A DNA stretch of 64,000 nt, from contig WGMW01000009.1 in NCBI GenBank assembly GCA_016124845.1, positions 62,001 through 126,000 of the forward strand, given 5' to 3'. This DNA is from Flavobacteriales bacterium (lineage in GTDB: Bacteria; Bacteroidota; Bacteroidia; UBA10329). Below are positions 1-64,000 of this stretch, piece by piece (positions within the stretch are counted from its first letter, which is position 1; each line of letters starts with the position of its first letter). The notes beneath the pieces are model-generated. The model made no database searches and was not told where the DNA came from. It saw only the letters and a program-made list of their open reading frames with translations. The translations under genes and the position numbers were made by a program.

Positions 1-2091
1 CATCTTAGGCCCTGGAACCAATGAGAACATGGCCGCAGCGGCCTGCATGCGATAAAGGGCCGTGGTGGTATCTGCACAGTTGTATGGCGCATTGGTATCG
101 TTGCCATAGCTCACATTTTTGAACATGATGCGTTCCTCATCATGGCTTTCCATATAACCTACCGCACGGGGCATGTTCCAGCCTTTGGCCTGATAGCTCA
201 TTTGCCAGCCCCAGTCGGCATTGGTGCTCCAACCCATGGTGGCCTGATTGTACTGCTCGCTGGCCTTGCTCCAAAGCATCATGTTGCCGTTGGCAAGAAC
301 GGTCTCTTCGCTATTGTCGGCCAAATGCTCCAAAATGAAATGAAAATCTGCATCGTAGGACCAAATGGTGTTGGCATAGTCGAAAAGAATATTGATGCGG
401 CTTTGGTCGTACTGACTCCAAGCACCCACGTCATTTCCGCTCCACGTCTGCGTCAGGCCCTTGGAGAGGTCGAGACGGTAACCGTCAATGTGAAACTCTT
501 CGATCCAATATTTGAAGATGCGATGGAACATCGTCCGGGTGTAAGTGCTCTCGTGATTGAAATCGTAACCCACGCTGTACGGGTGGGTGGCCACAGGATT
601 GAAGAACGGACTGTTGGCCGCAGGACGCTGCAAGCCCGGATCCCAATACAACTTAACGTACGGACTTCTGCCAAAGGCATGATTCGGCACAATGTCCAAG
701 ATGACGGCAATGCCCCGCTGGTGCGCTTCATCAATAAGGCGTTTGAGCTCGCTGGCCGGACCATATTTCTTATCTACAGCCGTAAAGAAGATGGGATTGT
801 AGCCCCATGAGTCATTCCCTTCAAACTCGATCACAGGCATCAGTTGGATGGCATTGATGCCCAGTTTGTGCAAATAATCGAGCGAATCGATAACGGCACC
901 GAAACTCTTGCGGAAGGCGAAATCACGTATCAGCAGTTCGTAGATGACCAGATCCTCCTTGGCCGGACGCTGAAAGTTCTGTGCCTGCCATTGATATTGC
1001 GGCATGTCGGTCTCGTACACCGAAACGTTGCCGTGGGTCTGATCCGGATAGTCGATCAGGTTCGGGTAGATGTTCGGATTGATGGCCGCATCAGACTGTT
1101 CTTCCAGGATCTTGTACGAATACGGATCGGCCACCTTGAACATGCCATCCACAAAATACTGGAATCGATACTCGGTCTGTGGCGTTACATTATTCAAAGT
1201 GATCCAGTAGCGTTCACCATCTGTAGCGCGCTTCATCTGGTAAGCAGGGTCCACTTCCCAGTTGGTGGCATCGCCAATAAAATAGGCAAACTGCTTATTG
1301 GGCGCCAACAGGCAGAAGGTAACCGTGGTGCTGTTAATGAAATTGATACCGGGAACTACTCCCTGTGGCGGATCCTGCGTCACGGCATTGTCGCGCACAA
1401 TGAAGTACGTGGTATCGGCCACGGTCTGCCCTCCCACTTCCACCGTATAACTGAGGTAATACTTGCCGGGAGTTGATGTATTGACCGATGCACTCGCAGC
1501 ATCTCCCAACGCCTGACCTATCAGGGTTCCATCCTGATACAGATTGATCAAACTGTTGGGGTTGTTGGAACGCACATCAAAGACCAACGGGTCGTTGGGT
1601 TCCACCGTTTTTCCATCCACAACCGGATCCAGCACTACGGCATCCAGATCGGTGGTCGTTTCAAATACCGGTATCAGAATATCGCTGCCATTGGCATTGG
1701 TACCGACCGTATTGCCAGCTTCATCGCGGAAAACCATGGCCAAGGCCAACACACCATCCCATGTCCCAGTGTTGTAAAAGCTTTCGATGTTGATGCCCAA
1801 GGTCTGAATGCCCCCTCCTTGGTTGTTCATCAGCAGTTCGGGGTCTGCTTGCCCCCAAATGCCCCGTTGGTTGCCCCAAGCACCTTCGTAGTCGCTCGAT
1901 TCTTTGACCAATCCGGTGTGGATATACACCTGTCCAGTACCAGAAAGTGCGCCATTGCCCAAGTTGCTATTGAACGTAAGTGTGATGGAATCCTGCACCG
2001 TTATATATGGTATATCGGTAGTGACCACTTGTGCCATCAACGCACTTGAAAAGAAAAGACATACCGCAAAAGCGGCCAACGATCGGGTCAT
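1..2091 (-). CDS. Secreted GH13 alpha-amylase family enzyme (partial, C-terminus off the left edge)
   Basis: Hydrolyses alpha-glucans such as starch outside the cell or in the periplasm. The reading frame opens at ATG 2091 with a signal peptide (MTRSLAAFAVCLFFSSALMA) and stays open to base 1, giving 697 visible codons. Order of parts: a module shared with the next two genes (about residues 30-140), an Ig-like segment, a CBM48/E-set-like segment (about 240-330), then the GH13 barrel. All four GH13 signatures are visible: DIVPNH (region I), GYRLDLSK with the nucleophile near D541 (II), FILEH with the acid/base near E588 (III), and ESHDEER with the third acid near D651 (IV). It is the third gene of an operon, 12 bases after the gene ending at 2104. 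Exact specificity (alpha-amylase, pullulanase or another GH13) cannot be settled; a C-terminal sorting domain, if present, lies outside the window. Confidence 0.93.
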   Translation of the reverse strand, partial: MTRSLAAFAVCLFFSSALMAQVVTTDIPYITVQDSITLTFNSNLGNGALSGTGQVYIHTGLVKESSDYEGAWGNQRGIWGQADPELLMNNQGGGIQTLGINIESFYNTGTWDGVLALAMVFRDEAGNTVGTNANGSDILIPVFETTTDLDAVVLDPVVDGKTVEPNDPLVFDVRSNNPNSLINLYQDGTLIGQALGDAASASVNTSTPGKYYLSYTVEVGGQTVADTTYFIVRDNAVTQDPPQGVVPGINFINSTTVTFCLLAPNKQFAYFIGDATNWEVDPAYQMKRATDGERYWITLNNVTPQTEYRFQYFVDGMFKVADPYSYKILEEQSDAAINPNIYPNLIDYPDQTHGNVSVYETDMPQYQWQAQNFQRPAKEDLVIYELLIRDFAFRKSFGAVIDSLDYLHKLGINAIQLMPVIEFEGNDSWGYNPIFFTAVDKKYGPASELKRLIDEAHQRGIAVILDIVPNHAFGRSPYVKLYWDPGLQRPAANSPFFNPVATHPYSVGYDFNHESTYTRTMFHRIFKYWIEEFHIDGYRLDLSKGLTQTWSGNDVGAWSQYDQSRINILFDYANTIWSYDADFHFILEHLADNSEETVLANGNMMLWSKASEQYNQATMGWSTNADWGWQMSYQAKGWNMPRAVGYMESHDEERIMFKNVSYGNDTNAPYNCADTTTALYRMQAAAAMFSLVPGPKM

Positions 2092-2103
2092 CAACGTATG
2101 TTT

Positions 2104-3021
2104 TTAGTGACTTACAACCAGTTTCTGCTGCGTTACCACACCTTTAGGGCTACGGATGGAGAGAGTGTAAAAGCCATTGGCCATGGTACTGGCATCAAAG
2201 GTCATGTAGTTGGTTCCGAGAAGAAGGTCGCGGGTCTCGCTGTGAACCACCTGACCAAGCATGTTCACCACCTCCAAGGTGCTGTTCGGCAGATCCTGAA
2301 CAATGGAAACACGCACCGAGATGTTGTCTCTTGCAGGGTTGGGCCCCACGAACACATCGTACGCAAGATCCTGCTCCACAATACCCACAGAGTTTTTGGT
2401 GAACGTGACGTAGTTGCAGGTAGAATTGTCTGTAGAATTGATCACTGTAGGATTCTCGGTGTCCACGTTGATGATGAAAATATCCTGACAGCCCTGCTGA
2501 TCGCGGCCAGAGGCCGAACCATCCTCATTTCTGAAAACCAGACCGATAAGGTAGATGGGGTTGTTCGGATCCAGTGGCGCACTTTGGGTCGTTCCGGTAG
2601 AATTGATCTCGTTGTTCACCAAGTTCGGGTCGCTGTAGTAGTCTTCCATCACAAAGGTCTTGCTGTAAACCCCGTTTCCAAGGTCATCCATCTGCCCTAC
2701 GCCATCGTCCTGAGGCGCCTGTCCCCAGTTGCCTACCACGTGCTGCCACACATCCGATGCGTACGGAACGATCTGATCGGCACAGTAATCATGGGCCGAC
2801 TGCTGTGGATCGTTGCCTCTGTTCTCAGAACAGGCACCACTGTGCATATAGACCTTGTTCACCTGCGCAGGGCCTCCGGCACCATCGCCAAGTAGGTTAC
2901 AGTCCACATTGAACATCAATTTGGTATCGATGGCAATGGTCACTTCGGTATGTGGCTGCGCCAAGGCCGCCAAGGCAAATACGGCCCCTGCCGTGGTAAG
3001 TAGAACTCTTTTCATGGTCAT
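2104..3021 (-). CDS. T9SS-exported protein with the starch-operon shared module
   Basis: Exported protein of 305 residues, probably a glucan-binding partner of the amylase (inferred from shared domain and operon, not demonstrated). Signal peptide from MKRVLLTTAGAVFALAALA. The central region carries the module also found in both neighbours: VYMHSG, then VGNWG, DGVGQM, LVFRNEDGSASG and DIFIINV (about residues 55-180). The C-terminus (about 225-305) is a type A T9SS sorting domain with the VGPNPARD motif and a final QQKLVVSH. The start overlaps the stop of the upstream gene by 4 bases (ATGA); a second ATG two codons later (3015) fits the signal peptide equally well. No catalytic motif is seen. 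Confidence 0.85.
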   Translation of the reverse strand: MTMKRVLLTTAGAVFALAALAQPHTEVTIAIDTKLMFNVDCNLLGDGAGGPAQVNKVYMHSGACSENRGNDPQQSAHDYCADQIVPYASDVWQHVVGNWGQAPQDDGVGQMDDLGNGVYSKTFVMEDYYSDPNLVNNEINSTGTTQSAPLDPNNPIYLIGLVFRNEDGSASGRDQQGCQDIFIINVDTENPTVINSTDNSTCNYVTFTKNSVGIVEQDLAYDVFVGPNPARDNISVRVSIVQDLPNSTLEVVNMLGQVVHSETRDLLLGTNYMTFDASTMANGFYTLSIRSPKGVVTQQKLVVSH

Positions 3022-4415
3022 AGTTTTAAGATGCGTTCGTTAATGATTCCTTTCGATGTGCTGACGCGCAAAACGTAAACACCGTTTTTCAATGGTGCCA
3101 GTTGCAGGTTCCGGGCATTGCTGTTGGCCGATGGGAAACGTAGAACCACCCTTCCCTGAACATCCAATAGCACCATATCGTTCACCGACACTCGCGAATC
3201 GGCCACACTGACCCGCACCATGTCCGTGGCCGGATTTGGATAAACCGAAAGGCCTATCTGCCCTTTCAGTTCCTCAATTCCAACGTCATGCACCAGCACG
3301 TTCTGCGAACTGGTGTCCGTTCCGCAACCGTTCTCCGATATCATCACCACCCCAAAGACGCTTTCTGCACCGAAATCGTACTGCACCGAAGCACCTCCGG
3401 CCGTGGTCTCATCAATGTTGCCGTCTCCGTTAAAATCCCAATAGACCGTAGTGGCCCCCGAACCGATATCGGTAAACTCAACAGTTGTACCCACCGTTGC
3501 ATTGTAAGAGAAATCTGCCGTAGGCGATGTTCCCGTGCTAATGTGTATCAGATCGATACCCGTACACCCTGCCTGATCGGTCACGGTCACCGAATAATCT
3601 CCGGGCTGGTCCACTTGCAACGTTTGAGATGTTTCGGAGGTTGACCACTCATAGCTTGCAAAACCGGAACCGGCATCCAAAGTGATGGTCTCTCCATCGC
3701 ACAGCGAAGTATCGGCTCCCAAGTTCACCTGCACGCTACCAGCACCGAAGGTTACTTGCACGTTATCGGTACTCTGACAACCGAGGCCATCGGTAAATGT
3801 AACCGAATATGTTCCTGTTTGAGTGACCGTGATGGAAGTGGTCGTTTCGTTGGTGCTCCAAAGGAAGCTTCCCGTGCTTCCGGGAATATCCGTTCCGGTT
3901 ACACCTCCGAAATCGCAGGTGTTGCCGTTGGACGTATAAAGGAAAATGTCACCATCGTTGTCGTCCTTGCCCGTGGCCGAACCATCCCCGTTTCGGAATA
4001 CCATCCACAGTCCGTTCACATTCGTCCCGCCCGGATAGCCGTAATAACTGGCCACGTGGATGGTGATCTGCCAGAGGTTGTTTCCGAGCGGGGTCATCTG
4101 TCCTACCCCATCGTTCATTCCCCAATTGCCTACCGTGTATTCCCATCCACCGAAAGGCACCGTTTGTATGCCCGAGTGGAAATAAACCTCCGAAGCACCC
4201 ACCAGCCCCGTAACGCCCTGCGTGGCATCGTACGTAATGCGAAGCGAATCTTGCGCAACACCTCCCGAATACACGGGTGTAAGTGTAACGGGGTTGCCGT
4301 TGCATTGCAGAACGTCATCGCCCAAATTGACCGAGCATTGACCAAGAACCAACAATGGAGCGGAGAACAGACCGAGAAAGAACAACCGAAAATTCATCAT
4401 ATTACTTAGTGTCAT
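3018..4415 (-). CDS. T9SS-exported multidomain protein: Ig-like repeats, shared starch module, PKD
   Basis: First gene of the starch operon, 465 residues, secreted. Signal peptide around residues 6-25 (MNFRLFFLGLFSAPLLVLG), so ATG 4400 or 4397 may be the true start. The shared module (VYFHSG, GWEYTVGNWG, DGVGQM, WMVFRNGDGSATGKD, DIFLYT) occupies about residues 60-165. Around it lie Ig-like repeats that start VNLG and end GTYSVTFTD or GDYSVTVTD. A PKD-like segment follows (ADFSY to VYWDFNGDG, about 298-330), then a type A T9SS sorting domain beginning LSVYPNPATD. It looks like a cell-surface glucan-binding scaffold for the amylase; that role is inferred from context only. Confidence 0.85.
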   Translation of the reverse strand: MTLSNMMNFRLFFLGLFSAPLLVLGQCSVNLGDDVLQCNGNPVTLTPVYSGGVAQDSLRITYDATQGVTGLVGASEVYFHSGIQTVPFGGWEYTVGNWGMNDGVGQMTPLGNNLWQITIHVASYYGYPGGTNVNGLWMVFRNGDGSATGKDDNDGDIFLYTSNGNTCDFGGVTGTDIPGSTGSFLWSTNETTTSITVTQTGTYSVTFTDGLGCQSTDNVQVTFGAGSVQVNLGADTSLCDGETITLDAGSGFASYEWSTSETSQTLQVDQPGDYSVTVTDQAGCTGIDLIHISTGTSPTADFSYNATVGTTVEFTDIGSGATTVYWDFNGDGNIDETTAGGASVQYDFGAESVFGVVMISENGCGTDTSSQNVLVHDVGIEELKGQIGLSVYPNPATDMVRVSVADSRVSVNDMVLLDVQGRVVLRFPSANSNARNLQLAPLKNGVYVLRVSTSKGIINERILKL

Positions 4416-4657
4416 TTTAACACTTACTAATACAATAGTAGGAAATTTCTCTTAATGAATATGGTCAGCCATTGGCATTTGGCTGCAAGCCGTCTGTAAA
4501 ACCTCACAGCCCGTTCCTTCGTCAGGGAAAGAACTGGAAGCGCTGGCATGACAATTTGCTTCGCTGAGGAACCAAGCGTCTCACCTATCATCCTTTACCG
4601 AACCCATCTAACGCCCCATGTCCATCACTTAAATCTCCATCTCTTGTCTCCATTATC

Positions 4658-4665
4658 TAATTTTG
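4658..4665 (+). promoter_or_regulatory. TAnnTTTG -7 box in repeat copy 1
   Basis: TAATTTTG matches the Bacteroidota -7 consensus and is duplicated from 7167-7174. Here it lies 225 bases before the peptidase GTG start, so it may drive that gene through the truncated methyltransferase fragment. No clear -33 TTTG is seen at the usual 19-20 base spacing. Confidence 0.45.
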
Positions 4666-4672
4666 AAACAGC

Positions 4673-4781
4673 ATGGACTTCAAACACAAGGGCCGTTTAC
4701 CGTGGCTCAGCCACTTCATCTATTCTCTTCGGCATCGGGGGTTGATGAACACCTGCTCCATGGGTTTGAAGGAATGGCAGA
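4673..4781 (+). pseudogene. Truncated 5' fragment of a methyltransferase gene
   Basis: Encodes the first 36 residues (MDFKHKGRLPWLSHFIYSLR and onward to KEWQ) of the methyltransferase at 7182-7883. It then runs into unrelated sequence at exactly the repeat boundary. None of the SAM-binding domain is present. It is a by-product of the duplication that surrounds the peptidase gene. Confidence 0.8.
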
Positions 4782-4889
4782 GGTTCACACATAGACCTGT
4801 TCAAAAGAGGCGATTTATAACAAGATTCAGTTTATTGGACAGAATCATTGGTATATTCGCCTCGATCTTTTTAGGACGTAGAAAAGTAG

Positions 4890-7070
4890 GTGAACAAACG
4901 ATTAAAATACTTGATCGGTACCATACTGAGCTTATGCTTCCTATCATCAGCATACGGCCAGGCAGATTTAAAAAAAAGCGCACGCTTGGATTACCCGAAA
5001 CTGAAGAAGGATACCACTTCCACTACCCTTTTCGGTCGAAAATTCACAAACCCGTATAAGTTCACAAAGGGTAATTACAAAGAGGCAAAAGACTGGTTGC
5101 TGGCTGAGAAAGAGCTCACAAGGATGTATTTGCGACAATGCAGGTTCAAAGATCGAATCAAAGAGAACATCAGGCACTACGCTGGCGTCAACAATGCAAG
5201 ATTGACGAAGGAAGGAGACTATTACTTCCGTTTTGGCCTTGATCCAGACAATTATGGATCACTCGCTCTCTTCTCTCGCAAGAAACTGGATGAAGATGAT
5301 AAAAAACTGTTATCGTTCGCTTCATTGCCCAAAGAGAAAAACGAACGGGTAGATGTTGATGATTTTATCCTTTCCAATGATAGTAGGTACCTCGCACTGA
5401 CATGTTCAAAGAACAGCAAGGAAGCAGAAGACATCTACGTTTTTTCGATTGAAGACGATTCCCTGACCAGAGATCACATCAGAGGATTTGCTTACTCCGA
5501 CATGATCGATCAGAGCAATGGACTTGCTTGGCGCAAAGATGGCTTTTACTATGTAAGAAGGGGCAACGTGAAAAATCTTGCGCCCATTGACCTTAAAACC
5601 TATGACTTCCAAAATCCAGACAAGGCGGATCAGGCCCAGTATTTATACTATCACAAATTGGGAACCGACCAATTGGATGATCAAGCGATTTTTGTACGAA
5701 AAAGCAATCCACAAGCATATCTGAATGTGTTCGTATCATCGGACGAAAGGTTCTTGGTCATTATTGAGTGGAATTCTATCACCGACAAAACCAACGTTTT
5801 CGTTGATGACTTTGAAGATCAAGTGGATGGATTGAAACTGGCATTGAAAGGAATAGACGGATATATACGGTTCATTGAATCGCTGGACAACCGCCTTTTG
5901 ATACTGACCGATGCAGAAAATGACAATTTATGGTTAGGCTACCTTGACCCGAATAGACCCAACGAACTGGCAAAGGCGTTGAACGTTGATGAAACAGGAA
6001 GCCTTTTGAAGAATGCCTATGTTGCCGGTGAGAACATCATTACTATTTACACAGCAGAAGACAAACAGATCATGTTGGTATTCGATTTGTCGGGCAATCT
6101 CCAATACCGTGTGATGGTGGAAGATGGCATGTCATTCACCCGGTTCATGGGAAGTAAGGGCGACCCCGAACTATTTGTTTTCATTGAGTCAAAGGTCCAA
6201 GGAAGGGTCTGTGGGGTCTTCGATCTGAACCAGAACAAGTTTGTAGCCAAATTCGGTGCTAAGAATGACCGTTTCAATGAAGACGATTACCTGTACGAAT
6301 ACCATACGTTCATCTCTTCCGATTCTGTAGAGATCCCTGTAATGACCATTCGTCACAAAAAAAGGTTCAACCCTGATGGAGACAACCCGATGTTGCTCAA
6401 CGTGTATGGAGGATACGGGCTTACCATGGAGCCGTATTTTGATGCATCAGTGGTATACCTGTTGGAATGTGGGGGTGTTTACGCCCAAGCCTTTATCAGA
6501 GGGGGCGGTGAACTGGGTCCATCATGGCACAAACAAGGCTCTGGACTGAATAAACAGAACACGGTCAATGACCTGATAGAAGCGGCAGAGTATCTGATAG
6601 AGAATAAATATACCACGGCCAATAAATTGGCCATTACAGGCCAATCGCACGGTGGTTTTGTTGTTGCTTCGGCCATGGCCAAACGACCCGACCTGTTCAG
6701 AGTGGTCATTCCCCGTGCCGGTATCTATGATCTTTTGGATCTGCAGTTTCACGGAAGCGAATTCGGAGCTCCCATTGATTCCACAGCATTCTTCAATAAA
6801 ATCGATCTGTCTGCATATCATAATCTGGGCAAGGCCATGTACCCTTCAGTTTTGTTCATTACGTCATTGAACGATCAGCGAGTAAGTCCGACACAGGCTT
6901 TCAAAATGACCGCCAGACTTCAGGAAGAGTCGATATCCGACAATCCCGTTCTCCTCTATGCTTTCGGTAGCGGACATTATCAGGCATACTCATGGTCAAC
7001 TTGGTTGCAGTTGCGTACATCCATGTTATCCTTCATGTTCAATGAAATGGGCATCAAGCCTCGGTTTTGA
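4890..7070 (+). CDS. Secreted prolyl-oligopeptidase-like serine peptidase (family S9)
   Basis: A 726-residue exported peptidase, expected to cleave short peptides, often after proline. The GTG start at 4890 gives a clear signal peptide (MNKRLKYLIGTILSLCFLSS). The N-terminal two-thirds form the seven-bladed propeller region of S9A enzymes. The C-terminal alpha/beta-hydrolase domain has the nucleophile in TGQSHGGF (S586), the acid in SLNDQRVSP (D662) and the histidine in GSGHYQAY (H696). GQSHGG and GHYQAY differ from the textbook GGSNGG and GHGAG of prolyl oligopeptidase, so the substrate may differ. The gene sits exactly between two copies of a 161-bp direct repeat, which suggests it was inserted or duplicated into the upstream region of the methyltransferase gene. 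Confidence 0.9.
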   Translation: MNKRLKYLIGTILSLCFLSSAYGQADLKKSARLDYPKLKKDTTSTTLFGRKFTNPYKFTKGNYKEAKDWLLAEKELTRMYLRQCRFKDRIKENIRHYAGVNNARLTKEGDYYFRFGLDPDNYGSLALFSRKKLDEDDKKLLSFASLPKEKNERVDVDDFILSNDSRYLALTCSKNSKEAEDIYVFSIEDDSLTRDHIRGFAYSDMIDQSNGLAWRKDGFYYVRRGNVKNLAPIDLKTYDFQNPDKADQAQYLYYHKLGTDQLDDQAIFVRKSNPQAYLNVFVSSDERFLVIIEWNSITDKTNVFVDDFEDQVDGLKLALKGIDGYIRFIESLDNRLLILTDAENDNLWLGYLDPNRPNELAKALNVDETGSLLKNAYVAGENIITIYTAEDKQIMLVFDLSGNLQYRVMVEDGMSFTRFMGSKGDPELFVFIESKVQGRVCGVFDLNQNKFVAKFGAKNDRFNEDDYLYEYHTFISSDSVEIPVMTIRHKKRFNPDGDNPMLLNVYGGYGLTMEPYFDASVVYLLECGGVYAQAFIRGGGELGPSWHKQGSGLNKQNTVNDLIEAAEYLIENKYTTANKLAITGQSHGGFVVASAMAKRPDLFRVVIPRAGIYDLLDLQFHGSEFGAPIDSTAFFNKIDLSAYHNLGKAMYPSVLFITSLNDQRVSPTQAFKMTARLQEESISDNPVLLYAFGSGHYQAYSWSTWLQLRTSMLSFMFNEMGIKPRF

Positions 7071-7129
7071 TCAATATGGTCACCGACCTGGTCCCAATAA
7101 ACTCCATACCCCCTCTATCTCTTTGTGTC

Positions 7130-7290
7130 TCCATCACTTAAATCTCCATCTCTTGTCTCCATTATCTAATTTTGAAACAGCATGGACTTCAAACACAAGG
7201 GACGTTTACCGTGGCTCAGCCACTTCATCTACTCTCTGCGGCATCGGGGGTTGATGAACACCTGCTCCATGGGTTTGAAGGAATGGCAGA
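7130..7290 (+). repeat. 161-bp direct repeat, copy 2
   Basis: Partner of 4621-4781. This is the copy attached to the full-length methyltransferase gene, so it is likely the original and copy 1 the derived one. Confidence 0.95.
7167..7174 (+). promoter_or_regulatory. TAnnTTTG -7 box of the methyltransferase gene
   Basis: TAATTTTG ends 7 bases before ATG 7182, implying a very short mRNA leader. Confidence 0.5.
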
Positions 7291-7883
7291 AGGAGCGCGA
7301 GCTGGGCATCGATACCTTTGGTGCGAAGGGGCCCGATGAACTTTCCATCGATGCCGACAGCAGACCGGAAGGCCATCTGTATCAACCCTCCAGTTCGGTC
7401 ATCTTCAAAAAGGCCATGAATGTGCTGCCCATCCATTTCAACGAGAAGGTGTTTTTGGATATCGGTTCGGGCAAAGGCCGCGCATTGATCCTTGCGGCAG
7501 AGTTCGGTTTCAGAAAGGTGATCGGTGTGGAATATGCTGCCGAGCTCAATGACGTTGCTTACACCAATATTGAACGGGTCAGAGAACGTTTCCCGAACAC
7601 GGAATTCATCTTGAACGAAGGTGATGCCCTGACATTCGACATCCCAGAGGAAGTGGATGTCATCTACCTCTTCAATCCGTTTGATGAGGAGGCCACCCGC
7701 AAACTGCTAATGAAGGTGAAACCTACCTTCAAACAATCCAAGCAGATGTATCTGGTGTACGTGAATCCCGTTCATTGCAATGTTCTTCAACAGGAATTGG
7801 GAGAACCAACTGCCATTGTCAAAAACGCAAAGGGAATTCCGGAAGTGAAAGTTTTCAGTAACAGAAAAGGCCCTCATTTATGA
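7182..7883 (+). CDS. Class I SAM-dependent methyltransferase
   Basis: A 233-residue Rossmann-fold methyltransferase; substrate unknown. Motif I is VFLDIGSGKGRALILAA (about residues 88-104), followed by an acidic residue after beta-2 (VIGVEYAAEL). The motif IV region is IYLFNPFDEEATR. FNPF sits where many N- or O-methyltransferases have (N/D)PP(Y/F), so a nucleic-acid or protein target cannot be excluded. The N-terminus is basic and aromatic (MDFKHKGRLPWLSHFIYSLR) and is the part duplicated upstream of the peptidase. The frame ends 5 bases past the stop of a minus-strand decayed frame at 7878. Confidence 0.85.
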   Translation: MDFKHKGRLPWLSHFIYSLRHRGLMNTCSMGLKEWQKERELGIDTFGAKGPDELSIDADSRPEGHLYQPSSSVIFKKAMNVLPIHFNEKVFLDIGSGKGRALILAAEFGFRKVIGVEYAAELNDVAYTNIERVRERFPNTEFILNEGDALTFDIPEEVDVIYLFNPFDEEATRKLLMKVKPTFKQSKQMYLVYVNPVHCNVLQQELGEPTAIVKNAKGIPEVKVFSNRKGPHL

Positions 7884-8096
7884 ACGGTCATTAACAATAT
7901 AACCGCAACACGCCATAATTCCTGTGTAAGGCTCGGTAATAGCTCCGCCAATGCCAATAATGAAACTCCGTCCATAGATAGGTACGGTAAAATGAATATC
8001 CCAGCAGCATTCGTATTTCCTAAACCCTGACCAACTCAGCTTCAAATGGTATCGAAACTCCCATGATCAAAGGTTCCCACCATCATCCAACGCCAA
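7878..8096 (-). pseudogene. Possible decayed gene tail on the minus strand
   Basis: Two adjacent minus-strand frames read like protein but are out of phase. One is RWMMVGTFDHGSFDTI, stopping near 8040. The other continues as KLSWSGFRKYECCWDIHFTV and on to IIGIGGAITEPYTGIMACCG, ending at the stop at 7878-7880. A single-base shift near 8045 would join them. A TTG at 8043-8045 could alternatively start a 55-residue small protein. I do not recognise the family; the call rests only on coding-like composition. Confidence 0.3.
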
Positions 8097-8972
8097 TCAC
8101 TTCTTCACAAACCAACCTTTCAGCGAGTTGCCCACACCGAATAGGGTGAGTTTCCAGTTGATGATGTCCTTCGCGATTCTGAGCAGCGGATTACTGGCAA
8201 CCTGATTTCGCAGTTTTTCATCATCTGAAGTGGCCGAAATGGTTGCCTGGTTCGATTTCCCTTGGCTCTTTTTGATGCGCGTGATGCTTACACCTGTGGT
8301 CTCCATTTTCTTGGCCTCAAAGCCTGTTTCCTTGAAAACACGCTTCAAGGTGGAAGGTGTGTAGTACGAAAGGTGTTCGGGGTAACCGAGCACGTTCCAT
8401 CCCGATTTGAGCATGTGCCGTTCCACCGCATTGAAATTGGGCGTGGTGCAATACACCAATCCGCCTTTGCGAAGGATCTGGTTGAAATGGCTCAGTTCCT
8501 CGCGTGGGTTGTTGATGTGCTCAATGACCTCGAACGAGGCAATCACATCAAAGCTTTCGGGTTCGTAATTGTCTGGGTTCAGCACACCCAATTGCATCTT
8601 GGCACCTTTAACCTCGCAGATCTTCACGGCCTCTTCCGTGAATTCCGTCCCGTAAACCTCCCAACCTCTGCGCTTGGCCACTTCCAAGAAGTAACCGATA
8701 CCGCAACCGACATCGATCAGTCGGTTGGTCTTTCGGAAAGGTTCCATTTTATCGAGAACCTTCTCATAGGCTTGGATGGTCAGATCACTCAGATAGTCGT
8801 TGCGGCCGTAGCCTTCGTAAACCTTGTCCAGTTCTTCTTTGGAAGGAATCGGTTTGCAGAACACAAAACCGCACGAGCCACACTTCACCAAATGGTGTCT
8901 CTCGAAACCGACCAACGGTTTCAGCTTCGTTCCTTCGCAGACAAGGCATTTGCTATGTTCTCCCAGCGGCAC
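8097..8972 (-). CDS. SAM-dependent methyltransferase with N-terminal zinc-ribbon-like motif
   Basis: A 291-residue protein starting at GTG 8972. Residues 9-40 hold two Cys pairs (CLVC and CGSCGFVFC), a small metal-binding motif common in methyltransferases of surface-glycan clusters. The SAM-binding domain follows with LIDVGCGIGYFLEVAKRRGW (about residues 85-104) and an acidic residue in VYGTEFTEEA. The post-motif region is FDVIASFEVIEHINNP, typical of the UbiE/Methyltransf_23 group, and a late motif is PEHLSYYTP. Such enzymes often methylate sugars or lipids; the substrate here is unknown. No glycan genes lie next to it. Confidence 0.85.
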   Translation of the reverse strand: MPLGEHSKCLVCEGTKLKPLVGFERHHLVKCGSCGFVFCKPIPSKEELDKVYEGYGRNDYLSDLTIQAYEKVLDKMEPFRKTNRLIDVGCGIGYFLEVAKRRGWEVYGTEFTEEAVKICEVKGAKMQLGVLNPDNYEPESFDVIASFEVIEHINNPREELSHFNQILRKGGLVYCTTPNFNAVERHMLKSGWNVLGYPEHLSYYTPSTLKRVFKETGFEAKKMETTGVSITRIKKSQGKSNQATISATSDDEKLRNQVASNPLLRIAKDIINWKLTLFGVGNSLKGWFVKK

Positions 8973-9037
8973 GGAACGAATGTAGCTTATTCAACCAATC
9001 GTAGAACTTCAACGCGGAAATAGAAGGCGACCTTCCA

Positions 9038-11368
9038 TCAATCGAACACCACCTCCATTTCTACACGTCTGTTCTTCGCACGGCCTTCGGGCGTATCGTT
9101 CGGATAGATCGGTTTGGTTTCTCCGAACCACTCTACAATGAGACGTGAACTATCGACACCTTTATTTGTGAGATAATTGCTGACCGATCTGGCCCGTTTC
9201 TCCGATAGCTTCATGTTGTTCTCATCGCTTCCCACATTGTCTGTGTGACCAGATATCTTCAGTTTGTAAGATTCTTTCTTCTTGAGCAGTTCGGCCAATT
9301 CGTCCAATGACGCGTAAGAGGATGCTTTGATCACATCTTTTCCGGTCTCGAACTCAAGGTCATCGAAGGCGGTGTTCAGCACTTCCTGTTCTTCCTGTTC
9401 AATTACGGGACAGCCTTTGTTCTCAGCGGGCCCCGGTGTACGCGGACAATCATCCTCCAGATCGATCACACCATCGCCATCTGAATCCTGGTACGGGCAT
9501 CCATCGTTATCGGCCGGGCCAGGAACTTCTGTACAGCGGTCAACGTTGTCGAGCACGCCATCGCCATCCTTATCGCCCCACGGACAACCATTGTTCTCGG
9601 CCGGACCTGCCTCATCCGGACACTTGTCCTCATTGTCAAGAATTCCATCATTGTCGCGGTCTCCCCAAGGGCAGCCGTTGTTCTCAGCAGGACCTGCTAC
9701 ATCCGGGCAGGCATCGACATTGTCTGTTACTCCATCTCCATCTCGGTCGCCCCACGGACAACCGTTGTTCTCGGCCGGACCGGCCTCATCCGGACATTGA
9801 TCCTCAAAGTCGTTCAGGCCGTCTGCATCCTTATCGCCCCACGGGCAACCTCCGTTCATTCGTGGACCAAACTCTGTAGGACAGTTGTCCATGTGATCAG
9901 GGATGCTGTCAAAATCCGTATCAGGACAACCGAGATATGCTTCCAAACCGAACTGATCGGGGCAGTTATCATCCTTATCAAGAATGCCATCGCCATCGCG
10001 GTCGCTCTTCTTGCCTTCTTTGTACCCTACCACGAAATTCAGCCCGCTGTGGAAATGCGCATTCTGCGTGTGCTGCGGCATCATCGGTGCCAGAATATTG
10101 TCCATGGCCAAGTACCACTGAACGGGGCCAAGGGTCAGCGCGAAACCCAATCCGAGATTGGCAAAGCTGCGATTGTTGTACATGTAACTTCCAGACAGTT
10201 GGAAGATGGTTCCGAACTTGCGCGTGTAGTTGAAGGCCACGGCAGGCTCAAAGTGTGTCTTGAAGATCTCTCCGTAGAAATCCAATCCCAATCGGTCCTT
10301 CTCGGTGAATTTGTACGCACCGCTCACATACACCTGCGAACTCAGGTTGGTATGGTATGAATTGGTGTTGTCCTGCACATTGAAAACCGCCTTTAGCGTA
10401 TCTGCAAAACGTTGGAATTCGTCTGCGCTGTCAGGCTGCGTGAGATACTGGGCCAGATCCAATCCTTGATATTTGAACTGCGCATCGTTCAACTCATAAT
10501 TCTTCACATTATCTTTCCAGAAGATCATCCCAAGGTCGTTGACGCTGGCTGCCACTTCCCAATGATCATCGATCATGTAATGCGCTCCCAGATTGAATGC
10601 AAATCCGTGGTTCCCAGAGAAGATGATATTGGTGGCATTGACATTATCCAGATTGTTGAAGAACCCTGAAGTTCTGGCAGTAAGATCCACCTTGGCGGTG
10701 ATGTTGTAATTGTTCGGGTCGGTGTAAAGCGTTGTGCCACGGTTATCGGTTGAAGCGTTCATTTGCCCGTTCAGATATTTGACCGTGATGCCCACTCGCA
10801 ACTTTTTATCGAGCAACTTTCGTGCATAGCTGATGCCGTATTCGGTGAAAACTGAAGCATCTCCATTCATCCTGCTCAGATCGAGTGTTTGGCTCAAGAA
10901 TGCACCGTTTCCTTTCCAAAGAAAATCGATGAGTTTGCTTGGCATGGCCATGCGCATCGCCACGCGCTGCGTGATGTTGGCGTAGATGAAGTTGTTCTTG
11001 TTCGGACCGACCGTAAAGCTGAACGATAGCAGATCGATCCGTGCATTCATCGACATGTAATTCGTCTTGCCCATCTTGTTGATGGCATTCTGCAGATCGA
11101 CATACAAGGAGTCATTCCCATCTTTTTTGATGAGCTGCGAGTAGGTGTGAGCATTGTACCCAAGCGTGAAGTGATTGCTCGAAAGCGCAGGAATGCCGAT
11201 GTGCCATTTACTATCAGGCACAAACGCGGGGTTGATGTACATGCGCTGCGGCACCATCGTCATGCCCTGCATGGTAAAATCGTACTGCGCCTTGGACTGG
11301 AAAGCCGCAAAAACAAGTACGGCTGAAATCAGAAACGCGAGGCTTTTTCTGTTGAATGGGTTGGCCAT
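9038..11368 (-). CDS. PorP/SprF-like outer-membrane protein with TSP3 repeats and OmpA domain
   Basis: A 776-residue envelope protein. It has a signal peptide (to SKAQ), then a long beta-rich region with the PorP/SprF-like opening MVPQRMYINPAFVPDSKW (about residues 35-53), likely an outer-membrane barrel, to about 450. Next come calcium-binding thrombospondin type 3 repeats (DRDGDGI...D..D.CPD, about 454-650). The C-terminal OmpA peptidoglycan-binding domain (about 665-776) includes LKISGHTDNVGSDENNMKLS and ends KNRRVEMEVVFD. The parts predict a barrel tethered to peptidoglycan. Bacteroidota PorP/SprF proteins often pair with T9SS surface adhesins, but no such partner is adjacent. It follows the lipoprotein gene ending at 11402 by 33 bases and is probably co-transcribed with it. 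Confidence 0.88.
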   Translation of the reverse strand: MANPFNRKSLAFLISAVLVFAAFQSKAQYDFTMQGMTMVPQRMYINPAFVPDSKWHIGIPALSSNHFTLGYNAHTYSQLIKKDGNDSLYVDLQNAINKMGKTNYMSMNARIDLLSFSFTVGPNKNNFIYANITQRVAMRMAMPSKLIDFLWKGNGAFLSQTLDLSRMNGDASVFTEYGISYARKLLDKKLRVGITVKYLNGQMNASTDNRGTTLYTDPNNYNITAKVDLTARTSGFFNNLDNVNATNIIFSGNHGFAFNLGAHYMIDDHWEVAASVNDLGMIFWKDNVKNYELNDAQFKYQGLDLAQYLTQPDSADEFQRFADTLKAVFNVQDNTNSYHTNLSSQVYVSGAYKFTEKDRLGLDFYGEIFKTHFEPAVAFNYTRKFGTIFQLSGSYMYNNRSFANLGLGFALTLGPVQWYLAMDNILAPMMPQHTQNAHFHSGLNFVVGYKEGKKSDRDGDGILDKDDNCPDQFGLEAYLGCPDTDFDSIPDHMDNCPTEFGPRMNGGCPWGDKDADGLNDFEDQCPDEAGPAENNGCPWGDRDGDGVTDNVDACPDVAGPAENNGCPWGDRDNDGILDNEDKCPDEAGPAENNGCPWGDKDGDGVLDNVDRCTEVPGPADNDGCPYQDSDGDGVIDLEDDCPRTPGPAENKGCPVIEQEEQEVLNTAFDDLEFETGKDVIKASSYASLDELAELLKKKESYKLKISGHTDNVGSDENNMKLSEKRARSVSNYLTNKGVDSSRLIVEWFGETKPIYPNDTPEGRAKNRRVEMEVVFD
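9420..9870 (-). repeat. Tandem 87-bp repeats coding TSP3 units
   Basis: Five to six copies of a 29-codon unit (CPDEAGPAENNGCPWGD plus DGDG and D..D). The start of the GPAENNG motif recurs at exact 87-base steps (for example 9588, 9675 and 9762). The copies are close in DNA sequence, so copy number may vary by recombination. Confidence 0.85.
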
Positions 11369-11401
11369 GATTGCTGGTCTGGTCGTTACTTGGTTCGGTT
11401 A

Positions 11402-13057
11402 TCAGAATTTGTTGATGTCGGATGGTTTGGCCTTCAGTTTTACCCGAAGCCCGATGCGCACCTCAATGTTGTCCTCTGTGTAGAGTTTAATGTTCCTTCC
11501 GGCATCGTCTGTTGAAGTAAGATCGGCATAGATCAATAGATAGCGCGAATCAAAGAGGCTGTTGATCCGTGTGGTATCGAGCTCAACGTCATTGTTCGTC
11601 TGTGTGGAGGCAATGGTTTTGCCATCTGCATTCACCTGTCCGGAGCGGATGATGAACGAACCATCGGTCAGAACTGAATCAAGTACCACATGATTGGAGT
11701 CCGCAAAATAGAGTTTCAGCAGCCCATCGACCGGGAAATGACTGACCGTGTTGATGCGCAGCAGACCATGCTCAATATTGTCGGCAAAGTCAGAAGCATC
11801 ATCGAACGGAACCTCCACGGTATCGATAATGGTAAAGTGATCGGAGTAGCCCCAGAATGGCAATTCCACATCCGCCACAACTTCAATCGCGCTATTCAAC
11901 GTGGCGAAATTGGTGGCCGGTCCATTGGGATTCACTTGTGCACTAAGCGCATGGTTGACCTTATCATAGTCGCCATTTACCACTTGGCTGATGTTGCTGT
12001 TGTCCTTCGTAAAATAGAAATCCGTGATGGATGAATCGCCCACACTTGGCGCACCGGCAATGGTGAACTGCCCGGATGGAATAAGGCTAGAAACATCAAT
12101 GTTCAACTGACCTGCATTACCTGATGCATACAGCTGATCGATACCTACTTGGATCTCAGCACCGATGCTGTTCTTCACGTGTAATTTGAAACGTGGGTCC
12201 TCGAAATAAAGATGTCCTCCATGGCTTCCTTGTTCCACATCCAGTTCCACTTCACCCGGATTGATGACCAACGAGAAGTTTCCAAAATCGCCATCGGCAT
12301 ATTGCATCACCATTTCCTGGAAACTGTGAGTGATCTGAACCTGATTGACAGGCGTTGGAACGGCTCCGTTCCCTTGGTTCAGCGTAAGCGTGTAATCGAT
12401 CGGAATCGTGTTAGGGCCGTTACCGTTGTTCAGGTTCATGGTGTAACCTGCCAGCGGAATATCAATGGTGTAATTGACCGAACCACCCTGATAATTGATC
12501 GGATAGGATTGTAGGAACGGTACTCCGTTCAGCTTCATCTCTGGCATGGAAACCTGTAGTGTTCCGCTATGCTGAAAATCACTTGTAAAAGCGATGGTCA
12601 TCGTTCCGCTGTGGAAGGTAACGTGGTCAAGCTGAGAACCTCCGGGACCGGAAATTCCGAATGTGATTCCGCTATTCGTTGTGGTAGAAGCAGAACCGTT
12701 GGCCGTGAACTGCGCGATCTCCACCGCACCGAAACTCATGTTCTCGTTTACCTGTTGATTGAATGGGAACTGGAAAAAGTCGTTCACCGTCTGTGAAAAA
12801 ACCCTTCTGCGATAGATGAGCGTAATGAAGTTGTTGCCATCGTACTGATAGATGTTGGTGGAGTCTGAAATGCTGATGATCTCCTCCGCATCCATCGTAG
12901 AATACACGATGGGAAAAGCAATGTCCGGTTCCCAAGTGATCGGATCCTGCTTTACTTTATTGAAGTCGAAATTGTCTTTGTAGCAGCCGGAAAGCGCAAA
13001 GATGGCTGCCCCAATGGCGAACAGCGCGGTGAAACCACCGATCGGGAATTTTCTCAT
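11402..13057 (-). CDS. Large lipoprotein of unknown function
   Basis: A 551-residue protein with a lipoprotein signal peptide ending in the lipobox ALSGC (Cys about residue 25). It is predicted to be lipid-anchored in the envelope. The rest is rich in beta-strand-type sequence with many Asn, Gly, Ser and Thr and no catalytic motif that I recognise. It lies directly upstream of the PorP/OmpA-type gene, so the pair may form an outer-membrane complex (inferred from position only). The start at 13057 is followed at once by MRKFPIGGFTALFAIGAAIF, a good signal sequence. Confidence 0.75.
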   Translation of the reverse strand: MRKFPIGGFTALFAIGAAIFALSGCYKDNFDFNKVKQDPITWEPDIAFPIVYSTMDAEEIISISDSTNIYQYDGNNFITLIYRRRVFSQTVNDFFQFPFNQQVNENMSFGAVEIAQFTANGSASTTTNSGITFGISGPGGSQLDHVTFHSGTMTIAFTSDFQHSGTLQVSMPEMKLNGVPFLQSYPINYQGGSVNYTIDIPLAGYTMNLNNGNGPNTIPIDYTLTLNQGNGAVPTPVNQVQITHSFQEMVMQYADGDFGNFSLVINPGEVELDVEQGSHGGHLYFEDPRFKLHVKNSIGAEIQVGIDQLYASGNAGQLNIDVSSLIPSGQFTIAGAPSVGDSSITDFYFTKDNSNISQVVNGDYDKVNHALSAQVNPNGPATNFATLNSAIEVVADVELPFWGYSDHFTIIDTVEVPFDDASDFADNIEHGLLRINTVSHFPVDGLLKLYFADSNHVVLDSVLTDGSFIIRSGQVNADGKTIASTQTNNDVELDTTRINSLFDSRYLLIYADLTSTDDAGRNIKLYTEDNIEVRIGLRVKLKAKPSDINKF

Positions 13058-13103
13058 GGCAAAATAATTTGTCGCGTACGTTGCGAAAATAGGAACTTAA
13101 ACC

Positions 13104-15833
13104 TTAGCGAATGTTCTGAATGAGCAGTCCACCTTCGGGTGCGGCAGTAACAAGAAGCATGTGGTCTCCAGTAAGCAGAAGATCGAATTCTGACATTCCC
13201 GAAACGGGAAATCCGCTCACCATTTCTCCTTTGGAATTGAAAAGCACCAATTGCTGCGAATCGGGATAACTGAAACCGATACCGGTTTCTTCAACCAGAT
13301 CGACAAGGAAAGGTGCAGATGCGTTCGGTTCAATACGCACCTCAAACAGCTTTTCCTTCTTGTAACTGAAGACCTGCAACAAGTTCAGGTCGAAGAAAAT
13401 GAACTCCGGACCACCGTCCTTGTCGAGGTCGGTCACCAGAAAATGATGTTCCGGACTGAACTTTCCAAGTTCCATCGGTTGTACGTCACCATCAAGTGCC
13501 ACCCGGAAGATCTTCCCTGTCTCATCCGTAATGTAAACACCCGTGAACGCAGTTTCTGAGGACCTGAAAACCTGCAAGTGGTTGTTCTTTGAACTCGGTA
13601 TGCGTTTTTCCACCGTCACACGGTTCTTGCCTCTGCGGTCAAGCAGATGGATCTTGCCGTTGCTTTCGCCCGTTATGATATAATCTTTGCCCGAAACAAG
13701 CAGCCGCTTGAACGGATGAATGGTGGGATCCGAAGCGCGGTTGTGGTGCCAGCCGCTCACCTTCTTGCCTTTGATGTCGTAGTTGTAGATGTGGTTGTTC
13801 TTGCACGTGATCAGCATGCGGTAATCCTTGTCCTTATCGTAATCGAAAACCACCAGATCGGTTTCGGCAGGTGAGTTCAATTCTATCGGATAACCATCCA
13901 CCAGATTTCCTTCTCTATCAATGAGATAGATGAAATTCTTGGTATTGAAAAGGTATTGGAGCTTGCCATTTTTGAATGCGTCCACCTGAACGGGACGGCT
14001 CAAGATCGGCTCTTTTATCTCCGCTTTGAAAAGCTCCTGCCCCAGCTGATTGAACAGATAAACATTATTGGTTTCGTCTTGCACAAGAATTTCGGGTTCG
14101 CCACTGATGTGGTTTGTCACGAAAACGGGCGGAATGATCGGTGCTGCATCCATCTGCGCCAACCAATGCGATTCTTTCTGCGCTTTGGAAGAAGGGTTGT
14201 ATTTGATAAACGTATTGGAGTAAAAAGATTGACCTGTGGAAGAAAACTGCGTGCCGATGGCCTCGAATTTATTGATGTGTTCACGGTTGCTTTCCAGCAT
14301 ACTGACAGCATCATGATTCAGGTAAGATTCAAAGATCTTCTCCGAACTTGGGATGTGATTGTAACTGAACATGTTGAAGGCAGAGCCCAGATTCTCCACA
14401 AACCGCGAGAAGGAAAGATCCTTGCCCAGCGTGCGGTCCGCCTGTAAATGTTCGATGTAATCGGCCACCGATTCTGACGAAGTTCCGAACACGACACACC
14501 CTTTGTAAATGGCATAGAACGGATTGTCGTATTCCTTCAGCGTTTCGCCAAACAGAACTCCAAGAATCCCATCCAATCTCAAATGTCGGATCTGCGTTCC
14601 ATTCACCTCTTCGGATTCCAGTTCCTTTTCGTGTTTTGCGTCCAGTTCATCCGCAAGATCGGAAAGCAGCTTTTCGGCCAACTCTTCCGAGCGGGTCTCG
14701 AAAACCAGATAACCGTTATCAGCAAACGATGGGCTTGTCGGCCGAGTGATGCACATACCGAAACTGTTACCCATCCAGGCCAGCAGATTCTGCTCCAGAT
14801 CAACCCCCAAGAGCTGATTCGCGCTGTCCAATTCAGCTTCCATTTTGCTCAGATCGCCCTGTTTGCTCAGCAATTCGCGGTAGCCGCTCGAAAACGCAAT
14901 GACATCTTCAATTCCGTAAAAAACGAACGAAGCCGTATTGGACGGAATGAATTCTGCAAACTGCATGCTCTGCGGTTTCTGATCCAGGAAAAGCGACAGA
15001 AACTGCGGCAGCGAATCATTCACATACGTGAAACCATTGAGTGTAAAACCCTCCGATTTCATGTTCACATCAAATTCGCTCCAATCAGCAAACTCCACCA
15101 TCGTTCGGTTCAACGACTGAAGCCCAGGCTTTAGCGCACCCGCCAAATACTTGGGCAGGTTTCCGTAGTTCACATACAGGTTGGCGTCCACGTTCTTCCC
15201 AGCTGTTTCCAGCGCAGAGCGGAAATTGGCATCGTTGCTCAGGTTTTGGCCTCCTGCCAATTGGCTCAACGACTGTTTCAGCAAACTGGCGGAAGAACTG
15301 GAAAGCAACAGTCCGTTTTTCAGCGTAAAGAATGAAATTGAGTAAGGGTGCGAAGTGACCACTTTGAAAATCGAGGTTTCTCCGTTCTTCTCTTCCGTAA
15401 TGGCTCCTGCATCGCTTCCGAAACTCTTTTTCCACGCTTCCAACGCACGGGCACCAAAACCCGATCGCACCTTAATGACCTGAAAAACCTGCAACGAATC
15501 GGCCTCAGTGGCATGATACGACCGCCAGACCATCGCGCCCTTCAACGCTTCTTTCAGTTCTGCGTCTTTGGTAAGCAACGAATCGAGCCGCGCATTACGG
15601 GCCAGAAAAACGGTCAGCTCATCAATTTCATGCAAAACCCTGCTGTAATCACGCTCTTGGAAAGCCGACCACGTTGCCGTCAGGTTCGGATAGGCCATGA
15701 TCAGCGAAGCAGAAGTTGGAATCGCATCCACCGGATCGGAATCCACTTCGGGCTGTTGCAGCGACTTCCAATAGATACCACCTCCCGCAAGGAGAATCGC
15801 CAGAACGGCCAAGGCTATCAGAAGCTTTTTCAC
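13104..15833 (-). CDS. Membrane-anchored protein with C-terminal beta-propeller
   Basis: A 909-residue protein with one N-terminal membrane segment (LLIALAVLAILLAGGGIYW, residues 4-22) and the rest outside the cytoplasm. Residues about 35-560 form an alpha/beta region without recognisable motifs. From about 575 to the end there is a PQQ/VCBS-like propeller with repeated blade motifs: PEILVQDETNNVYLFNQLGQ, FIYLIDREGNLVDGYPI, HIYNYDIKGKKVSGW, KIHLLDRRG, and FIFFDLNLLQVFSYKKEKL. A stand-alone function is not evident. It is followed after 42 bases by no related gene downstream; upstream is the LolD-like ATPase. Promoter box at 15871-15878. Confidence 0.75.
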   Translation of the reverse strand: MKKLLIALAVLAILLAGGGIYWKSLQQPEVDSDPVDAIPTSASLIMAYPNLTATWSAFQERDYSRVLHEIDELTVFLARNARLDSLLTKDAELKEALKGAMVWRSYHATEADSLQVFQVIKVRSGFGARALEAWKKSFGSDAGAITEEKNGETSIFKVVTSHPYSISFFTLKNGLLLSSSSASLLKQSLSQLAGGQNLSNDANFRSALETAGKNVDANLYVNYGNLPKYLAGALKPGLQSLNRTMVEFADWSEFDVNMKSEGFTLNGFTYVNDSLPQFLSLFLDQKPQSMQFAEFIPSNTASFVFYGIEDVIAFSSGYRELLSKQGDLSKMEAELDSANQLLGVDLEQNLLAWMGNSFGMCITRPTSPSFADNGYLVFETRSEELAEKLLSDLADELDAKHEKELESEEVNGTQIRHLRLDGILGVLFGETLKEYDNPFYAIYKGCVVFGTSSESVADYIEHLQADRTLGKDLSFSRFVENLGSAFNMFSYNHIPSSEKIFESYLNHDAVSMLESNREHINKFEAIGTQFSSTGQSFYSNTFIKYNPSSKAQKESHWLAQMDAAPIIPPVFVTNHISGEPEILVQDETNNVYLFNQLGQELFKAEIKEPILSRPVQVDAFKNGKLQYLFNTKNFIYLIDREGNLVDGYPIELNSPAETDLVVFDYDKDKDYRMLITCKNNHIYNYDIKGKKVSGWHHNRASDPTIHPFKRLLVSGKDYIITGESNGKIHLLDRRGKNRVTVEKRIPSSKNNHLQVFRSSETAFTGVYITDETGKIFRVALDGDVQPMELGKFSPEHHFLVTDLDKDGGPEFIFFDLNLLQVFSYKKEKLFEVRIEPNASAPFLVDLVEETGIGFSYPDSQQLVLFNSKGEMVSGFPVSGMSEFDLLLTGDHMLLVTAAPEGGLLIQNIR

Positions 15834-15870
15834 AGAATGGGGTCGTTTAGAAAAAGGTACGTGATCAAGG

Positions 15871-15878
15871 CAAAGTTA
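15871..15878 (-). promoter_or_regulatory. TAnnTTTG -7 box upstream of the propeller protein
   Basis: Read on the minus strand the box is TAACTTTG, 37 bases before ATG 15833, overlapping the last codon and stop of the ATPase gene. Confidence 0.45.
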
Positions 15879-16538
15879 GTATTCGGCCTGAACGATCTGT
15901 CCATCCTTCATTTCCAGTTTGCGGTCGGCCATGTCGGCCAGTTCCTCATTATGCGTTACGATGACAAACGTCTGATTGAATTTGTCACGCAGATCAAAGA
16001 ACAGTTGGTGCAGTTCTTTGGCAGATTGGCTGTCGAGGTTTCCTGAAGGTTCATCCGCCAGCACAACTGCTGGTTGGTTGACCAACGCCCGTGCCACCGC
16101 CACACGCTGCTGTTCGCCACCAGAAAGTTGCGATGGCTTGTGGTCCGCACGGTCGGCCAGACCGAGAAAGCCGAGCAGTTCCTTGGCTTTTGCCTGCGCT
16201 TCTGCCTCGCTTTTCCCTGCAATGAAAGCAGGAATGCACACATTCTCCAGCGCAGTAAATTCTGGCAACAGATGATGGAACTGGAACACGAACCCAATGG
16301 CGCGATTGCGGAAATCAGACAGCTTTTTGTCTTTAAGTTTGCCTGTTTCGATGTTGTTGATGGAAACAGAACCGGAATCTGCTTTATCCAGCGTGCCGAT
16401 GATGTGCAGCAGCGTGGACTTTCCAGCACCCGAAGCACCCACAATACTCACAATTTCCCCTTCAGCAATTTCGAGGCTCACGCCTTTCAGCACTTCCAGT
16501 TCGCCATAACGCTTGTGAATGTTCTCCGCCTTTATCAT
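15876..16538 (-). CDS. LolD-like ABC transporter ATP-binding protein
   Basis: ATPase subunit of a MacB/LolCDE-type ABC transporter; LolD drives lipoprotein release from the inner membrane. Walker A is GASGAGKST, the signature is [15 protein letters not shown], Walker B is [13 protein letters not shown], and the H-loop is [11 protein letters not shown] choose ATG 16538 ([17 protein letters not shown]), which matches family starts; the frame is open back to 16565. A near-consensus TATCTTCG box lies just upstream of 16538, also favouring the short form. No permease subunit is adjacent, so the partner is encoded elsewhere. Confidence 0.9.
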
Positions 16539-16648
16539 CACGTGCGAAGATAGGCGAGACTTCATGCTAAATAGTAATTACACTAACGAACTGCTAACAG
16601 GTGGTTTTTAATGAGTGGGGAGAAGAGCGGTTGCCAAGTGCAGCCACA

Positions 16649-17626
16649 TTATTTTGACACTATCCAGTTACATAGTGACAAAAGTTGATTGTCTACCGTC
16701 AGATTAGCACAATTGGCAATTCTTCCATCGGAATACTGTGCGAAGATTTCACGGGACATACTTGTTTCAATTGCCGCACCGATGAATACCAGAGGAATAT
16801 CAATTCGGTTCTTCTTGAATCCATCTCTAACACGTGTCAGGGCAGTATTTGCTGTTTTCCAATGTTCGTCTGCTCCTGCGGGATCAATACCACCTTTAAG
16901 CTCTCCGAGCATGACGTAGCTCTTGGCGTTTTCAATGATTGACTTAAAGGAACTACCACTAATTTCCTCCGAGTGTTTATTGAGAATTACTAAGTCAATG
17001 TTCTTCTTTACAATCGGTACGGTCAAATTATATATGAGTTGGCGTTTCTTACCTGACTTCAAAACCCATCTAATGGCTCTTATATCGGGAACTTGGTCAA
17101 TTGTGTACTTATTTGATGCCAACCAGAGTTTTGATTGTTTGTCATAGAATTCAAACGGAAGGCCAAGCACTTTTAATTGAGAAACGATATTTCTCGTAAG
17201 TTTTTCGTTTGCAATTGAACCTACCAAGTTTCTCATTCTACCACCGAGAGCATCTCCAGAGGTAAGCAAATACCGGTAAATAAGTTCATCAATGTATTTC
17301 GATCCAGCAGGTTCAAGAAACTCCTTGATAAATTCTTCAAGAATGCCCTTTAAGTCATTCGATGTCAAATAGTTGTTTGCTTTGACAGAAACACCAGCGG
17401 CCTCATAACAGCTACTCTGTATTTCATCCATATTCAGGATGTCCCTTGGTTGTTTGGTTTTTTGTTCCAATATCAACTTCAGAGCCTTTGCTTTGTCGAT
17501 GTATGGAATAGACTCCTTACTCTTTCTCAAGGCGTATTCCAAAAAACCACTTCTGGTTGACTCATGTGTATTTACAAGGTCAGAAGCCTTCTTTACAAAT
17601 GCATTATTCATCTGATTCGTTTTCAA
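16649..17626 (-). CDS. AvaI/BsoBI-like type II restriction endonuclease
   Basis: A 325-residue restriction enzyme, predicted to cut C^YCGRG. The active-site layout matches the published BsoBI residues (D212, E240, K242, H253): here NIDLVILN carries D211, LGELKGG carries E242 and K244, and ADEHW carries H255. Length also fits BsoBI and AvaI (about 315-323). The start overlaps the end of the methyltransferase beta gene by 23 bases, so translation is probably coupled. The gene is clearly more AT-rich than the flanking genes, a sign of horizontal acquisition. The family call rests on motif geometry and the neighbouring AquI-like methylase, not on a database search. Confidence 0.82.
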   Translation of the reverse strand: MKTNQMNNAFVKKASDLVNTHESTRSGFLEYALRKSKESIPYIDKAKALKLILEQKTKQPRDILNMDEIQSSCYEAAGVSVKANNYLTSNDLKGILEEFIKEFLEPAGSKYIDELIYRYLLTSGDALGGRMRNLVGSIANEKLTRNIVSQLKVLGLPFEFYDKQSKLWLASNKYTIDQVPDIRAIRWVLKSGKKRQLIYNLTVPIVKKNIDLVILNKHSEEISGSSFKSIIENAKSYVMLGELKGGIDPAGADEHWKTANTALTRVRDGFKKNRIDIPLVFIGAAIETSMSREIFAQYSDGRIANCANLTVDNQLLSLCNWIVSK

Positions 17627-18014
17627 AGAGTTGCTCCATTATTGAATTAGCCAATGCACATGCTAAAACGGGCGGAACCGCATTTCCAACCTGTCCAAAT
17701 TGAGTCATTGAAACTTCTCGTTTACTACTGTAAGAATCTAATCTTGTACCTGTAAACTCCCAGTCTTCGGGGAACGATTGTAAACAGGCCAATTCACGCA
17801 CAGTAAGCATTCGGTTTTCGTATGGGTGAATAAAATCCCTATATCCGCTTCTTGTGACAGTAGGAGAAGGTTTGTCGGGGTCAAGTCGTCTGTAGGTAGA
17901 ACCAAATGTTTGAAGAATGTCAGAAAGCTTTCCGCCAATCGGCACCATTTCAATCTTCTCCATCGTTGAAGGAGAATGTGCTGTTTTTTGATGATTCTTA
18001 ATCTTAGTAGCCAT
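17604..18014 (-). CDS. Cytosine-5 DNA methyltransferase, beta subunit (AquI-like)
   Basis: A 136-residue C-terminal half of a C5 methyltransferase. It carries part of the target-recognition region, motif IX (DKPSPTVTRSGYRDF) and motif X (FGQVGNAVPPVLACALANSI). It has no catalytic PCQ and can work only with the alpha subunit. Its ATG at 18014 overlaps the alpha stop by 11 bases. M.AquI, which modifies CYCGRG, is a known two-subunit enzyme with alpha of about 248 and beta of about 139 residues; the sizes here (252 and 136) match closely. Confidence 0.85.
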   Translation of the reverse strand: MATKIKNHQKTAHSPSTMEKIEMVPIGGKLSDILQTFGSTYRRLDPDKPSPTVTRSGYRDFIHPYENRMLTVRELACLQSFPEDWEFTGTRLDSYSSKREVSMTQFGQVGNAVPPVLACALANSIMEQLFENESDE

Positions 18015-18024
18015 GATTCTTAAT
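17991..18024 (-). repeat. 12-bp direct repeat at the methyltransferase alpha/beta junction
   Basis: ATGATTCTTAAT (plus strand) occurs at 17991-18002 and 18013-18024, 22 bases apart. Both copies code RIKNH or KIKNH. Removing one 22-base period would fuse the two subunits in frame (ERIKNHQKTAHS), so the repeat marks how the single gene became two. Confidence 0.85.
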
Positions 18025-18762
18025 TCTTTCCTTGATGGTTTCAGATACTCTTAATGCAGTTTCAGAAGGCTCATCTGCGACAGGTAAATCGCCAATGGCA
18101 TCCCATACCGAACGGTGCTTTTCCAATTTTTGTCCGAACAGGTCAAGGGCTACATTCTCTCCATCCGTGTGTGTTGGTAATGGAAATTCAAACTTTCTAT
18201 TTATCCGATTGCCAACTATAAAAACTCTCTCCCGAAATTGTGAAACTCCATAATCCGCAGCATTGAGAACGGATTTGGTCACTTTGTACTCGTACTTTTT
18301 ACCTTCAAATATGATTGGCTCAGAAATTTCATTCATAATGGCCTCGATAGCTTTCCCACCTTCCCAGTTCACCATGCCTTTTACATTCTCCATAACAAAA
18401 GCTACGGGTAAACTCTCACGCACAACTCTTATGAACTGAAGTACCAACATTCCTCTTGGGTCATTCATACCCATCCGTTTTCCCGCTAAACTGAAAGATT
18501 GACATGGTGGACCGCCAATAACCAAAGCCGCTTGAGTTGGTTTCAAATTGGCCGCGTTTAGAATTTCTTCTGTCGAAATTTCCGCTAAATCTCCTTGAAT
18601 GATCGGTAAATCAGGCTTGTTGGCCTTCAGCGTTTCACAACAGGATTTGTCATATTCAACAGCAACTGCTGTTTTAAAACCAGCCATTTCAAATCCGATG
18701 TCCATACCACCTGCACCGCTGAATAGGCTAATAACCTGATTTTGCTTCTTGGACTTCTTCAT
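18004..18762 (-). CDS. Cytosine-5 DNA methyltransferase, alpha subunit (AquI-like)
   Basis: A 252-residue catalytic half that transfers a methyl group from SAM to cytosine C5. Motif I is ISLFSGAGGMDIGFEMAG, motif IV is GGPPCQSFSLAG with the catalytic Cys, motif VI is FVMENVKGM, and motif VIII is QFRERVFIVG. It stops (IKNHGY) where the target-recognition domain should continue into motifs IX and X, which are supplied by the overlapping beta gene. It is the first gene of the restriction-modification operon, so modification is made before restriction. No controller (C) protein or vsr gene is seen. Confidence 0.93.
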   Translation of the reverse strand: MKKSKKQNQVISLFSGAGGMDIGFEMAGFKTAVAVEYDKSCCETLKANKPDLPIIQGDLAEISTEEILNAANLKPTQAALVIGGPPCQSFSLAGKRMGMNDPRGMLVLQFIRVVRESLPVAFVMENVKGMVNWEGGKAIEAIMNEISEPIIFEGKKYEYKVTKSVLNAADYGVSQFRERVFIVGNRINRKFEFPLPTHTDGENVALDLFGQKLEKHRSVWDAIGDLPVADEPSETALRVSETIKERIKNHGY

Positions 18763-18786
18763 TTAACAAATAACCGATTTTCAGTT

Positions 18787-21700
18787 CTATCGCACCACCA
18801 ATACCTCTTTTTTAATGCGTTTGCTCGATGAGAGCATGGAGATGTACGTGCCTGCCGCCAGGTTCGAAATGGAAATGTCTGCGATCGGGTTGTGTTGCTG
18901 GTGGTAAATGCGTTTACCGTCCATCGAATACACATCTACCATGATCATTTCGTTCAGGTTCGAATACAGATGAACCGTTCCGTTTTCGGCCACAGGATTC
19001 GGGTAGAGCGAAAGGATCGTTTCTTCCTCAGGTTCTTCCACCGCCACCACATTCACCGCGTCAATATTGATGTTATCGAGATACATGTTCTGTCCCCATC
19101 CACAATGGAAACGGAAAACGATCATCACATCCTCATTTCCCATAAAACTGCTTAGGTCAATGCTATCGGTGCGCCATTCGTTGGCCGCTGGAACAAACAC
19201 ATCGCTTGAGTTGTCGGGAGCCGTGGCAATGTCGGTTCCGCCCTTGAAATAGAGACTCTGATAATTCGCTCCGCAATCGGTGGAAACAAGCACTTCCAAC
19301 GAATCGGAATAGCCGCCACCCCAGCGGGCGTAGGCCACATCAAAGGTCAGCCAGGCATCCTGCAAATAGGTCATGTCAACGCTCACCACAGCGTCATCAA
19401 TCTGTCCAGCAGCGTTGTAATCATACCCACGGATGTACATGCATTGGTCGCTCGCATCAAAGCCACCGACCGTGTCCTGCAATTCCCACGTAATGTTCTC
19501 GTCCGAGTTCTTGATCTCGAATCCGTTCGGAGGAAAAACCATCTCGAAACCTTCCTGCAGATCGCTCAGCGGCTGGTAGGCGTCAATGGTGATGTAGAGC
19601 GAATCGATGCTGAAATCGCCATCGCTTTCGGTCACTTTCAAAATCGTCAAATGCGTTCCGGGCGAATCGTAAGTCACATCCGCATTCCACGTGTTTGCCG
19701 TGGATGGCGTTCCGCCCTGAAAGGTCCATTCCCACGTGGCGTTGTCGTGATTGAGCATGGAATGGCACACGTAGTGGAACGTGTCTGCTTCGCAATGCTG
19801 TGTGGTTTGGAGTTTGTCCACCATCACTTGCGCGATCGGATTTGATTGCGCTTCGTAGAAATTGCTTTCCCAGATGCCTTTTCCGTAAGACGCAATGCGC
19901 ATTTTCCCATCGCGGTAAAACGGTCGCGCAATGCACGTGTTGGTCACAACGGGAAGTCCATCACCGAAATCCACCCAATCGTTCATGGAATTGTTGCGAT
20001 AGAAAATGGTCTTGTTGGTGGAGAGGTAGATGCCGCCATCCGTGCCACCGATCAGGTTCAACGACCGTGGAGCTTGGCCATCGAGGGTCGAAGTGGTCAG
20101 ATTCGTCCAACTGCCGCCACCGTTGACCGATCTGTAAACGCGCTGTCCGTTTCCCGTGCTGGCAAACGCGATCCAGACTTTTTCAGGATCGGTGGGGTCC
20201 ACCTGGATCAGCATTTTCCGGCTGTTGCTTACCGATGGCAGCGTGACCGTATTCCAGTTCTGGCCGCCATCGGTGGTTTTCCAAAGCGTTCCGCTTGATG
20301 ATGGATTCACGTTCTGCTGGCACACGTACATCACATTTGGGTCGGACCACGATTGCTCGATGTAAGTGACCTGATTGTCTGCATCCGAACCGAACTCCGC
20401 GAAGAGTTCAAACGTTGTGCCTTTATCGTCCGTTCGCCAAAGCTGATGGTCCTTGCCCGTGTAGGCAATGGAATAGCAGCGCGGGTCGAATTCCATTTCG
20501 GAAGATTGCACCACCGAATAACTCTCGTTCGGGTCGATGCCGAAACCGACATTCTCTACGGTTTCTCCAATGTTCTCAGGCATGATCTTTCCGTTGATGT
20601 CGGATGAATAGACTCTTCGATTTTCGCCTTGGTTCACGTAGCCGCTGGCAGGTTCGCCACCGCCAAGCTGTAGGAAATTTCCCTCGCCATAATTCTCGTA
20701 ATACGAAAGATTGCCGTTGTGATAGAGGCCACCGATCAGCACATCCTCGTTCCAGCCGCTACCGAAACCCCAATAATCTGCACTGCTGATGCCGTACATT
20801 CTTGGTTCAAAATTGGCGGAGTTGAAGAAATCGGTCGAGCGGTAGATGCCGCCATCGCAGGTGATCCACGTGGTGTTGCCAATGGCTCGGAAATCCTGCA
20901 TATCCACATGCATGTTGTACGGACCGCCCACATATCCCGCCAAGGCGTAAAACGTGGCTCCGCCATCATCCGAACCGTAGAGATTCAAACCTCCCAAACG
21001 GATCTGATCTGCATCGGTGTTCGAGGCCATCAGCGCACAATTGTAATAACCTTGATGGTATTGCCAGTTCACCGTGCCGATGGCCAAATTCATGTGATTC
21101 GCATCATACGGACCACCCGCAGGACCATTCGGCAGCGTCCATGAAGTTCCGCCATCCGTGCTTTTCCAAACCCCGATATAACCTGTGTCGCCAGCCTTGG
21201 CCTCCCCGATCAGGTAAGCGTAAACGCGGTTGGGGTTGGCATCGGTCACCGCCAAGCGGCCGCCACCATCATTCCTGTCGGGATCGGTAGAGGAGAACCA
21301 ACCGCTGGATTGCACCGCGAAATTCGCACCCGCATCGGTAGAGCGCAGGAACTGGCAAATGTTGAGCGCATCGCTGTGTTTGAGCAGATACACCATATTG
21401 TCGTTGCTGGTGTTACACTTCAGGTCAAACGCTCTTTCGGAGTACAATTGCGACCAGTTTTGTCCACCATCGGTAGTTCTGAAAACGCCTTGATCGGTGG
21501 CGGCAAGCACCACATTCGGGTTGGATGGAATGATGAGGATCTCGTTGGCGTTGAGCTGCCACGTGTAAAGCGACTGATTCCATGTGGCACCGCCATCGGT
21601 CGATTTGAAAATGTAGCTGCCTGAACCGATGTAAACTGTGTTCGGGTCGGTGGGATGAATGTCGATGGCGCGGACAGCTCCGTCCAACGGGTCATTCAAA

Positions 21701-22218
21701 CTGACGTTGAACCAGTTGTTGCCGCCATCGTTGCTGCGGTAGCATTCGCCCGTCTCCGATCCACAATACAGCACATTAGTGTTTGATGGAGCTTGGTCAA
21801 TGGAATAAATGTTCGATTGCTGCGAAACAGGATTGCCATTTGTATTGTAGGCCACCAACGGCCCCACCAGCGACCAGTTTCCTGCACGGCCGGAACCGAC
21901 ACTTGCCGCCATTTCTTGGTGTTCTCGAAGGAAATCCTGTTCGGTTGGCATGTCCACAAAGCCATGTATGTCAATGAAATCATCTACCGAGCGCCTCCAC
22001 CGTTTGTAGAACTGCGTGTGGTAGCTCTTCTCAAATTCGTGTTCGCGATAGTATTCCCGATATGCCTTATCGACCGCAAAAACATTCGGGTTTTCCGCGT
22101 ACATCATCTGCGCCCAAGCAGGTGCTTTGGAAATTTCATAGTCTGATGGACGGTACATTTTCTGCGCAAAACCGCTGAGGGCAAGCAGCAGAAAAAAGGC
22201 AGGTAAGAGTTTCTTCAT
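18787..22218 (-). CDS. T9SS-exported BNR-repeat (sortilin/Xgh74-like) protein
   Basis: A secreted protein of about 1143 residues. Signal peptide MKKLLPAFFLLLALSGFAQ from ATG 22218; the TTG two codons upstream sits inside a TAGATTTG promoter-like box, so I reject it. Asp-box (BNR) repeats of a two-propeller fold recur: YRSNDGGNNWF, FKSTDGGATWNQ, FRTTDGGQNWSQ, WKSTDGGTSWT, WKTTDGGQNWNT. A PKD-like segment (WEWTFQGGTPS) and a jelly-roll adhesion-type domain (EIKNSDENITWELQDTVGGF to MYLDNINIDAVNV) follow, then a type A T9SS sorting domain (LSLYPNPVAENG). It could be a glycan-active enzyme or adhesin; no catalytic pair is evident. Confidence 0.85.
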   Translation of the reverse strand: MKKLLPAFFLLLALSGFAQKMYRPSDYEISKAPAWAQMMYAENPNVFAVDKAYREYYREHEFEKSYHTQFYKRWRRSVDDFIDIHGFVDMPTEQDFLREHQEMAASVGSGRAGNWSLVGPLVAYNTNGNPVSQQSNIYSIDQAPSNTNVLYCGSETGECYRSNDGGNNWFNVSLNDPLDGAVRAIDIHPTDPNTVYIGSGSYIFKSTDGGATWNQSLYTWQLNANEILIIPSNPNVVLAATDQGVFRTTDGGQNWSQLYSERAFDLKCNTSNDNMVYLLKHSDALNICQFLRSTDAGANFAVQSSGWFSSTDPDRNDGGGRLAVTDANPNRVYAYLIGEAKAGDTGYIGVWKSTDGGTSWTLPNGPAGGPYDANHMNLAIGTVNWQYHQGYYNCALMASNTDADQIRLGGLNLYGSDDGGATFYALAGYVGGPYNMHVDMQDFRAIGNTTWITCDGGIYRSTDFFNSANFEPRMYGISSADYWGFGSGWNEDVLIGGLYHNGNLSYYENYGEGNFLQLGGGEPASGYVNQGENRRVYSSDINGKIMPENIGETVENVGFGIDPNESYSVVQSSEMEFDPRCYSIAYTGKDHQLWRTDDKGTTFELFAEFGSDADNQVTYIEQSWSDPNVMYVCQQNVNPSSSGTLWKTTDGGQNWNTVTLPSVSNSRKMLIQVDPTDPEKVWIAFASTGNGQRVYRSVNGGGSWTNLTTSTLDGQAPRSLNLIGGTDGGIYLSTNKTIFYRNNSMNDWVDFGDGLPVVTNTCIARPFYRDGKMRIASYGKGIWESNFYEAQSNPIAQVMVDKLQTTQHCEADTFHYVCHSMLNHDNATWEWTFQGGTPSTANTWNADVTYDSPGTHLTILKVTESDGDFSIDSLYITIDAYQPLSDLQEGFEMVFPPNGFEIKNSDENITWELQDTVGGFDASDQCMYIRGYDYNAAGQIDDAVVSVDMTYLQDAWLTFDVAYARWGGGYSDSLEVLVSTDCGANYQSLYFKGGTDIATAPDNSSDVFVPAANEWRTDSIDLSSFMGNEDVMIVFRFHCGWGQNMYLDNINIDAVNVVAVEEPEEETILSLYPNPVAENGTVHLYSNLNEMIMVDVYSMDGKRIYHQQHNPIADISISNLAAGTYISMLSSSKRIKKEVLVVR

Positions 22219-22230
22219 GCTCAAATCTAA

Positions 22231-23304
22231 TCAGGGCATCACGGCAGATGTGTCTGCGGCAGACAGTTCTGCGGAGTTGCCAGCGTTTGCCATCAGTGCA
22301 GTCATTCGCACAACCATGGTATCGGCATACATTCTTGGAAGCGTGTGGCCCATGCCGTCTATCCAAAGTGTTTCTGCATGTGGGATGAGTTTGGCTGTTT
22401 TTTCGCCATGCGCAAATGGAATGAGTGGATCGGTTTTTCCGTGGATGACCAAGGTTGGCGTTTGCAGTTGTTTCAAGGCTTCCTCTCGCGAACCCGAAAC
22501 CTCAATGGCCTTGGTCTGCTGAAGCCCCGATTGCTGATTATAACCGCTTCGTTTTTCAATATCATATCTGGTAAGCTGTGCAATTCCGTTTATGTCCAGA
22601 TCGTATTTCTCCGAACCCATCAATAGCGACCTGATGGCAATTCTCAACTTAACGGCATCCACCACATCTCCGCTCAGTCCGTACTTGATGGTGTTGATGC
22701 CGATCTGCTTGAAAACGTTGAGGTCAATGGCTGGCATTTCGGGATCATCCGCCCAAGCGGTTGACATGATTGAAGTGAGACTTTGTGCTCGCTCAGGATG
22801 CTCAGTGCAGAGCGTCTGACCGATCATCCCGCCCATGGATGCACCGACCACGTGCGCTTTCTCAATTTTGAGCGTATCCAAAACCGCAATGGCATCATTG
22901 GCCATATCGCTCAGCGTGTACGGATTTTCTGGATCGAAGGCATTCCAATCGCTGTTTCCAACGCCACGGTTGTCAAATCGGATGACCTGGTAACCGCTGT
23001 CCACAAACGGCTGATAGAAGAAATCGGGCCACACCAGTGCATCGGCCGAAAGGCCCATGATCAACAGCACACTTCCTTTTATGGTGTCCTGAGGTCGATG
23101 AACGTCATACCAGATCTTCACACCATCATTCATGGCATAACCGGCCTCACCAACCAACTCTTGAAGTGGAGCATTGACCGCGGCTTTTATTGCTGCGGTT
23201 TCCTCATCAGAGAATTCCCGTGCGCTCAGCTGGATATAGGCATAACCGAAACTCACCGCAGCAAGAACAAGGATGAGCAACCCGATAAGTATTCGTTTAA
23301 GCAT
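22231..23304 (-). CDS. Alpha/beta hydrolase with N-terminal membrane anchor
   Basis: A 357-residue hydrolase anchored by residues 4-22 (RILIGLLILVLAAVSFGYA). The fold's motifs are present: oxyanion region LLIMGLSAD, nucleophile elbow VGASMGGMIG (Ser about 155), acid in HGKTDPLIPF and histidine in DGMGHTLP. It may be an esterase or lipase; substrate unknown. A TAAATTTG box (23309-23316) ends 4 bases before the ATG. Its stop is 12 bases before the next gene's start. Confidence 0.85.
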   Translation of the reverse strand: MLKRILIGLLILVLAAVSFGYAYIQLSAREFSDEETAAIKAAVNAPLQELVGEAGYAMNDGVKIWYDVHRPQDTIKGSVLLIMGLSADALVWPDFFYQPFVDSGYQVIRFDNRGVGNSDWNAFDPENPYTLSDMANDAIAVLDTLKIEKAHVVGASMGGMIGQTLCTEHPERAQSLTSIMSTAWADDPEMPAIDLNVFKQIGINTIKYGLSGDVVDAVKLRIAIRSLLMGSEKYDLDINGIAQLTRYDIEKRSGYNQQSGLQQTKAIEVSGSREEALKQLQTPTLVIHGKTDPLIPFAHGEKTAKLIPHAETLWIDGMGHTLPRMYADTMVVRMTALMANAGNSAELSAADTSAVMP

Positions 23305-23313
23305 CTGTCAAAT

Positions 23314-23910
23314 TTAATGGAACGGCAGTTCAGGTTGCAGCAACTGAAAACTCATGCGGTGCCATTCCGTTGGGCCGTGCTGGCGAATGGCCAAACGGTG
23401 TTCCTTGGTCGGATAACCTTTGTTCCGATTCCAACCGAAATGTGAGTATTGATCGTGCAGCTTTCGCATGATCTCATCACGGTGTGTTTTGGCCAGAATA
23501 GATGCTGCCGCGATGTTCATGTACTTGCCATCGCCTTTTACAATGCACTCGTGCCGAACATCCTTGTACGGAATGAACCGGTTGCCATCCACCACAATGA
23601 ACTCAGCTTTGGTCTTGAGTTGATCCAATGCGCGATGCATCGCCACGAAACTTCCTTTCAGAATGTTTATCTGATCGATCTCTTCATTGGAAACGATTCC
23701 GACCGCCCAGGCCAAAGCTTTGGCCTCCACTTCGGGTCTGAGCAACTCTCGTTTTGCTTCGGTGATCTTCTTGCTGTCATCCAAACCTTCAATCGGGTTT
23801 TTGGGGTCGAGGATGACGGCAGCGGCAACCACAGGTCCTGCCAAACAGCCGCGGCCTGCTTCATCGCAGCCTGCTTCGAGGAGTTCGGTTTGATAGGAGT
23901 TAATTAGCAT
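23314..23910 (-). CDS. rnhB: Ribonuclease HII
   Basis: Removes ribonucleotides and RNA primers from DNA-RNA hybrids in the cytoplasm. The 198-residue length is typical. Motifs: GCDEAGRGCLAGPVVAAAVI with the catalytic D-E pair (about D16, E17), then FIVVDGN and KGDGKYMNIAAASILAKTHRD, each supplying a metal-binding Asp. The C-terminal HYNP-like region is GWNRNKGYPTKEH. It is probably co-transcribed with the hydrolase gene downstream, although that gene has its own promoter-like box. Confidence 0.97.
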   Translation of the reverse strand: MLINSYQTELLEAGCDEAGRGCLAGPVVAAAVILDPKNPIEGLDDSKKITEAKRELLRPEVEAKALAWAVGIVSNEEIDQINILKGSFVAMHRALDQLKTKAEFIVVDGNRFIPYKDVRHECIVKGDGKYMNIAAASILAKTHRDEIMRKLHDQYSHFGWNRNKGYPTKEHRLAIRQHGPTEWHRMSFQLLQPELPFH

Positions 23911-23913
23911 GAT

Positions 23914-24006
23914 TTAACCGCAAAGACGCGGAGAAGGCGCAAAGTGCGCTGAGATTAAAAATAGTTCTTTGTGTCCTTTGCGAAAACTTTGCGCCTCTGC
24001 GGTTAA
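23914..24006. repeat. 93-bp imperfect palindromic element (type A)
   Basis: The left arm begins TTAACCGCAAAGACGCGG and the right arm ends GCGCCTCTGCGGTTAA, with smaller internal complementarities (AGGCGCAAAGT with ACTTTGCGCC). It fills the space between rnhB and kynU and overlaps the kynU stop codon. It resembles the REP-like hairpins common between Bacteroidota genes and could act as a weak terminator. Confidence 0.8.
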
Positions 24007-25265
24007 CATAAGTGCCTTCTTAGAACATCCGCAAACGTCCAAACATCTTCAAACGAATTGTAGAGCGGAACGGGCGCCAAGCGGATCACATTCGGTTCGC
24101 GGTAATCGGTAATGATGCCTTCATCCAAAAGAGCTTGGTGTAATTTTTTTGCTTCGCGATCGACATAAAGTGAAAGCTGACAACCGCGCTGGTCAGGGTT
24201 TCTTGGCGTAATGATGCGAACATCTTCCGAGTTCAATTCATCTATCAGAAATTCCAGATAACCTGTGAGTTTCAAACTCTTTCCGCGCAGCTTCTCCATG
24301 CCCACTTCTGCATGAACATCAAGCGCAGCTTTGTGTACCGCCATTCCAAAAACTGGAACGTTACTCAACTGCCAACCTCTGGCCCCTTCGGCCGGAACAA
24401 AACCCGGTTCCATTCTAAAACGCGAATCAGGATCATTTCCCCACCAACCTGCAAAGCGATAAAGTTTTGGGTTGTTGCAATGCCGCTCGTGAACGAAAAC
24501 CCCAGAAACATTTCCTGGCCCAGAATTCAAGTATTTGTAACTACACCAACAGGCAAAATCCACATCCCAATCGTGCAGTTGCAATGGAATATTTCCAGCA
24601 CCGTGGGCTAAGTCGAATCCAACAACAGCACCGACCTTATGCCCTGCTTCGGTTATCGTTTTCATATCGAAAACCTGTCCCGTGTAGTAGTTCACACCAC
24701 CGAACATGACCAACGCCAACTCATCGCCCGTTTCGTCAATGGCCTTCAGAATATCTTCTTCGCGGATAAGGTCTTCACCATCGCGCGGAGCGATCTCAAT
24801 AATGGCTTCTTCAGGCTCATAACCATGGAATCTCACCTGACTTTCCAATGCGTACTGATCGCTCGGAAATGCTTTCGCTTCGCAGATGATCTTGTAGCGC
24901 TTGCCTCTCGGAACGTAAAATGAGACCATCAACAGATGAAGGTTCACCGTCAGACCGTTCATCACAGTTACTTCTTTGGGTTGCGCACCGACCAGTTTGC
25001 TCAATTGTTCTGGAAAAATATCCTGGTAACTGAACCATGGCGTTTTGGCGTGGAAGTGTCCTTCTACGGCAAACTCGGCCCAATCATCCAACTCCTGATT
25101 AACGAAATCCTTAGCGGTTTTCGGTTCCAAACCCAACGAATTGCCACAGAAATAGGTGGCCGCCTTTCCGTTCAGTTTCGGATGATGAAAACGGTTGCGG
25201 TATTCCTTCAGCGGGTCTTCCGCATCCAGCTGCTGCGCAAAGCTTTTTGAATTTTCGAACTGCAT
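24003..25265 (-). CDS. kynU: Kynureninase
   Basis: PLP enzyme that cleaves kynurenine to anthranilate and alanine (or 3-hydroxykynurenine likewise) in tryptophan breakdown or NAD synthesis. Signatures: FCGNSLGLEP, FGGVNYYTGQVFD, VGFDLAHGAGNIPL and the PLP lysine in CWCSYKYLNSGPGN (K244). WWGNDPDSRFRMEP and QRGCQLSL are also kynureninase-like. ATG 25265 gives 420 residues, the usual size; the frame is open further upstream, but that part lacks homology and holds a regulatory-looking motif. Other kynurenine-pathway genes are not in the window. Confidence 0.95.
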   Translation of the reverse strand: MQFENSKSFAQQLDAEDPLKEYRNRFHHPKLNGKAATYFCGNSLGLEPKTAKDFVNQELDDWAEFAVEGHFHAKTPWFSYQDIFPEQLSKLVGAQPKEVTVMNGLTVNLHLLMVSFYVPRGKRYKIICEAKAFPSDQYALESQVRFHGYEPEEAIIEIAPRDGEDLIREEDILKAIDETGDELALVMFGGVNYYTGQVFDMKTITEAGHKVGAVVGFDLAHGAGNIPLQLHDWDVDFACWCSYKYLNSGPGNVSGVFVHERHCNNPKLYRFAGWWGNDPDSRFRMEPGFVPAEGARGWQLSNVPVFGMAVHKAALDVHAEVGMEKLRGKSLKLTGYLEFLIDELNSEDVRIITPRNPDQRGCQLSLYVDREAKKLHQALLDEGIITDYREPNVIRLAPVPLYNSFEDVWTFADVLRRHLC

Positions 25266-25298
25266 GCGGCAAATGTCGCTATTTAGGTGAATGCCCCG

Positions 25299-25319
25299 AA
25301 TATGACCCGATAGGGCTAT
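25299..25319 (-). promoter_or_regulatory. 21-bp motif shared with the response-regulator upstream region
   Basis: Read on the minus strand, the core GCCCTATCGGGTCATATT lies 34-54 bases before the kynU start. The same 21 bases with two changes occur at 32031-32051. It may be an operator; the binding factor is unknown. Confidence 0.35.
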
Positions 25320-25353
25320 TTCCTCTCGCATTGCATGTCGGTAGTTTTGAATC

Positions 25354-26085
25354 ATGAGATCAAACCCCTTCCTTTCCGTTCTTGGAGTGGCCTTTTCGGT
25401 CGCCATTCTTTCGTCTGGTTGCCTTTTTAGCAAGAAGGATAAACCGAAGTGTGATAATACCTGTCAGTTCGCTTATGATGGCGTGTGTGATGATGGCGGG
25501 CCCAACTCCAGTTACTCAGTATGCGATTGCGGAACAGACTGCTCTGACTGCGGCAACCGAACAGAAATTGAGTGTGAAACAGGTTCAAGCTCCTCAAGCA
25601 GTAGTTCTTCAAGTTCGGGAGGAAGCTCTTCGAGCAGTTCCAGCGGTGGGTCTTCCAGCTCCAGCTCAAGCGGTTCAAGTTCGGGAGGAAGCTCATCAAG
25701 TTCAAGTTCAGGAGGTGCGTTCACAGGTGCCTACATGAACAGTGCTTCCTATTACTTTCCGAATGTCAACAACTGTGACGCTGGCGGTTCAGTCAATGGT
25801 AGTGATGCAATGATTACCGTCATGTACGATTTAGATAGCGGATCTGGTGCATTGGACCCAAGCAATATTCAAGTTCACAGCACTTTTGCATTCAGTAATG
25901 GAACCACCATCAATCAATCAAGCGGCCATGTATTTGATGTAACGTCAAGCAGCTTCGTATTACGAGATTGCCTTTTGTTTGATGATGCCAGCTATGTAAA
26001 CATCGACTTCAGACTTTGGTCGGGAAGCACCCCTGTATCAAACACCAAAAGCATTACCGTTTACAGACCTTCTGGAGGGAATTAA
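25354..26085 (+). CDS. Lipoprotein with Cys-rich motif and poly-serine linker
   Basis: A 243-residue predicted lipoprotein (lipobox ILSSGC). It starts with a Cys-rich motif (CDNTCQFAYDGVCDDGGPNS, then CDCGTDCSDCG), a calcium- or disulfide-stabilised type of module. A Ser/Gly-only linker of about 42 residues follows (about 77-120), then a small beta-sandwich-like C-terminal domain of about 120 residues with no motif that I recognise. The next gene has the same motif and linker and starts 1 base after this stop, so they are paralogues made together. A TAGTTTTG box ends 4 bases before the ATG. Confidence 0.8.
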   Translation: MRSNPFLSVLGVAFSVAILSSGCLFSKKDKPKCDNTCQFAYDGVCDDGGPNSSYSVCDCGTDCSDCGNRTEIECETGSSSSSSSSSSSGGSSSSSSSGGSSSSSSSGSSSGGSSSSSSSGGAFTGAYMNSASYYFPNVNNCDAGGSVNGSDAMITVMYDLDSGSGALDPSNIQVHSTFAFSNGTTINQSSGHVFDVTSSSFVLRDCLLFDDASYVNIDFRLWSGSTPVSNTKSITVYRPSGGN

Positions 26086-26086
26086 T

Positions 26087-27451
26087 ATGAACACATCAAT
26101 AGCATTCAGAATAACCATAGTACTTCCCCTGTTGGGCATTTCCCTGATCACGCTGCAAGGTTGTTTCAAGGATAAGAACGCCACACAGGAAGTCTGCAAC
26201 AACACCTGTCAGTACGCCTACGATGGCGAATGCGATGATGGCGGTCCCAATTCGCTTACATCGCTATGCGATTGTGGGACAGATTGCGCAGACTGCGGAA
26301 CACGGGAAAAGTCTGACAATGATTGCTTGGACGGAAGCTCTTCAAGTAGTTCGAGTTCATCCAGCGGTAGTAGTTCTTCCAGCTCTGGCGGGGGTTATAG
26401 TATTTCGGATCTGAACGGCTTTTGGACCTCTCCTTCGGGCGCGATCGATGGCAATGACTGGTTTCTGTACCTGTGTGACAACGGACTTTTCGTTTTCAAA
26501 GAGTACAATCCGGTCGGAGAACTACAGTTCAACCAGAACGGAAACTGGTCGGTCTCCGGGTCTAACCTTTACCTTACCGGTTCCAATAATTGGACATTCA
26601 CGGTTCAAAGTTTGAACACCGTAGATGGAATTCTCGTCCTGTCAACCAATGGCCATCAGTCCACGTTCACGCTTGGTGGTCTGGACCCATGCCAAACAAC
26701 GGGGTCTTCAAGCAGTTCAAGTGGTAGTTCCAGCGGTGGTTCGTCCAGTTCCAGTTCTTCGGGCGGGCCTGTTTCCTGCGGTTCATCTGTTACTGATATT
26801 GATGGCAACACGTATCAGGTGGTTCAGATCGGAAACCAATGTTGGATGAAGTCGAATCTCCGCACGAAACACTTCAGAGATGGCTCGGCCATTCCCGAAG
26901 GAAGCCCCTGTAATATTGTTGGAGAGAACGCGTGGGCCGGTTTCGCTGGCGCCTATTGGTGCTATCCCGGTTGTGATGCATCCAACCTCTCAAGAGATGG
27001 GCTGCTCTACACCGCACAGGTAATGACCGATGCGAGAGGAATATGTCCGAACGGTTGGCATGTGCCCACACGCACCGAATACAAGGAGCTGATAGACTAT
27101 ATAGATAACGGCACGGTCGGAACGGTTTCGTGGAACATCGCCATACCGAAACTCAAGGCCACAAGCGGTTGGTATGGAGAGGATATAGGCGGTGGCACGG
27201 GAACCTATTATAATAATGGAACAAACAGCACCGGTTTTACCGCTTATCCGGCAACGCAGGTTACGGATTACGGAGTTGGAAGCGATGGGCTGCACGGTTA
27301 TTGGCACCTCATAGATGACATAAATGCCGGCAATATGGGCACGTTGCATATGGAGGCGGTTCCTCAGTGGCTGCTTAACGGCAGTAATTACACGGAGGGA
27401 AGCTTTGAACAGGCGGGTGAAACGGCAAGTTGCCGTTGTGTAAAAGACTGA
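26087..27451 (+). CDS. Lipoprotein with Cys-rich motif, Ser linkers and FISUMP domain
   Basis: A 454-residue predicted lipoprotein (lipobox LQGC). Order: Cys-rich motif CNNTCQYAYDGECDDGGPNS (about 30-65), Ser linker, a domain of about 95 residues (about 105-205; FWTSPSGAIDGNDWFLY onward), a second Ser/Gly linker, then a Fibrobacter succinogenes major-paralogous (FISUMP) domain (about 240-454). The FISUMP signatures are DIDGNTYQVVQIGNQCWMKS, GICPNGWHVPTRTEYKEL and the final ASCRCVKD. FISUMP domains are surface domains of unknown function. It may be translationally coupled to the preceding lipoprotein gene. Confidence 0.85.
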   Translation: MNTSIAFRITIVLPLLGISLITLQGCFKDKNATQEVCNNTCQYAYDGECDDGGPNSLTSLCDCGTDCADCGTREKSDNDCLDGSSSSSSSSSSGSSSSSSGGGYSISDLNGFWTSPSGAIDGNDWFLYLCDNGLFVFKEYNPVGELQFNQNGNWSVSGSNLYLTGSNNWTFTVQSLNTVDGILVLSTNGHQSTFTLGGLDPCQTTGSSSSSSGSSSGGSSSSSSSGGPVSCGSSVTDIDGNTYQVVQIGNQCWMKSNLRTKHFRDGSAIPEGSPCNIVGENAWAGFAGAYWCYPGCDASNLSRDGLLYTAQVMTDARGICPNGWHVPTRTEYKELIDYIDNGTVGTVSWNIAIPKLKATSGWYGEDIGGGTGTYYNNGTNSTGFTAYPATQVTDYGVGSDGLHGYWHLIDDINAGNMGTLHMEAVPQWLLNGSNYTEGSFEQAGETASCRCVKD

Positions 27452-27455
27452 CCGC

Positions 27456-28469
27456 GTGCGTGAGATACTTGTTCGGCTGCTTGCCAACGCCATGCTCATT
27501 TGGAGCTTCGCCTGCTTCTATTTTTTCAATGGCTATTACAGCAACTTTCTGAATGCCGATGCCAAGAACACCATCTTGGTGTTGGCCATTCTGCTTTCGG
27601 TCATCAGCTTGGTGGAAGCGTTTTTTCTCGCAAAGCGGAAACGACTGAACCATGGGTTGAAACTGTGGCTATCGCTGAAACAGCTTTGGAGTTCCCTCCG
27701 AACAATGGTGCAGCAACCCGAAAAGGGATTCAAACTGGGTTTCTCCGCCAAGCGGAATCTGCTGTTCGCGTTGGTGAAGTTCTTCTTCACGCCCATCATG
27801 ATCAAATTCGTGGTGGGGAATTTCAACGCCATCCAATTCAAGTTGAATTTCTTCGCTTCGCATGAAATGGATTGGTTCTCCATGCAGTTCTTCAACGACC
27901 ATTTTTACGGCTTGGCGTTGGCCGCCATTTTTATGATCGACACCGCGTTTTTCGCCTTCGGTTATCTGTTTGAGGCCCGTTGGCTGAAGAACAGAATCCG
28001 TTCGGTTGACACCACTTTTTTCGGTTGGCTGGTGGCGTTGGCCTGCTATCCGCCATTTACCGATTCGGTTGCCAAATGGGCTCCGTGGCATACCAACGAT
28101 TATGCTTGGTTTGGGTCTACTGAACTGACCTTTGCCGTTCGAATTCTCCTTTTGACATTACTTGTGGGATATGTGGCCGCCACGGTTTCACTCGGCACCA
28201 AATGTTCCAATCTCACCAATCGGGGAATTGTGACCAAAGGCGCGTATGCCATTGTTCGGCACCCTGCGTATTTCTGCAAGAACCTCTTCTGGTGGATCGT
28301 GCTTATTCCTGCCATTTTCAATAACCCTTGGGCAATTCTGGGAATGGTCTTTTGGACGCTGATCTATTTTTTCCGCGCCATTACCGAAGAACGCCACCTC
28401 GTCAAAGACCCTGATTACCGAGCCTATTGCGCGAAAGTGAAATGGCGTTTTGTGCCAGGATTGATCTAA
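27456..28469 (+). CDS. Multi-pass membrane protein, ICMT/PEMT-like methyltransferase family
   Basis: A 337-residue membrane protein with about six hydrophobic segments. The C-terminal part matches the isoprenylcysteine carboxyl methyltransferase/PEMT family: GIVTKGAYAIVRHPAYFCKN, then RAITEERHLVKDPDYRAYCA and KWRFVPGL. These are the SAM- and substrate-binding motifs (RHP and E.R/EE). The substrate is unknown. The GTG start at 27456 follows the lipoprotein stop by 4 bases; ATG 27492 is an alternative. It converges on the minus-strand gene ending at 28484. Confidence 0.8.
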   Translation: MREILVRLLANAMLIWSFACFYFFNGYYSNFLNADAKNTILVLAILLSVISLVEAFFLAKRKRLNHGLKLWLSLKQLWSSLRTMVQQPEKGFKLGFSAKRNLLFALVKFFFTPIMIKFVVGNFNAIQFKLNFFASHEMDWFSMQFFNDHFYGLALAAIFMIDTAFFAFGYLFEARWLKNRIRSVDTTFFGWLVALACYPPFTDSVAKWAPWHTNDYAWFGSTELTFAVRILLLTLLVGYVAATVSLGTKCSNLTNRGIVTKGAYAIVRHPAYFCKNLFWWIVLIPAIFNNPWAILGMVFWTLIYFFRAITEERHLVKDPDYRAYCAKVKWRFVPGLI

Positions 28470-28483
28470 ATCTTGTAGAAGGA

Positions 28484-29905
28484 TTACTGTGGTGTGCAGT
28501 AATACGTATCCTCGGCATCTGAGATGATCAGCGAATTCTCCGTCAGCGTAAGGATGTGAAGTTTGGCATCTTCCGCCAGCGCAGGGTCGCCCGTCCACGG
28601 ACATGAATCGTAAAATCCGATCGTGTACCCATTTTCAATCATGGTTCCATTACAGTTCTGTCCAGAATCCCACAGCACAAAATTCCCGTCATGGTCCGAA
28701 TCATCATAGATCGAGTTGGCATAGCAGATGCATTGGCCCGTAGTGCTGAATTCGATCACCACATAATACGAAGCACTATCGAGCAGATCGGTCTGCCAAG
28801 GCCCCCATTGAACCAGTTTGTCAACCACGGTCATATCGCCAATGGTTGCATAACCCGTTCCTGCACAGCCGTTGCTATCAACAGCCGTTACTGCGTAAGT
28901 ACCTTCATCACTTACCTGAATGCTATTGTATGTGTTTCCTGTGCCTGTTTGGCCTGTACTCCAGAAGAACTCATACGGACCGTACGTGCCTCCCTGCGCC
29001 AATGCCACGAGCGTATTACCTGGATCGACACCAACAGTAACCGACACTCGATTGGTGAGACACGGATTTTGAGGAAGTGCTGGATTCGGTTCTACTTGGT
29101 TTGTCGTGTTGTTGTTCGGGGTATTGTTGGGTACAGGAACGTTCTGCGGATCCAACTCCGAGGCATTGGCAGATGACATTGCAGCAATGGTCGCACCAAC
29201 TGCCGCAACAGCAACTACCGTGGTCACGCTAACAGCCGTAACCGCTGCTGCTACTGCACCGACAGCTGTTCCTACGATGCTCGTTCCCACAATTGCTCCC
29301 GTGGCTACGGCAACTTCGGCCACGCCAACGCCAATTCCAAGACTCACCAATCCATCAACAAAACCATCCGATTGCGCTTGTTTCTGCGCCACATAAACAG
29401 AGCCTGCTCCTGCATTTCCCATGCTCAGGTAACATTCTCCAGAATAGTACAGGTCACTTTCCCCCGTGCTCCAATTATAGTTGTAATGATTCAAGATCAT
29501 GCTCGTATCCCCCGCAGGGAAATCGAATGTGACCAGAAGGTTCAGTCTCTCCCCGTTCACCTCAAAAACCGCTCTGTCAAAGTTTTTGGTGACGGGGTCG
29601 AGGATGAAATTGACCACCGTGTCGGAAGCAGTTCGGGCTACGCGAATGCTACTCACATCCTTCGGGGAGCCATCAGCATTGAAAGTCCCGTAGAAATCGA
29701 CCGTGGTTCCCGCATCCGAATCGATCACTTCCGCCTGAAGACCGTTGGCCGTTGCGTTCGGTTCTCCTGTCTGGTTGGTGAAAACCGTTATCTGAGGCGG
29801 TGTGCTGCCATTCGGAGTCTCATCCTTCTTGCAGCCATTGGTAGAAACGAGCAGCGCAACGGCAAGCATGGAAAGTCGTAGTCGATTCATTTGGGCAAGG
29901 TTCAA
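28484..29905 (-). CDS. Lipoprotein with a glycine/alanine/valine-rich hydrophobic stretch
   Basis: A 473-residue predicted lipoprotein (lipobox STNGC, about residue 25). Residues about 180-245 are an unusual run of Gly, Ala, Val and Thr (including GAIVGTSIVGTAVGAVAAAV) that could cross a membrane one to three times, like a glycine zipper. After a Asn/Pro-rich linker comes an Ig-like segment (FFWSTGQTGTGNTYNSIQVS to GTYAVTAVDSNGC) and a C-terminal domain ending TYYCTPQ. Function unknown. It is the last gene of a four-gene operon; its ATG overlaps the preceding stop by 4 bases. ATG 29890 is an alternative start. Confidence 0.75.
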   Translation of the reverse strand: MNLAQMNRLRLSMLAVALLVSTNGCKKDETPNGSTPPQITVFTNQTGEPNATANGLQAEVIDSDAGTTVDFYGTFNADGSPKDVSSIRVARTASDTVVNFILDPVTKNFDRAVFEVNGERLNLLVTFDFPAGDTSMILNHYNYNWSTGESDLYYSGECYLSMGNAGAGSVYVAQKQAQSDGFVDGLVSLGIGVGVAEVAVATGAIVGTSIVGTAVGAVAAAVTAVSVTTVVAVAAVGATIAAMSSANASELDPQNVPVPNNTPNNNTTNQVEPNPALPQNPCLTNRVSVTVGVDPGNTLVALAQGGTYGPYEFFWSTGQTGTGNTYNSIQVSDEGTYAVTAVDSNGCAGTGYATIGDMTVVDKLVQWGPWQTDLLDSASYYVVIEFSTTGQCICYANSIYDDSDHDGNFVLWDSGQNCNGTMIENGYTIGFYDSCPWTGDPALAEDAKLHILTLTENSLIISDAEDTYYCTPQ

Positions 29906-30717
29906 AAATTATACGAAAAGCTCACCCCGAAACCAGGGTTCGATCTCACGTTCACTCCGCTGTAATGCGTGTCATTCAACAGAACGGGAGACAATCTGGC
30001 CGTTCCGTTTGCCAGCAAGTTTGCGCGTTTCTTGTATTTGGCCGAGGAACCCATGACGGCCGCACCGGCTATCAACATGGCCGTTCCTCCGACAACACAG
30101 ATGGCACCCGCCACCCGAAAGGCAGTTGCCTGAGCGGAGTAATCAACAACCGAGGTCGTATTGAGGTCATCGTAATACACTCCTCTGGAAAATAGAACGA
30201 CTCCAGGAACTATCAGAACGGCACCGACACCCAATACCACAGCTCCTTTGATGATCTTCTTCTTGTAAAGGCTGCGGTTCTCCGCCTCGGTCCTGCCCCA
30301 TTTGTCCACGTTGGTCGGTGTGGTGGCTACTGGCTCATCGGTCACTTGAACCCCGCTGCTCAAACCACCTCCCGAACTGGAAGGTGCGGTCTCTGTTGTT
30401 CCCGCATCTTGCGTGGTGTATTCTTCCGCTGGCGCGATGGGCTGTTCCTGCTGTGCGGGTTCGGGAGCAGCAGAGGCGGTGATCATTTCCTTGGTTCCGT
30501 TGGCATATTTGATCATAAACAGTTCCGATTTGAGTGTGGAGAAGGTAGGACCCTCCAGATTGTCCATGCGCTTGTACTTCACTTCGGAAGAGGTCACTTC
30601 GGTGATCTTCACATCGGTTTCATCGCCACTGAGAAAGAACAAACGGTCTTGCGCCAACGATTGCGAAACACTCAATATGGCAATGCTTAGAAAGAGGATG
30701 ATGTTTTTCATGTTCAT
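29902..30717 (-). CDS. Exported protein with N-terminal repeat-family module and two membrane-type helices
   Basis: A 271-residue exported protein of unknown function. Signal peptide to SLAQ. Residues about 24-78 match the N-terminus of the preceding gene closely (GDETDVKITEVTSSEVKYKR and MDNLEGPTF versus EVEAKLTEISSSELKYKR and MDNLDGPVF, both ending in YANG), so the two are paralogues in that part. A Pro/Thr/Ser linker follows, then two hydrophobic Gly-rich segments (about 160-180 and 205-230). The last residues (SNPGFGVSFSYNF) end in Phe like an outer-membrane protein. Confidence 0.75.
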   Translation of the reverse strand: MNMKNIILFLSIAILSVSQSLAQDRLFFLSGDETDVKITEVTSSEVKYKRMDNLEGPTFSTLKSELFMIKYANGTKEMITASAAPEPAQQEQPIAPAEEYTTQDAGTTETAPSSSGGGLSSGVQVTDEPVATTPTNVDKWGRTEAENRSLYKKKIIKGAVVLGVGAVLIVPGVVLFSRGVYYDDLNTTSVVDYSAQATAFRVAGAICVVGGTAMLIAGAAVMGSSAKYKKRANLLANGTARLSPVLLNDTHYSGVNVRSNPGFGVSFSYNF

Positions 30718-30720
30718 GAT

Positions 30721-31563
30721 TTAGTCGATGCCGAAGGCGTAAAATTTGTGCATGATGTAAAAGCCGTATTCATTCGGAGGCAATGCCGATTTTGGAATGA
30801 TCTCGTACACACCATCATCCAATCGCTTTATATCGAACTGGATGTCGTTGCCCGAAACGTGTTCTGAACTTGCACCGCCCCACGAACCCGTGGTTTTGGT
30901 GGAAGGCATGTGACGGTCTTTGGCAGGATCCCTTCTTCCACGCGCCAATAGGTCGAAACGCACCAGACGTATGTAATCCATCGGGTCGAGACCAGGCGCA
31001 AACTTCACCACAAAATTGAATCCGCCATTGGAGCTGAGCCGAACGGTAGAACGGTCGCCACGCATCATCCAAGAAGAACTGCTGCTGGCGTAGAAAGGCG
31101 CTGCCACGGTAGATGTTTTGATCTCAGGTTTTCCCTTTTCCAACTGAATGAGCTTGCCCGTTGCCTGATCGAGCACATAGGGTTGGTTATTGAAATAGTT
31201 GCCATCTGCTTTGAACGTGGCCGCGTTGAACGGTCCGCTCGATGTAGGTGGAGCAGCTGACGAAGTGGTATTGGAATAGCTCGGGGCCGAAGCCGGGGCA
31301 GCCGCAACAGCTGGCGCAGCACCCGGTTTGGTCATCACCTCGCTCTGTCCGTTGGCATACTTCACTTTGAAAACCTTGTTGCGCTCGATCACAAACACAG
31401 GTCCATCCAAGTTGTCCATGCGCTTGTACTTGAGTTCGGATGACGAGATCTCGGTGAGTTTGGCCTCAACCTCATCGCCATTGAGCATGTAGATCACATC
31501 CTGCGAAAAGGCGGCATTGCCAACGATCAGATTAATCGCCAGAAGGAAAAAGAGCTGTTTCAT
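30721..31563 (-). CDS. Exported protein sharing the YKRMDNL N-terminal module
   Basis: A 280-residue exported protein. Signal peptide to AAFSQ, then the module DVIYMLNGDEVEAKLTEISS and ELKYKRMDNLDGP (residues about 22-78), an Ala/Pro/Ser linker, and a C-terminal domain of about 140 residues (SWMMRGDRSTVRLSSNGGFN to HKFYAFGID) that I do not recognise. Modules of this type are widespread in Bacteroidota envelope proteins and their role is unknown. Only 3 bases separate it from each neighbour in the operon. Confidence 0.75.
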   Translation of the reverse strand: MKQLFFLLAINLIVGNAAFSQDVIYMLNGDEVEAKLTEISSSELKYKRMDNLDGPVFVIERNKVFKVKYANGQSEVMTKPGAAPAVAAAPASAPSYSNTTSSAAPPTSSGPFNAATFKADGNYFNNQPYVLDQATGKLIQLEKGKPEIKTSTVAAPFYASSSSSWMMRGDRSTVRLSSNGGFNFVVKFAPGLDPMDYIRLVRFDLLARGRRDPAKDRHMPSTKTTGSWGGASSEHVSGNDIQFDIKRLDDGVYEIIPKSALPPNEYGFYIMHKFYAFGID

Positions 31564-31566
31564 GCT

Positions 31567-31965
31567 TTATCTTTTGGTGAATGAATAGCCATAGAAAATG
31601 ATGACCTGCGTGTCTTTGCTTACAATGGTGGATTCGGCCGGAGGCGCGGTCTGCTGTATGGAACTGCATACCATCAGCGCAGAACCGCTGGGATCGTATG
31701 TCACGGTCAGCAGACCCGTCTTCTCATCCACCGCCCAATCGAACGGCAGCACATTCAAACACGAGGAACCGACCTCGCATTCCTCATTCACGTGCAATTG
31801 TCCCGTGTTATCGTTATCGAAGATCATCGTACCGAATTCGTCACAATAGTTGTTGACATCCCAAGAACCCGTCATGTGCTCTTTCAGCACGTCTTTCTTT
31901 TTGAGGCATCCCGATTGGCCGATCAGCAACGCTGAGAGAAATAGAATGGAAAATACTCTTCGCAT
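31567..31965 (-). CDS. Small lipocalin-like lipoprotein
   Basis: A 132-residue predicted lipoprotein (lipobox GQSGC) and first gene of the four-gene operon. The body reads like a small beta-barrel (LKEHMTGSWDVNNYC opening, FYGYSFTKR end), as in Bacteroidota lipocalin-like lipoproteins. Five cysteines remain after the lipid-anchored Cys. Function unknown. Confidence 0.7.
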   Translation of the reverse strand: MRRVFSILFLSALLIGQSGCLKKKDVLKEHMTGSWDVNNYCDEFGTMIFDNDNTGQLHVNEECEVGSSCLNVLPFDWAVDEKTGLLTVTYDPSGSALMVCSSIQQTAPPAESTIVSKDTQVIIFYGYSFTKR

Positions 31966-32030
31966 GGTAGTTTGTTAAATTGTCAATGCATTTGCAGAGC
32001 GCAAGTTTTCAAGACCTGCTTATCGAAACA

Positions 32031-32051
32031 ATGGCCCTTTCGGGTCATATT
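32031..32051 (+). promoter_or_regulatory. 21-bp motif shared with the kynU upstream region
   Basis: Contains GCCCTTTCGGGTCATATT; 19 of 21 bases match the kynU copy. It lies 48 bases before the chosen TTG start of the response regulator, and CATCTTTG (one off TAnnTTTG) follows at 32067-32074. Confidence 0.35.
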
Positions 32052-32099
32052 TCCTTGCGAAAAGAGCATCTTTGGAACCATCCATCTGAAACAGTTCGG

Positions 32100-32729
32100 T
32101 TGAAAAAGGTTTACATCTGTGAGGATCATCCCCTGTTCCGAGAATCGCTGGAACAATTGGTAAACATGGCCGATGACATGGAACTTGTGGGTTCAAATTC
32201 GGCTGCCGCTGATGCCATCTCCGAACTCAAAGAACGGACTTCCGATGTTGTTCTTCTCGACCTGAATCTCTCCAAAGGAGATGGTTTTGAGGTGCTGGAA
32301 TTCGTACAAGCGAACATTCCCGAAACCAGAGTGATCGTGCTCACCAGCTACAACGACAGACTCCTTGCCGATAAGGCTCGCAGAGCAGGTGCTTCGGCCT
32401 ACATGCTAAAAGATACGGATGGCGAAACGCTGCTGGAATCGATCCGCGGTCTGAAGGATGGGAAGTTTGTCTCAAATGTTGTGGGAGACGAAGCCAACAC
32501 GGATTTCGACCCAGACAGAGAATTTGCGTCCATTCTGAAACTCACCCGAACCGAGAAAAAGATCGTCAAAGAGCTGATCGGTGGAGCGTCCGTGGCCGAC
32601 ATCGCTGGTCATCTTTTCATTTCTGAGAACACCGTAAAGAACCACAAGAAGAACATTTACCGCAAGTTGCAGGTAAGCACACAGCCAGAGCTCATTCTAT
32701 TGTGCCAGAAACATGGGTTGCTGGATTGA
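32100..32729 (+). CDS. NarL/FixJ-type response regulator
   Basis: DNA-binding response regulator. The receiver domain opens KKVYICEDHPLFRE; the phospho-accepting Asp is in VVLLDLNLSKGDG. The LuxR-type helix-turn-helix is LTRTEKKIVKELIGGASVAD to FISENTVKNHKKNIYRKL. I place the start at TTG 32100 because the receiver begins right there and Asp then falls at residue 54, the family position. An in-frame ATG at 32031 is possible but would put the shared 21-bp motif into protein. The kinase gene overlaps its 3' end by 17 bases, so the two form a two-component pair. Confidence 0.9.
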   Translation: MKKVYICEDHPLFRESLEQLVNMADDMELVGSNSAAADAISELKERTSDVVLLDLNLSKGDGFEVLEFVQANIPETRVIVLTSYNDRLLADKARRAGASAYMLKDTDGETLLESIRGLKDGKFVSNVVGDEANTDFDPDREFASILKLTRTEKKIVKELIGGASVADIAGHLFISENTVKNHKKNIYRKLQVSTQPELILLCQKHGLLD

Positions 32730-34524
32730 TCGATATAGATGGCCGTCCATCCTTTTGGTGTGTCTGCTCCTGGTAGGTTCCAAAGGTTTCGGACAGGGAA
32801 TCGATCTTGTGCCGTTCTCAATTTCGGTGGAAACGCCAGAAAAACTTCGTCCCGAAGATGCGCTGAAGCTTTTCTCCGATTCGTCTCTTCTCATTTCTGA
32901 GAATACCACGTTCGGTTTTTCTGAGAATTACTTCTGGATATTGCTTACGCTGCCGAAGGATGTCTCAACATCGGAAAGCTATTTTCTGGACATCGACAAT
33001 CCGCATATCGACCACATTCAGGCGTATTGCATCAGCAATGGAAAGCTGTCATTTCTGGGCAGAAGTGGCGACCGCATGCCGTTTTCCGAACGCACTTACC
33101 AGAACAGACGCAACGTGTTTCCTGTGCAGTTCAATTCGTTGGAAGACCGCATTCTTCTTTTCGTGGACAAGCGGAATGCCTCGGTCACAGTGCCGCTGAA
33201 GCTCTGGGAAAGCCACGCGTTTTTCCAGCACGAAGCGCGGTCGAACATGGTCTATGGCCTCTACTTCGGCATGCTGCTCATCATCATCCTCTATTCGTTG
33301 CTGATCTTTTTGGTGCAGCGGTCGGGCGTTTACCTGTGGTACATGATCTATGTTCTCAGCATGTTCCTGTACCTGTTTACGCATGTCGGCTACGGCTTTC
33401 AGTTCCTGTTCCCAAACCAGTTTGAATGGAGCAACTACCTACGATTGATCATGATCGTGCTGATCGTCATTTCGCAGATCCGCTTTACGCAACTGTTCCT
33501 GCCTATCCGTTCCGTGGCCATTTGGGTCAATCGTATTTACAATTTCATCATTGCCGCGCTTGTCGGGATTGTGCTTTGGTGGATTCTCGTTCCAGGTCTG
33601 TTCACCGCCAACACCATCATCGTTATCAATGTGATCTACGGCTTCATCGGGCTGACGGCCATTCTGCTTTTCGTGGCACTTATCCGTTCATGGAAACCCG
33701 ACCGCACCTCGGTCTTGTTTTACACCGCAGCCTTCGGCATGAACCTGCTTGCAACGTTCCTCATGATCGCAGAAGAGTACGGGGCCATCCGACTGACCTG
33801 GCTGCCGTTGCCGCCTATTTTCATCGGTTCACTGTTCGAAATCCTGATCTTTGCTGTTGGATTGAGTTACCGTTCCAAGTTGATCGGTGACGACCGCAGG
33901 AAACTGCTGGCCGACATCAATCACCTGCAGCAGCACGCCATGCAATCATTTGTGCGCGGCATGGAAGAGGAAAAGGTGCGCGTGGCCAACGAATTGCATG
34001 ATGATGTTGCTTCGCGGCTTTCCCTACTAAAAATGAAACTGACCGAAAGTTCCGACCAGGAATTGAGCGGGCAGTTGGCCGAAATTGCGGATGGCGTGCG
34101 CAGGATCTCGCATCAGCTGAATCCTGTTTCGTTGGATGACCAGACGTTCTTGGAAAAGATGAAAGAGCTGGTCTCGGAACACCGAAAAAGTGGCATGCAG
34201 ATCGACCTGCAGGTTTTCGACATGCGGAAATCGGTCCCTAAGGAAACAGGCCTGCAACTCTACCGCATTTTACAGGAAGCGTTGCAGAACATCCGCAAAC
34301 ACGCCAAGGCGAAGATGGTGGAAGTTCAACTTTTTCAGCACGAAAACGAACTGGTGATGACGGTTGAGGATGACGGAGCAGGCTTCGATCAAACAAAAAA
34401 GAACACCGCTGGCCTTGGCACCAAGAACATGCGTTTGCGTGCCGAACAAATGAAAGGCGAATTCAGCATTTCCTCCGCAGTTGGCGAAGGCACAAGCATT
34501 ATGGTTTCGGTGCCGATCGGCTGA
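32713..34524 (+). CDS. 7TMR-DISM sensor histidine kinase
   Basis: A 603-residue membrane sensor for the adjacent regulator. Signal segment (SILLVCLLLVGSKGFG), then a 7TMR-DISMED2-type outer domain (about 30-170; FSENYFWILLTL, YFLDIDNPHIDHIQAYC), seven membrane helices (about 180-390), a coiled-coil segment, and a HisKA_3 domain with phospho-His H429 in VANELHDDVASRLSLLKMKL. The HATPase domain carries ILQEALQNIRKHAKA (N box), VEDDGAGFD (G1) and GLGTKNMRLRAEQMKG (G2). The ligand is unknown; the DISMED2 fold often binds carbohydrate. It converges on the DUF4139 gene. Confidence 0.92.
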   Translation: MGCWIDRYRWPSILLVCLLLVGSKGFGQGIDLVPFSISVETPEKLRPEDALKLFSDSSLLISENTTFGFSENYFWILLTLPKDVSTSESYFLDIDNPHIDHIQAYCISNGKLSFLGRSGDRMPFSERTYQNRRNVFPVQFNSLEDRILLFVDKRNASVTVPLKLWESHAFFQHEARSNMVYGLYFGMLLIIILYSLLIFLVQRSGVYLWYMIYVLSMFLYLFTHVGYGFQFLFPNQFEWSNYLRLIMIVLIVISQIRFTQLFLPIRSVAIWVNRIYNFIIAALVGIVLWWILVPGLFTANTIIVINVIYGFIGLTAILLFVALIRSWKPDRTSVLFYTAAFGMNLLATFLMIAEEYGAIRLTWLPLPPIFIGSLFEILIFAVGLSYRSKLIGDDRRKLLADINHLQQHAMQSFVRGMEEEKVRVANELHDDVASRLSLLKMKLTESSDQELSGQLAEIADGVRRISHQLNPVSLDDQTFLEKMKELVSEHRKSGMQIDLQVFDMRKSVPKETGLQLYRILQEALQNIRKHAKAKMVEVQLFQHENELVMTVEDDGAGFDQTKKNTAGLGTKNMRLRAEQMKGEFSISSAVGEGTSIMVSVPIG

Positions 34525-34539
34525 TGCGCTACTGTTCCA

Positions 34540-36519
34540 TCAATCGATGTAAACACGCATTTCGTTCGGGTACTTAACGCTGAACGTGAAGGTGGTTTCC
34601 CAAGTCTGCCCTGCGGGAATCTCCACTTCCCATTCCAGAACACCCGTTTCCTTGTTGAGTTTGGCGTTGCCGCTTTCAAGCAATTCCACCTCTACTTCCT
34701 TGTCAGAAGAAACAGGGATCTGATCCTGGACAATGGCTTTGATCGCCTCAGAACGTGTGTTCTTCAAACTCAATTTGTAGCTTCTCTCTTGAATTTTCTT
34801 CCCGCCCAAAACCGTTTTCTTCGAGAACTCCTTGAGTTTGGTACGGTTTACCAGCACCTTCGTATCCGTTCCAAGCGATAGCACCAGCGTGTCGGCCACT
34901 CTTCCCGCGTGCAGCGTTGACTCGCCAATGTATGTGCCATCAACATGCAACGCTACCAGCCCGTCCAGCAGATTGTATTCTTCCCATCCCACCACTTTGC
35001 TGATGAGGAACGCCTTGTTCAATTCAACAGGAGCGCTGTAGTGTTTGAAACTGGCCACAATATCCAGCGCGTCCAATTGCACGGTGTGTTTTTCCTTGTC
35101 AGAAGGTATCGAACGTGTTGACTTCACCTCATACTGAATTCGAGTGGTCTTTTGAGCAATGGTTGCTGCGTTGTACGTGCCTCTGATCCTCACGCTATCG
35201 ATGTAGGTGTTTGTTGCTCCATCACGGGAACCCTTTATTGAACCGATTTGACCATCATTACTTTGAACAGCAGCATACCTACCCCTACTTGCCAACTTAG
35301 ATTTTTCCGTTGTGATCATAACTTGCTCAAGCTGCACATTTGCGGTCATAACCACATCGGCCTGAACGGATTGATCTGCTCTGACCGAGATGTACTCACG
35401 CTCTTTAGGAGAGAAACCGACACAGCTGACATATAATGTATAATTGGTTCCCGCTGGTACATCATTCATGGTGTACTTTCCTTCAAAATCAGTTGATACT
35501 GCCGTAACCACTTCGTCCCCATCCTTTAGAAGCACATTGGCAAACGGGATGGCCTCATAGCTGGAACCGTCCTTAATGTAACCGAATAGTTTTCCCGTTC
35601 CCGTTTGCGGGGCAACCGTACTTCTTCTGATGGCCGATGGACGGTACCCTTTCAACGGATCCCACATGATCAATTCCGGTTTTTCGGAACTCGTGAATGG
35701 ATCTTCGGATGTGAGAATCAGGTCCACGTCCTTCCAATCAGACCCGGTCGACTGATTGATCTCTGCCTTCACATCCAATTCCAACGGGCGATCCAACCCT
35801 TTCATTTTCAGATCATATTTGGGTTTCCAGGTGGCATCGGGCACAATGTAACTCACCAGAAAATTACCGTTGCTGATGGTTTTCTCGCAGGTCGCTTCAA
35901 CCAGAAGATCGATGGTCTGCTTCTTTGCCGTGCCGGTTATCTTACCCAGTCGGTCCATTCCGCTCTGTATTTCGGTTTGAATGACCAATGCCTCGCGTTC
36001 CAATTTCCGTTGTTTCAACTTCAGCTCGCTGGTCTTCTCTTCATAATAAGCGACTCCGTTTTTCCAAGCCTCAACCGTCATTCCAGATTGGGTGGAACTG
36101 ATGTTCCTGTTCTCATCCAACATGGCACGCTGAACATTTATCAATGCGATCTGGTCGTTCTTATCCTCCAAATTGAATTTCAGCTTTTCAAGCTCCTTGT
36201 TGATGGCCTCTATCTCACTATCGTGGTTTTCGAGTGCCGTATATTTCACTTCGTTACCGATCTGATTGATGGAAATGCCATCAGGAGACTTTATCTGGAG
36301 CGATGTGAGCACGATTCCTGGCTCAATTCCCTCAATTCTGAAAAGATATTTGTTTCCCTTCGTGGCGCTGAATCCGCCTTTCCTACCGATCTGCGCCCCC
36401 TTAAAGTAAACCGTCACCTTTTCGATTTTGGAAGTTACCTTGACCTCAGTCCGTTCTTGCGCCCTGGCCGTGGCGGCCAAAATCACACAGGCAAGTAAAA
36501 TGACAAATGGATTTTTCAT
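34540..36519 (-). CDS. DUF4139-family exported protein with inserted carboxypeptidase-regulatory domain
   Basis: A 659-residue exported protein (signal peptide to ARAQ). The N-terminal DUF4140 region starts VTVYFKGAQIGRKGGF and is followed by a long coiled coil (about 95-190) with DUF4139 from about 205. The DUF4139 domain is split: after DPLKGYRPSAIRR comes a carboxypeptidase-regulatory-like beta domain (KLFGYIKDGSSYEAIPFANV to VDVVM-type end, about 310-405). A short region like a TonB-receptor plug follows (GQIGSIKGSRDGATNTYIDS), and DUF4139 then resumes (TRIQYEVKSTRSIPSDKEKH) to the end. Function unknown; related MuiA-type proteins are tied to the envelope. Confidence 0.85.
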   Translation of the reverse strand: MKNPFVILLACVILAATARAQERTEVKVTSKIEKVTVYFKGAQIGRKGGFSATKGNKYLFRIEGIEPGIVLTSLQIKSPDGISINQIGNEVKYTALENHDSEIEAINKELEKLKFNLEDKNDQIALINVQRAMLDENRNISSTQSGMTVEAWKNGVAYYEEKTSELKLKQRKLEREALVIQTEIQSGMDRLGKITGTAKKQTIDLLVEATCEKTISNGNFLVSYIVPDATWKPKYDLKMKGLDRPLELDVKAEINQSTGSDWKDVDLILTSEDPFTSSEKPELIMWDPLKGYRPSAIRRSTVAPQTGTGKLFGYIKDGSSYEAIPFANVLLKDGDEVVTAVSTDFEGKYTMNDVPAGTNYTLYVSCVGFSPKEREYISVRADQSVQADVVMTANVQLEQVMITTEKSKLASRGRYAAVQSNDGQIGSIKGSRDGATNTYIDSVRIRGTYNAATIAQKTTRIQYEVKSTRSIPSDKEKHTVQLDALDIVASFKHYSAPVELNKAFLISKVVGWEEYNLLDGLVALHVDGTYIGESTLHAGRVADTLVLSLGTDTKVLVNRTKLKEFSKKTVLGGKKIQERSYKLSLKNTRSEAIKAIVQDQIPVSSDKEVEVELLESGNAKLNKETGVLEWEVEIPAGQTWETTFTFSVKYPNEMRVYID

Positions 36520-36598
36520 TGTTCTTCGATTTACCAGTTCAGATTACGCAATGTAGGATATTCCATAAACGGCTTCAAACAAAAGTTCGCGGTAAGAT

Positions 36599-36606
36599 TA
36601 CTTTTG
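36599..36606 (+). promoter_or_regulatory. TAnnTTTG -7 box of hemL
   Basis: TACTTTTG ends 12 bases before ATG 36619. It overlaps an in-frame TTG at 36604, which is therefore unlikely to be the start. Confidence 0.5.
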
Positions 36607-36618
36607 CAACCAGCGAAA

Positions 36619-37917
36619 ATGGAGATGAGCACAGAACGATCAGAACAACTTTTTGAGAAAGCAAAAACACTTTTCCCCGGTGGGGTCAATAGTCCTGTAA
36701 GGGCATTCGGCAGTGTGGGTGGAACCCCGCGTTTCATCACCAAAGGAAAAGGTAGCAGAGTTTGGGATGCAGATGGAAACGAGTACATCGATTTCTGCGC
36801 TTCGTGGGGACCGCTGATCCTTGGCCACGCCAACGAGAAGGTGGAAAATGCCATCATCGAAGCGGTGAAAAATGGCCCGTCATTCGGTGCACCAACCGTG
36901 CAGGAAAATGAACTGGCCGATCTGATTCTCTCGAATCACAGATATGTTGAACGGATCCGTTTTGTGAGTTCAGGAACCGAAGCTGTGATGAGTGCCATCC
37001 GGTTGGCGCGCGGCTATACGGGAAGAAACAAGATCATCAAATTTGAAGGATGCTACCACGGCCATGTCGACTCACTTTTGGTGAAAGCAGGTTCTGGTCT
37101 GGTGACCTTCGGTGAATCGAGTTCTGCTGGCGTGCCAAAGAGTTTTGTGGATGAAACCATCGTCATTGCGCTGAACGATATTGAAGCGGTGAAAGCTGCT
37201 TTCGAGGAATTCAAGAATGAAATTGCGGCCGTTATCATTGAACCCATTCCTGCCAATAACGGATTGCTTTTGCAGGATGGAAAGTTTCTCCGCGCGTTGC
37301 GCGAAATCTGTTCGGACGAAGATGCGCTGCTCATTTTCGATGAGGTCATCAGCGGTTTCCGCGTGGGTTTTGAAGGTGCCGCAGGGCTTTACGACATCAA
37401 ACCGGATATCATCACGCTTGGGAAGATCATCGGTGGCGGCATGCCTGTCGGGGCGTTTGCATCCAGCGAGAAGATCATGAATTCCATCGCACCGCTTGGT
37501 CCCGTTTATCAGGCGGGAACGCTGAGTGGAAACCCCGTGGCCATGGCTGCTGGTAGAGCTGCGTTGGAACAATTGCTCGAACCCAATTTCTACGCCACGC
37601 AGGAAAAGAAGACCAAAAAACTGGTTTCGGCCGTGCTGGAACATGTGGAGGAAAAGGAATACAAAGTGAAAATGTTCTCGGTCGGTTCCATCTATTGGAT
37701 CGCATTTTCCGACCGTCCCAGCATCAGAAGTTCAGCAGAAATTGACCCAGAAAGCATGAACATTTACCGCAAATTCTACCACGCGCTTTTGGACAATGGC
37801 TTTTACATCGGCCCATCTGGCTACGAAGTAGGATTTGTAAGTGCGGCCCACACGGATGAGGACATTGCCGAGGCAGCACGCATCATAAAGCTGGCGCTGG
37901 ACAAAGCACTCGGCTAA
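36619..37917 (+). CDS. hemL: Glutamate-1-semialdehyde 2,1-aminomutase
   Basis: PLP enzyme of the C5 haem pathway: converts glutamate-1-semialdehyde to 5-aminolevulinate. Signatures: LFPGGVNSPVRAFGSVGGTP at the N-terminus, RFVSSGTEAVMSAIRLARG, FEGCYHGHVDSLLVKAGSG, LLIFDEVISGFRVG and the PLP lysine in ITLGKIIGGGMPVGAF (K269). Length 432 residues matches the family. The ATG at 36619 fits the promoter box; ATG 36625 is also possible. It converges on the cytochrome gene with only 2 bases between the stops. Confidence 0.97.
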   Translation: MEMSTERSEQLFEKAKTLFPGGVNSPVRAFGSVGGTPRFITKGKGSRVWDADGNEYIDFCASWGPLILGHANEKVENAIIEAVKNGPSFGAPTVQENELADLILSNHRYVERIRFVSSGTEAVMSAIRLARGYTGRNKIIKFEGCYHGHVDSLLVKAGSGLVTFGESSSAGVPKSFVDETIVIALNDIEAVKAAFEEFKNEIAAVIIEPIPANNGLLLQDGKFLRALREICSDEDALLIFDEVISGFRVGFEGAAGLYDIKPDIITLGKIIGGGMPVGAFASSEKIMNSIAPLGPVYQAGTLSGNPVAMAAGRAALEQLLEPNFYATQEKKTKKLVSAVLEHVEEKEYKVKMFSVGSIYWIAFSDRPSIRSSAEIDPESMNIYRKFYHALLDNGFYIGPSGYEVGFVSAAHTDEDIAEAARIIKLALDKALG

Positions 37918-37919
37918 AC

Positions 37920-38951
37920 TTACTTCTTGCTCTCTGCAAGAATGTAAGCCGCCAGATCCTCGATCTGTGAATTGCTCAACTTCTCTTTGGAGTAGATCGG
38001 CATGTATTCGGGGGTCTTCTCCTTCGACTCCGTTCCGTGGCGTGTGATGAAGTACACCGAACCGCCATTGCTTTTCTTGAAATACTTTACCAGCCAGTCA
38101 AAATCTTTCATATCCTCCCCGCTTCCGAAGACGGTCTTCTTGGTCACTTTTCCTGGTCCATGGCAATGCAGACAACTGTTCTCGAAGATCCATTTTCCGT
38201 TCTCCAAATTCCCCTTCTCGCCCATCTGACGGTCTTTGGTGGGAATCTCATCAACAAACGTTGCAGGATAACCCTCAATATACTTCGATTTGATCAACTT
38301 GATGTTGGCAGCCTTTTCTTCAGGCGTCTGCCCAGATTTTGAGATCTGCTTCAACTCGTCATCAGATAGATTCAGATCTTTCAATTTCAATTCAATGGCA
38401 CTGAAATAATTGAGCACACCTTCCATTTCCTCATCTGTAAGTTCTCGGCCAACAGAACATTCCTTTGAACATAGATTGATCGCATTCTTCAAACTGTGTC
38501 TTGCAGGCCCGATCAATTCGATTCCGTACTTCTTCTCATTATCACCATTGAACCAACTGGTGCGGTTCATAATTCCATAGAATGTAGAACCAGGCAGATA
38601 CGGCTGATTGAACTCCATGGAATATTTCAGTCGGCTATCCGGGTCGTTATCATCCGCATACTTGGATTCTGGCAGTACATTATGACAGTCGGTGCAAACA
38701 AAATATTCAGACACACGATACTCGTTCTTGCCGTTCATCCACGGACCGCCCAACTGCACAATATCCTTGCCCAGCCCCATCTTTTCCATGTTCTGTGTCC
38801 CCACATAATGCTCCGGCATCTCATCCCCAAGAGCAAGAAGGATACTGCTTACTGGCGTGTTCGGGTCGTATGGGGTTGGGTTGAGGAATTTACTGGCAGC
38901 AAAACCGCTGCATACCACGAAGGCAATGATGACGATGGAATACTTGTACAT
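37920..38951 (-). CDS. Exported dihaem c-type cytochrome
   Basis: A 343-residue periplasmic or membrane-anchored cytochrome. Signal segment YKYSIVIIAFVVCSGFAA. Two haem-binding motifs: CTDCH (residues 86-90) and CLHCH (about 260). The likely second axial Met of the C-terminal haem is in YMPIYSKEKLSNSQ. The N-terminal domain (GGPWMNGKNEYRVSEYFVCT, then INLCSKECSVGRELTDEEME) resembles dihaem SoxA/TsdA-type cytochromes of sulfur-compound oxidation. No sox or other electron-transfer genes are beside it, so the partner is unknown. Confidence 0.82.
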   Translation of the reverse strand: MYKYSIVIIAFVVCSGFAASKFLNPTPYDPNTPVSSILLALGDEMPEHYVGTQNMEKMGLGKDIVQLGGPWMNGKNEYRVSEYFVCTDCHNVLPESKYADDNDPDSRLKYSMEFNQPYLPGSTFYGIMNRTSWFNGDNEKKYGIELIGPARHSLKNAINLCSKECSVGRELTDEEMEGVLNYFSAIELKLKDLNLSDDELKQISKSGQTPEEKAANIKLIKSKYIEGYPATFVDEIPTKDRQMGEKGNLENGKWIFENSCLHCHGPGKVTKKTVFGSGEDMKDFDWLVKYFKKSNGGSVYFITRHGTESKEKTPEYMPIYSKEKLSNSQIEDLAAYILAESKK

Positions 38952-39009
38952 GGTGCAGATCGGTTATTGTTCGAACCTCAATTTTAGTGAAAAAGGCTGA
39001 AACCAAGAA

Positions 39010-39036
39010 TCAAAGATGGGTAGCTTATTTCCCATC
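39010..39036 (-). terminator. Weak hairpin after the PhyH-like gene
   Basis: On the minus strand GATGGG, a 10-base loop and CCCATC are followed by TTTGATTCTT. The stem is only 6 bp and the T run is broken. Confidence 0.3.
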
Positions 39037-39056
39037 GTGAGGCTCATGTTGTATTG

Positions 39057-40091
39057 TTAGATCCAATCGGTAAGAAGATGCAGGAACGCTATCAGGCGAT
39101 TCCACGAGAACCGAGTGCCTTTTACCGTTGAGGATTGGAAATTTGATTCTGGTTGTGAAGCCGTATCCGTTCGCTTTACTGCCATGGATGAAAAATAATT
39201 TTCCCATTGTTCCTCGCTGACCTTAACCCGTTCCACCTGTATTCGGTCAATCACTCTTCCTTTTAAACCATTTCGGTCAGCCGATTCAAAATTGTCACTC
39301 TGGAACAGATCTTCCAGCTCAAGTTCCAAAACATTGCATTCATTTTCATCCCCATCAAATGCAGGCACCGTCATTTTAAGGGGAGCTGCCTCCGGATATA
39401 TGTAGCTGACCACCGCTACTCTTTCCTTGTCCGTCATATTTGGCAGAGAATAATGTATCAACCTTGAGTCAAATACCAAGAGGTCCCCGGCCTTCATGCT
39501 TATTGGTATCGCATAGCGTTTTAAGAACTCAGAACATTCATTGATAGCCTCTTCCGTTAGACCAGTACGACATGGTGGAAACACATATTGTGTCTTCGGG
39601 ATCACGCAAACAGCACCATTGTCTACCACATCCATCATACATGCCCAAATATTTATGGATGAATACTCGCGCTCGTCAATAAACGCAGGATCCTGATGTA
39701 GGGGTAGAGAATGTTTAGGTCTTGGATGTTTTACAACAAAATTGAATATCAAGGGTTTGAATTCGCAGAACACCTTATGCAACTCCGGCTCAAGCAATTT
39801 CCAAAGACGGTTATGCACCTGCTTACGATAATGCACATCGTTCGAATAAGCACTCATATACATTCCTATCTGATTGACCCCAGCGTGCTCAAAATCGTTG
39901 TATATAGACCACGCATCACGGATAGTGTTTGTCGAAAAAAAATCTTCAAGCACAAAATAGCCATCCGTCTTAAGTTTTTCTCGGTGAGCAGCATTCAACA
40001 ATTGGAAATAATCCTTCGGAAACCATCCTGTTCTGCGAAAAGGACTTACCTGGCCCCTTTTAACACCGTACGCTTCTGGTTCAGCCCCCAT
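39057..40091 (-). CDS. Phytanoyl-CoA dioxygenase-like (PhyH) Fe(II)/2-oxoglutarate oxygenase
   Basis: A 344-residue predicted oxygenase starting at ATG 40091 (MGAEPEAYGVKRG); the frame is open back to 40232 but that part looks non-coding. Iron ligands: H and D in LPLHQDPAFID, the distal His in SRLIHYSLPNMTDKERVAVV, with a following Arg for 2-oxoglutarate. The fold's opening (LKTDGYFVLEDFFSTNTIRD) is family-typical. Substrate unknown. The gene and its divergent neighbour are AT-rich relative to the flanks, possibly an acquired patch. Confidence 0.82.
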   Translation of the reverse strand: MGAEPEAYGVKRGQVSPFRRTGWFPKDYFQLLNAAHREKLKTDGYFVLEDFFSTNTIRDAWSIYNDFEHAGVNQIGMYMSAYSNDVHYRKQVHNRLWKLLEPELHKVFCEFKPLIFNFVVKHPRPKHSLPLHQDPAFIDEREYSSINIWACMMDVVDNGAVCVIPKTQYVFPPCRTGLTEEAINECSEFLKRYAIPISMKAGDLLVFDSRLIHYSLPNMTDKERVAVVSYIYPEAAPLKMTVPAFDGDENECNVLELELEDLFQSDNFESADRNGLKGRVIDRIQVERVKVSEEQWENYFSSMAVKRTDTASQPESNFQSSTVKGTRFSWNRLIAFLHLLTDWI

Positions 40092-40257
40092 GTTACCCGT
40101 GATAATGAAGTCAACGACCAGACAGTTCCTTACGCCAACCATAACTGTTGGCTTTGACTGCCTCTTGCCGAAGACATCAACAAGTATAACAATAAGATTC
40201 AAACACCAATGTCCACCAAAAATCACCGACAAGAATTACTTACGTACATTAAACCCT

Positions 40258-40635
40258 ATGCAACTCACCATCCTATATGATGCGGATACAGCCATTGTCA
40301 GGGCTACCCCCGTAGCTGCAATTACGAAGGAAAATGTGCGGAAAACCATTCAAAGAGCGTTGAAAGTAGCCAACGATCATGATTGTTTGCTCTTGTTTTT
40401 CGACATCCGAAAATGCCTGTTGGGCCAATCCTTAACTCAAGGGTTAAATACGATGAGTCATCTAATGGACATACCGGGAATGACCTTCAAACATAAGACG
40501 GCCGTCATTTTTGACCCAGAACGATATCCCACCGAAAGAGCAGAATTCATAGAGAACGTGGTTAACAATCGCGCCAACCCTGCTTTCCGGATTTTCCTGA
40601 ACGAAGATGAGGCTGTCAGATGGCTGACTGGATAG
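40258..40635 (+). CDS. Small SpoIIAA/STAS-like protein
   Basis: A 125-residue cytoplasmic protein starting at ATG 40258 (MQLTILYDADTAIVRATPVA). The end FRIFLNEDEAVRWLTG is the usual closing helix of STAS/SpoIIAA-like proteins, and the layout (LLLFFDIRKCLLGQS, then TAVIFDPERYPTERAEFIEN) fits that fold. Function unknown. An open frame reaches back to 40090 but overlaps the divergent PhyH gene and looks non-coding. Confidence 0.7.
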   Translation: MQLTILYDADTAIVRATPVAAITKENVRKTIQRALKVANDHDCLLLFFDIRKCLLGQSLTQGLNTMSHLMDIPGMTFKHKTAVIFDPERYPTERAEFIENVVNNRANPAFRIFLNEDEAVRWLTG

Positions 40636-40668
40636 CATTCAGCCGCTTCATCGCATCGTTGCGAATGT

Positions 40669-40676
40669 TACCTTTG
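40669..40676 (+). promoter_or_regulatory. TAnnTTTG -7 box of mrp
   Basis: TACCTTTG ends 8 bases before ATG 40685. The same box serves korA (42089) and, on the other strand, nadE (47194). Confidence 0.5.
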
Positions 40677-40684
40677 CATTTAGA

Positions 40685-41785
40685 ATGAATCTAAATAAGC
40701 AGAGCGTAGCCGAAGTGCTACAGAAGGTGAAATCGCCTGCGGGCAATGTGAGCATTGCCGAAAGTGGCGAATTGAAGAACATTCAGGTGTTCGGAAAGGA
40801 AGTGGATATTGATCTGGAGGTGAAAAGCCCTGCGCTCAACATCCGTAAGAAACTGGAAAGCGACATTAATACCGTGCTTTTCGAAGCGTTCGGAGATGTG
40901 AAGATCCGCGTGAATATCGCAGCCAAACCCATTCAGCAAGGACCGCAAGGCCCACCGACCATGAGCAAAGTGAAGAATATCATTGCCATTGCTTCGGGCA
41001 AAGGTGGCGTTGGTAAAAGCACCGTGACCGCCAACTTGGCCGTTGGGCTTGCCAAACTTGGCTACAAAGTAGGTTTGGTAGATGCCGACATCTACGGCCC
41101 GAGCATGCCACTGATGTTTGATATCGTTCACGAAAAGCCGAAGGTGCAGGTAATCGATGGCAAACAGTATATGATGCCTGTGGAAAGCTACGGTGTGAAA
41201 GTGATGAGCATCGGGTTCTTTGCCGACCCGCGCCAACCGATTGTTTGGCGAGGAGCAATGGCCACCAAAGCACTGAAACAGATGTTCGGTGATGTGTGGT
41301 GGGATGAACTCGACTACCTCCTACTCGACCTACCTCCAGGAACAGGCGATGTGCATCTTACGCTTGTTCAGTCCGTTCCAGTAACAGGTGCGGTTGTGGT
41401 GAGCACACCACAGGAAGTAGCTCTGGCCGATGCCCGAAAAGGCGTGGCCATGTTCCAACTCGACTCCATTAATGTTCCAGTAATTGGCTTGGTGGAGAAC
41501 ATGGCGTGGTTCACACCTGCCGAACTTCCTGAGAACAAGTACTACATCTTCGGAAAAGATGGTGTGAAAGGTTTGAGCGAACAATTGAACATTCCGTTGC
41601 TTGGACAGATTCCGCTGGTACAATCGGTTCGCGAAGCTGGAGATGTTGGCCGTCCAGCACTGTTGCAGGAGACCACCGAAGTCGCAGAGATCTTCAAGCA
41701 TCTGGCGACAGCCGTAACGCAGCAAGTGGAAAACCGCAACCAGAAATTGGAACCAACTAAAAAGGTGGAAATAACCACCCGATAA
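40685..41785 (+). CDS. Mrp/ApbC-type Fe-S cluster carrier ATPase
   Basis: A 366-residue P-loop ATPase that carries Fe-S clusters to apo-proteins. An N-terminal MIP18/DUF59-like domain (about 1-80) precedes the ATPase with the deviant Walker A IIAIASGKGGVGKSTVTAN (about residues 98-117). Later motifs: GLVDADIYGPSMPLMF, LLLDLPPGTGDVHL and GLVENMAW. The usual CPxC of Mrp after ENM is absent: the sequence reads ENMAWFTPAELPENKYYIFG. It is followed after 8 bases by a NifU-like gene, so the pair is an Fe-S maturation operon. Confidence 0.93.
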   Translation: MNLNKQSVAEVLQKVKSPAGNVSIAESGELKNIQVFGKEVDIDLEVKSPALNIRKKLESDINTVLFEAFGDVKIRVNIAAKPIQQGPQGPPTMSKVKNIIAIASGKGGVGKSTVTANLAVGLAKLGYKVGLVDADIYGPSMPLMFDIVHEKPKVQVIDGKQYMMPVESYGVKVMSIGFFADPRQPIVWRGAMATKALKQMFGDVWWDELDYLLLDLPPGTGDVHLTLVQSVPVTGAVVVSTPQEVALADARKGVAMFQLDSINVPVIGLVENMAWFTPAELPENKYYIFGKDGVKGLSEQLNIPLLGQIPLVQSVREAGDVGRPALLQETTEVAEIFKHLATAVTQQVENRNQKLEPTKKVEITTR

Positions 41786-41793
41786 TTTTGCAA

Positions 41794-42033
41794 ATGGATA
41801 AGGAGTTAAAAGAAAAGGTTGAGAGCGCGCTCGAGAGCATGCGCCCGTTCTTGGCTGCTGATGGTGGCGACATGGAACTGGTAAACATCACCGATGATAT
41901 GGTAGTGCAGCTGCGATTATTAGGTTCTTGCAAAACCTGCAACATGAGCGAAATGACACTGAAAGCGGGCGTTGAAGAAGCTGTGAAGCGTTCCGTACCA
42001 CAGATCACAGCCGTTGAAGCTATCGCTCATTGA
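41794..42033 (+). CDS. NifU C-terminal-like Fe-S scaffold protein
   Basis: A 79-residue NifU-domain protein that binds a transient Fe-S cluster between two subunits. LRPFLAADGGDMELVNI-type opening (here MRPFLAADGGDMELVNI) and the cluster motif GSCKTCNMSEMTLKAGVEEA, where two Cys lie two residues apart. ATG 41794 is preferred; the in-frame TTG at 41788 lies inside a TAATTTTG box. It overlaps nothing and follows mrp directly. Confidence 0.9.
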   Translation: MDKELKEKVESALESMRPFLAADGGDMELVNITDDMVVQLRLLGSCKTCNMSEMTLKAGVEEAVKRSVPQITAVEAIAH

Positions 42034-42088
42034 ACCAATCGTCATTTCCATTGCTGATAACCGTCAAGGTTTTCCGCAATTAGCAAAC

Positions 42089-42096
42089 TACCTTTG
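42089..42096 (+). promoter_or_regulatory. TAnnTTTG -7 box of korA
   Basis: TACCTTTG, 18 bases before ATG 42115. An in-frame TTG inside the box (42094) is not a credible start. Confidence 0.55.
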
Positions 42097-42114
42097 CCGC
42101 CCACAAACACAAGT

Positions 42115-43974
42115 ATGTCCGCAACGTTAGAAACGACCAAAGAAATAACCATCCTGTTTGCCGGTGATTCCGGAGATGGAATTCAGCTTACAGGAACGCA
42201 GTTTACCGACACCAACGCGCTTTTCGGAAACGACCTGAGCACCTTCCCGAATTTCCCTGCGGAGATCCGTGCCCCGCAAGGAACACTGGCGGGAGTTTCA
42301 GGATTCCAACTTCACTTCGGAAGTATTGAGATTTTCACTCCGGGTGATGAGTGCGATGCGCTGGTTGTGATGAATGTGGCCGCGCTGAAGGCCAATCTCA
42401 AAAGCCTGAAAAAAGGCGGGATCATCATTGCCAACACAGATGGTTTCGATGCCAAGAATCTTCGGTTGGCGAAGGTTGAAAGCGGCATCAGTCCGTTGGA
42501 AGATGGTTCGTTGAGCAACTATAAGGTCTATCCGATAGAGGTTACAAAACTTACCCGCGAATGTTTGAAAGACAGCGGTCTTGGCACTAAAGACATCGAC
42601 CGAACCAAGAACATGTTCGTGCTTGGTTTTGTGCTGTGGATGTTCGATAGAACGTTGGATCCGACCATCAAATTCGTTTCGGAGAAATTCAAAAAGAAGC
42701 CTGAAATAGTGGACGCCAACGTCAAGGTGCTTAAGGCTGGTTACCACTACGGTGACACGACCGAAACGGCCACAACCCGTTTCAGCGTGGACAAAGCGGA
42801 GATGCCGAAAGGCACGTATCGCAACATGATGGGAAATCAGGCCACCGCATTAGGGCTCATTGCCGCTTCCAAACGTTCTGGTCTGGAGTTGTTCTACGGA
42901 AGTTATCCGATAACACCAGCTTCTGATGTATTGCATGAACTTGCCAAGCACAAGAATTTCGGTGTAAAGACTTTTCAGGCGGAAGATGAAATTGCCGCTG
43001 TGGCTTCGGCCATCGGGGCGTCTTTTGGTGGCGCGTTGGGCGTTACTGCATCCAGCGGACCTGGAATTGCGTTGAAAGGCGAAGCCATAGGACTGGCCTT
43101 GATGCTGGAACTTCCGTTGGTTATTGTAAACGTGCAACGTGGTGGTCCATCAACCGGACTTCCAACCAAAACAGAGCAAGCCGACCTGCTTCAAGCAGTT
43201 TACGGAAGAAACGGTGAAGCGCCAGTAGCAGTTGTTGCGGCAGCTACGCCAGCCGATTGTTTCAATATGGCTTTTGAAGCTTGCCGATTGGCCGTGCAAC
43301 ACATGACGCCTGTATTCTTCCTCTCGGATGGTTATCTGGCAAATGGTGCAGAGCCTTGGAAATTCCCAACGGAAGATGAATTGCCATCCTTCAAAGGAAA
43401 CTTCGCAACGCCAAGTGACCTGAAAGACGGAGAATATTTGCCTTACGAACGCGATGAGAATCTGGTGCGCAAATGGGCAATCCCTGGAACACTTGGTCTG
43501 GAGCATCGAGTTGGCGGAATTGAGAAGCAGGACGGAACGGGCAACATCAGCTACGATCCGGACAACCACCAGCACATGGTGAACACCCGTGCTCAGAAAG
43601 TGGCAAACATTGCCAAGAATGTTCCATTACAGGATATTGAGCTTGGCTCAAAAACCGGAAAAGTGTTGGTTCTTGGTTGGGGCTCAACTTACGGAGCTAT
43701 CAAGGCTGCGGTGAAAGACCTGACGGAAGAAGGACATTCGGTTTCGCACGCACATGTGCGCTATCTGTTTCCGTTCCCTCAGAATTTTGAAGAAGTACTG
43801 AGAAGTTTTGACACAGTTCTGATCCCTGAAATGAACATGGGACAACTGCGAATGATGATTCGAAGTGAATTCCTGATCCCAGCAGTTGGCTTGAACAAGG
43901 TGAAGGGAATTCCTTTCACCAAGGGTGAGATCAAGAATAAGGTGTTGGAGTTATTGGATCAGTTAATTAAGTAA
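42115..43974 (+). CDS. korA: 2-oxoacid:ferredoxin oxidoreductase, fused gamma-alpha subunit
   Basis: Large subunit of a 2-oxoglutarate (or similar) ferredoxin oxidoreductase, about 619 residues. The gamma domain comes first (ILFAGDSGDGIQLTGTQFTD, residues about 11-200). The alpha pyrimidine-binding domain follows from about 225 (GNQATALGLIAASKRSGLEL, YPITPASDVLHELAK, FQAEDEIAAVASAIGASFGG, TASSGPGIALKGEAIGLALM). The C-terminal transketolase-type domain has VLGWGSTYGAIKAAV. No ferredoxin domain is fused, so electrons leave via a separate ferredoxin. The beta subunit is next, separated by a 90-bp palindromic element. 2-Oxoglutarate as substrate is inferred from the two-subunit layout. Confidence 0.93.
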   Translation: MSATLETTKEITILFAGDSGDGIQLTGTQFTDTNALFGNDLSTFPNFPAEIRAPQGTLAGVSGFQLHFGSIEIFTPGDECDALVVMNVAALKANLKSLKKGGIIIANTDGFDAKNLRLAKVESGISPLEDGSLSNYKVYPIEVTKLTRECLKDSGLGTKDIDRTKNMFVLGFVLWMFDRTLDPTIKFVSEKFKKKPEIVDANVKVLKAGYHYGDTTETATTRFSVDKAEMPKGTYRNMMGNQATALGLIAASKRSGLELFYGSYPITPASDVLHELAKHKNFGVKTFQAEDEIAAVASAIGASFGGALGVTASSGPGIALKGEAIGLALMLELPLVIVNVQRGGPSTGLPTKTEQADLLQAVYGRNGEAPVAVVAAATPADCFNMAFEACRLAVQHMTPVFFLSDGYLANGAEPWKFPTEDELPSFKGNFATPSDLKDGEYLPYERDENLVRKWAIPGTLGLEHRVGGIEKQDGTGNISYDPDNHQHMVNTRAQKVANIAKNVPLQDIELGSKTGKVLVLGWGSTYGAIKAAVKDLTEEGHSVSHAHVRYLFPFPQNFEEVLRSFDTVLIPEMNMGQLRMMIRSEFLIPAVGLNKVKGIPFTKGEIKNKVLELLDQLIK

Positions 43975-43980
43975 AGCTAT

Positions 43981-44070
43981 TAACCACAGAGAACACGAAG
44001 AATCCACAAAGAATCACAGAGAATGTCCTCTGTGTACCTCGGTGAAAAAACTCCGTGTTCGCTGTGGTAA
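43981..44070. repeat. 90-bp imperfect palindromic element (type B) between korA and korB
   Basis: The left arm begins TAACCACAGAGAACACGAAG and the right arm ends CTCCGTGTTCGCTGTGGTAA; an inner hairpin is CACAGAG with CTCTGTG. It has the same length and arm-loop-arm layout as the element at 23914-24006, but a different sequence. It sits inside the korA-korB unit and could reduce read-through to korB. Confidence 0.8.
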
Positions 44071-44080
44071 AAAATAAATC

Positions 44081-45106
44081 ATGGCAGAAGTTTTGAATGG
44101 CGCAATGACCGCCAAAGAGTTGGAAACCGATCAGGAGGTAAGATGGTGCCCAGGTTGTGGCGACTACTCTATTCTGAAACAAGTGCAGAAGGTAATTCCT
44201 GAACTCGGCATCAAGCGCGAGGATATCGTTTTCATTTCGGGCATTGGCTGCAGCAGCCGTTTTCCGTACTACATGAACACGTACGGAATGCACAGCATTC
44301 ATGGTCGCGCCCCAGCTGTTGTAAGTGGATTGAAATCCACAAATCCTGATTTGAGCGTGTGGATGATCACAGGAGATGGCGATTCACTTTCCATCGGTGG
44401 AAACCACTTGATCCATCTTCTCCGAAGAAACTTCGACATAAACGTACTGCTGTTCAATAACCAGATCTATGGCCTGACCAAAGGACAGTATTCGCCAACA
44501 TCGGAAGAGGGAAAGACCACGAAGTCGACTCCAATGGGTTCATTGGACCATCCATTCAACCCAGCGGCTTTGTGCTTGGGTGCAGATTCAACGTTCTACG
44601 CCAGAACCATGGACCGCGACCCTGTTCACATGCGTGACATTCTCCTGAAAGCGAGCCACCACAAAGGCACGAGCATGATCGAGATCTATCAGAACTGTAA
44701 CGTCTTTAACGATGGTGCATTCTTCGGCATGACCGACAAGGAGACCAAGAAGCAGCAGACGCTATTCGTTGAGCACGGAAAACCGCTGATCTTCGGTCAG
44801 AACAATGAGTTCGGAATTAAACTGGATGGATTCAAGCCCGTGATCGTGAATATGGATTCAGCAAGTGCAGATGACCTTTGGATCCATGATGAGAAAGATC
44901 GCGCCAAAGCGAATATCCTGGCGCGTTTCTACGGAAATCCTGCCACAGAAGGGGAACTTCCAAGGCCGTTCGGAGTTTTCTATTCTGAAGACAGACCTTG
45001 CTATGAGGATCTTTTGGTCAACCAAGTTGAAGTTGCCAAAGAGAAATTTGGAGAAGGCGACCTGAATGCGCTTCTGAGAGGAAAAAACACGTGGACGATC
45101 GGCTGA
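44081..45106 (+). CDS. korB: 2-oxoacid:ferredoxin oxidoreductase, beta subunit
   Basis: A 341-residue TPP-binding subunit. The N-terminal cluster motif is WCPGCGDYSILKQVQKVI (Cys near 23 and 26), a third Cys is in GIGCSSRFPYYM, and the TPP/Mg motif is WMITGDGDSLSIGGNHLIHL with LFNNQIYGLTKGQYSPTS. These Cys bind the [4Fe-4S] cluster with one further Cys (ALCLGAD or NCNVFND). It acts with KorA to make or use acyl-CoA plus reduced ferredoxin. Confidence 0.95.
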   Translation: MAEVLNGAMTAKELETDQEVRWCPGCGDYSILKQVQKVIPELGIKREDIVFISGIGCSSRFPYYMNTYGMHSIHGRAPAVVSGLKSTNPDLSVWMITGDGDSLSIGGNHLIHLLRRNFDINVLLFNNQIYGLTKGQYSPTSEEGKTTKSTPMGSLDHPFNPAALCLGADSTFYARTMDRDPVHMRDILLKASHHKGTSMIEIYQNCNVFNDGAFFGMTDKETKKQQTLFVEHGKPLIFGQNNEFGIKLDGFKPVIVNMDSASADDLWIHDEKDRAKANILARFYGNPATEGELPRPFGVFYSEDRPCYEDLLVNQVEVAKEKFGEGDLNALLRGKNTWTIG

Positions 45107-45511
45107 TCAATCAGCGATAAGTTCGAACCTGCGACCGTTGCTGTTGGCACTCAGGTCGGTAATGTTGAAGTTGTCCTTGTCGAGCTGATCGATCTGAAAG
45201 ATCCGAGTTTGATTACCATCGGTAAGCGTCACCTTGCGGATGCCGTCTGTGAAAAGCCACGAGCCTGTCACTTCCACCAACTGACCTCCACTTTCCGGAT
45301 AGTATGATTCGTTGAAACCACCATCGTTATCAAGGGTCAATCGATAATTGATGTGCGTAGCAGTATACGTACTTGTAATATCCTGATCGTTCTGATAGAC
45401 CTTGAATATCTTCCAGGTCTGCGCAATATTGGTTTTGGCCTTTTCGGCTTTGGTAGCGCAGCCAACGCCCACGATCACCACCAATAGAAATGCTATTATC
45501 GTTCTGCTCAT
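45107..45511 (-). CDS. Small lipocalin-like lipoprotein
   Basis: A 134-residue predicted lipoprotein (lipobox VGVGC) starting at ATG 45511; the TTG two codons earlier is less likely. The body has a beta-barrel-like pattern (QTWKIFKVYQNDQDITSTYT, LTLDNDGGFNESYYPESGG, SWLFTDGIRKVTLTD). Function unknown. Transcribed on its own from a TATCTTTG box within the 3' end of nadE, or with nadE. Confidence 0.75.
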   Translation of the reverse strand: MSRTIIAFLLVVIVGVGCATKAEKAKTNIAQTWKIFKVYQNDQDITSTYTATHINYRLTLDNDGGFNESYYPESGGQLVEVTGSWLFTDGIRKVTLTDGNQTRIFQIDQLDKDNFNITDLSANSNGRRFELIAD

Positions 45512-45523
45512 TTTCAATCAATT

Positions 45524-47161
45524 TCAACAAAGATACTTACCAACGATCGGAACTCTGCGTCCCATTCCAAACGCTTTACGACTGACCCGTAGTATCGGTG
45601 GTGTCTGATAACGCTTGTACTCGTTCAGATTCACCAAGCGGAGCACACGGTTCACCAACGCCTCATCGTGTCCCATGGCAATGATCTCCGCAGGTCCTTT
45701 TCGGTTCTCGATATACTGGATCAGAATCTCATCCAAGATGTCATATTCAGGTAACGAGTCCGAATCCTTCTGATCGGGGCGCAACTCTGCGCTTGGGGCT
45801 TTGGTGATGATGTTCTCAGGAATGACCTCACCACTTCTGTTCACCCATCGCGCCAGCTCGTAAACCTCTGTTTTGTAGAGGTCAGCAATCACCGAAAGGC
45901 CACCGTTCATGTCGCCATAAATGGTAGAATAACCGACCGCACATTCGCTCTTGTTGGATGTATTGAGAAGGATGTTCCCGAACTTGTTCGACACCGCCAT
46001 CAGCAGCACGCCACGGATGCGCGCCTGAAGGTTTTCCTCTGCCAAGTTGAACGGCAGATCACCAAAGATCGGATTCAGATCCTGACGGAAATTCTTGAAT
46101 AGATTCTCAATCGAAACAATATCGTACTGCGTACCAAGATTCTCGGAAAGCTGCACCGAATCATCCACAGAATGTTGGGATGAAAACCCAGATGGCATCA
46201 GCAACGAACGCACATTTTCCGCGCCCAACGCCTGCTGCGCGAGGTAGAGAACAACGGCAGAATCGATTCCGCCAGATAGGCCGATAACTGCCTTGCTGAA
46301 CCCAAGTTTCCCAAAGTAATCGCGGATGCCAAGAACCACCGCATCATGAATGCGCTCGATCTTGGATCGCTGATCAACGTTCCGTTCTTCACCGATCAAT
46401 TTCAGATCTCCATCAAACTCGAACGTGGATGAATCTTTTTGGAAGTAATCGAGTTCGTGAAGAAGGTTTCCATTCGCATTCAGCGCCATGGAACCACCAT
46501 CGAAGATCAGTTCGGTCTGCGCGCCCACATGATTCGTATAAAGCACCGGCAAACCGTACTTGCGACAGTTCTTCTCCAAAATTCGAATACGGTCTTCGCG
46601 ATGCGAAAAATCGAACGGAGAAGCGGCAATGTTCACCATCAACTGCGGAGCGTGTTTCATCAACTCGTCCATCGGACTGGTGATGTACAACGGATCTTCA
46701 ATGTTCCAAAGATCTTCGCAGATGGTCAGCGCAATTCGGGTTCCGTTCAACTCCACGGTCTCGAACGCACGGTTCGGTTCAAAATAGCGGTACTCGTCAA
46801 AGATGTCGTAGTTCGGAAGCAACGATTTCTTTACCACTTGCTTCACCTTGCCATCGGCCAGAACATACGCTGCGTTGAAAAGGCTTTTTCCACTTGGCGC
46901 GTCATTGCGCAAAGGCGCACCGACAATGGCCGAAATTCCCATACATTCCGCTGCAATTTCTGCGATTGAATCCTCACATCTTCGAATAAAATCCTCGAAC
47001 TCCAGAAAATCGCGAGGCGGATAGCCACATACGGAAAGCTCGGAAAAAACCACCAGATCCACTTGGTCGGTAGCCGCTTTTTTCACCTCCGCAATGATCT
47101 TCTGAACATTCTGTTCGAAGTTGCCGATGTGGTAATTGAGCTGCGAAAGACGGATCTTCAT
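45524..47161 (-). CDS. nadE: Glutamine-dependent NAD+ synthase
   Basis: A 545-residue enzyme making NAD+ from deamido-NAD+, ATP and glutamine in the cytoplasm. The N-terminal nitrilase-type glutaminase has the catalytic triad in LVVFSELSVCGYPPRDFLEF (Glu), QVVKKSLLPNYDIFDEYRYF (Lys) and ALTICEDLWN (Cys). The C-terminal synthetase has the PP-loop VIGLSGGIDSAVVLYLA (about residue 291) and ILLNTSNKSECAVGYSTIYG. Next to gldBC, as in other Bacteroidota. A terminator-like hairpin lies between its promoter box and start. Confidence 0.97.
   Translation of the reverse strand: MKIRLSQLNYHIGNFEQNVQKIIAEVKKAATDQVDLVVFSELSVCGYPPRDFLEFEDFIRRCEDSIAEIAAECMGISAIVGAPLRNDAPSGKSLFNAAYVLADGKVKQVVKKSLLPNYDIFDEYRYFEPNRAFETVELNGTRIALTICEDLWNIEDPLYITSPMDELMKHAPQLMVNIAASPFDFSHREDRIRILEKNCRKYGLPVLYTNHVGAQTELIFDGGSMALNANGNLLHELDYFQKDSSTFEFDGDLKLIGEERNVDQRSKIERIHDAVVLGIRDYFGKLGFSKAVIGLSGGIDSAVVLYLAQQALGAENVRSLLMPSGFSSQHSVDDSVQLSENLGTQYDIVSIENLFKNFRQDLNPIFGDLPFNLAEENLQARIRGVLLMAVSNKFGNILLNTSNKSECAVGYSTIYGDMNGGLSVIADLYKTEVYELARWVNRSGEVIPENIITKAPSAELRPDQKDSDSLPEYDILDEILIQYIENRKGPAEIIAMGHDEALVNRVLRLVNLNEYKRYQTPPILRVSRKAFGMGRRVPIVGKYLC
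45528..45535 (-). promoter_or_regulatory. TAnnTTTG -7 box of the small lipoprotein gene
   Basis: TATCTTTG on the minus strand, 16 bases before ATG 45511, lying inside the last codons of nadE. Confidence 0.5.
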
Positions 47162-47166
47162 GCTAT

Positions 47167-47194
47167 AAAAAAGCCGAGGTTTTGAGGCCTCGGC
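47167..47194 (-). terminator. Rho-independent terminator of the outer-membrane barrel gene
   Basis: On the minus strand GCCGAGG, an 8-base loop and CCTCGGC are followed by six T. It lies 24 bases past the stop at 47218 and immediately before the nadE ATG. Confidence 0.8.
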
Positions 47195-47201
47195 AAAGGT
47201 A
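47194..47201 (-). promoter_or_regulatory. TAnnTTTG -7 box of nadE
   Basis: TACCTTTG on the minus strand, with its last base being the first base of the terminator stem. Any transcript from here begins with that hairpin, 32 bases before the nadE ATG. Confidence 0.45.
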
Positions 47202-47217
47202 TTCTTACTGGTGGGAA

Positions 47218-48042
47218 TCAGAAGAGGATTCCGACATTCAATGCCACATGATGCATGTTCGCGTTCAATTCGAACGGAACTTTCGTTTTTGGATCCTTTG
47301 AATCGTATCGGTATAAACCTTCTTTCTTATCCAGATCACTGCTCTTCGGGTCGCGCATCAGATCGATGAAACCGTTGTGGTACGACACACTCACAACCAG
47401 CGAGGTGTTGCCAGAGAATCGCCACTCGAAACCTGCTCCGATACGCAACTTGATATTGGCAAATGAGGTCTGATTGTAGACAGGTTTATAATCAGCAGTT
47501 TCGGATGCGCCAAGCGTTTCAGTCACCACCAACGTGCTATCATCCACACTTCTACCGGTTACCATTTGCCGCGTATCCTTGGCCCTTGCCGCCACCAAAA
47601 CGGATAGATCCACACCGAACTGACCGAAATACGTAAAGTACCCGATCTCGTTGGTCATCAACTTCAATGTGATCGGCAGATTCACGTAATCATATCGATA
47701 CACGCGCGAACTCAACCGATAGGTAGAATCGTTCTGTGTGGACAGATAACGCACATCCGCTCCATTGAAATTAAGTGCCGCCCCGGCCATCTTGTGTTCC
47801 AGCCCGAATGCCACCGCATAATTGTTGGTGAAGGCGTATTCGGCCATCATGCCGTAACCGAACTTCATCCGCGCACCACCCGATTTCACGCCTTCTGTGT
47901 TGGGCTGAAAGAAATCGACAGATGGCGAAAGGTTGAACCCGATCCGGAACTTTTTCCGAAGCTGAGGACCGACCTTCTGATCCTGTGCAAAACCCGCCAC
48001 ACTCAACGATACGGCAATCAATGTCAGAAATAGGTTTTTCAT
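47218..48042 (-). CDS. PorT-like outer-membrane beta-barrel protein
   Basis: A 274-residue outer-membrane protein of the PorT/OMP_b-brl_2 type. Signal peptide to AGFAQ; barrel-like strands RIGFNLSPSVDFFQP, MKFGYGMMAEYAF, YVNLPITLKLMTNEIGYFTY, LRIGAGFEWRFSGNTSLVVS and a terminal GILF. PorT itself takes part in T9SS function, but many relatives are unrelated porins, so T9SS involvement is only suggested by the adjacent gldBC. Own promoter box at 48068-48075. Confidence 0.82.
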   Translation of the reverse strand: MKNLFLTLIAVSLSVAGFAQDQKVGPQLRKKFRIGFNLSPSVDFFQPNTEGVKSGGARMKFGYGMMAEYAFTNNYAVAFGLEHKMAGAALNFNGADVRYLSTQNDSTYRLSSRVYRYDYVNLPITLKLMTNEIGYFTYFGQFGVDLSVLVAARAKDTRQMVTGRSVDDSTLVVTETLGASETADYKPVYNQTSFANIKLRIGAGFEWRFSGNTSLVVSVSYHNGFIDLMRDPKSSDLDKKEGLYRYDSKDPKTKVPFELNANMHHVALNVGILF

Positions 48043-48067
48043 AATTTCGACCGCTTCAATTCGTTGC

Positions 48068-48075
48068 CAAAATTA
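48068..48075 (-). promoter_or_regulatory. TAnnTTTG -7 box of the barrel gene
   Basis: TAATTTTG on the minus strand, 25 bases before ATG 48042. Confidence 0.5.
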
Positions 48076-48089
48076 CACGATCATTCGGC

Positions 48090-49103
48090 ATGAGAATTTC
48101 ACGGCATTGGCCGATCATTTTATCGATTCTTGCTTTGATGGGCTGCAACAGCAACCCACTCGATGTGGATGTGAGCCATATTGAGGTGAACATGGGTTAC
48201 GGTCGCTTGGACCAAGAACTCTTCGCGCTCGACCCAACGGCAGGAAAAACCGACACCAAAACGCTCCAAGACAAGTATGGAGAATTTTTCACGCTCTACT
48301 CGGAAGGTGTTCTGCAACTTGGAAACCCCGAAGATGGCTCGTTTCCGTTTGCGGTAGCGCAGTTCATCACCAACGAGAACATGCTTACACTGCACAGTGA
48401 TGTTGAGAAGCAATTCGGGAATCTTGAAGGAATTGAAGAACAACTCACTGACGGATTCCGTCACTTCAAGTATCATTTTCCAGATAGCTTGGTGCCGAAT
48501 GTCGTGTTTGTCATCTCGGCCTTGAACAACAGCGTCATTGCAAGCAAGACCACATTGGGCATTGGACTCGATATGTTTCTCGGTGCGGATTATCCCGTGT
48601 ATCCTCTGGCAGGATTTCCGAAATATATGTTCGACAACATGAAACCCGATCAGGTGGTTCCGCAGGCCATGAAAGGTTGGTTACAATCCATGTTCGAAAC
48701 AGAGGCAGAACGGAAAACGCTGCTGGACCACATGGTTTTTGAAGGTAAATTGCTGTATGCGCTTGATGCCACGCTCCGAAACACGGAAGACTCTGTGAAA
48801 GTCGGATTCAGCCCCTACGCCATGGAATGGTGCCAAACATACGAGCCACGCATTTGGGCGCATTTGGTGGATGAGGAACTCCTCTACACCACCGATTACA
48901 TGACTATCAACAAGTGGATAAATCAAGCTCCGTTCGTGGCTGGAATTCCAAAAGACTCACCAGGAAGATTGGGTCAATGGGTCGGCTGGCAGATCGTACG
49001 GAAGTACATGCAGGAAAACCCGAACATCAGCCTTCAACAGCTGATGCTGAACCAGAACGCGCAGGATATTCTGGCGCATTCCAAATACAAACCGAAACTG
49101 TAA
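48090..49103 (+). CDS. gldB: Gliding motility lipoprotein GldB
   Basis: A 337-residue lipoprotein (lipobox ALMGC) of the T9SS/gliding set. Family-typical segments: YGRLDQELFALD near the N-terminus, YGEFFTLYSEGVLQLG, FVISALNNSVIASKTTLGIG with LDMFLGADYPVYPLAGFPKY, and RLGQWVGWQIVRKYMQENP at the end. It is followed by gldC after 1 base, the order seen in gliding Bacteroidota. GldB is required for gliding in Flavobacterium; whether this strain glides cannot be told from one gene. Confidence 0.93.
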   Translation: MRISRHWPIILSILALMGCNSNPLDVDVSHIEVNMGYGRLDQELFALDPTAGKTDTKTLQDKYGEFFTLYSEGVLQLGNPEDGSFPFAVAQFITNENMLTLHSDVEKQFGNLEGIEEQLTDGFRHFKYHFPDSLVPNVVFVISALNNSVIASKTTLGIGLDMFLGADYPVYPLAGFPKYMFDNMKPDQVVPQAMKGWLQSMFETEAERKTLLDHMVFEGKLLYALDATLRNTEDSVKVGFSPYAMEWCQTYEPRIWAHLVDEELLYTTDYMTINKWINQAPFVAGIPKDSPGRLGQWVGWQIVRKYMQENPNISLQQLMLNQNAQDILAHSKYKPKL

Positions 49104-49104
49104 C

Positions 49105-49431
49105 ATGAGCAAGACATCAAAGATCACGTTCAACGTAACCCTTGACGAGAACCAAGTGCCCGAAAAGATCGATTGGATGGCCACAGACGCTGGCATGGAA
49201 ACCAATCTCGACAGCAAGGCGATTATGATCTCTGTGTATGACACCGATAGCGAAGAAACACTCCGTATGGACCTCTGGACCAAAGAGATGCGCGTAGATG
49301 AAATGAAGCGGTTTTTCCATCAGACCATTGTTTCCATGGCCGATACGCTGCAACGGGCCACAAGCGAAGACAAAATGGCGGCCGATATGCGCGAATTCGG
49401 ACAACATTTCGCCAAAGAGATGTTTGATTGA
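49105..49431 (+). CDS. gldC: Gliding motility protein GldC
   Basis: A 108-residue cytoplasmic protein. Family-typical: ITFNVTLDENQVPEKIDWMA, MISVYDTDSEETLRMDLWTK and MKRFFHQTIVSMADTLQRAT. Paired with gldB; GldC supports GldB in gliding but is not strictly essential in known species. Confidence 0.93.
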   Translation: MSKTSKITFNVTLDENQVPEKIDWMATDAGMETNLDSKAIMISVYDTDSEETLRMDLWTKEMRVDEMKRFFHQTIVSMADTLQRATSEDKMAADMREFGQHFAKEMFD

Positions 49432-49477
49432 ACTTGGGCGCAAGTGCAATGACGCGCTTACTACGCCCCAAGTTTTA

Positions 49478-49509
49478 TTTGAAGATTTCGCCCCGCGCGT
49501 ATATATTTG
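49478..49509 (+). promoter_or_regulatory. Bacteroidota-type promoter (TTTG-20-TATATTTG)
   Basis: TTTG at 49478-49481 is separated by 20 bases from TATATTTG at 49502-49509, matching the -33/-7 consensus. It is 43 bases before ATG 49553. Confidence 0.7.
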
Positions 49510-49552
49510 TGAACTTTGACAAAACCAAATAGGTAAAACCTTTTACTGTCCA

Positions 49553-51493
49553 ATGAAAATCTCAACCCCGCTTAATGGATTGTTCCTGTTGTTGCTTCTA
49601 ACGATCGGAATGGTTGACCTCGTACACGCCCAAGCCGAACCAGACCCGCTGGTATTCAACAACGGAGCCATGTTCTTCATCAATGGAGGGATCAACGACT
49701 CTGCTGTAGTTTGGGTAGATGGCACATTCACAAACAATGACAGTACACTTGTCAACTTGGGCAAGTTGATCGTGAAGAACGACTTCATCAATAATGCGCA
49801 GTGCGGTGGCGACAACACATTCCCGCTACAGATTCCCGGAAACAACGGCATGTTTGACGTTTACGGTGACTGGGAGAACAACGGCATCTTCTATGCAGGA
49901 ACGGGAAAAGTCCGATTCTTTGCCAATGACACAATCGATGGCGATTCCATTCAAGGTGTTTCCATCACACGCTTCCATGACGTGGAACTGATGGCACACA
50001 ATCGAAGAGTTCAGGACAGTATCGATACAGAGATCGACCCAAGCGGAACGATCAACCTGCACAGAGGTGAGTGGGCAACCGATGTCAACATCCTTTGGGT
50101 ATTTAACCCCGCTGTTGGTGCTGTACAGCGCAATGCAAACTGCGACACATGTGGTTTCGTCTCAAGTTTGGACAATGGGAATTTGGCGCGTGCGGTTGCA
50201 CAGAATACCAACTATCTTTTCCCAACCGGTTCCCGTTTGAACGTTTCACCCAATCAGATCAAGCGTTACCGTCCGGTGATCATCAAACCACAGACAAACG
50301 CGGTTGATACATTTCACGTGAGATTCGTGAACCGTAATGCGACCATCAACGGCCTTCCGGTTACGAATTTGGACACTAACCTCTGCTACGTAAACCCATG
50401 GTGGTATCACAGAATCAACAAGGACAATGGCGGTGTGGCCGCAGCGGAAATTGATATTCGTTCCAATCCATTCGCGCCACTGATCGATGAGGATTACAAC
50501 ACCATGGCCAATTGGAGTACCAGTAACGCTGTTTGGGAAGACCTGATCAACACCGCATCGGGTGTAGTGAATTTCTACCCTCAAGTAGGTGTTTACAACT
50601 ATTCTGATTTCGCAACCTATCCAGAAGACGCTTACATTCTTGGCTTCCGTGTTCCGCCAGCACCAGAAGTTACCGGAGATACCGCGCTTTGCGCAAACGT
50701 CCCTACGACCTACTCCGTACCTGATAACGGATCTTCTTACGATTTCGTGGTTACAGGCGGTACGGTAATAGCTCAAGACAGCACCTCTGTAACGGTTATC
50801 TGGCACAATGACAGTCTTGGCGCTGTTTACGGTTCGGTTGATGTTTTAGAAACCATTCCGAATTCGATCAATGGAGGATGTACTTCACATCTTCAGAACT
50901 ACAGTGTAGAGATCTGGCCGCTTCCTATCGCCAACTTCTCAATCAGTACTGACACGACCTTGCCAGGAGGAATTTTCGTTGACGACATTCTCGGAATGGT
51001 GGATTCGAGCATATTGACGAGCGAATGGTATTGGGATTTCGGTGATGGCGTAACAAGCAATGACTCCACTCCTTACCATACGTACGGTGAAACAGGTACG
51101 TATGATATTCAACTCATTGTGCGAAGCGGACTTGAGTGTTTGGACACCATGGTCATTTCAGTCAATGTTGTTGAAGGAATGATCATTCCTAACGTATTTA
51201 CCCCTAACGGTGATGGATGGAATGATGTGTTTGACGTAAGAACAAGCGCAGTAGGCGACTACAAACTTCAGATCTACAACCGCTGGGGCAATATTGTGTT
51301 CGAAAACACTTCTCCACTTATTTCTTGGGATGGCACCACTTCGGCTGGCGTGCAAGCTCCGGCTGGAACGTATTTCTACGTAATTACAAACCCAACGATG
51401 GTTTCCGGTAACGCCATTGAAGACAACGGTGACAATTTCAGTACGCCTCCGGGAGGAGATGTAAACAAAGGTTGGCTTCAGTTGATAAGGTAA
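49553..51493 (+). CDS. T9SS type B surface protein with PKD domain
   Basis: A 646-residue secreted protein. Signal peptide to LVHAQ. A long beta-rich region (about 25-360) has no known motif. A PKD-like domain follows near 460-545 (ANFSISTDTTLPGGIFVDD, then WYWDFGDGVTSNDSTPYHTY). The C-terminus (about 548-646) is the gliding-motility-associated type B sorting domain: IIPNVFTPNGDGWNDVFDV, LQIYNRWGNIVFEN and WDGTTSAGVQAPAGTYFYV. It is transported by the T9SS. It ends in a clear terminator. Confidence 0.88.
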   Translation: MKISTPLNGLFLLLLLTIGMVDLVHAQAEPDPLVFNNGAMFFINGGINDSAVVWVDGTFTNNDSTLVNLGKLIVKNDFINNAQCGGDNTFPLQIPGNNGMFDVYGDWENNGIFYAGTGKVRFFANDTIDGDSIQGVSITRFHDVELMAHNRRVQDSIDTEIDPSGTINLHRGEWATDVNILWVFNPAVGAVQRNANCDTCGFVSSLDNGNLARAVAQNTNYLFPTGSRLNVSPNQIKRYRPVIIKPQTNAVDTFHVRFVNRNATINGLPVTNLDTNLCYVNPWWYHRINKDNGGVAAAEIDIRSNPFAPLIDEDYNTMANWSTSNAVWEDLINTASGVVNFYPQVGVYNYSDFATYPEDAYILGFRVPPAPEVTGDTALCANVPTTYSVPDNGSSYDFVVTGGTVIAQDSTSVTVIWHNDSLGAVYGSVDVLETIPNSINGGCTSHLQNYSVEIWPLPIANFSISTDTTLPGGIFVDDILGMVDSSILTSEWYWDFGDGVTSNDSTPYHTYGETGTYDIQLIVRSGLECLDTMVISVNVVEGMIIPNVFTPNGDGWNDVFDVRTSAVGDYKLQIYNRWGNIVFENTSPLISWDGTTSAGVQAPAGTYFYVITNPTMVSGNAIEDNGDNFSTPPGGDVNKGWLQLIR

Positions 51494-51514
51494 CCGGACC
51501 GGTGTAAATACACT

Positions 51515-51544
51515 AAAAAGGCTTCCATTAGGAAGCCTTTTTTA
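51515..51544. terminator. Bidirectional rho-independent terminator
   Basis: AAGGCTTCC-ATTA-GGAAGCCTT is a perfect 9-bp stem with a 4-base loop, A-rich before it and six T after it. It ends the T9SS protein on the plus strand. On the minus strand it serves engB, whose TAA stop (51542-51544) overlaps the tail. Confidence 0.93.
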
Positions 51545-52162
51545 TTGGCCGAACTTTCCTGCGAAATCAGAATTCAACTGATTGACATATTCCAAAAGCT
51601 CTTCCCGACCATCAAACTTTTCTGCTGACGTTAAGAACTGATGTGGGAGCTCATCCCAGGTTTCCAGCATCTTATCCTGATAGGCCTTTATCTTGGCTTC
51701 AACCTCTTTGGGTTTCAGTTTATCCAACTTTGTAAAGACAATACTGAACGGAATCTGCGACATACCAAGCCATTCCATGAATTCAAGATCGATCGTCTGA
51801 GGAGAATGCCTTGAATCAACCAGCACAAAAACATTCACCAGATTCTCCCGCTGTAGAATGTAATCCGAGATCATCTTCTCAAACTTCTGCCTATGGGCTT
51901 TTGGAACCTTGGCAAACCCATATCCGGGAAGATCCACCAAGTACCATACATCATCCACCAAAAAGTGATTGATGAGTTGTGTCTTACCAGGCGTGGAACT
52001 GGTCTTGGCCAGGTTCTTCCGCTGCATCAACATATTGATCAGCGAAGACTTGCCAACGTTGGAGCGACCAATGAATGCATATTCAGGACGATCCGGCTTC
52101 GGACATTTACGCACGTCCGAATTGCTCATCACAAAACTCACATCTTTAATTACCACCGACAT
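51542..52162 (-). CDS. engB: Ribosome biogenesis GTPase EngB (YsxC/YihA)
   Basis: A 206-residue TRAFAC GTPase in 50S ribosome assembly. G1 is [18 protein letters not shown]2 region is [15 protein letters not shown]3 is [16 protein letters not shown]4 is [12 protein letters not shown] and G5 is LTSAEKF. It overlaps the upstream hydrolase gene by 1 base (TGATG). Confidence 0.97.
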
Positions 52163-52920
52163 CAGTTGGCTTTAACGTGCTGCTTCAGCCACGGGGCAAG
52201 CAATTGATTGAACTGCTGCGGATGCTCCATCATTGGTGCATGTCCGCACTTTTCAATCCAATACAACTCTGAATTTGGAAGGAGCTCATGAAACTCATCA
52301 GCCACCTCCGGAGGAGTAACACCGTCTTCTCTTCCCCAGATCAGACAAACCGGAGCGTTGATACTTGGAAGATCGTCCTTCATGTTATGACGGATGGCCG
52401 ACTTGGCAATAGCCAGAATACGAACCAATTTGTTCCGATCATTGATGATCTCAAAAACCTCTTGAACCAATTCTTCTGAGGCAGTAGCAGGATCATAAAA
52501 AGTAGCCTCCACCTTCTTCCTTATATATGCCTTATCCTCTCTTCGAGGGAAAGAACCTCCGAAGGCGTTCTCGTACAGACCAGAACTTCCGGTCAGAATC
52601 AGCGCGTCCACTTTTTCGGGATGAACAACCGTGTAAACCAACGAAACGTGACCGCCCAACGAATTTCCAAGTAGCGAAACGGTATTGTAGCCTTTGAAGG
52701 TGACAAACTCATGGATGTATCCCGCCAACTCCTTCACGTTGGTTTTCAATAGTGGAAGATCATAGATCGGCATCATCGGGATTACCACTTTATAATCCTT
52801 CGAGAATTCATCCAGCACACCGTGGAAATTGCTGAGCGCACCGAAAAGGCCATGCAGAACCAGCAACACCGGCCCTTCACCACGCTCAATGTACTTATGC
52901 CCTGCTTCTTCCTTTATCAT
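52162..52920 (-). CDS. Alpha/beta hydrolase
   Basis: A 252-residue hydrolase starting at ATG 52920 ([17 protein letters not shown]); the frame is open to 53019 but a TAATTTTG promoter box lies inside that extension. [10 protein letters not shown] forms the oxyanion region, [14 protein letters not shown] holds the nucleophile Ser, [10 protein letters not shown] the acid and [10 protein letters not shown] the His. Substrate unknown. Paired with engB, as in other Bacteroidota. Confidence 0.87.
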
Positions 52921-52940
52921 CCGTTGAAATGACGTTCGCC

Positions 52941-52948
52941 CAAAATTA
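52941..52948 (-). promoter_or_regulatory. TAnnTTTG -7 box of the hydrolase-engB unit
   Basis: TAATTTTG on the minus strand, 20 bases before ATG 52920, divergent from the dcw promoter. Confidence 0.5.
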
Positions 52949-53059
52949 ACCAAAAATGAAGGGGCGGAAAGCCGAACAGAACAACCCCGAAATTTCACCT
53001 TTATCAACACTACCTCCACTTTTTACCACCACCAATTTTATACTAAAACGTACTTAATC

Positions 53060-53090
53060 TTCGTTAATCCGTAACCTTTATGTAGCTTTG
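53060..53090 (+). promoter_or_regulatory. Promoter of the dcw cluster
   Basis: TAGCTTTG (53083-53090) is the -7 box; TTCG at 53060-53063 is a near-match to the -33 TTTG at 19-base spacing. Transcription would begin just before the MraZ repeats. Confidence 0.55.
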
Positions 53091-53112
53091 AACTATAAAG
53101 TTTTCAACAGTT

Positions 53113-53140
53113 GTGGTAAACTGTGGTAAATAGTGGTAGA
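53113..53140 (+). promoter_or_regulatory. Probable MraZ operator: three GTGGTA repeats at 10-bp steps
   Basis: GTGGTAAA (53113), GTGGTAAA (53123) and GTGGTAGA (53133) are exact 10-bp repeats between the -7 box and the mraZ start. Known MraZ proteins bind direct G-rich or GTG-type repeats with about 10-bp period ahead of their own operon, so this is the expected autoregulatory site. Confidence 0.7.
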
Positions 53141-53175
53141 TAATCCATTACTTTACCTGATAAATCCCTGAGGAA

Positions 53176-53649
53176 TTGACCAACATCATCGGGACATACG
53201 AGTGTAAGGTGGACGCCAAAGGCCGACTCATGCTTCCTACAGCATTGAAGAAGCAGTTGATGTCTGACCTCGAGCGTGGCTTCGTTATGAAGCGCGGCAT
53301 GTTCGAGAAATGCCTTGAACTCTACCCGATGAGCGAGTGGGACGACAAGATGAACTTGGTGAACAGACTCAACAAGTTCGTTCGCAAGAATGTCGAGTTC
53401 ATTCGATTGTTCACTGCCGGGGTTAAGATCGTTGAGCTTGATGTGACCGGTCGATTGCTGATCCCCAAAGACCTTGTGGGATTCGGAGCAATTGACAAGG
53501 ACATCGTTCTCGCAAGTGCCGGTACCTATGTGGAAATATGGGACAAGGACGCTTACGAGGCCAAGCTGAGCAATCCTGAAACAGACATTGCCACACTGGC
53601 TGAAGAAGTCATGGGCAGCCTTAAAGACGGGGCTGATGACCTACCATGA
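53176..53649 (+). CDS. mraZ: Transcriptional regulator MraZ
   Basis: A 157-residue AbrB-like ring-forming DNA-binding protein that regulates the dcw operon. Two MraZ repeats: TYECKVDAKGRLMLPTALK and IVELDVTGRLLIPKDLVGF, each with the (D)xxGRLxxP motif. The start is TTG 53176; there is no ATG in range, and GAGGAA just upstream is a suitable ribosome-binding site. rsmH begins inside its last codons. Confidence 0.93.
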   Translation: MTNIIGTYECKVDAKGRLMLPTALKKQLMSDLERGFVMKRGMFEKCLELYPMSEWDDKMNLVNRLNKFVRKNVEFIRLFTAGVKIVELDVTGRLLIPKDLVGFGAIDKDIVLASAGTYVEIWDKDAYEAKLSNPETDIATLAEEVMGSLKDGADDLP

Positions 53650-54535
53650 CCCCGTCCTGTTACAGGAATGCGTTGACGGCTTAATGATCGACCCTGATGG
53701 GGTTTACGTGGATCTGACCTTCGGAGGAGGCGGCCATTCACGGGAGATCTTAAAGCATTTGAAAGGTGGACATCTGTTCGCCTTCGATCAAGATAAAGAC
53801 GCACAAATGAACTTGGTTCAGGACAGTCGATTCACATTCATCCCGCACAACTTCAGATACGTACGCAACTTTCTGAAGTACTACGGAGCGTTGCCTGTGA
53901 ACGGTATTTTGGCCGACCTCGGTATTTCATCACACCAAATTGATGAGGCAAGCCGAGGATTCAGCACGCGTGCTGATGGCCCATTGGACATGCGCATGTC
54001 CGCTGGAATTGAGCTTACCGCACACAAGGTCATTAACGAGTATTTGGTCGAAGACCTTGCGCGGATCTTCCGAGAAAACTCCGACCTACAGGAGGCTTGG
54101 AAACTCTCGAATGCGATTGTGAATGCGCGCGGCAACGGCTCCATCGACAGCATCGAAGCATTCAAAGCAATTGCCACACCATTGGCGCAAAGAGGAAAGG
54201 AGAACAGTTTCCTGTCTCGCGTTTTTCAGGCCATCCGCATTGAGGTGAACGATGAAATGAACGCCTTGAAAGAGATGTTGACTCAAATGCCGAACCTGTT
54301 GGCCGAAGGCGGAAGATTGGTGGTCATTTCTTACCACTCACTGGAAGACCGCATGGTGAAGAATCTGGTCCGTAGCGGCAACATTGAAGGAAAGATCGAG
54401 AAGGATTTCTACGGAAAACCGATCGTGCCGTTCGAGGCTGTGAATCGCAAACCAATCATCCCAACGGATGAGGAAATAGAAAGGAACCCGCGCGCACGAA
54501 GCGCCAAGCTCCGCATTGCAGAAAAAGTGAAATGA
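53636..54535 (+). CDS. rsmH: 16S rRNA m4C1402 methyltransferase RsmH
   Basis: A 299-residue enzyme that N4-methylates C1402 of 16S rRNA. Signatures: MTYHDPVLLQECVDGL opening, VYVDLTFGGGGHSREIL (SAM motif I), GILADLGISSHQIDEASRGF with FSTRADGPLDMRM, and LVVISYHSLEDRMVKN. ATG 53636 overlaps mraZ by 14 bases and matches the family start. Confidence 0.96.
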   Translation: MTYHDPVLLQECVDGLMIDPDGVYVDLTFGGGGHSREILKHLKGGHLFAFDQDKDAQMNLVQDSRFTFIPHNFRYVRNFLKYYGALPVNGILADLGISSHQIDEASRGFSTRADGPLDMRMSAGIELTAHKVINEYLVEDLARIFRENSDLQEAWKLSNAIVNARGNGSIDSIEAFKAIATPLAQRGKENSFLSRVFQAIRIEVNDEMNALKEMLTQMPNLLAEGGRLVVISYHSLEDRMVKNLVRSGNIEGKIEKDFYGKPIVPFEAVNRKPIIPTDEEIERNPRARSAKLRIAEKVK

Positions 54536-54897
54536 GCACCGAAGCGAAAAATACCAACGGAGATTCCATCGCGAAGCGCGTGCTTGGTGTGCTGGACGGA
54601 AGTTTCCTGACACGCGACAACGTGCTCAACAACATCCCGTACCTGCTCTTCCTGTTCGGCATCGGCATCTTCTACATCGGCAACAGCCACTACGGAGAGG
54701 GCACCATCATCGGCATGGAAAAACTGAACCGCGAGTTGAAAGACCTGAAGTCGGAATTCATCTCCACGCGCTCGGAACTGATGTTCGTGAGCAAGCAGAG
54801 TGAGGTGGCAAAAGCAGTTGCCCCAATGGGCATTTACGAGAGCGTGGTTCCACCAAAGAAAATCGTCATCAAACCAGAAGAGAAGCCAGAGAATTGA
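54532..54897 (+). CDS. FtsL-like cell division protein
   Basis: A 121-residue single-pass protein of the Bacteroidota FtsL type. The membrane helix is IPYLLFLFGIGIFYIG (about residues 35-50), followed by a periplasmic coiled coil (EKLNRELKDLKSEFISTRSE). In the division complex FtsL works with FtsB and FtsQ to activate FtsW-FtsI. Position between rsmH and ftsI supports the call; sequence similarity to FtsL of other phyla is low. ATGA overlaps with rsmH. Confidence 0.85.
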   Translation: MSTEAKNTNGDSIAKRVLGVLDGSFLTRDNVLNNIPYLLFLFGIGIFYIGNSHYGEGTIIGMEKLNRELKDLKSEFISTRSELMFVSKQSEVAKAVAPMGIYESVVPPKKIVIKPEEKPEN

Positions 54898-56993
54898 GTC
54901 TTGAAAAACAAATAAAGACCCGAGTCTATCTGTCGTACGGACTGATGTGCGTGTTTGCGCTGGCCATTGTTGGTCGCGTGGCGCAATTGCAGTTCATTGA
55001 AGGTGAAAAGTGGCGCGAAAAAGCGGAATCGCAGACCACCGCCTTCCGAGAGATCGAAGCTGCGCGTGGCAACATCTTCGCGGCAGACGGAAGCCTTTTG
55101 GCCACTTCCGAACCGATCTATGAAATCCGTTGGGATGCGGCCATTCCAGCACTTTCTGATGAGTATTTCAACGAACACATCGACAAACTCTCGCAACAGC
55201 TTGCTGGTCTTTTCAAGGATAAATCTGCCCAAACCTATAAGCGCGAACTGACACAGGCGCGCCTCAACAAGAGCCAGTATTTCCTTATTAAAAGGAGAGT
55301 TGGCCACAAGGAACTGAAGGCGCTTCGCGAGTTTGAGATCTTCAATCGTGGCAAGTACAAAGGCGGGCTGATCTATCATCAATACAACAAGCGCGCGAAG
55401 CCGTTCAAGCATCTTGCAGCGCGAACCATCGGTTACGACCGCCCCGACTTTAGCGTTGGGCTGGAAGGTGCGTACTCGAAAGAGCTCTCTGGAGTTGGCG
55501 GCAAACGACTGATGCAGAAGATCGCTGGCGGAAACTGGAAACCGCTGAACGATGAGAACGAGGTGGAACCTGAGGATGGCTCCGACCTTATCACTTCCAT
55601 CGACATCAACATTCAGGACGTAGCCGAACATGCGCTTTACACACAACTTCAGAAGCATGGCGCGCACCACGGCTGTGCTGTTCTGATGGAAGTGGAAACA
55701 GGTGCCATCAAGGCCATCGCCAATCTTACCGAACAGGAAGATGGCAGCTACGCAGAGGTCTTCAACTACGCCATTGGTGCGGCCACCGAGCCTGGTTCAA
55801 CCTTCAAACTGGCAAGTATGATCTGCCTGTTGGAAGATGGCTATGTGGACATCACCGACTCGGTTGACATCGAAGGCGGCATCAAGCGCTATTACAGCGA
55901 GACCATGAAGGACTCGAAAACGGGCGTTTATGATAAGATAACAGTCGCCAAAGCATTCGAAATCTCCTCCAACGTTGGAATCTCAAAACTGGTAACGCAA
56001 CACTACCAGAAAGACCCGAAGAAAATGGTGGACCGTTTGCGAAAAATGCACCTCGACCAACCGCTTGGATTGGAGATCAAAGGGGAAGGACAACCTTCCA
56101 TTCCATCGCCAGATGATAAAACGTGGTCGGGCATCTCGTTGCCTTGGATGAGCATCGGGTACGAAGTATTGGAAACACCTCTTCAGATACTGACGCTTTA
56201 CAACGCAATAGCGAACAATGGCCGCATGGTGAAGCCGCGTTTTGTCAACAGCATCGCGAAGCATGGAAGCATTGAAAAGGAGTTCCCAACGGTCGTGTTG
56301 GAAGAAAAGATCTGTTCCCAAGAAACGGTTGACAACCTCAAACTCCTGATGGAAGGCGTGGTGGAACACGGAACAGCTCGCAACCTGAAGCACGCCAACT
56401 ACAAGATCGCAGGTAAAACGGGAACCGCGCAGATCTCGAAAGGTGGAAGTTACCACCAGAACCGAAGCTATCAGGCATCTTTCGTAGGCTATTTCCCTGC
56501 GGAGAAGCCACGCTATTCGTGCATTGTGGTAGTGGATTCGCCAACCAGTTCGGTTTACTACGGAAACCTGGTTGCAGGCCCCGTTTTCAAAGAGATCAGC
56601 GACAAGGTCTATTCCACGCAAGTGAAGATGTTGGAGGAAGTTGCCTCCGACCCTGAAATGGCAGATGGCCGCATTCCATTTGCCAAAGTCACCGAGAAAA
56701 AAGACCTGATGACCGCACTTGGTTCACTTGAGATCAAGGCCGAAGTGAAAGACCCAGACGCGAAATGGGCCGTGGCAAGTGCCGACAGCAATGAAGTAGA
56801 AATCACGGAGCGCGAAGTGATAGAAAACCTTGTTCCACGAGTGGTAGGAATGGGCGCCATGGATGCGCTCTATCTACTCGAAAACGCTGGTTTGAAAGTG
56901 ACAATGGAAGGTTCGGGAGTTGTCCGTCAACAGTCGATCATTCCAGGAACACGCATCACCGAAGGACGCGAAATAACCATCCGCCTATCATGA
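54894..56993 (+). CDS. ftsI: Septal penicillin-binding protein (FtsI/PBP3 type) with PASTA domain
   Basis: A 699-residue bitopic transpeptidase that crosslinks septal peptidoglycan. Membrane helix near residues 12-30 (VYLSYGLMCVFALAIVGRVA). Transpeptidase motifs: PGSTFK with Ser302 (SxxK), ISSNVG with S359-N360 (SxN) and KTGTAQ from K508. The C-terminus (about 640-699) is a PASTA repeat (VPRVVGMGAMDALYLLENAG). The TTG start at 54894 overlaps the ftsL stop (TTGA); no ATG fits as well. Confidence 0.95.
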   Translation: MSLEKQIKTRVYLSYGLMCVFALAIVGRVAQLQFIEGEKWREKAESQTTAFREIEAARGNIFAADGSLLATSEPIYEIRWDAAIPALSDEYFNEHIDKLSQQLAGLFKDKSAQTYKRELTQARLNKSQYFLIKRRVGHKELKALREFEIFNRGKYKGGLIYHQYNKRAKPFKHLAARTIGYDRPDFSVGLEGAYSKELSGVGGKRLMQKIAGGNWKPLNDENEVEPEDGSDLITSIDINIQDVAEHALYTQLQKHGAHHGCAVLMEVETGAIKAIANLTEQEDGSYAEVFNYAIGAATEPGSTFKLASMICLLEDGYVDITDSVDIEGGIKRYYSETMKDSKTGVYDKITVAKAFEISSNVGISKLVTQHYQKDPKKMVDRLRKMHLDQPLGLEIKGEGQPSIPSPDDKTWSGISLPWMSIGYEVLETPLQILTLYNAIANNGRMVKPRFVNSIAKHGSIEKEFPTVVLEEKICSQETVDNLKLLMEGVVEHGTARNLKHANYKIAGKTGTAQISKGGSYHQNRSYQASFVGYFPAEKPRYSCIVVVDSPTSSVYYGNLVAGPVFKEISDKVYSTQVKMLEEVASDPEMADGRIPFAKVTEKKDLMTALGSLEIKAEVKDPDAKWAVASADSNEVEITEREVIENLVPRVVGMGAMDALYLLENAGLKVTMEGSGVVRQQSIIPGTRITEGREITIRLS

Positions 56994-58450
56994 AATTGCT
57001 GAAGGACATATTGTATCGGGCAGGCATTGAAGAGGTGGTGGGTTCAACCAACGTGGCCATTGAAAACGTGTGTATCGATTCGCGCGAAGCGAAGAAATTC
57101 TCGCTTTTCATCGCTGTGAGAGGCACGCTGACTGACGGCCATGCTTACATCGAAAAGGCGATTGAGCAAGGCGCATTGGCCATCGTTTGCGAGGAGCTTC
57201 CGAAGGAACTGAAAAAGGAAGTGAACTACGTGCAAGTGAAGAACAGCCGCTATGCTGCAGGCGTCATCGCTTCGAACTTCTTCGACAATCCTTCGCAAGA
57301 TTTGAAACTGGTTGGCGTAACTGGAACCAACGGTAAAACAACCACCGCCACGCTTCTCTACGAACTGTTCAGGGCGTTGGGCTACAAGGTCGGATTGATT
57401 TCAACGGTCAGAAACCTGATCAACGATACCGTTGTTGCAGCCACGCACACCACTCCAGACCCGATCAACCTGAACAGACTTTTGGCTGAAATGGTGGATT
57501 CTGGTTGCGAATTCTGCTTCATGGAAGTGAGTTCGCATGCGTTGGATCAGCACCGTGTGGCTGGAATCGAATTCGCGGGAGCCATTTTCACCAACATCAC
57601 TCACGACCATCTCGATTACCACCAGACGTTCAGCAATTACATCAAGGCGAAGAAGATGCTGTTCGATGGACTTTCATCCAAGGCATTTGCACTGGTCAAT
57701 GTGGATGACAAGAATGGTGAGGTGATGGTGCAGAACACCAAGGCCAAGATCGTTACCTATGGTCTGAAATCGATGGCTGATCGCAAGGCCAAAATCCTTG
57801 AGAACAACCTTACTGGACTGATCCTGAACATTGACGGACAGGAAGTGATCACGCGATTGATCGGTTCGTTCAATGCCTACAATATTCTGAGCGTTTACGG
57901 AGCAGCGCTCGAACTGAAAGAAGAGAAACTGCAAATCCTGACCACACTCAGCAACTTGCATTCGCCAGACGGTCGCTTCCAATTCATCAAAACGGAGAAC
58001 AACATTCTTGGGATTGTGGATTACGCCCACACGCCCGATGCGCTGGATAACGTGCTTTCGACCATTCACGAACTGCGCACCGGAAATGAAAAACTGGTCA
58101 CGCTTGTGGGTTGTGGTGGCGACCGCGACAAGACCAAGCGACCAGAAATGGCCCGCATTGCAGCTGAAGGCAGCGACAAGGTCATTCTCACTTCTGACAA
58201 TCCGCGAAGCGAAGACCCGCTGGCCATCATCGAAGACATGAAAGCTGGCCTTGACCCAGTTCTGAAAAAGAAAGCTGTGACCATCATCGACCGCGCGGAA
58301 GCTATCCGCACGGCCTGCATGTTGGTTCAGCCAGGCGACATCATTCTTGTGGCTGGAAAAGGCCACGAGAAATACCAGGAGATCAAAGGTATTCGCACGC
58401 CATTTGACGACATGGAAGTACTCACCACCAACCTCAAACAGATCCACTGA
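56990..58450 (+). CDS. murE: UDP-MurNAc-tripeptide synthetase MurE
   Basis: A 486-residue ATP-dependent ligase adding the third stem-peptide residue. The P-loop is [19 protein letters not shown] (about residue 108). The specificity motif is DNPR (403-406, in [14 protein letters not shown]), which selects meso-diaminopimelate, so the cell wall is of mDAP type. Overlaps ftsI by 4 bases. Confidence 0.97.
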
Positions 58451-59700
58451 TGCTATACTATCTGTTCGACTTCCTTGAATCGCATTACCATCTGCCAGGA
58501 GCTGGCGTGTTCCAGTACATCTCATTCCGAGCGGCTGCGAGCATCATCACTTCGCTTATCATTTCGATGTTGATCGGCAAGAAGGTGATTGAGTTCCTAC
58601 AACTGAAGCAAGTGGGTGAGATCGTTCGCGACCTCGACCTCGCAGGCCAAGTTGCCAAGCAGGGAACACCTACAATGGGCGGAATCATCATCCTCTCCTC
58701 CATCGTCATTCCAACGCTACTATTCGCGCAGCTTCATAATGTGTACGTGATTCTGATGCTGGTCTCCACCGTTTGGTTGGGACTGATCGGCTTCGCGGAT
58801 GACTACATCAAGGTCTTCAAACGAGATAAGGAAGGTTTGGCCGGAAGGTTCAAGATCATGGGCCAGATCGGCATCGGGATCATCGTTGGATGCACGCTTT
58901 ATTTCAACGAAGATGTAGCCATAAAAGACCGACTGGTACATGGCGGAGAAACCGTTGAAACGGTTGTGGATGGAAAAACCGTTGAACTCCAGCGAACTCC
59001 AGTTTATGGCGAACCTGAACACTCACTGGTCACTACGATTCCGTTCGTAAAAGACAACGAATTCGATTACAGTTCGCTCCTATTCTTCTTGGGCGATAAA
59101 GCGAAAGACTGGGGTTGGTTGATCTTCATTCCGATTGTCATCTTCATCGTGACGGCTGTTTCCAACGGAGCCAATCTTACCGATGGTCTGGATGGTCTGG
59201 CCACTGGAACTTCAGCGATTGCGGGAGTCACACTTGGAGCATTGGCCTACGTTTCGGGTAACATCATTTTTGCCGATTACCTAAATATCATGTACATCCC
59301 AGGTTCGGGCGAATTGGTGGTGTACATCGCAGCCTTTGTTGGTGCATGTGTCGGTTTTCTATGGTACAACCAGTACCCAGCTCAGGTTTTCATGGGCGAT
59401 ACAGGAAGCTTGGCATTGGGCGGCATCATAGCGGTTTTCGCGTTGGCAATACGTAAGGAACTGCTCATCCCGATTCTGTGCGGAATCTTCCTGATGGAGA
59501 ACCTTTCGGTGGTGATGCAGGTGAGCTACTTCAAGTACACCAAGAAGAAATATGGCGAAGGCCGCAGAATCTTCCTCATGTCTCCGCTGCACCATCACTA
59601 CCAGAAAAAGGGCTGGCACGAAGCGAAGATCGTAGGCCGCTTTTGGATCGTAGGCATCATGCTCGCAGTACTCACCATTGTAACCCTGAAACTCAGATAA
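58450..59700 (+). CDS. mraY: Phospho-MurNAc-pentapeptide transferase MraY
   Basis: A 416-residue polytopic membrane enzyme making lipid I from UDP-MurNAc-pentapeptide and undecaprenyl phosphate. Motifs: [25 protein letters not shown] (catalytic Asp pair), [25 protein letters not shown] and [13 protein letters not shown]. Longer than E. coli MraY (360) because of an insertion at about residues 155-215, common in Bacteroidota. Start and stop overlap the neighbours by 1 base each. Confidence 0.97.
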
Positions 59701-61031
59701 TGGCAGAGCGACTCGTCATATTGGGCGGTGGTGAAAGCGGTGCGGGCGCAGCGTACCTCGGTCAGAAAAAGGGCTGGGACGTCTTCCTTTCCGACAAAGG
59801 AAAGCTGAAGGAAAAGTACGCGAAGAACCTGAAAAGCTGGCAGATCGACTTTGAGGAAGGCGTGCATTCCGAAGAGAAAATCCTGAACGCTGACCTCGTG
59901 ATCAAAAGCCCTGGAATTCCTGAAACGGCTCCTTTGGTTCAGTCGCTTCGCAAGAAGGGTGTTCCTGTGGTTTCGGAGATCGAATTCGGGTTAAAGTACA
60001 CGAACGCGAAGACTATCGGAATTACAGGTACAAACGGCAAGACCACTACTACCCTGCTCACCCATCACATGCTTACCAAAGCAGGTTTGAATGCTGGTTT
60101 GGCTGGCAACGTTGGTAAGAGCTTGGCTTGGCAGGTAGCCGATACGGAATTCGATTACCTCGTACTCGAATTGAGCAGCTTCCAGCTGGATGACATGTAC
60201 GACAGTCGCATCAATCTGGCTGTGTTGCTGAACATCACTCCAGACCATTTGGACCGCTACGGAAACATGGAAGCCTACATCAATTCCAAATTCCGCATCA
60301 CGCAGAATCAGACGGAAGAAGATGCTTTCATCTACTGCGCGGATGATTCGAATATCACTTCATCGCTGAACGCCTTACAGAAAGCCAAGCGCTACCCATT
60401 CAGCCTGAACGCAACTGTTGCCGAAGGCGCTTACATCGAACAGAATAATCTCAACATAAACCTCAACAACTCAAACTTTACCATGTCGATCCACGAACTT
60501 GCACTACAGGGCAAACACAATTCCTACAACTCAATGGCCGCGGGAATTGTAGGTCGCCTCTTGGAGCTTCGCAAAGAAACTGTCCGAGAAAGCCTGAGCG
60601 ATTTCAATGCCGTTGAACACCGCCTCGAATCGGTCGGGAAAGTTCAGGGAATTGAGTTCATCAACGACTCGAAAGCCACCAACATCAACTCTACATGGTA
60701 TGCGCTGGAGTGCATGAACCAGCCTGTGATCTGGATCGTGGGCGGGGTTGATAAAGGCAACGATTACAGCATTGTGGCCGATCTGGTGAGGGACAAGGTG
60801 AAGGCCATCATCTGCCTTGGCACAGACAACGAGAAAATCCACAAAGCCTTTGAGGGTATTGTTGAGACCATTGTGGATACGCAGTCTGCCGAGGAAGCCG
60901 TGAAAGCGAGTTACTATCTGGGCAAAAAAGGAGATGCCGTGTTGCTTTCGCCAGCTTGCGCCAGCTTCGACCTGTTTGAGAATTATGAGGACCGCGGACG
61001 CAAGTTCAAAACTGCTGTTCGATCACTATAA
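59700..61031 (+). CDS. murD: UDP-MurNAc-L-alanine:D-glutamate ligase MurD
   Basis: A 443-residue ligase adding D-glutamate. N-terminal UDP-binding motif VILGGGESGAGAAYLGQ, P-loop [19 protein letters not shown], central LVLELSSFQLD and ITPDHLDRYGN, and C-terminal FINDSKATNINSTWYALE and LLSPACASFDLFENYEDRG, which bind D-Glu. Start ATG 59700 overlaps the mraY stop (TAATG). The C-terminal domain is duplicated as a separate gene just downstream. Confidence 0.97.
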   Translation: MAERLVILGGGESGAGAAYLGQKKGWDVFLSDKGKLKEKYAKNLKSWQIDFEEGVHSEEKILNADLVIKSPGIPETAPLVQSLRKKGVPVVSEIEFGLKYTNAKTIGITGTNGKTTTTLLTHHMLTKAGLNAGLAGNVGKSLAWQVADTEFDYLVLELSSFQLDDMYDSRINLAVLLNITPDHLDRYGNMEAYINSKFRITQNQTEEDAFIYCADDSNITSSLNALQKAKRYPFSLNATVAEGAYIEQNNLNINLNNSNFTMSIHELALQGKHNSYNSMAAGIVGRLLELRKETVRESLSDFNAVEHRLESVGKVQGIEFINDSKATNINSTWYALECMNQPVIWIVGGVDKGNDYSIVADLVRDKVKAIICLGTDNEKIHKAFEGIVETIVDTQSAEEAVKASYYLGKKGDAVLLSPACASFDLFENYEDRGRKFKTAVRSL

Positions 61032-61051
61032 ACCAAGGAAACCTAAACCCC

Positions 61052-61597
61052 ATGAGAGATAAAAAGTGGAACACCCCAGTGCAGACTGAGCAGGAAATGT
61101 TCAACAGTTTGCTCGAATTGAGAAAGCAGATTCTTGAGGAAAGTGTGTCTGATGTTCAGAGCACGCGTCACCGCCAGGAGAGCGTAGCTGTTTGGAATGA
61201 CATCGAGTTCATTAACGATTCGAAAGCCACCAATGTGGATCTGACGTGGTATTCGTTGGAGCGTTTGCAAGGAACAGCTGTTTGGATTGTGGGCGGACTG
61301 CAACCCGGACAGGATTACAGCATGCTGAAAGAGCTGGTTTCAGATAAGGTGCGTGCCATTGTTTGTCTGGGGCGTGAGAACGGAAACGTCTTCAAAACCT
61401 TCCTCACAGATGCGGAAGTGATTGTTGGGGCAAGCACAGCCGATGAGGCCGTGAAAGCTGCCGCAACCTTGGCTCGTCCAGGCGATAAGATCATTCTTTC
61501 ACCAGCCTGTTCAAGCCACGATCTATTTGACAGCTACGAAGACCGCGGAAATCAATTCACGAAAGCGGTTCAAAAATTCATTGACTCCAAGAAGTAA
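61052..61597 (+). CDS. Free-standing MurD C-terminal-domain protein
   Basis: A 181-residue protein that aligns without gaps to the C-terminal domain of the preceding MurD from LLELRK onward; I count about 82 identities over about 157 positions. It keeps the D-glutamate-site motifs FINDSKATN and LSPACSSHDLFDSYEDRG. It has no UDP-binding domain, P-loop or central ATPase motifs, so it cannot be a ligase by itself. ATG 61052 follows murD by 20 bases with an AAGGAAA ribosome site, and ftsW begins 3 bases after its stop. The frame is intact with normal codon use, which argues against simple debris. Possible roles are regulation of MurD, glutamate sensing, or a partner-binding scaffold; none is shown. 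Confidence 0.85.
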   Translation: MRDKKWNTPVQTEQEMFNSLLELRKQILEESVSDVQSTRHRQESVAVWNDIEFINDSKATNVDLTWYSLERLQGTAVWIVGGLQPGQDYSMLKELVSDKVRAIVCLGRENGNVFKTFLTDAEVIVGASTADEAVKAAATLARPGDKIILSPACSSHDLFDSYEDRGNQFTKAVQKFIDSKK

Positions 61598-61600
61598 GAA

Positions 61601-62821
61601 ATGGGCTCGCTGATGCGGAAATATCTTCAGGGCGACATGGTCATTTGGGCCGTGGTGTTCCTGCTGTCCCTTATTTCCGTGTTGGCCGTGTACAGCGCCA
61701 CCAACAATTTGGCGCACATCGAAAAGGCCGGAAACACCGAATTCTACCTTTTCAAACACTTCCTCATCATCGCACTCGGCTGGGGAATCATCTACTTCGT
61801 ACACAAGATTCCGTACAACTATTTCTCGCGCATTGCGCAGATATTCCTTTGGATCTCCATACCGCTGTTGGCCGTGACATTGGTTGCGGGAACATCTGTG
61901 AACTCAGCTTCGCGCTGGCTCACACTTCCCGTCATCAACATCACATTCCAAACCTCCGACCTTGCTAAACTGGCGTTGATCGCCTACTTGGCGCGACTCC
62001 TTTCAAGAAGACAGGAAGTTTTGGACGATTTCACGGAAGGCTTCCTTCAGATCGTGTGGCCAGTACTGATCATCTGTGCATTGATTCTTCCAGCGAACTT
62101 CTCTACTGCGGCCGTGCTATTTGCTACATCATTGATCCTCATGTTCATCGGCCGCGTTAAGATCAAGTACTTGGCCGGACTCGTTGGCTCCATCATCATA
62201 TCAGGCGCATTCGTATTCCTGCTTTCCTACGCACTTCCGATTGAGAAAGTGCTACCACGTTTCGGAACGTGGAAAGCGCGTGTGGAAACCTTCATGAGCA
62301 AGGAGGAAACACAGGAAATGGCCGATGCCAATTACCAGACCGAGCAAGCCAAAATTGCCATCGCCACAGGCGGAATCACAGGTGTTGGACCTGGAAACAG
62401 CGTTCAGCGGAACAGACTTCCGAGTGCGTACGCGGATTTCATCTACGCTATCATTATTGAGGAATGGGGCTTCATTGGCGGCATGTCCATTCTGTTCCTG
62501 TATCTGATTCTACTGTTCCGCGGATTGCGAATCGTACATAAGGGAACAACCGTATTCGGAACGCTGCTTGCGTTCGGCTGCACGTTCAGCCTCATCTTCC
62601 AGGCGTTCATCAACATGGCGGTGGCCGTAAATCTGTTCCCCGTAACTGGACAACCATTGCCGCTTCTGAGTATGGGCGGAACTTCCATTTGGTTCACCTC
62701 CATTTCCATTGGAATGATCTTAAGTGTAAGTCGCGCATTAGCCCCCTCATCCCCCAAAGGGGGAAGTGTCACAGAGATTTCCGACAACAGTTTCACCGAA
62801 GCTCAACTTGTCAATGGATAA
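61601..62821 (+). CDS. ftsW: Lipid II glycosyltransferase FtsW
   Basis: A 406-residue SEDS protein with about ten membrane helices, which polymerises septal glycan with FtsI. Motifs: FLLSLISVLAVYSATNNLAH, HFLIIALGWGIIYFVHKIPY, INITFQTSDLAKLALIAYLA, GPGNSVQRNRLPSAYADFIY with AIIIEEWGFIGG, and NLFPVTGQPLPLLSMGGTSIW. The C-terminal tail is odd: A-P-S-S-P-K-G-G-S is encoded by a GC-rich palindrome, and the last codons overlap murG by 8 bases. Confidence 0.96.
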   Translation: MGSLMRKYLQGDMVIWAVVFLLSLISVLAVYSATNNLAHIEKAGNTEFYLFKHFLIIALGWGIIYFVHKIPYNYFSRIAQIFLWISIPLLAVTLVAGTSVNSASRWLTLPVINITFQTSDLAKLALIAYLARLLSRRQEVLDDFTEGFLQIVWPVLIICALILPANFSTAAVLFATSLILMFIGRVKIKYLAGLVGSIIISGAFVFLLSYALPIEKVLPRFGTWKARVETFMSKEETQEMADANYQTEQAKIAIATGGITGVGPGNSVQRNRLPSAYADFIYAIIIEEWGFIGGMSILFLYLILLFRGLRIVHKGTTVFGTLLAFGCTFSLIFQAFINMAVAVNLFPVTGQPLPLLSMGGTSIWFTSISIGMILSVSRALAPSSPKGGSVTEISDNSFTEAQLVNG

Positions 62822-62873
62822 TCGCAAAAACATACAGTTTGCTCCAATCCCCCCTTTGGGGGGCGGGGGGGCT
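62740..62873. repeat. Inverted pair of CCCCCAAAGGGGG palindromes across the ftsW-murG junction
   Basis: The left copy (62740-62767) contains TCCCCCAAAGGGGGA at 62750-62764. The right copy (62846-62873) contains CCCCCCTTTGGGGGG at 62849-62863. Each is flanked by AGCCCCC-type sequence in opposite orientation, so the two form the ends of one inverted-repeat element with about 78 bases between them. It is translated in both ftsW and murG. Confidence 0.85.
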
Positions 62874-63971
62874 GTCCGCGTGATCATATCAGGTGGAGGA
62901 ACGGGCGGACACATCTTCCCTGCCATTGCCATTGCCAATGCGTTGAAGAAACTGCAATCAGATGTGGAGATTCTTTTCGTGGGTGCTTTGGGTAAGATGG
63001 AAATGGAAAAAGTTCCAGCCGCGGGATACAAAATTGTCGGGCTGAACATTTCGGGGCTCAACCGCAGCAACATGCTCAAGAATTTGGCCTTCCCATTCAA
63101 GTTGATCGGAAGCCTATTGAAGTCATTGAAGATCATCAAGGAATTCAAACCGAACGTGGTTGTGGGTGTCGGTGGTTTCGCCAGCGGACCAGTGATGTAT
63201 GCTGCAAGCAGCGTTCGAATTCCAACGGTAATTCAAGAGCAGAATTCCTATGCAGGAATCACCAACAAATTGCTTGGTAAGAAGGCAAAGAAGGTGTGCG
63301 TGGCCTACGATGGCATGGACAAATTCTTCCCGGCAAAAAGTCTCATCCGAACGGGAAACCCTGTTCGTCAGGATATTCTGAATCTGGACGGAAAACGCGA
63401 GGAAGGACAGAAGACCTTCAACCTCGACCCAACCAAGAAAACGCTGCTAGTGATCGGTGGAAGTTTGGGCGCGCGCTCCATCAACTTGGCTGTGAAAGCA
63501 CACATCGAAGACTTCATAAAAGCCGATGTACAAGTGGTTTGGCAAACAGGCAAACTCTTCATCGAGGAAGCGAAAAAAGCGGTGGCAGATGCCAACGCCA
63601 CCAACTTCTTCGTATCAGATTTCATCTACTCCATGGATCAAGCGTACGCGGTGGCCGATGTCGTGCTGTCGCGCGCGGGTGCCAGTTCCATTTCAGAACT
63701 GTGTATCGTGGGAAAACCATCGGTGTTGGTTCCATTCCCATTTGCAGCAGAAGACCATCAGACTAAGAATGCACAAGCGTTGGTGGATGTAGATGCAGCC
63801 ATTCTTGTCCCAGATGCAGAAGCTGGCGCAAGAGCGTGCGAAGAAGCATTGAAACTATTGTCCGATGAAGCCACTCAAACACGCTTCATAACCAACATAA
63901 AGAAACTGGCACTTCCGAATGCAGATGAGGAAATCGCCAAAGAGATCTTGAAACTGGCAAAGGCCGCATGA
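62814..63971 (+). CDS. murG: UDP-GlcNAc:lipid I GlcNAc transferase MurG
   Basis: A 385-residue GT28 enzyme converting lipid I to lipid II at the inner face of the membrane. ISGGGTGGHIFPAIAIANAL is the first G loop, VGVGGFASGPVMYAA the second, and GGSLGARSINLAV and LSRAGASSISELCIVGKPSV the donor-binding motifs. ATG 62814 places about 20 extra residues (including FAPIPPLGGGGAVR, from a captured palindrome) before the usual start of the family. GTG 62879 or ATC-initial starts near the G loop are not better placed, but a downstream start cannot be excluded. Confidence 0.93.
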   Translation: MDNRKNIQFAPIPPLGGGGAVRVIISGGGTGGHIFPAIAIANALKKLQSDVEILFVGALGKMEMEKVPAAGYKIVGLNISGLNRSNMLKNLAFPFKLIGSLLKSLKIIKEFKPNVVVGVGGFASGPVMYAASSVRIPTVIQEQNSYAGITNKLLGKKAKKVCVAYDGMDKFFPAKSLIRTGNPVRQDILNLDGKREEGQKTFNLDPTKKTLLVIGGSLGARSINLAVKAHIEDFIKADVQVVWQTGKLFIEEAKKAVADANATNFFVSDFIYSMDQAYAVADVVLSRAGASSISELCIVGKPSVLVPFPFAAEDHQTKNAQALVDVDAAILVPDAEAGARACEEALKLLSDEATQTRFITNIKKLALPNADEEIAKEILKLAKAA

Positions 63972-64000
63972 GACCGGAACAGAACATATCGGTTTTAGAG
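63968..64000 (+). CDS. Start of the next dcw gene, probably murC (partial)
   Basis: ATG 63968 overlaps the murG stop by 4 bases (ATGA) and opens MRPEQNISVLE to the window edge. murC is the usual next gene in Bacteroidota dcw clusters. Eleven codons are too few to confirm this from sequence. Confidence 0.5.
   Translation, partial: MRPEQNISVLE

Follow-up and report, generated by a model that had tools for sequence, protein, structure and literature searches.

A stand-alone MurD C-domain-like protein encoded between murD and ftsW in Bacteroidia

Introduction

Mur ligases, which textbooks present as single-chain enzymes, are targets of antibiotics, and their activity needs both the UDP-precursor-binding and the ATP-binding domain. 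Elsewhere, pseudoenzyme paralogues that combine a conserved fold with degraded catalytic residues have been kept as regulatory subunits beside an active paralogue. In MurD, the mobile C domain opens and closes (PMC4816537), and K348 hydrogen-bonds a carboxyl group of inhibitors that mimic D-Glu (PMC3527612). In the MurT/GatD amidotransferase, a Mur-ligase-like protein has a separate partner subunit, and the complex modifies the D-Glu of the precursor (PMC6085368). MigC of Acinetobacter baumannii is reported to be a separate MurD-interacting protein that affects the cell wall (PMC12208494).

Here we describe a gene from the 64,000-nucleotide stretch of DNA that we analyzed (the window), encoding a 181-residue protein that resembles the C domain of MurD (hereafter the orphan). 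It shares with MurD its predicted fold, 52% identity over 157 residues, its operon and its ancestry, but lacks the N-terminal and central domains and has lost K348; losses of K319, N322 and R302 are also frequent among orphans. The GatD/MurT complex (6h5e_D) was a weak fold match to the orphan; however, MurT is multi-domain and GatD is unrelated to Mur ligases, whereas the orphan consists of a C domain alone. MigC is a COG0523 zinc protein of unrelated sequence. Unlike known regulatory pseudoenzymes, the orphan retains only one of three domains, and regulation by it is putative. The preliminary description of this DNA knew of no comparable protein, and our literature search, with subscription journals mostly outside its scope, likewise gave no description of one.

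Results

The orphan gene begins after a 20-nt gap from murD and ends 3 nt upstream of ftsW, and no terminator was found between the three genes. The features used below are as follows (positions in the window; residues in Escherichia coli MurD numbering, mapped by motif and verified with the residues given in PMC3527612 and PMC4816537):

59700..61031, + strand: murD, complete three-domain ligase, 443 aa
61052..61597, + strand: orphan, stand-alone MurD C-domain-like protein, 181 aa, ATG start, TAA stop
61052..61108, + strand: orphan codons 1–19, polar N-terminal extension without MurD counterpart, low model confidence
61109..61168, + strand: orphan codons 20–39, homologous to the final helix of MurD's central domain (LLELRKQILEESVSDVQSTR)
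~61211..61237, + strand: FINDSKATN motif of the orphan, covering the N316, D317, K319, T321 and N322 positions
~61286..61315, + strand: VGGLQPGQDY loop of the orphan, with Pro, not Lys, at the K348 position
~61499..61549, + strand: SPACSSHDLFDSYEDRG loop of the orphan, with S415 kept, His at the 416 position and Tyr at the 422 position
61601..62821, + strand: ftsW

The sequence features given in the preliminary description, namely a gap-free alignment to the C-terminal domain of the adjacent MurD, the FINDSKATN and SPACSSHDLFDSYEDRG segments, and the missing UDP- and ATP-binding domains, were all recovered. BLASTP aligned the orphan to residues 287–443 of the neighboring MurD without gaps (82 of 157 identical, 52%; E = 2e-57), a match that includes the last central-domain helix (LLELRK...) and so begins slightly before the C domain proper. 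Pfam recognized only Mur_ligase_C (32.7 bits; cut-off 28.4), and the NCBIfam MurD model TIGR01087 matched over positions 288–440 only, with a score under its cut-off; the UDP-binding (N-terminal) and ATP-binding (central) domains were absent from the orphan by both resources. The orphan is thus a member of the Mur ligase C-terminal domain family (PF02875), by curated cut-off and MurD C-domain fold, but not a three-domain MurD ligase, and without the two missing domains it cannot act alone as a ligase. A search of the window's own genome gave no orphan match other than MurD. The AlphaFold model of the orphan (43 sequences; pLDDT 87.3, pTM 0.80), with a helix predicted at residues 13–33, had MurD structures as all of its best 33 PDB matches, and the protein is accordingly predicted to fold as a MurD C domain.

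Intact orphans were present in seven of the eight same-genus genomes (69–90% identity), and the eighth, which is 70% complete, had no orphan match and no MurD match either. Across Bacteroidia, a second, stand-alone match was found in 67 of 295 genomes and 17 of 72 families (counted by hand), with families f20, f41, f5 and f27 being mixed for its presence. Inspected loci followed the order murE-mraY-murD-orphan-ftsW-murG on a single strand, with unbroken orphan frames of ~156–240 codons. In every dcw cluster inspected, the orphan lay between murD and ftsW or, in the one genome with a split cluster (G049, family f42; L044, L051), just before ftsW. There, murE-mraY-murD are on one contig and the orphan and ftsW are in the middle of another, so that the orphan persists intact without an adjacent murD. 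The orphan-ftsW half of G049 is now preceded by HPt-like and ferritin-like genes (identified by eye). In one same-genus genome, a gene that by eye resembles four-helix-bundle (S23-type) proteins is located between the orphan and ftsW (L162:4223-4600).

Named Flavobacteriaceae, Crocinitomicaceae and Chitinophagaceae loci, scanned with a closer subset of the orphan alignment because the 23-row alignment was too diverged, had no orphan, and ftsW directly followed murD. Genomes in a phylum-wide sample of 198 showed a single MurD and, beyond the class, nothing that was clearly an orphan; two of them gave a second, weak match. An origin deeper than the class is thus unsupported. The apparent loss of the orphan from many lineages indicates that MurD works without it. 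Additional degraded MurD-C paralogues were also observed outside the dcw cluster (L032:2935-3471 and L049:3105-3644 in f4, L048:2998-3597 in f46 and L045:2974-3588 in f42), and those of f4 and f46 adjoin an apparent aldehyde dehydrogenase gene.

In C-domain trees from which the most diverged orphans were excluded, orphans and MurDs fell on opposite sides of one branch (support 97/89 and 98/80), and subgroups of orphans (f1+f4+f42+f46, for instance) by and large paralleled MurD groups. The split recurred, weakly supported (22), in a quick tree enlarged to include every orphan. The trees suggest, as the simplest reading, one ancient partial duplication of murD followed by vertical inheritance and many losses; the orphan of family f11 may come from a separate duplication (AU p = 0.22). 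A recent, genus-specific duplication was ruled out by the class-wide distribution and the tree.

Selection was estimated as dN/dS by the Nei–Gojobori method (NG86), with dS of the orphan or of the MurD C domain saturated in some pairs. Orphan values were 0.024–0.068 in the genus (median 0.050; MurD-C median 0.029) and 0.030–0.040 in f4 (median 0.036; MurD-C median 0.028), and the least saturated orphan pair (dS 0.42) gave 0.036. Selection appeared looser on the orphans of f9, f27 and f37 (dN/dS about 0.1–0.6). With its frame unbroken and purifying selection acting on it in related genomes, the orphan behaves as a conserved functional gene and not as a pseudogene. This also agrees with the tandem partial duplication, retained in the dcw operon, that had been proposed from the window, for which two signs of debris had been named: absence or interruption in close relatives, and neutral substitution rates. 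Neither was seen, the frame being intact in the seven genomes and dN/dS about 0.02–0.07 in the genus.

The substrate-facing residues have fared differently in the two proteins. Among 151 Bacteroidia MurDs, Lys occupies the K348 position in 150 and the K319 position in all; among 69 orphans, about 15 have Lys at the K348 position (30 have Lys or Arg), and K319 is kept in 41, N322 in 22 and R302 in 41. Other positions are better preserved in the same orphans (H301 in 68, E304 in 66, S415 in 60 and T/S321 in 54), and the D-Glu set of T321, K348 (as Lys or Arg), S415 and F/Y422 is complete in 15. Within the genus, none of the eight orphans has kept K348 (P, A, D or E stands in its place), but six of them have the complete ATP-side set. 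The window's orphan reads VGGLQPGQD where MurD reads VGGVDKGND, and so has lost the key D-Glu residue, a point that the preliminary description had missed; it retains the ATP/closure residues R302, D317, K319 and N322, and its Tyr at the 422 position is the same as in Bacteroidia MurD. With Pro in place of Lys, it lacks the combination of invariant K348 and ATP/closure residues that characterizes a MurD ligase. Judged by these residues, the catalytic face of the orphan is decayed. MurD itself retained its conserved residues in all 20 aligned murD-orphan pairs, which rules out an orphan that compensates for a defective MurD.

Family f11 departs from this pattern. All ten of its orphans (L035, L178-L186) keep R302, D317, K319, N322 and K348, and their N-terminus is conserved as MTKGNFE(F/I)Q. 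Compared with the neighboring MurD's C domain, the f11 orphan is ~5× more conserved (median dN 0.030 versus 0.147). That C domain is about 51% identical to the window's MurD, against 64–76% in the other families compared, and also retains every listed active-site residue. With nearly all of the active site preserved in the f11 orphan, the role may not be purely non-catalytic in every lineage.

Correlation of distance matrices showed orphan coupling to MurD to be no stronger than coupling to MraY or FtsW; with f11 excluded, orphan distances correlated best with those of MraY (0.71, or 0.33 as a partial correlation). A fused single-chain model of the natural in-frame murD-orphan pair of genome G003, with stop codons read through, reached a pTM of 0.61 from a shallow alignment (20 sequences) and had a disordered linker, and thus offers no confident docking of the orphan on MurD.

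Discussion

The orphan resembles a pseudoenzyme: it is a Mur ligase paralogue reduced to one domain, real, conserved and undescribed in the searched literature. In many uncultured Bacteroidia it has been stripped of most substrate-binding residues, yet strong selection preserves it, which marks it as a real, putatively accessory protein and not debris. The preferred reading, to which we give slightly less than an even chance, is that of a catalytically dead stand-alone MurD C domain that goes back, on the simplest view, to one partial tandem duplication of murD in a common ancestor of many Bacteroidia and was kept as an accessory subunit in the cytoplasmic steps of peptidoglycan synthesis. Counting against this reading are the lack of a confident docking in the fused model, the coupling to MurD that is no stronger than to MraY or FtsW, the apparent loss of the gene in many lineages and the well-preserved active site of the f11 orphan. 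Having no ATP- or UDP-MurNAc-binding domain and, in the genus, no K348, the orphan would itself be unable to ligate D-Glu and would act by binding. A role as MurD partner is possible, and the likeliest target would be MurD's own core, since the orphan keeps both the scaffold of the mobile C domain and a helix of the central domain through which it could bind; it would then modulate the open–closed cycle of MurD's C domain. Next likeliest, the orphan may tether MurD to its membrane neighbors MraY, FtsW and MurG. This second place rests on the split cluster, where the orphan accompanies ftsW, and on the distance correlations, which are highest with MraY.

The same observations could be read as a scaffold of the membrane stage, in which the partner of the orphan would be FtsW, MraY or MurG instead of MurD, and the orphan would link precursor synthesis to the flippase/polymerase side. 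The orphan always adjoins ftsW, remains with ftsW and not murD in G049, and has its best distance correlation with MraY (f11 excluded); the split cluster, however, is known from one genome only, the MraY correlation may simply be what clock-like vertical inheritance produces, and no membrane-binding feature was seen in the orphan, and we regard this as rather unlikely. Replacement of MurD's own C domain in catalysis by an orphan acting in trans, at least in some lineages, would account for the ten f11 orphans with all five residues and for their conservation beside an unusually diverged MurD C domain. We nevertheless judge it improbable, as the f11 MurD C domains keep all the listed active-site residues themselves, few orphans outside f11 and none in the genus have Lys at K348, and the f11 orphan may be a separate duplication.

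More improbable still is a sensor or competitor for D-glutamate (or L-Glu/ATP), as the preliminary description had proposed. S415 and T/S321 are kept in most orphans, and f37 has the full set in eight of eight if Arg is allowed at K348, but that set is complete in less than a quarter of orphans overall, and every genus member has replaced K348, some with an acidic residue. The loss of K348 makes D-Glu sensing weak for this genus; given the Arg-for-Lys exchange in f37 and the full set in f11, it may apply in other lineages. Of the original proposal, then, the kept and selected partial duplication and the lack of a published description stood, while sensing or competing for D-Glu in this genus did not. 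That the gene is functionless duplication debris, passively retained in a conserved operon, is scarcely credible: its patchy distribution and the fast divergence in f9, f27 and f37 would fit, but the low dN/dS in the genus, the reading frames intact in the 17 families and the single old origin in the simplest tree speak against it, and on the intact frames in relatives together with dN/dS we reject it.

Beyond the accessory-subunit reading preferred for the window, a broader view is conceivable, though doubtful: an ancient Bacteroidia family in which a detached, mostly catalytically dead MurD C domain serves D-glutamate addition in peptidoglycan synthesis as a dedicated subunit, regulatory or scaffolding, and in f11 took over part of the work of MurD's C domain, making for a Mur ligase whose C domain is split or duplicated. 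On sequence alone, the orphan is easily mistaken for a truncated MurD. It offers a clear-cut way to ask whether a protein acting in trans can regulate, or replace, a mobile ligase domain, and the presence of such a conserved, separate C-domain protein next to murD in about one-quarter of the sampled Bacteroidia families points to unrecognized control or organization of peptidoglycan precursor synthesis.
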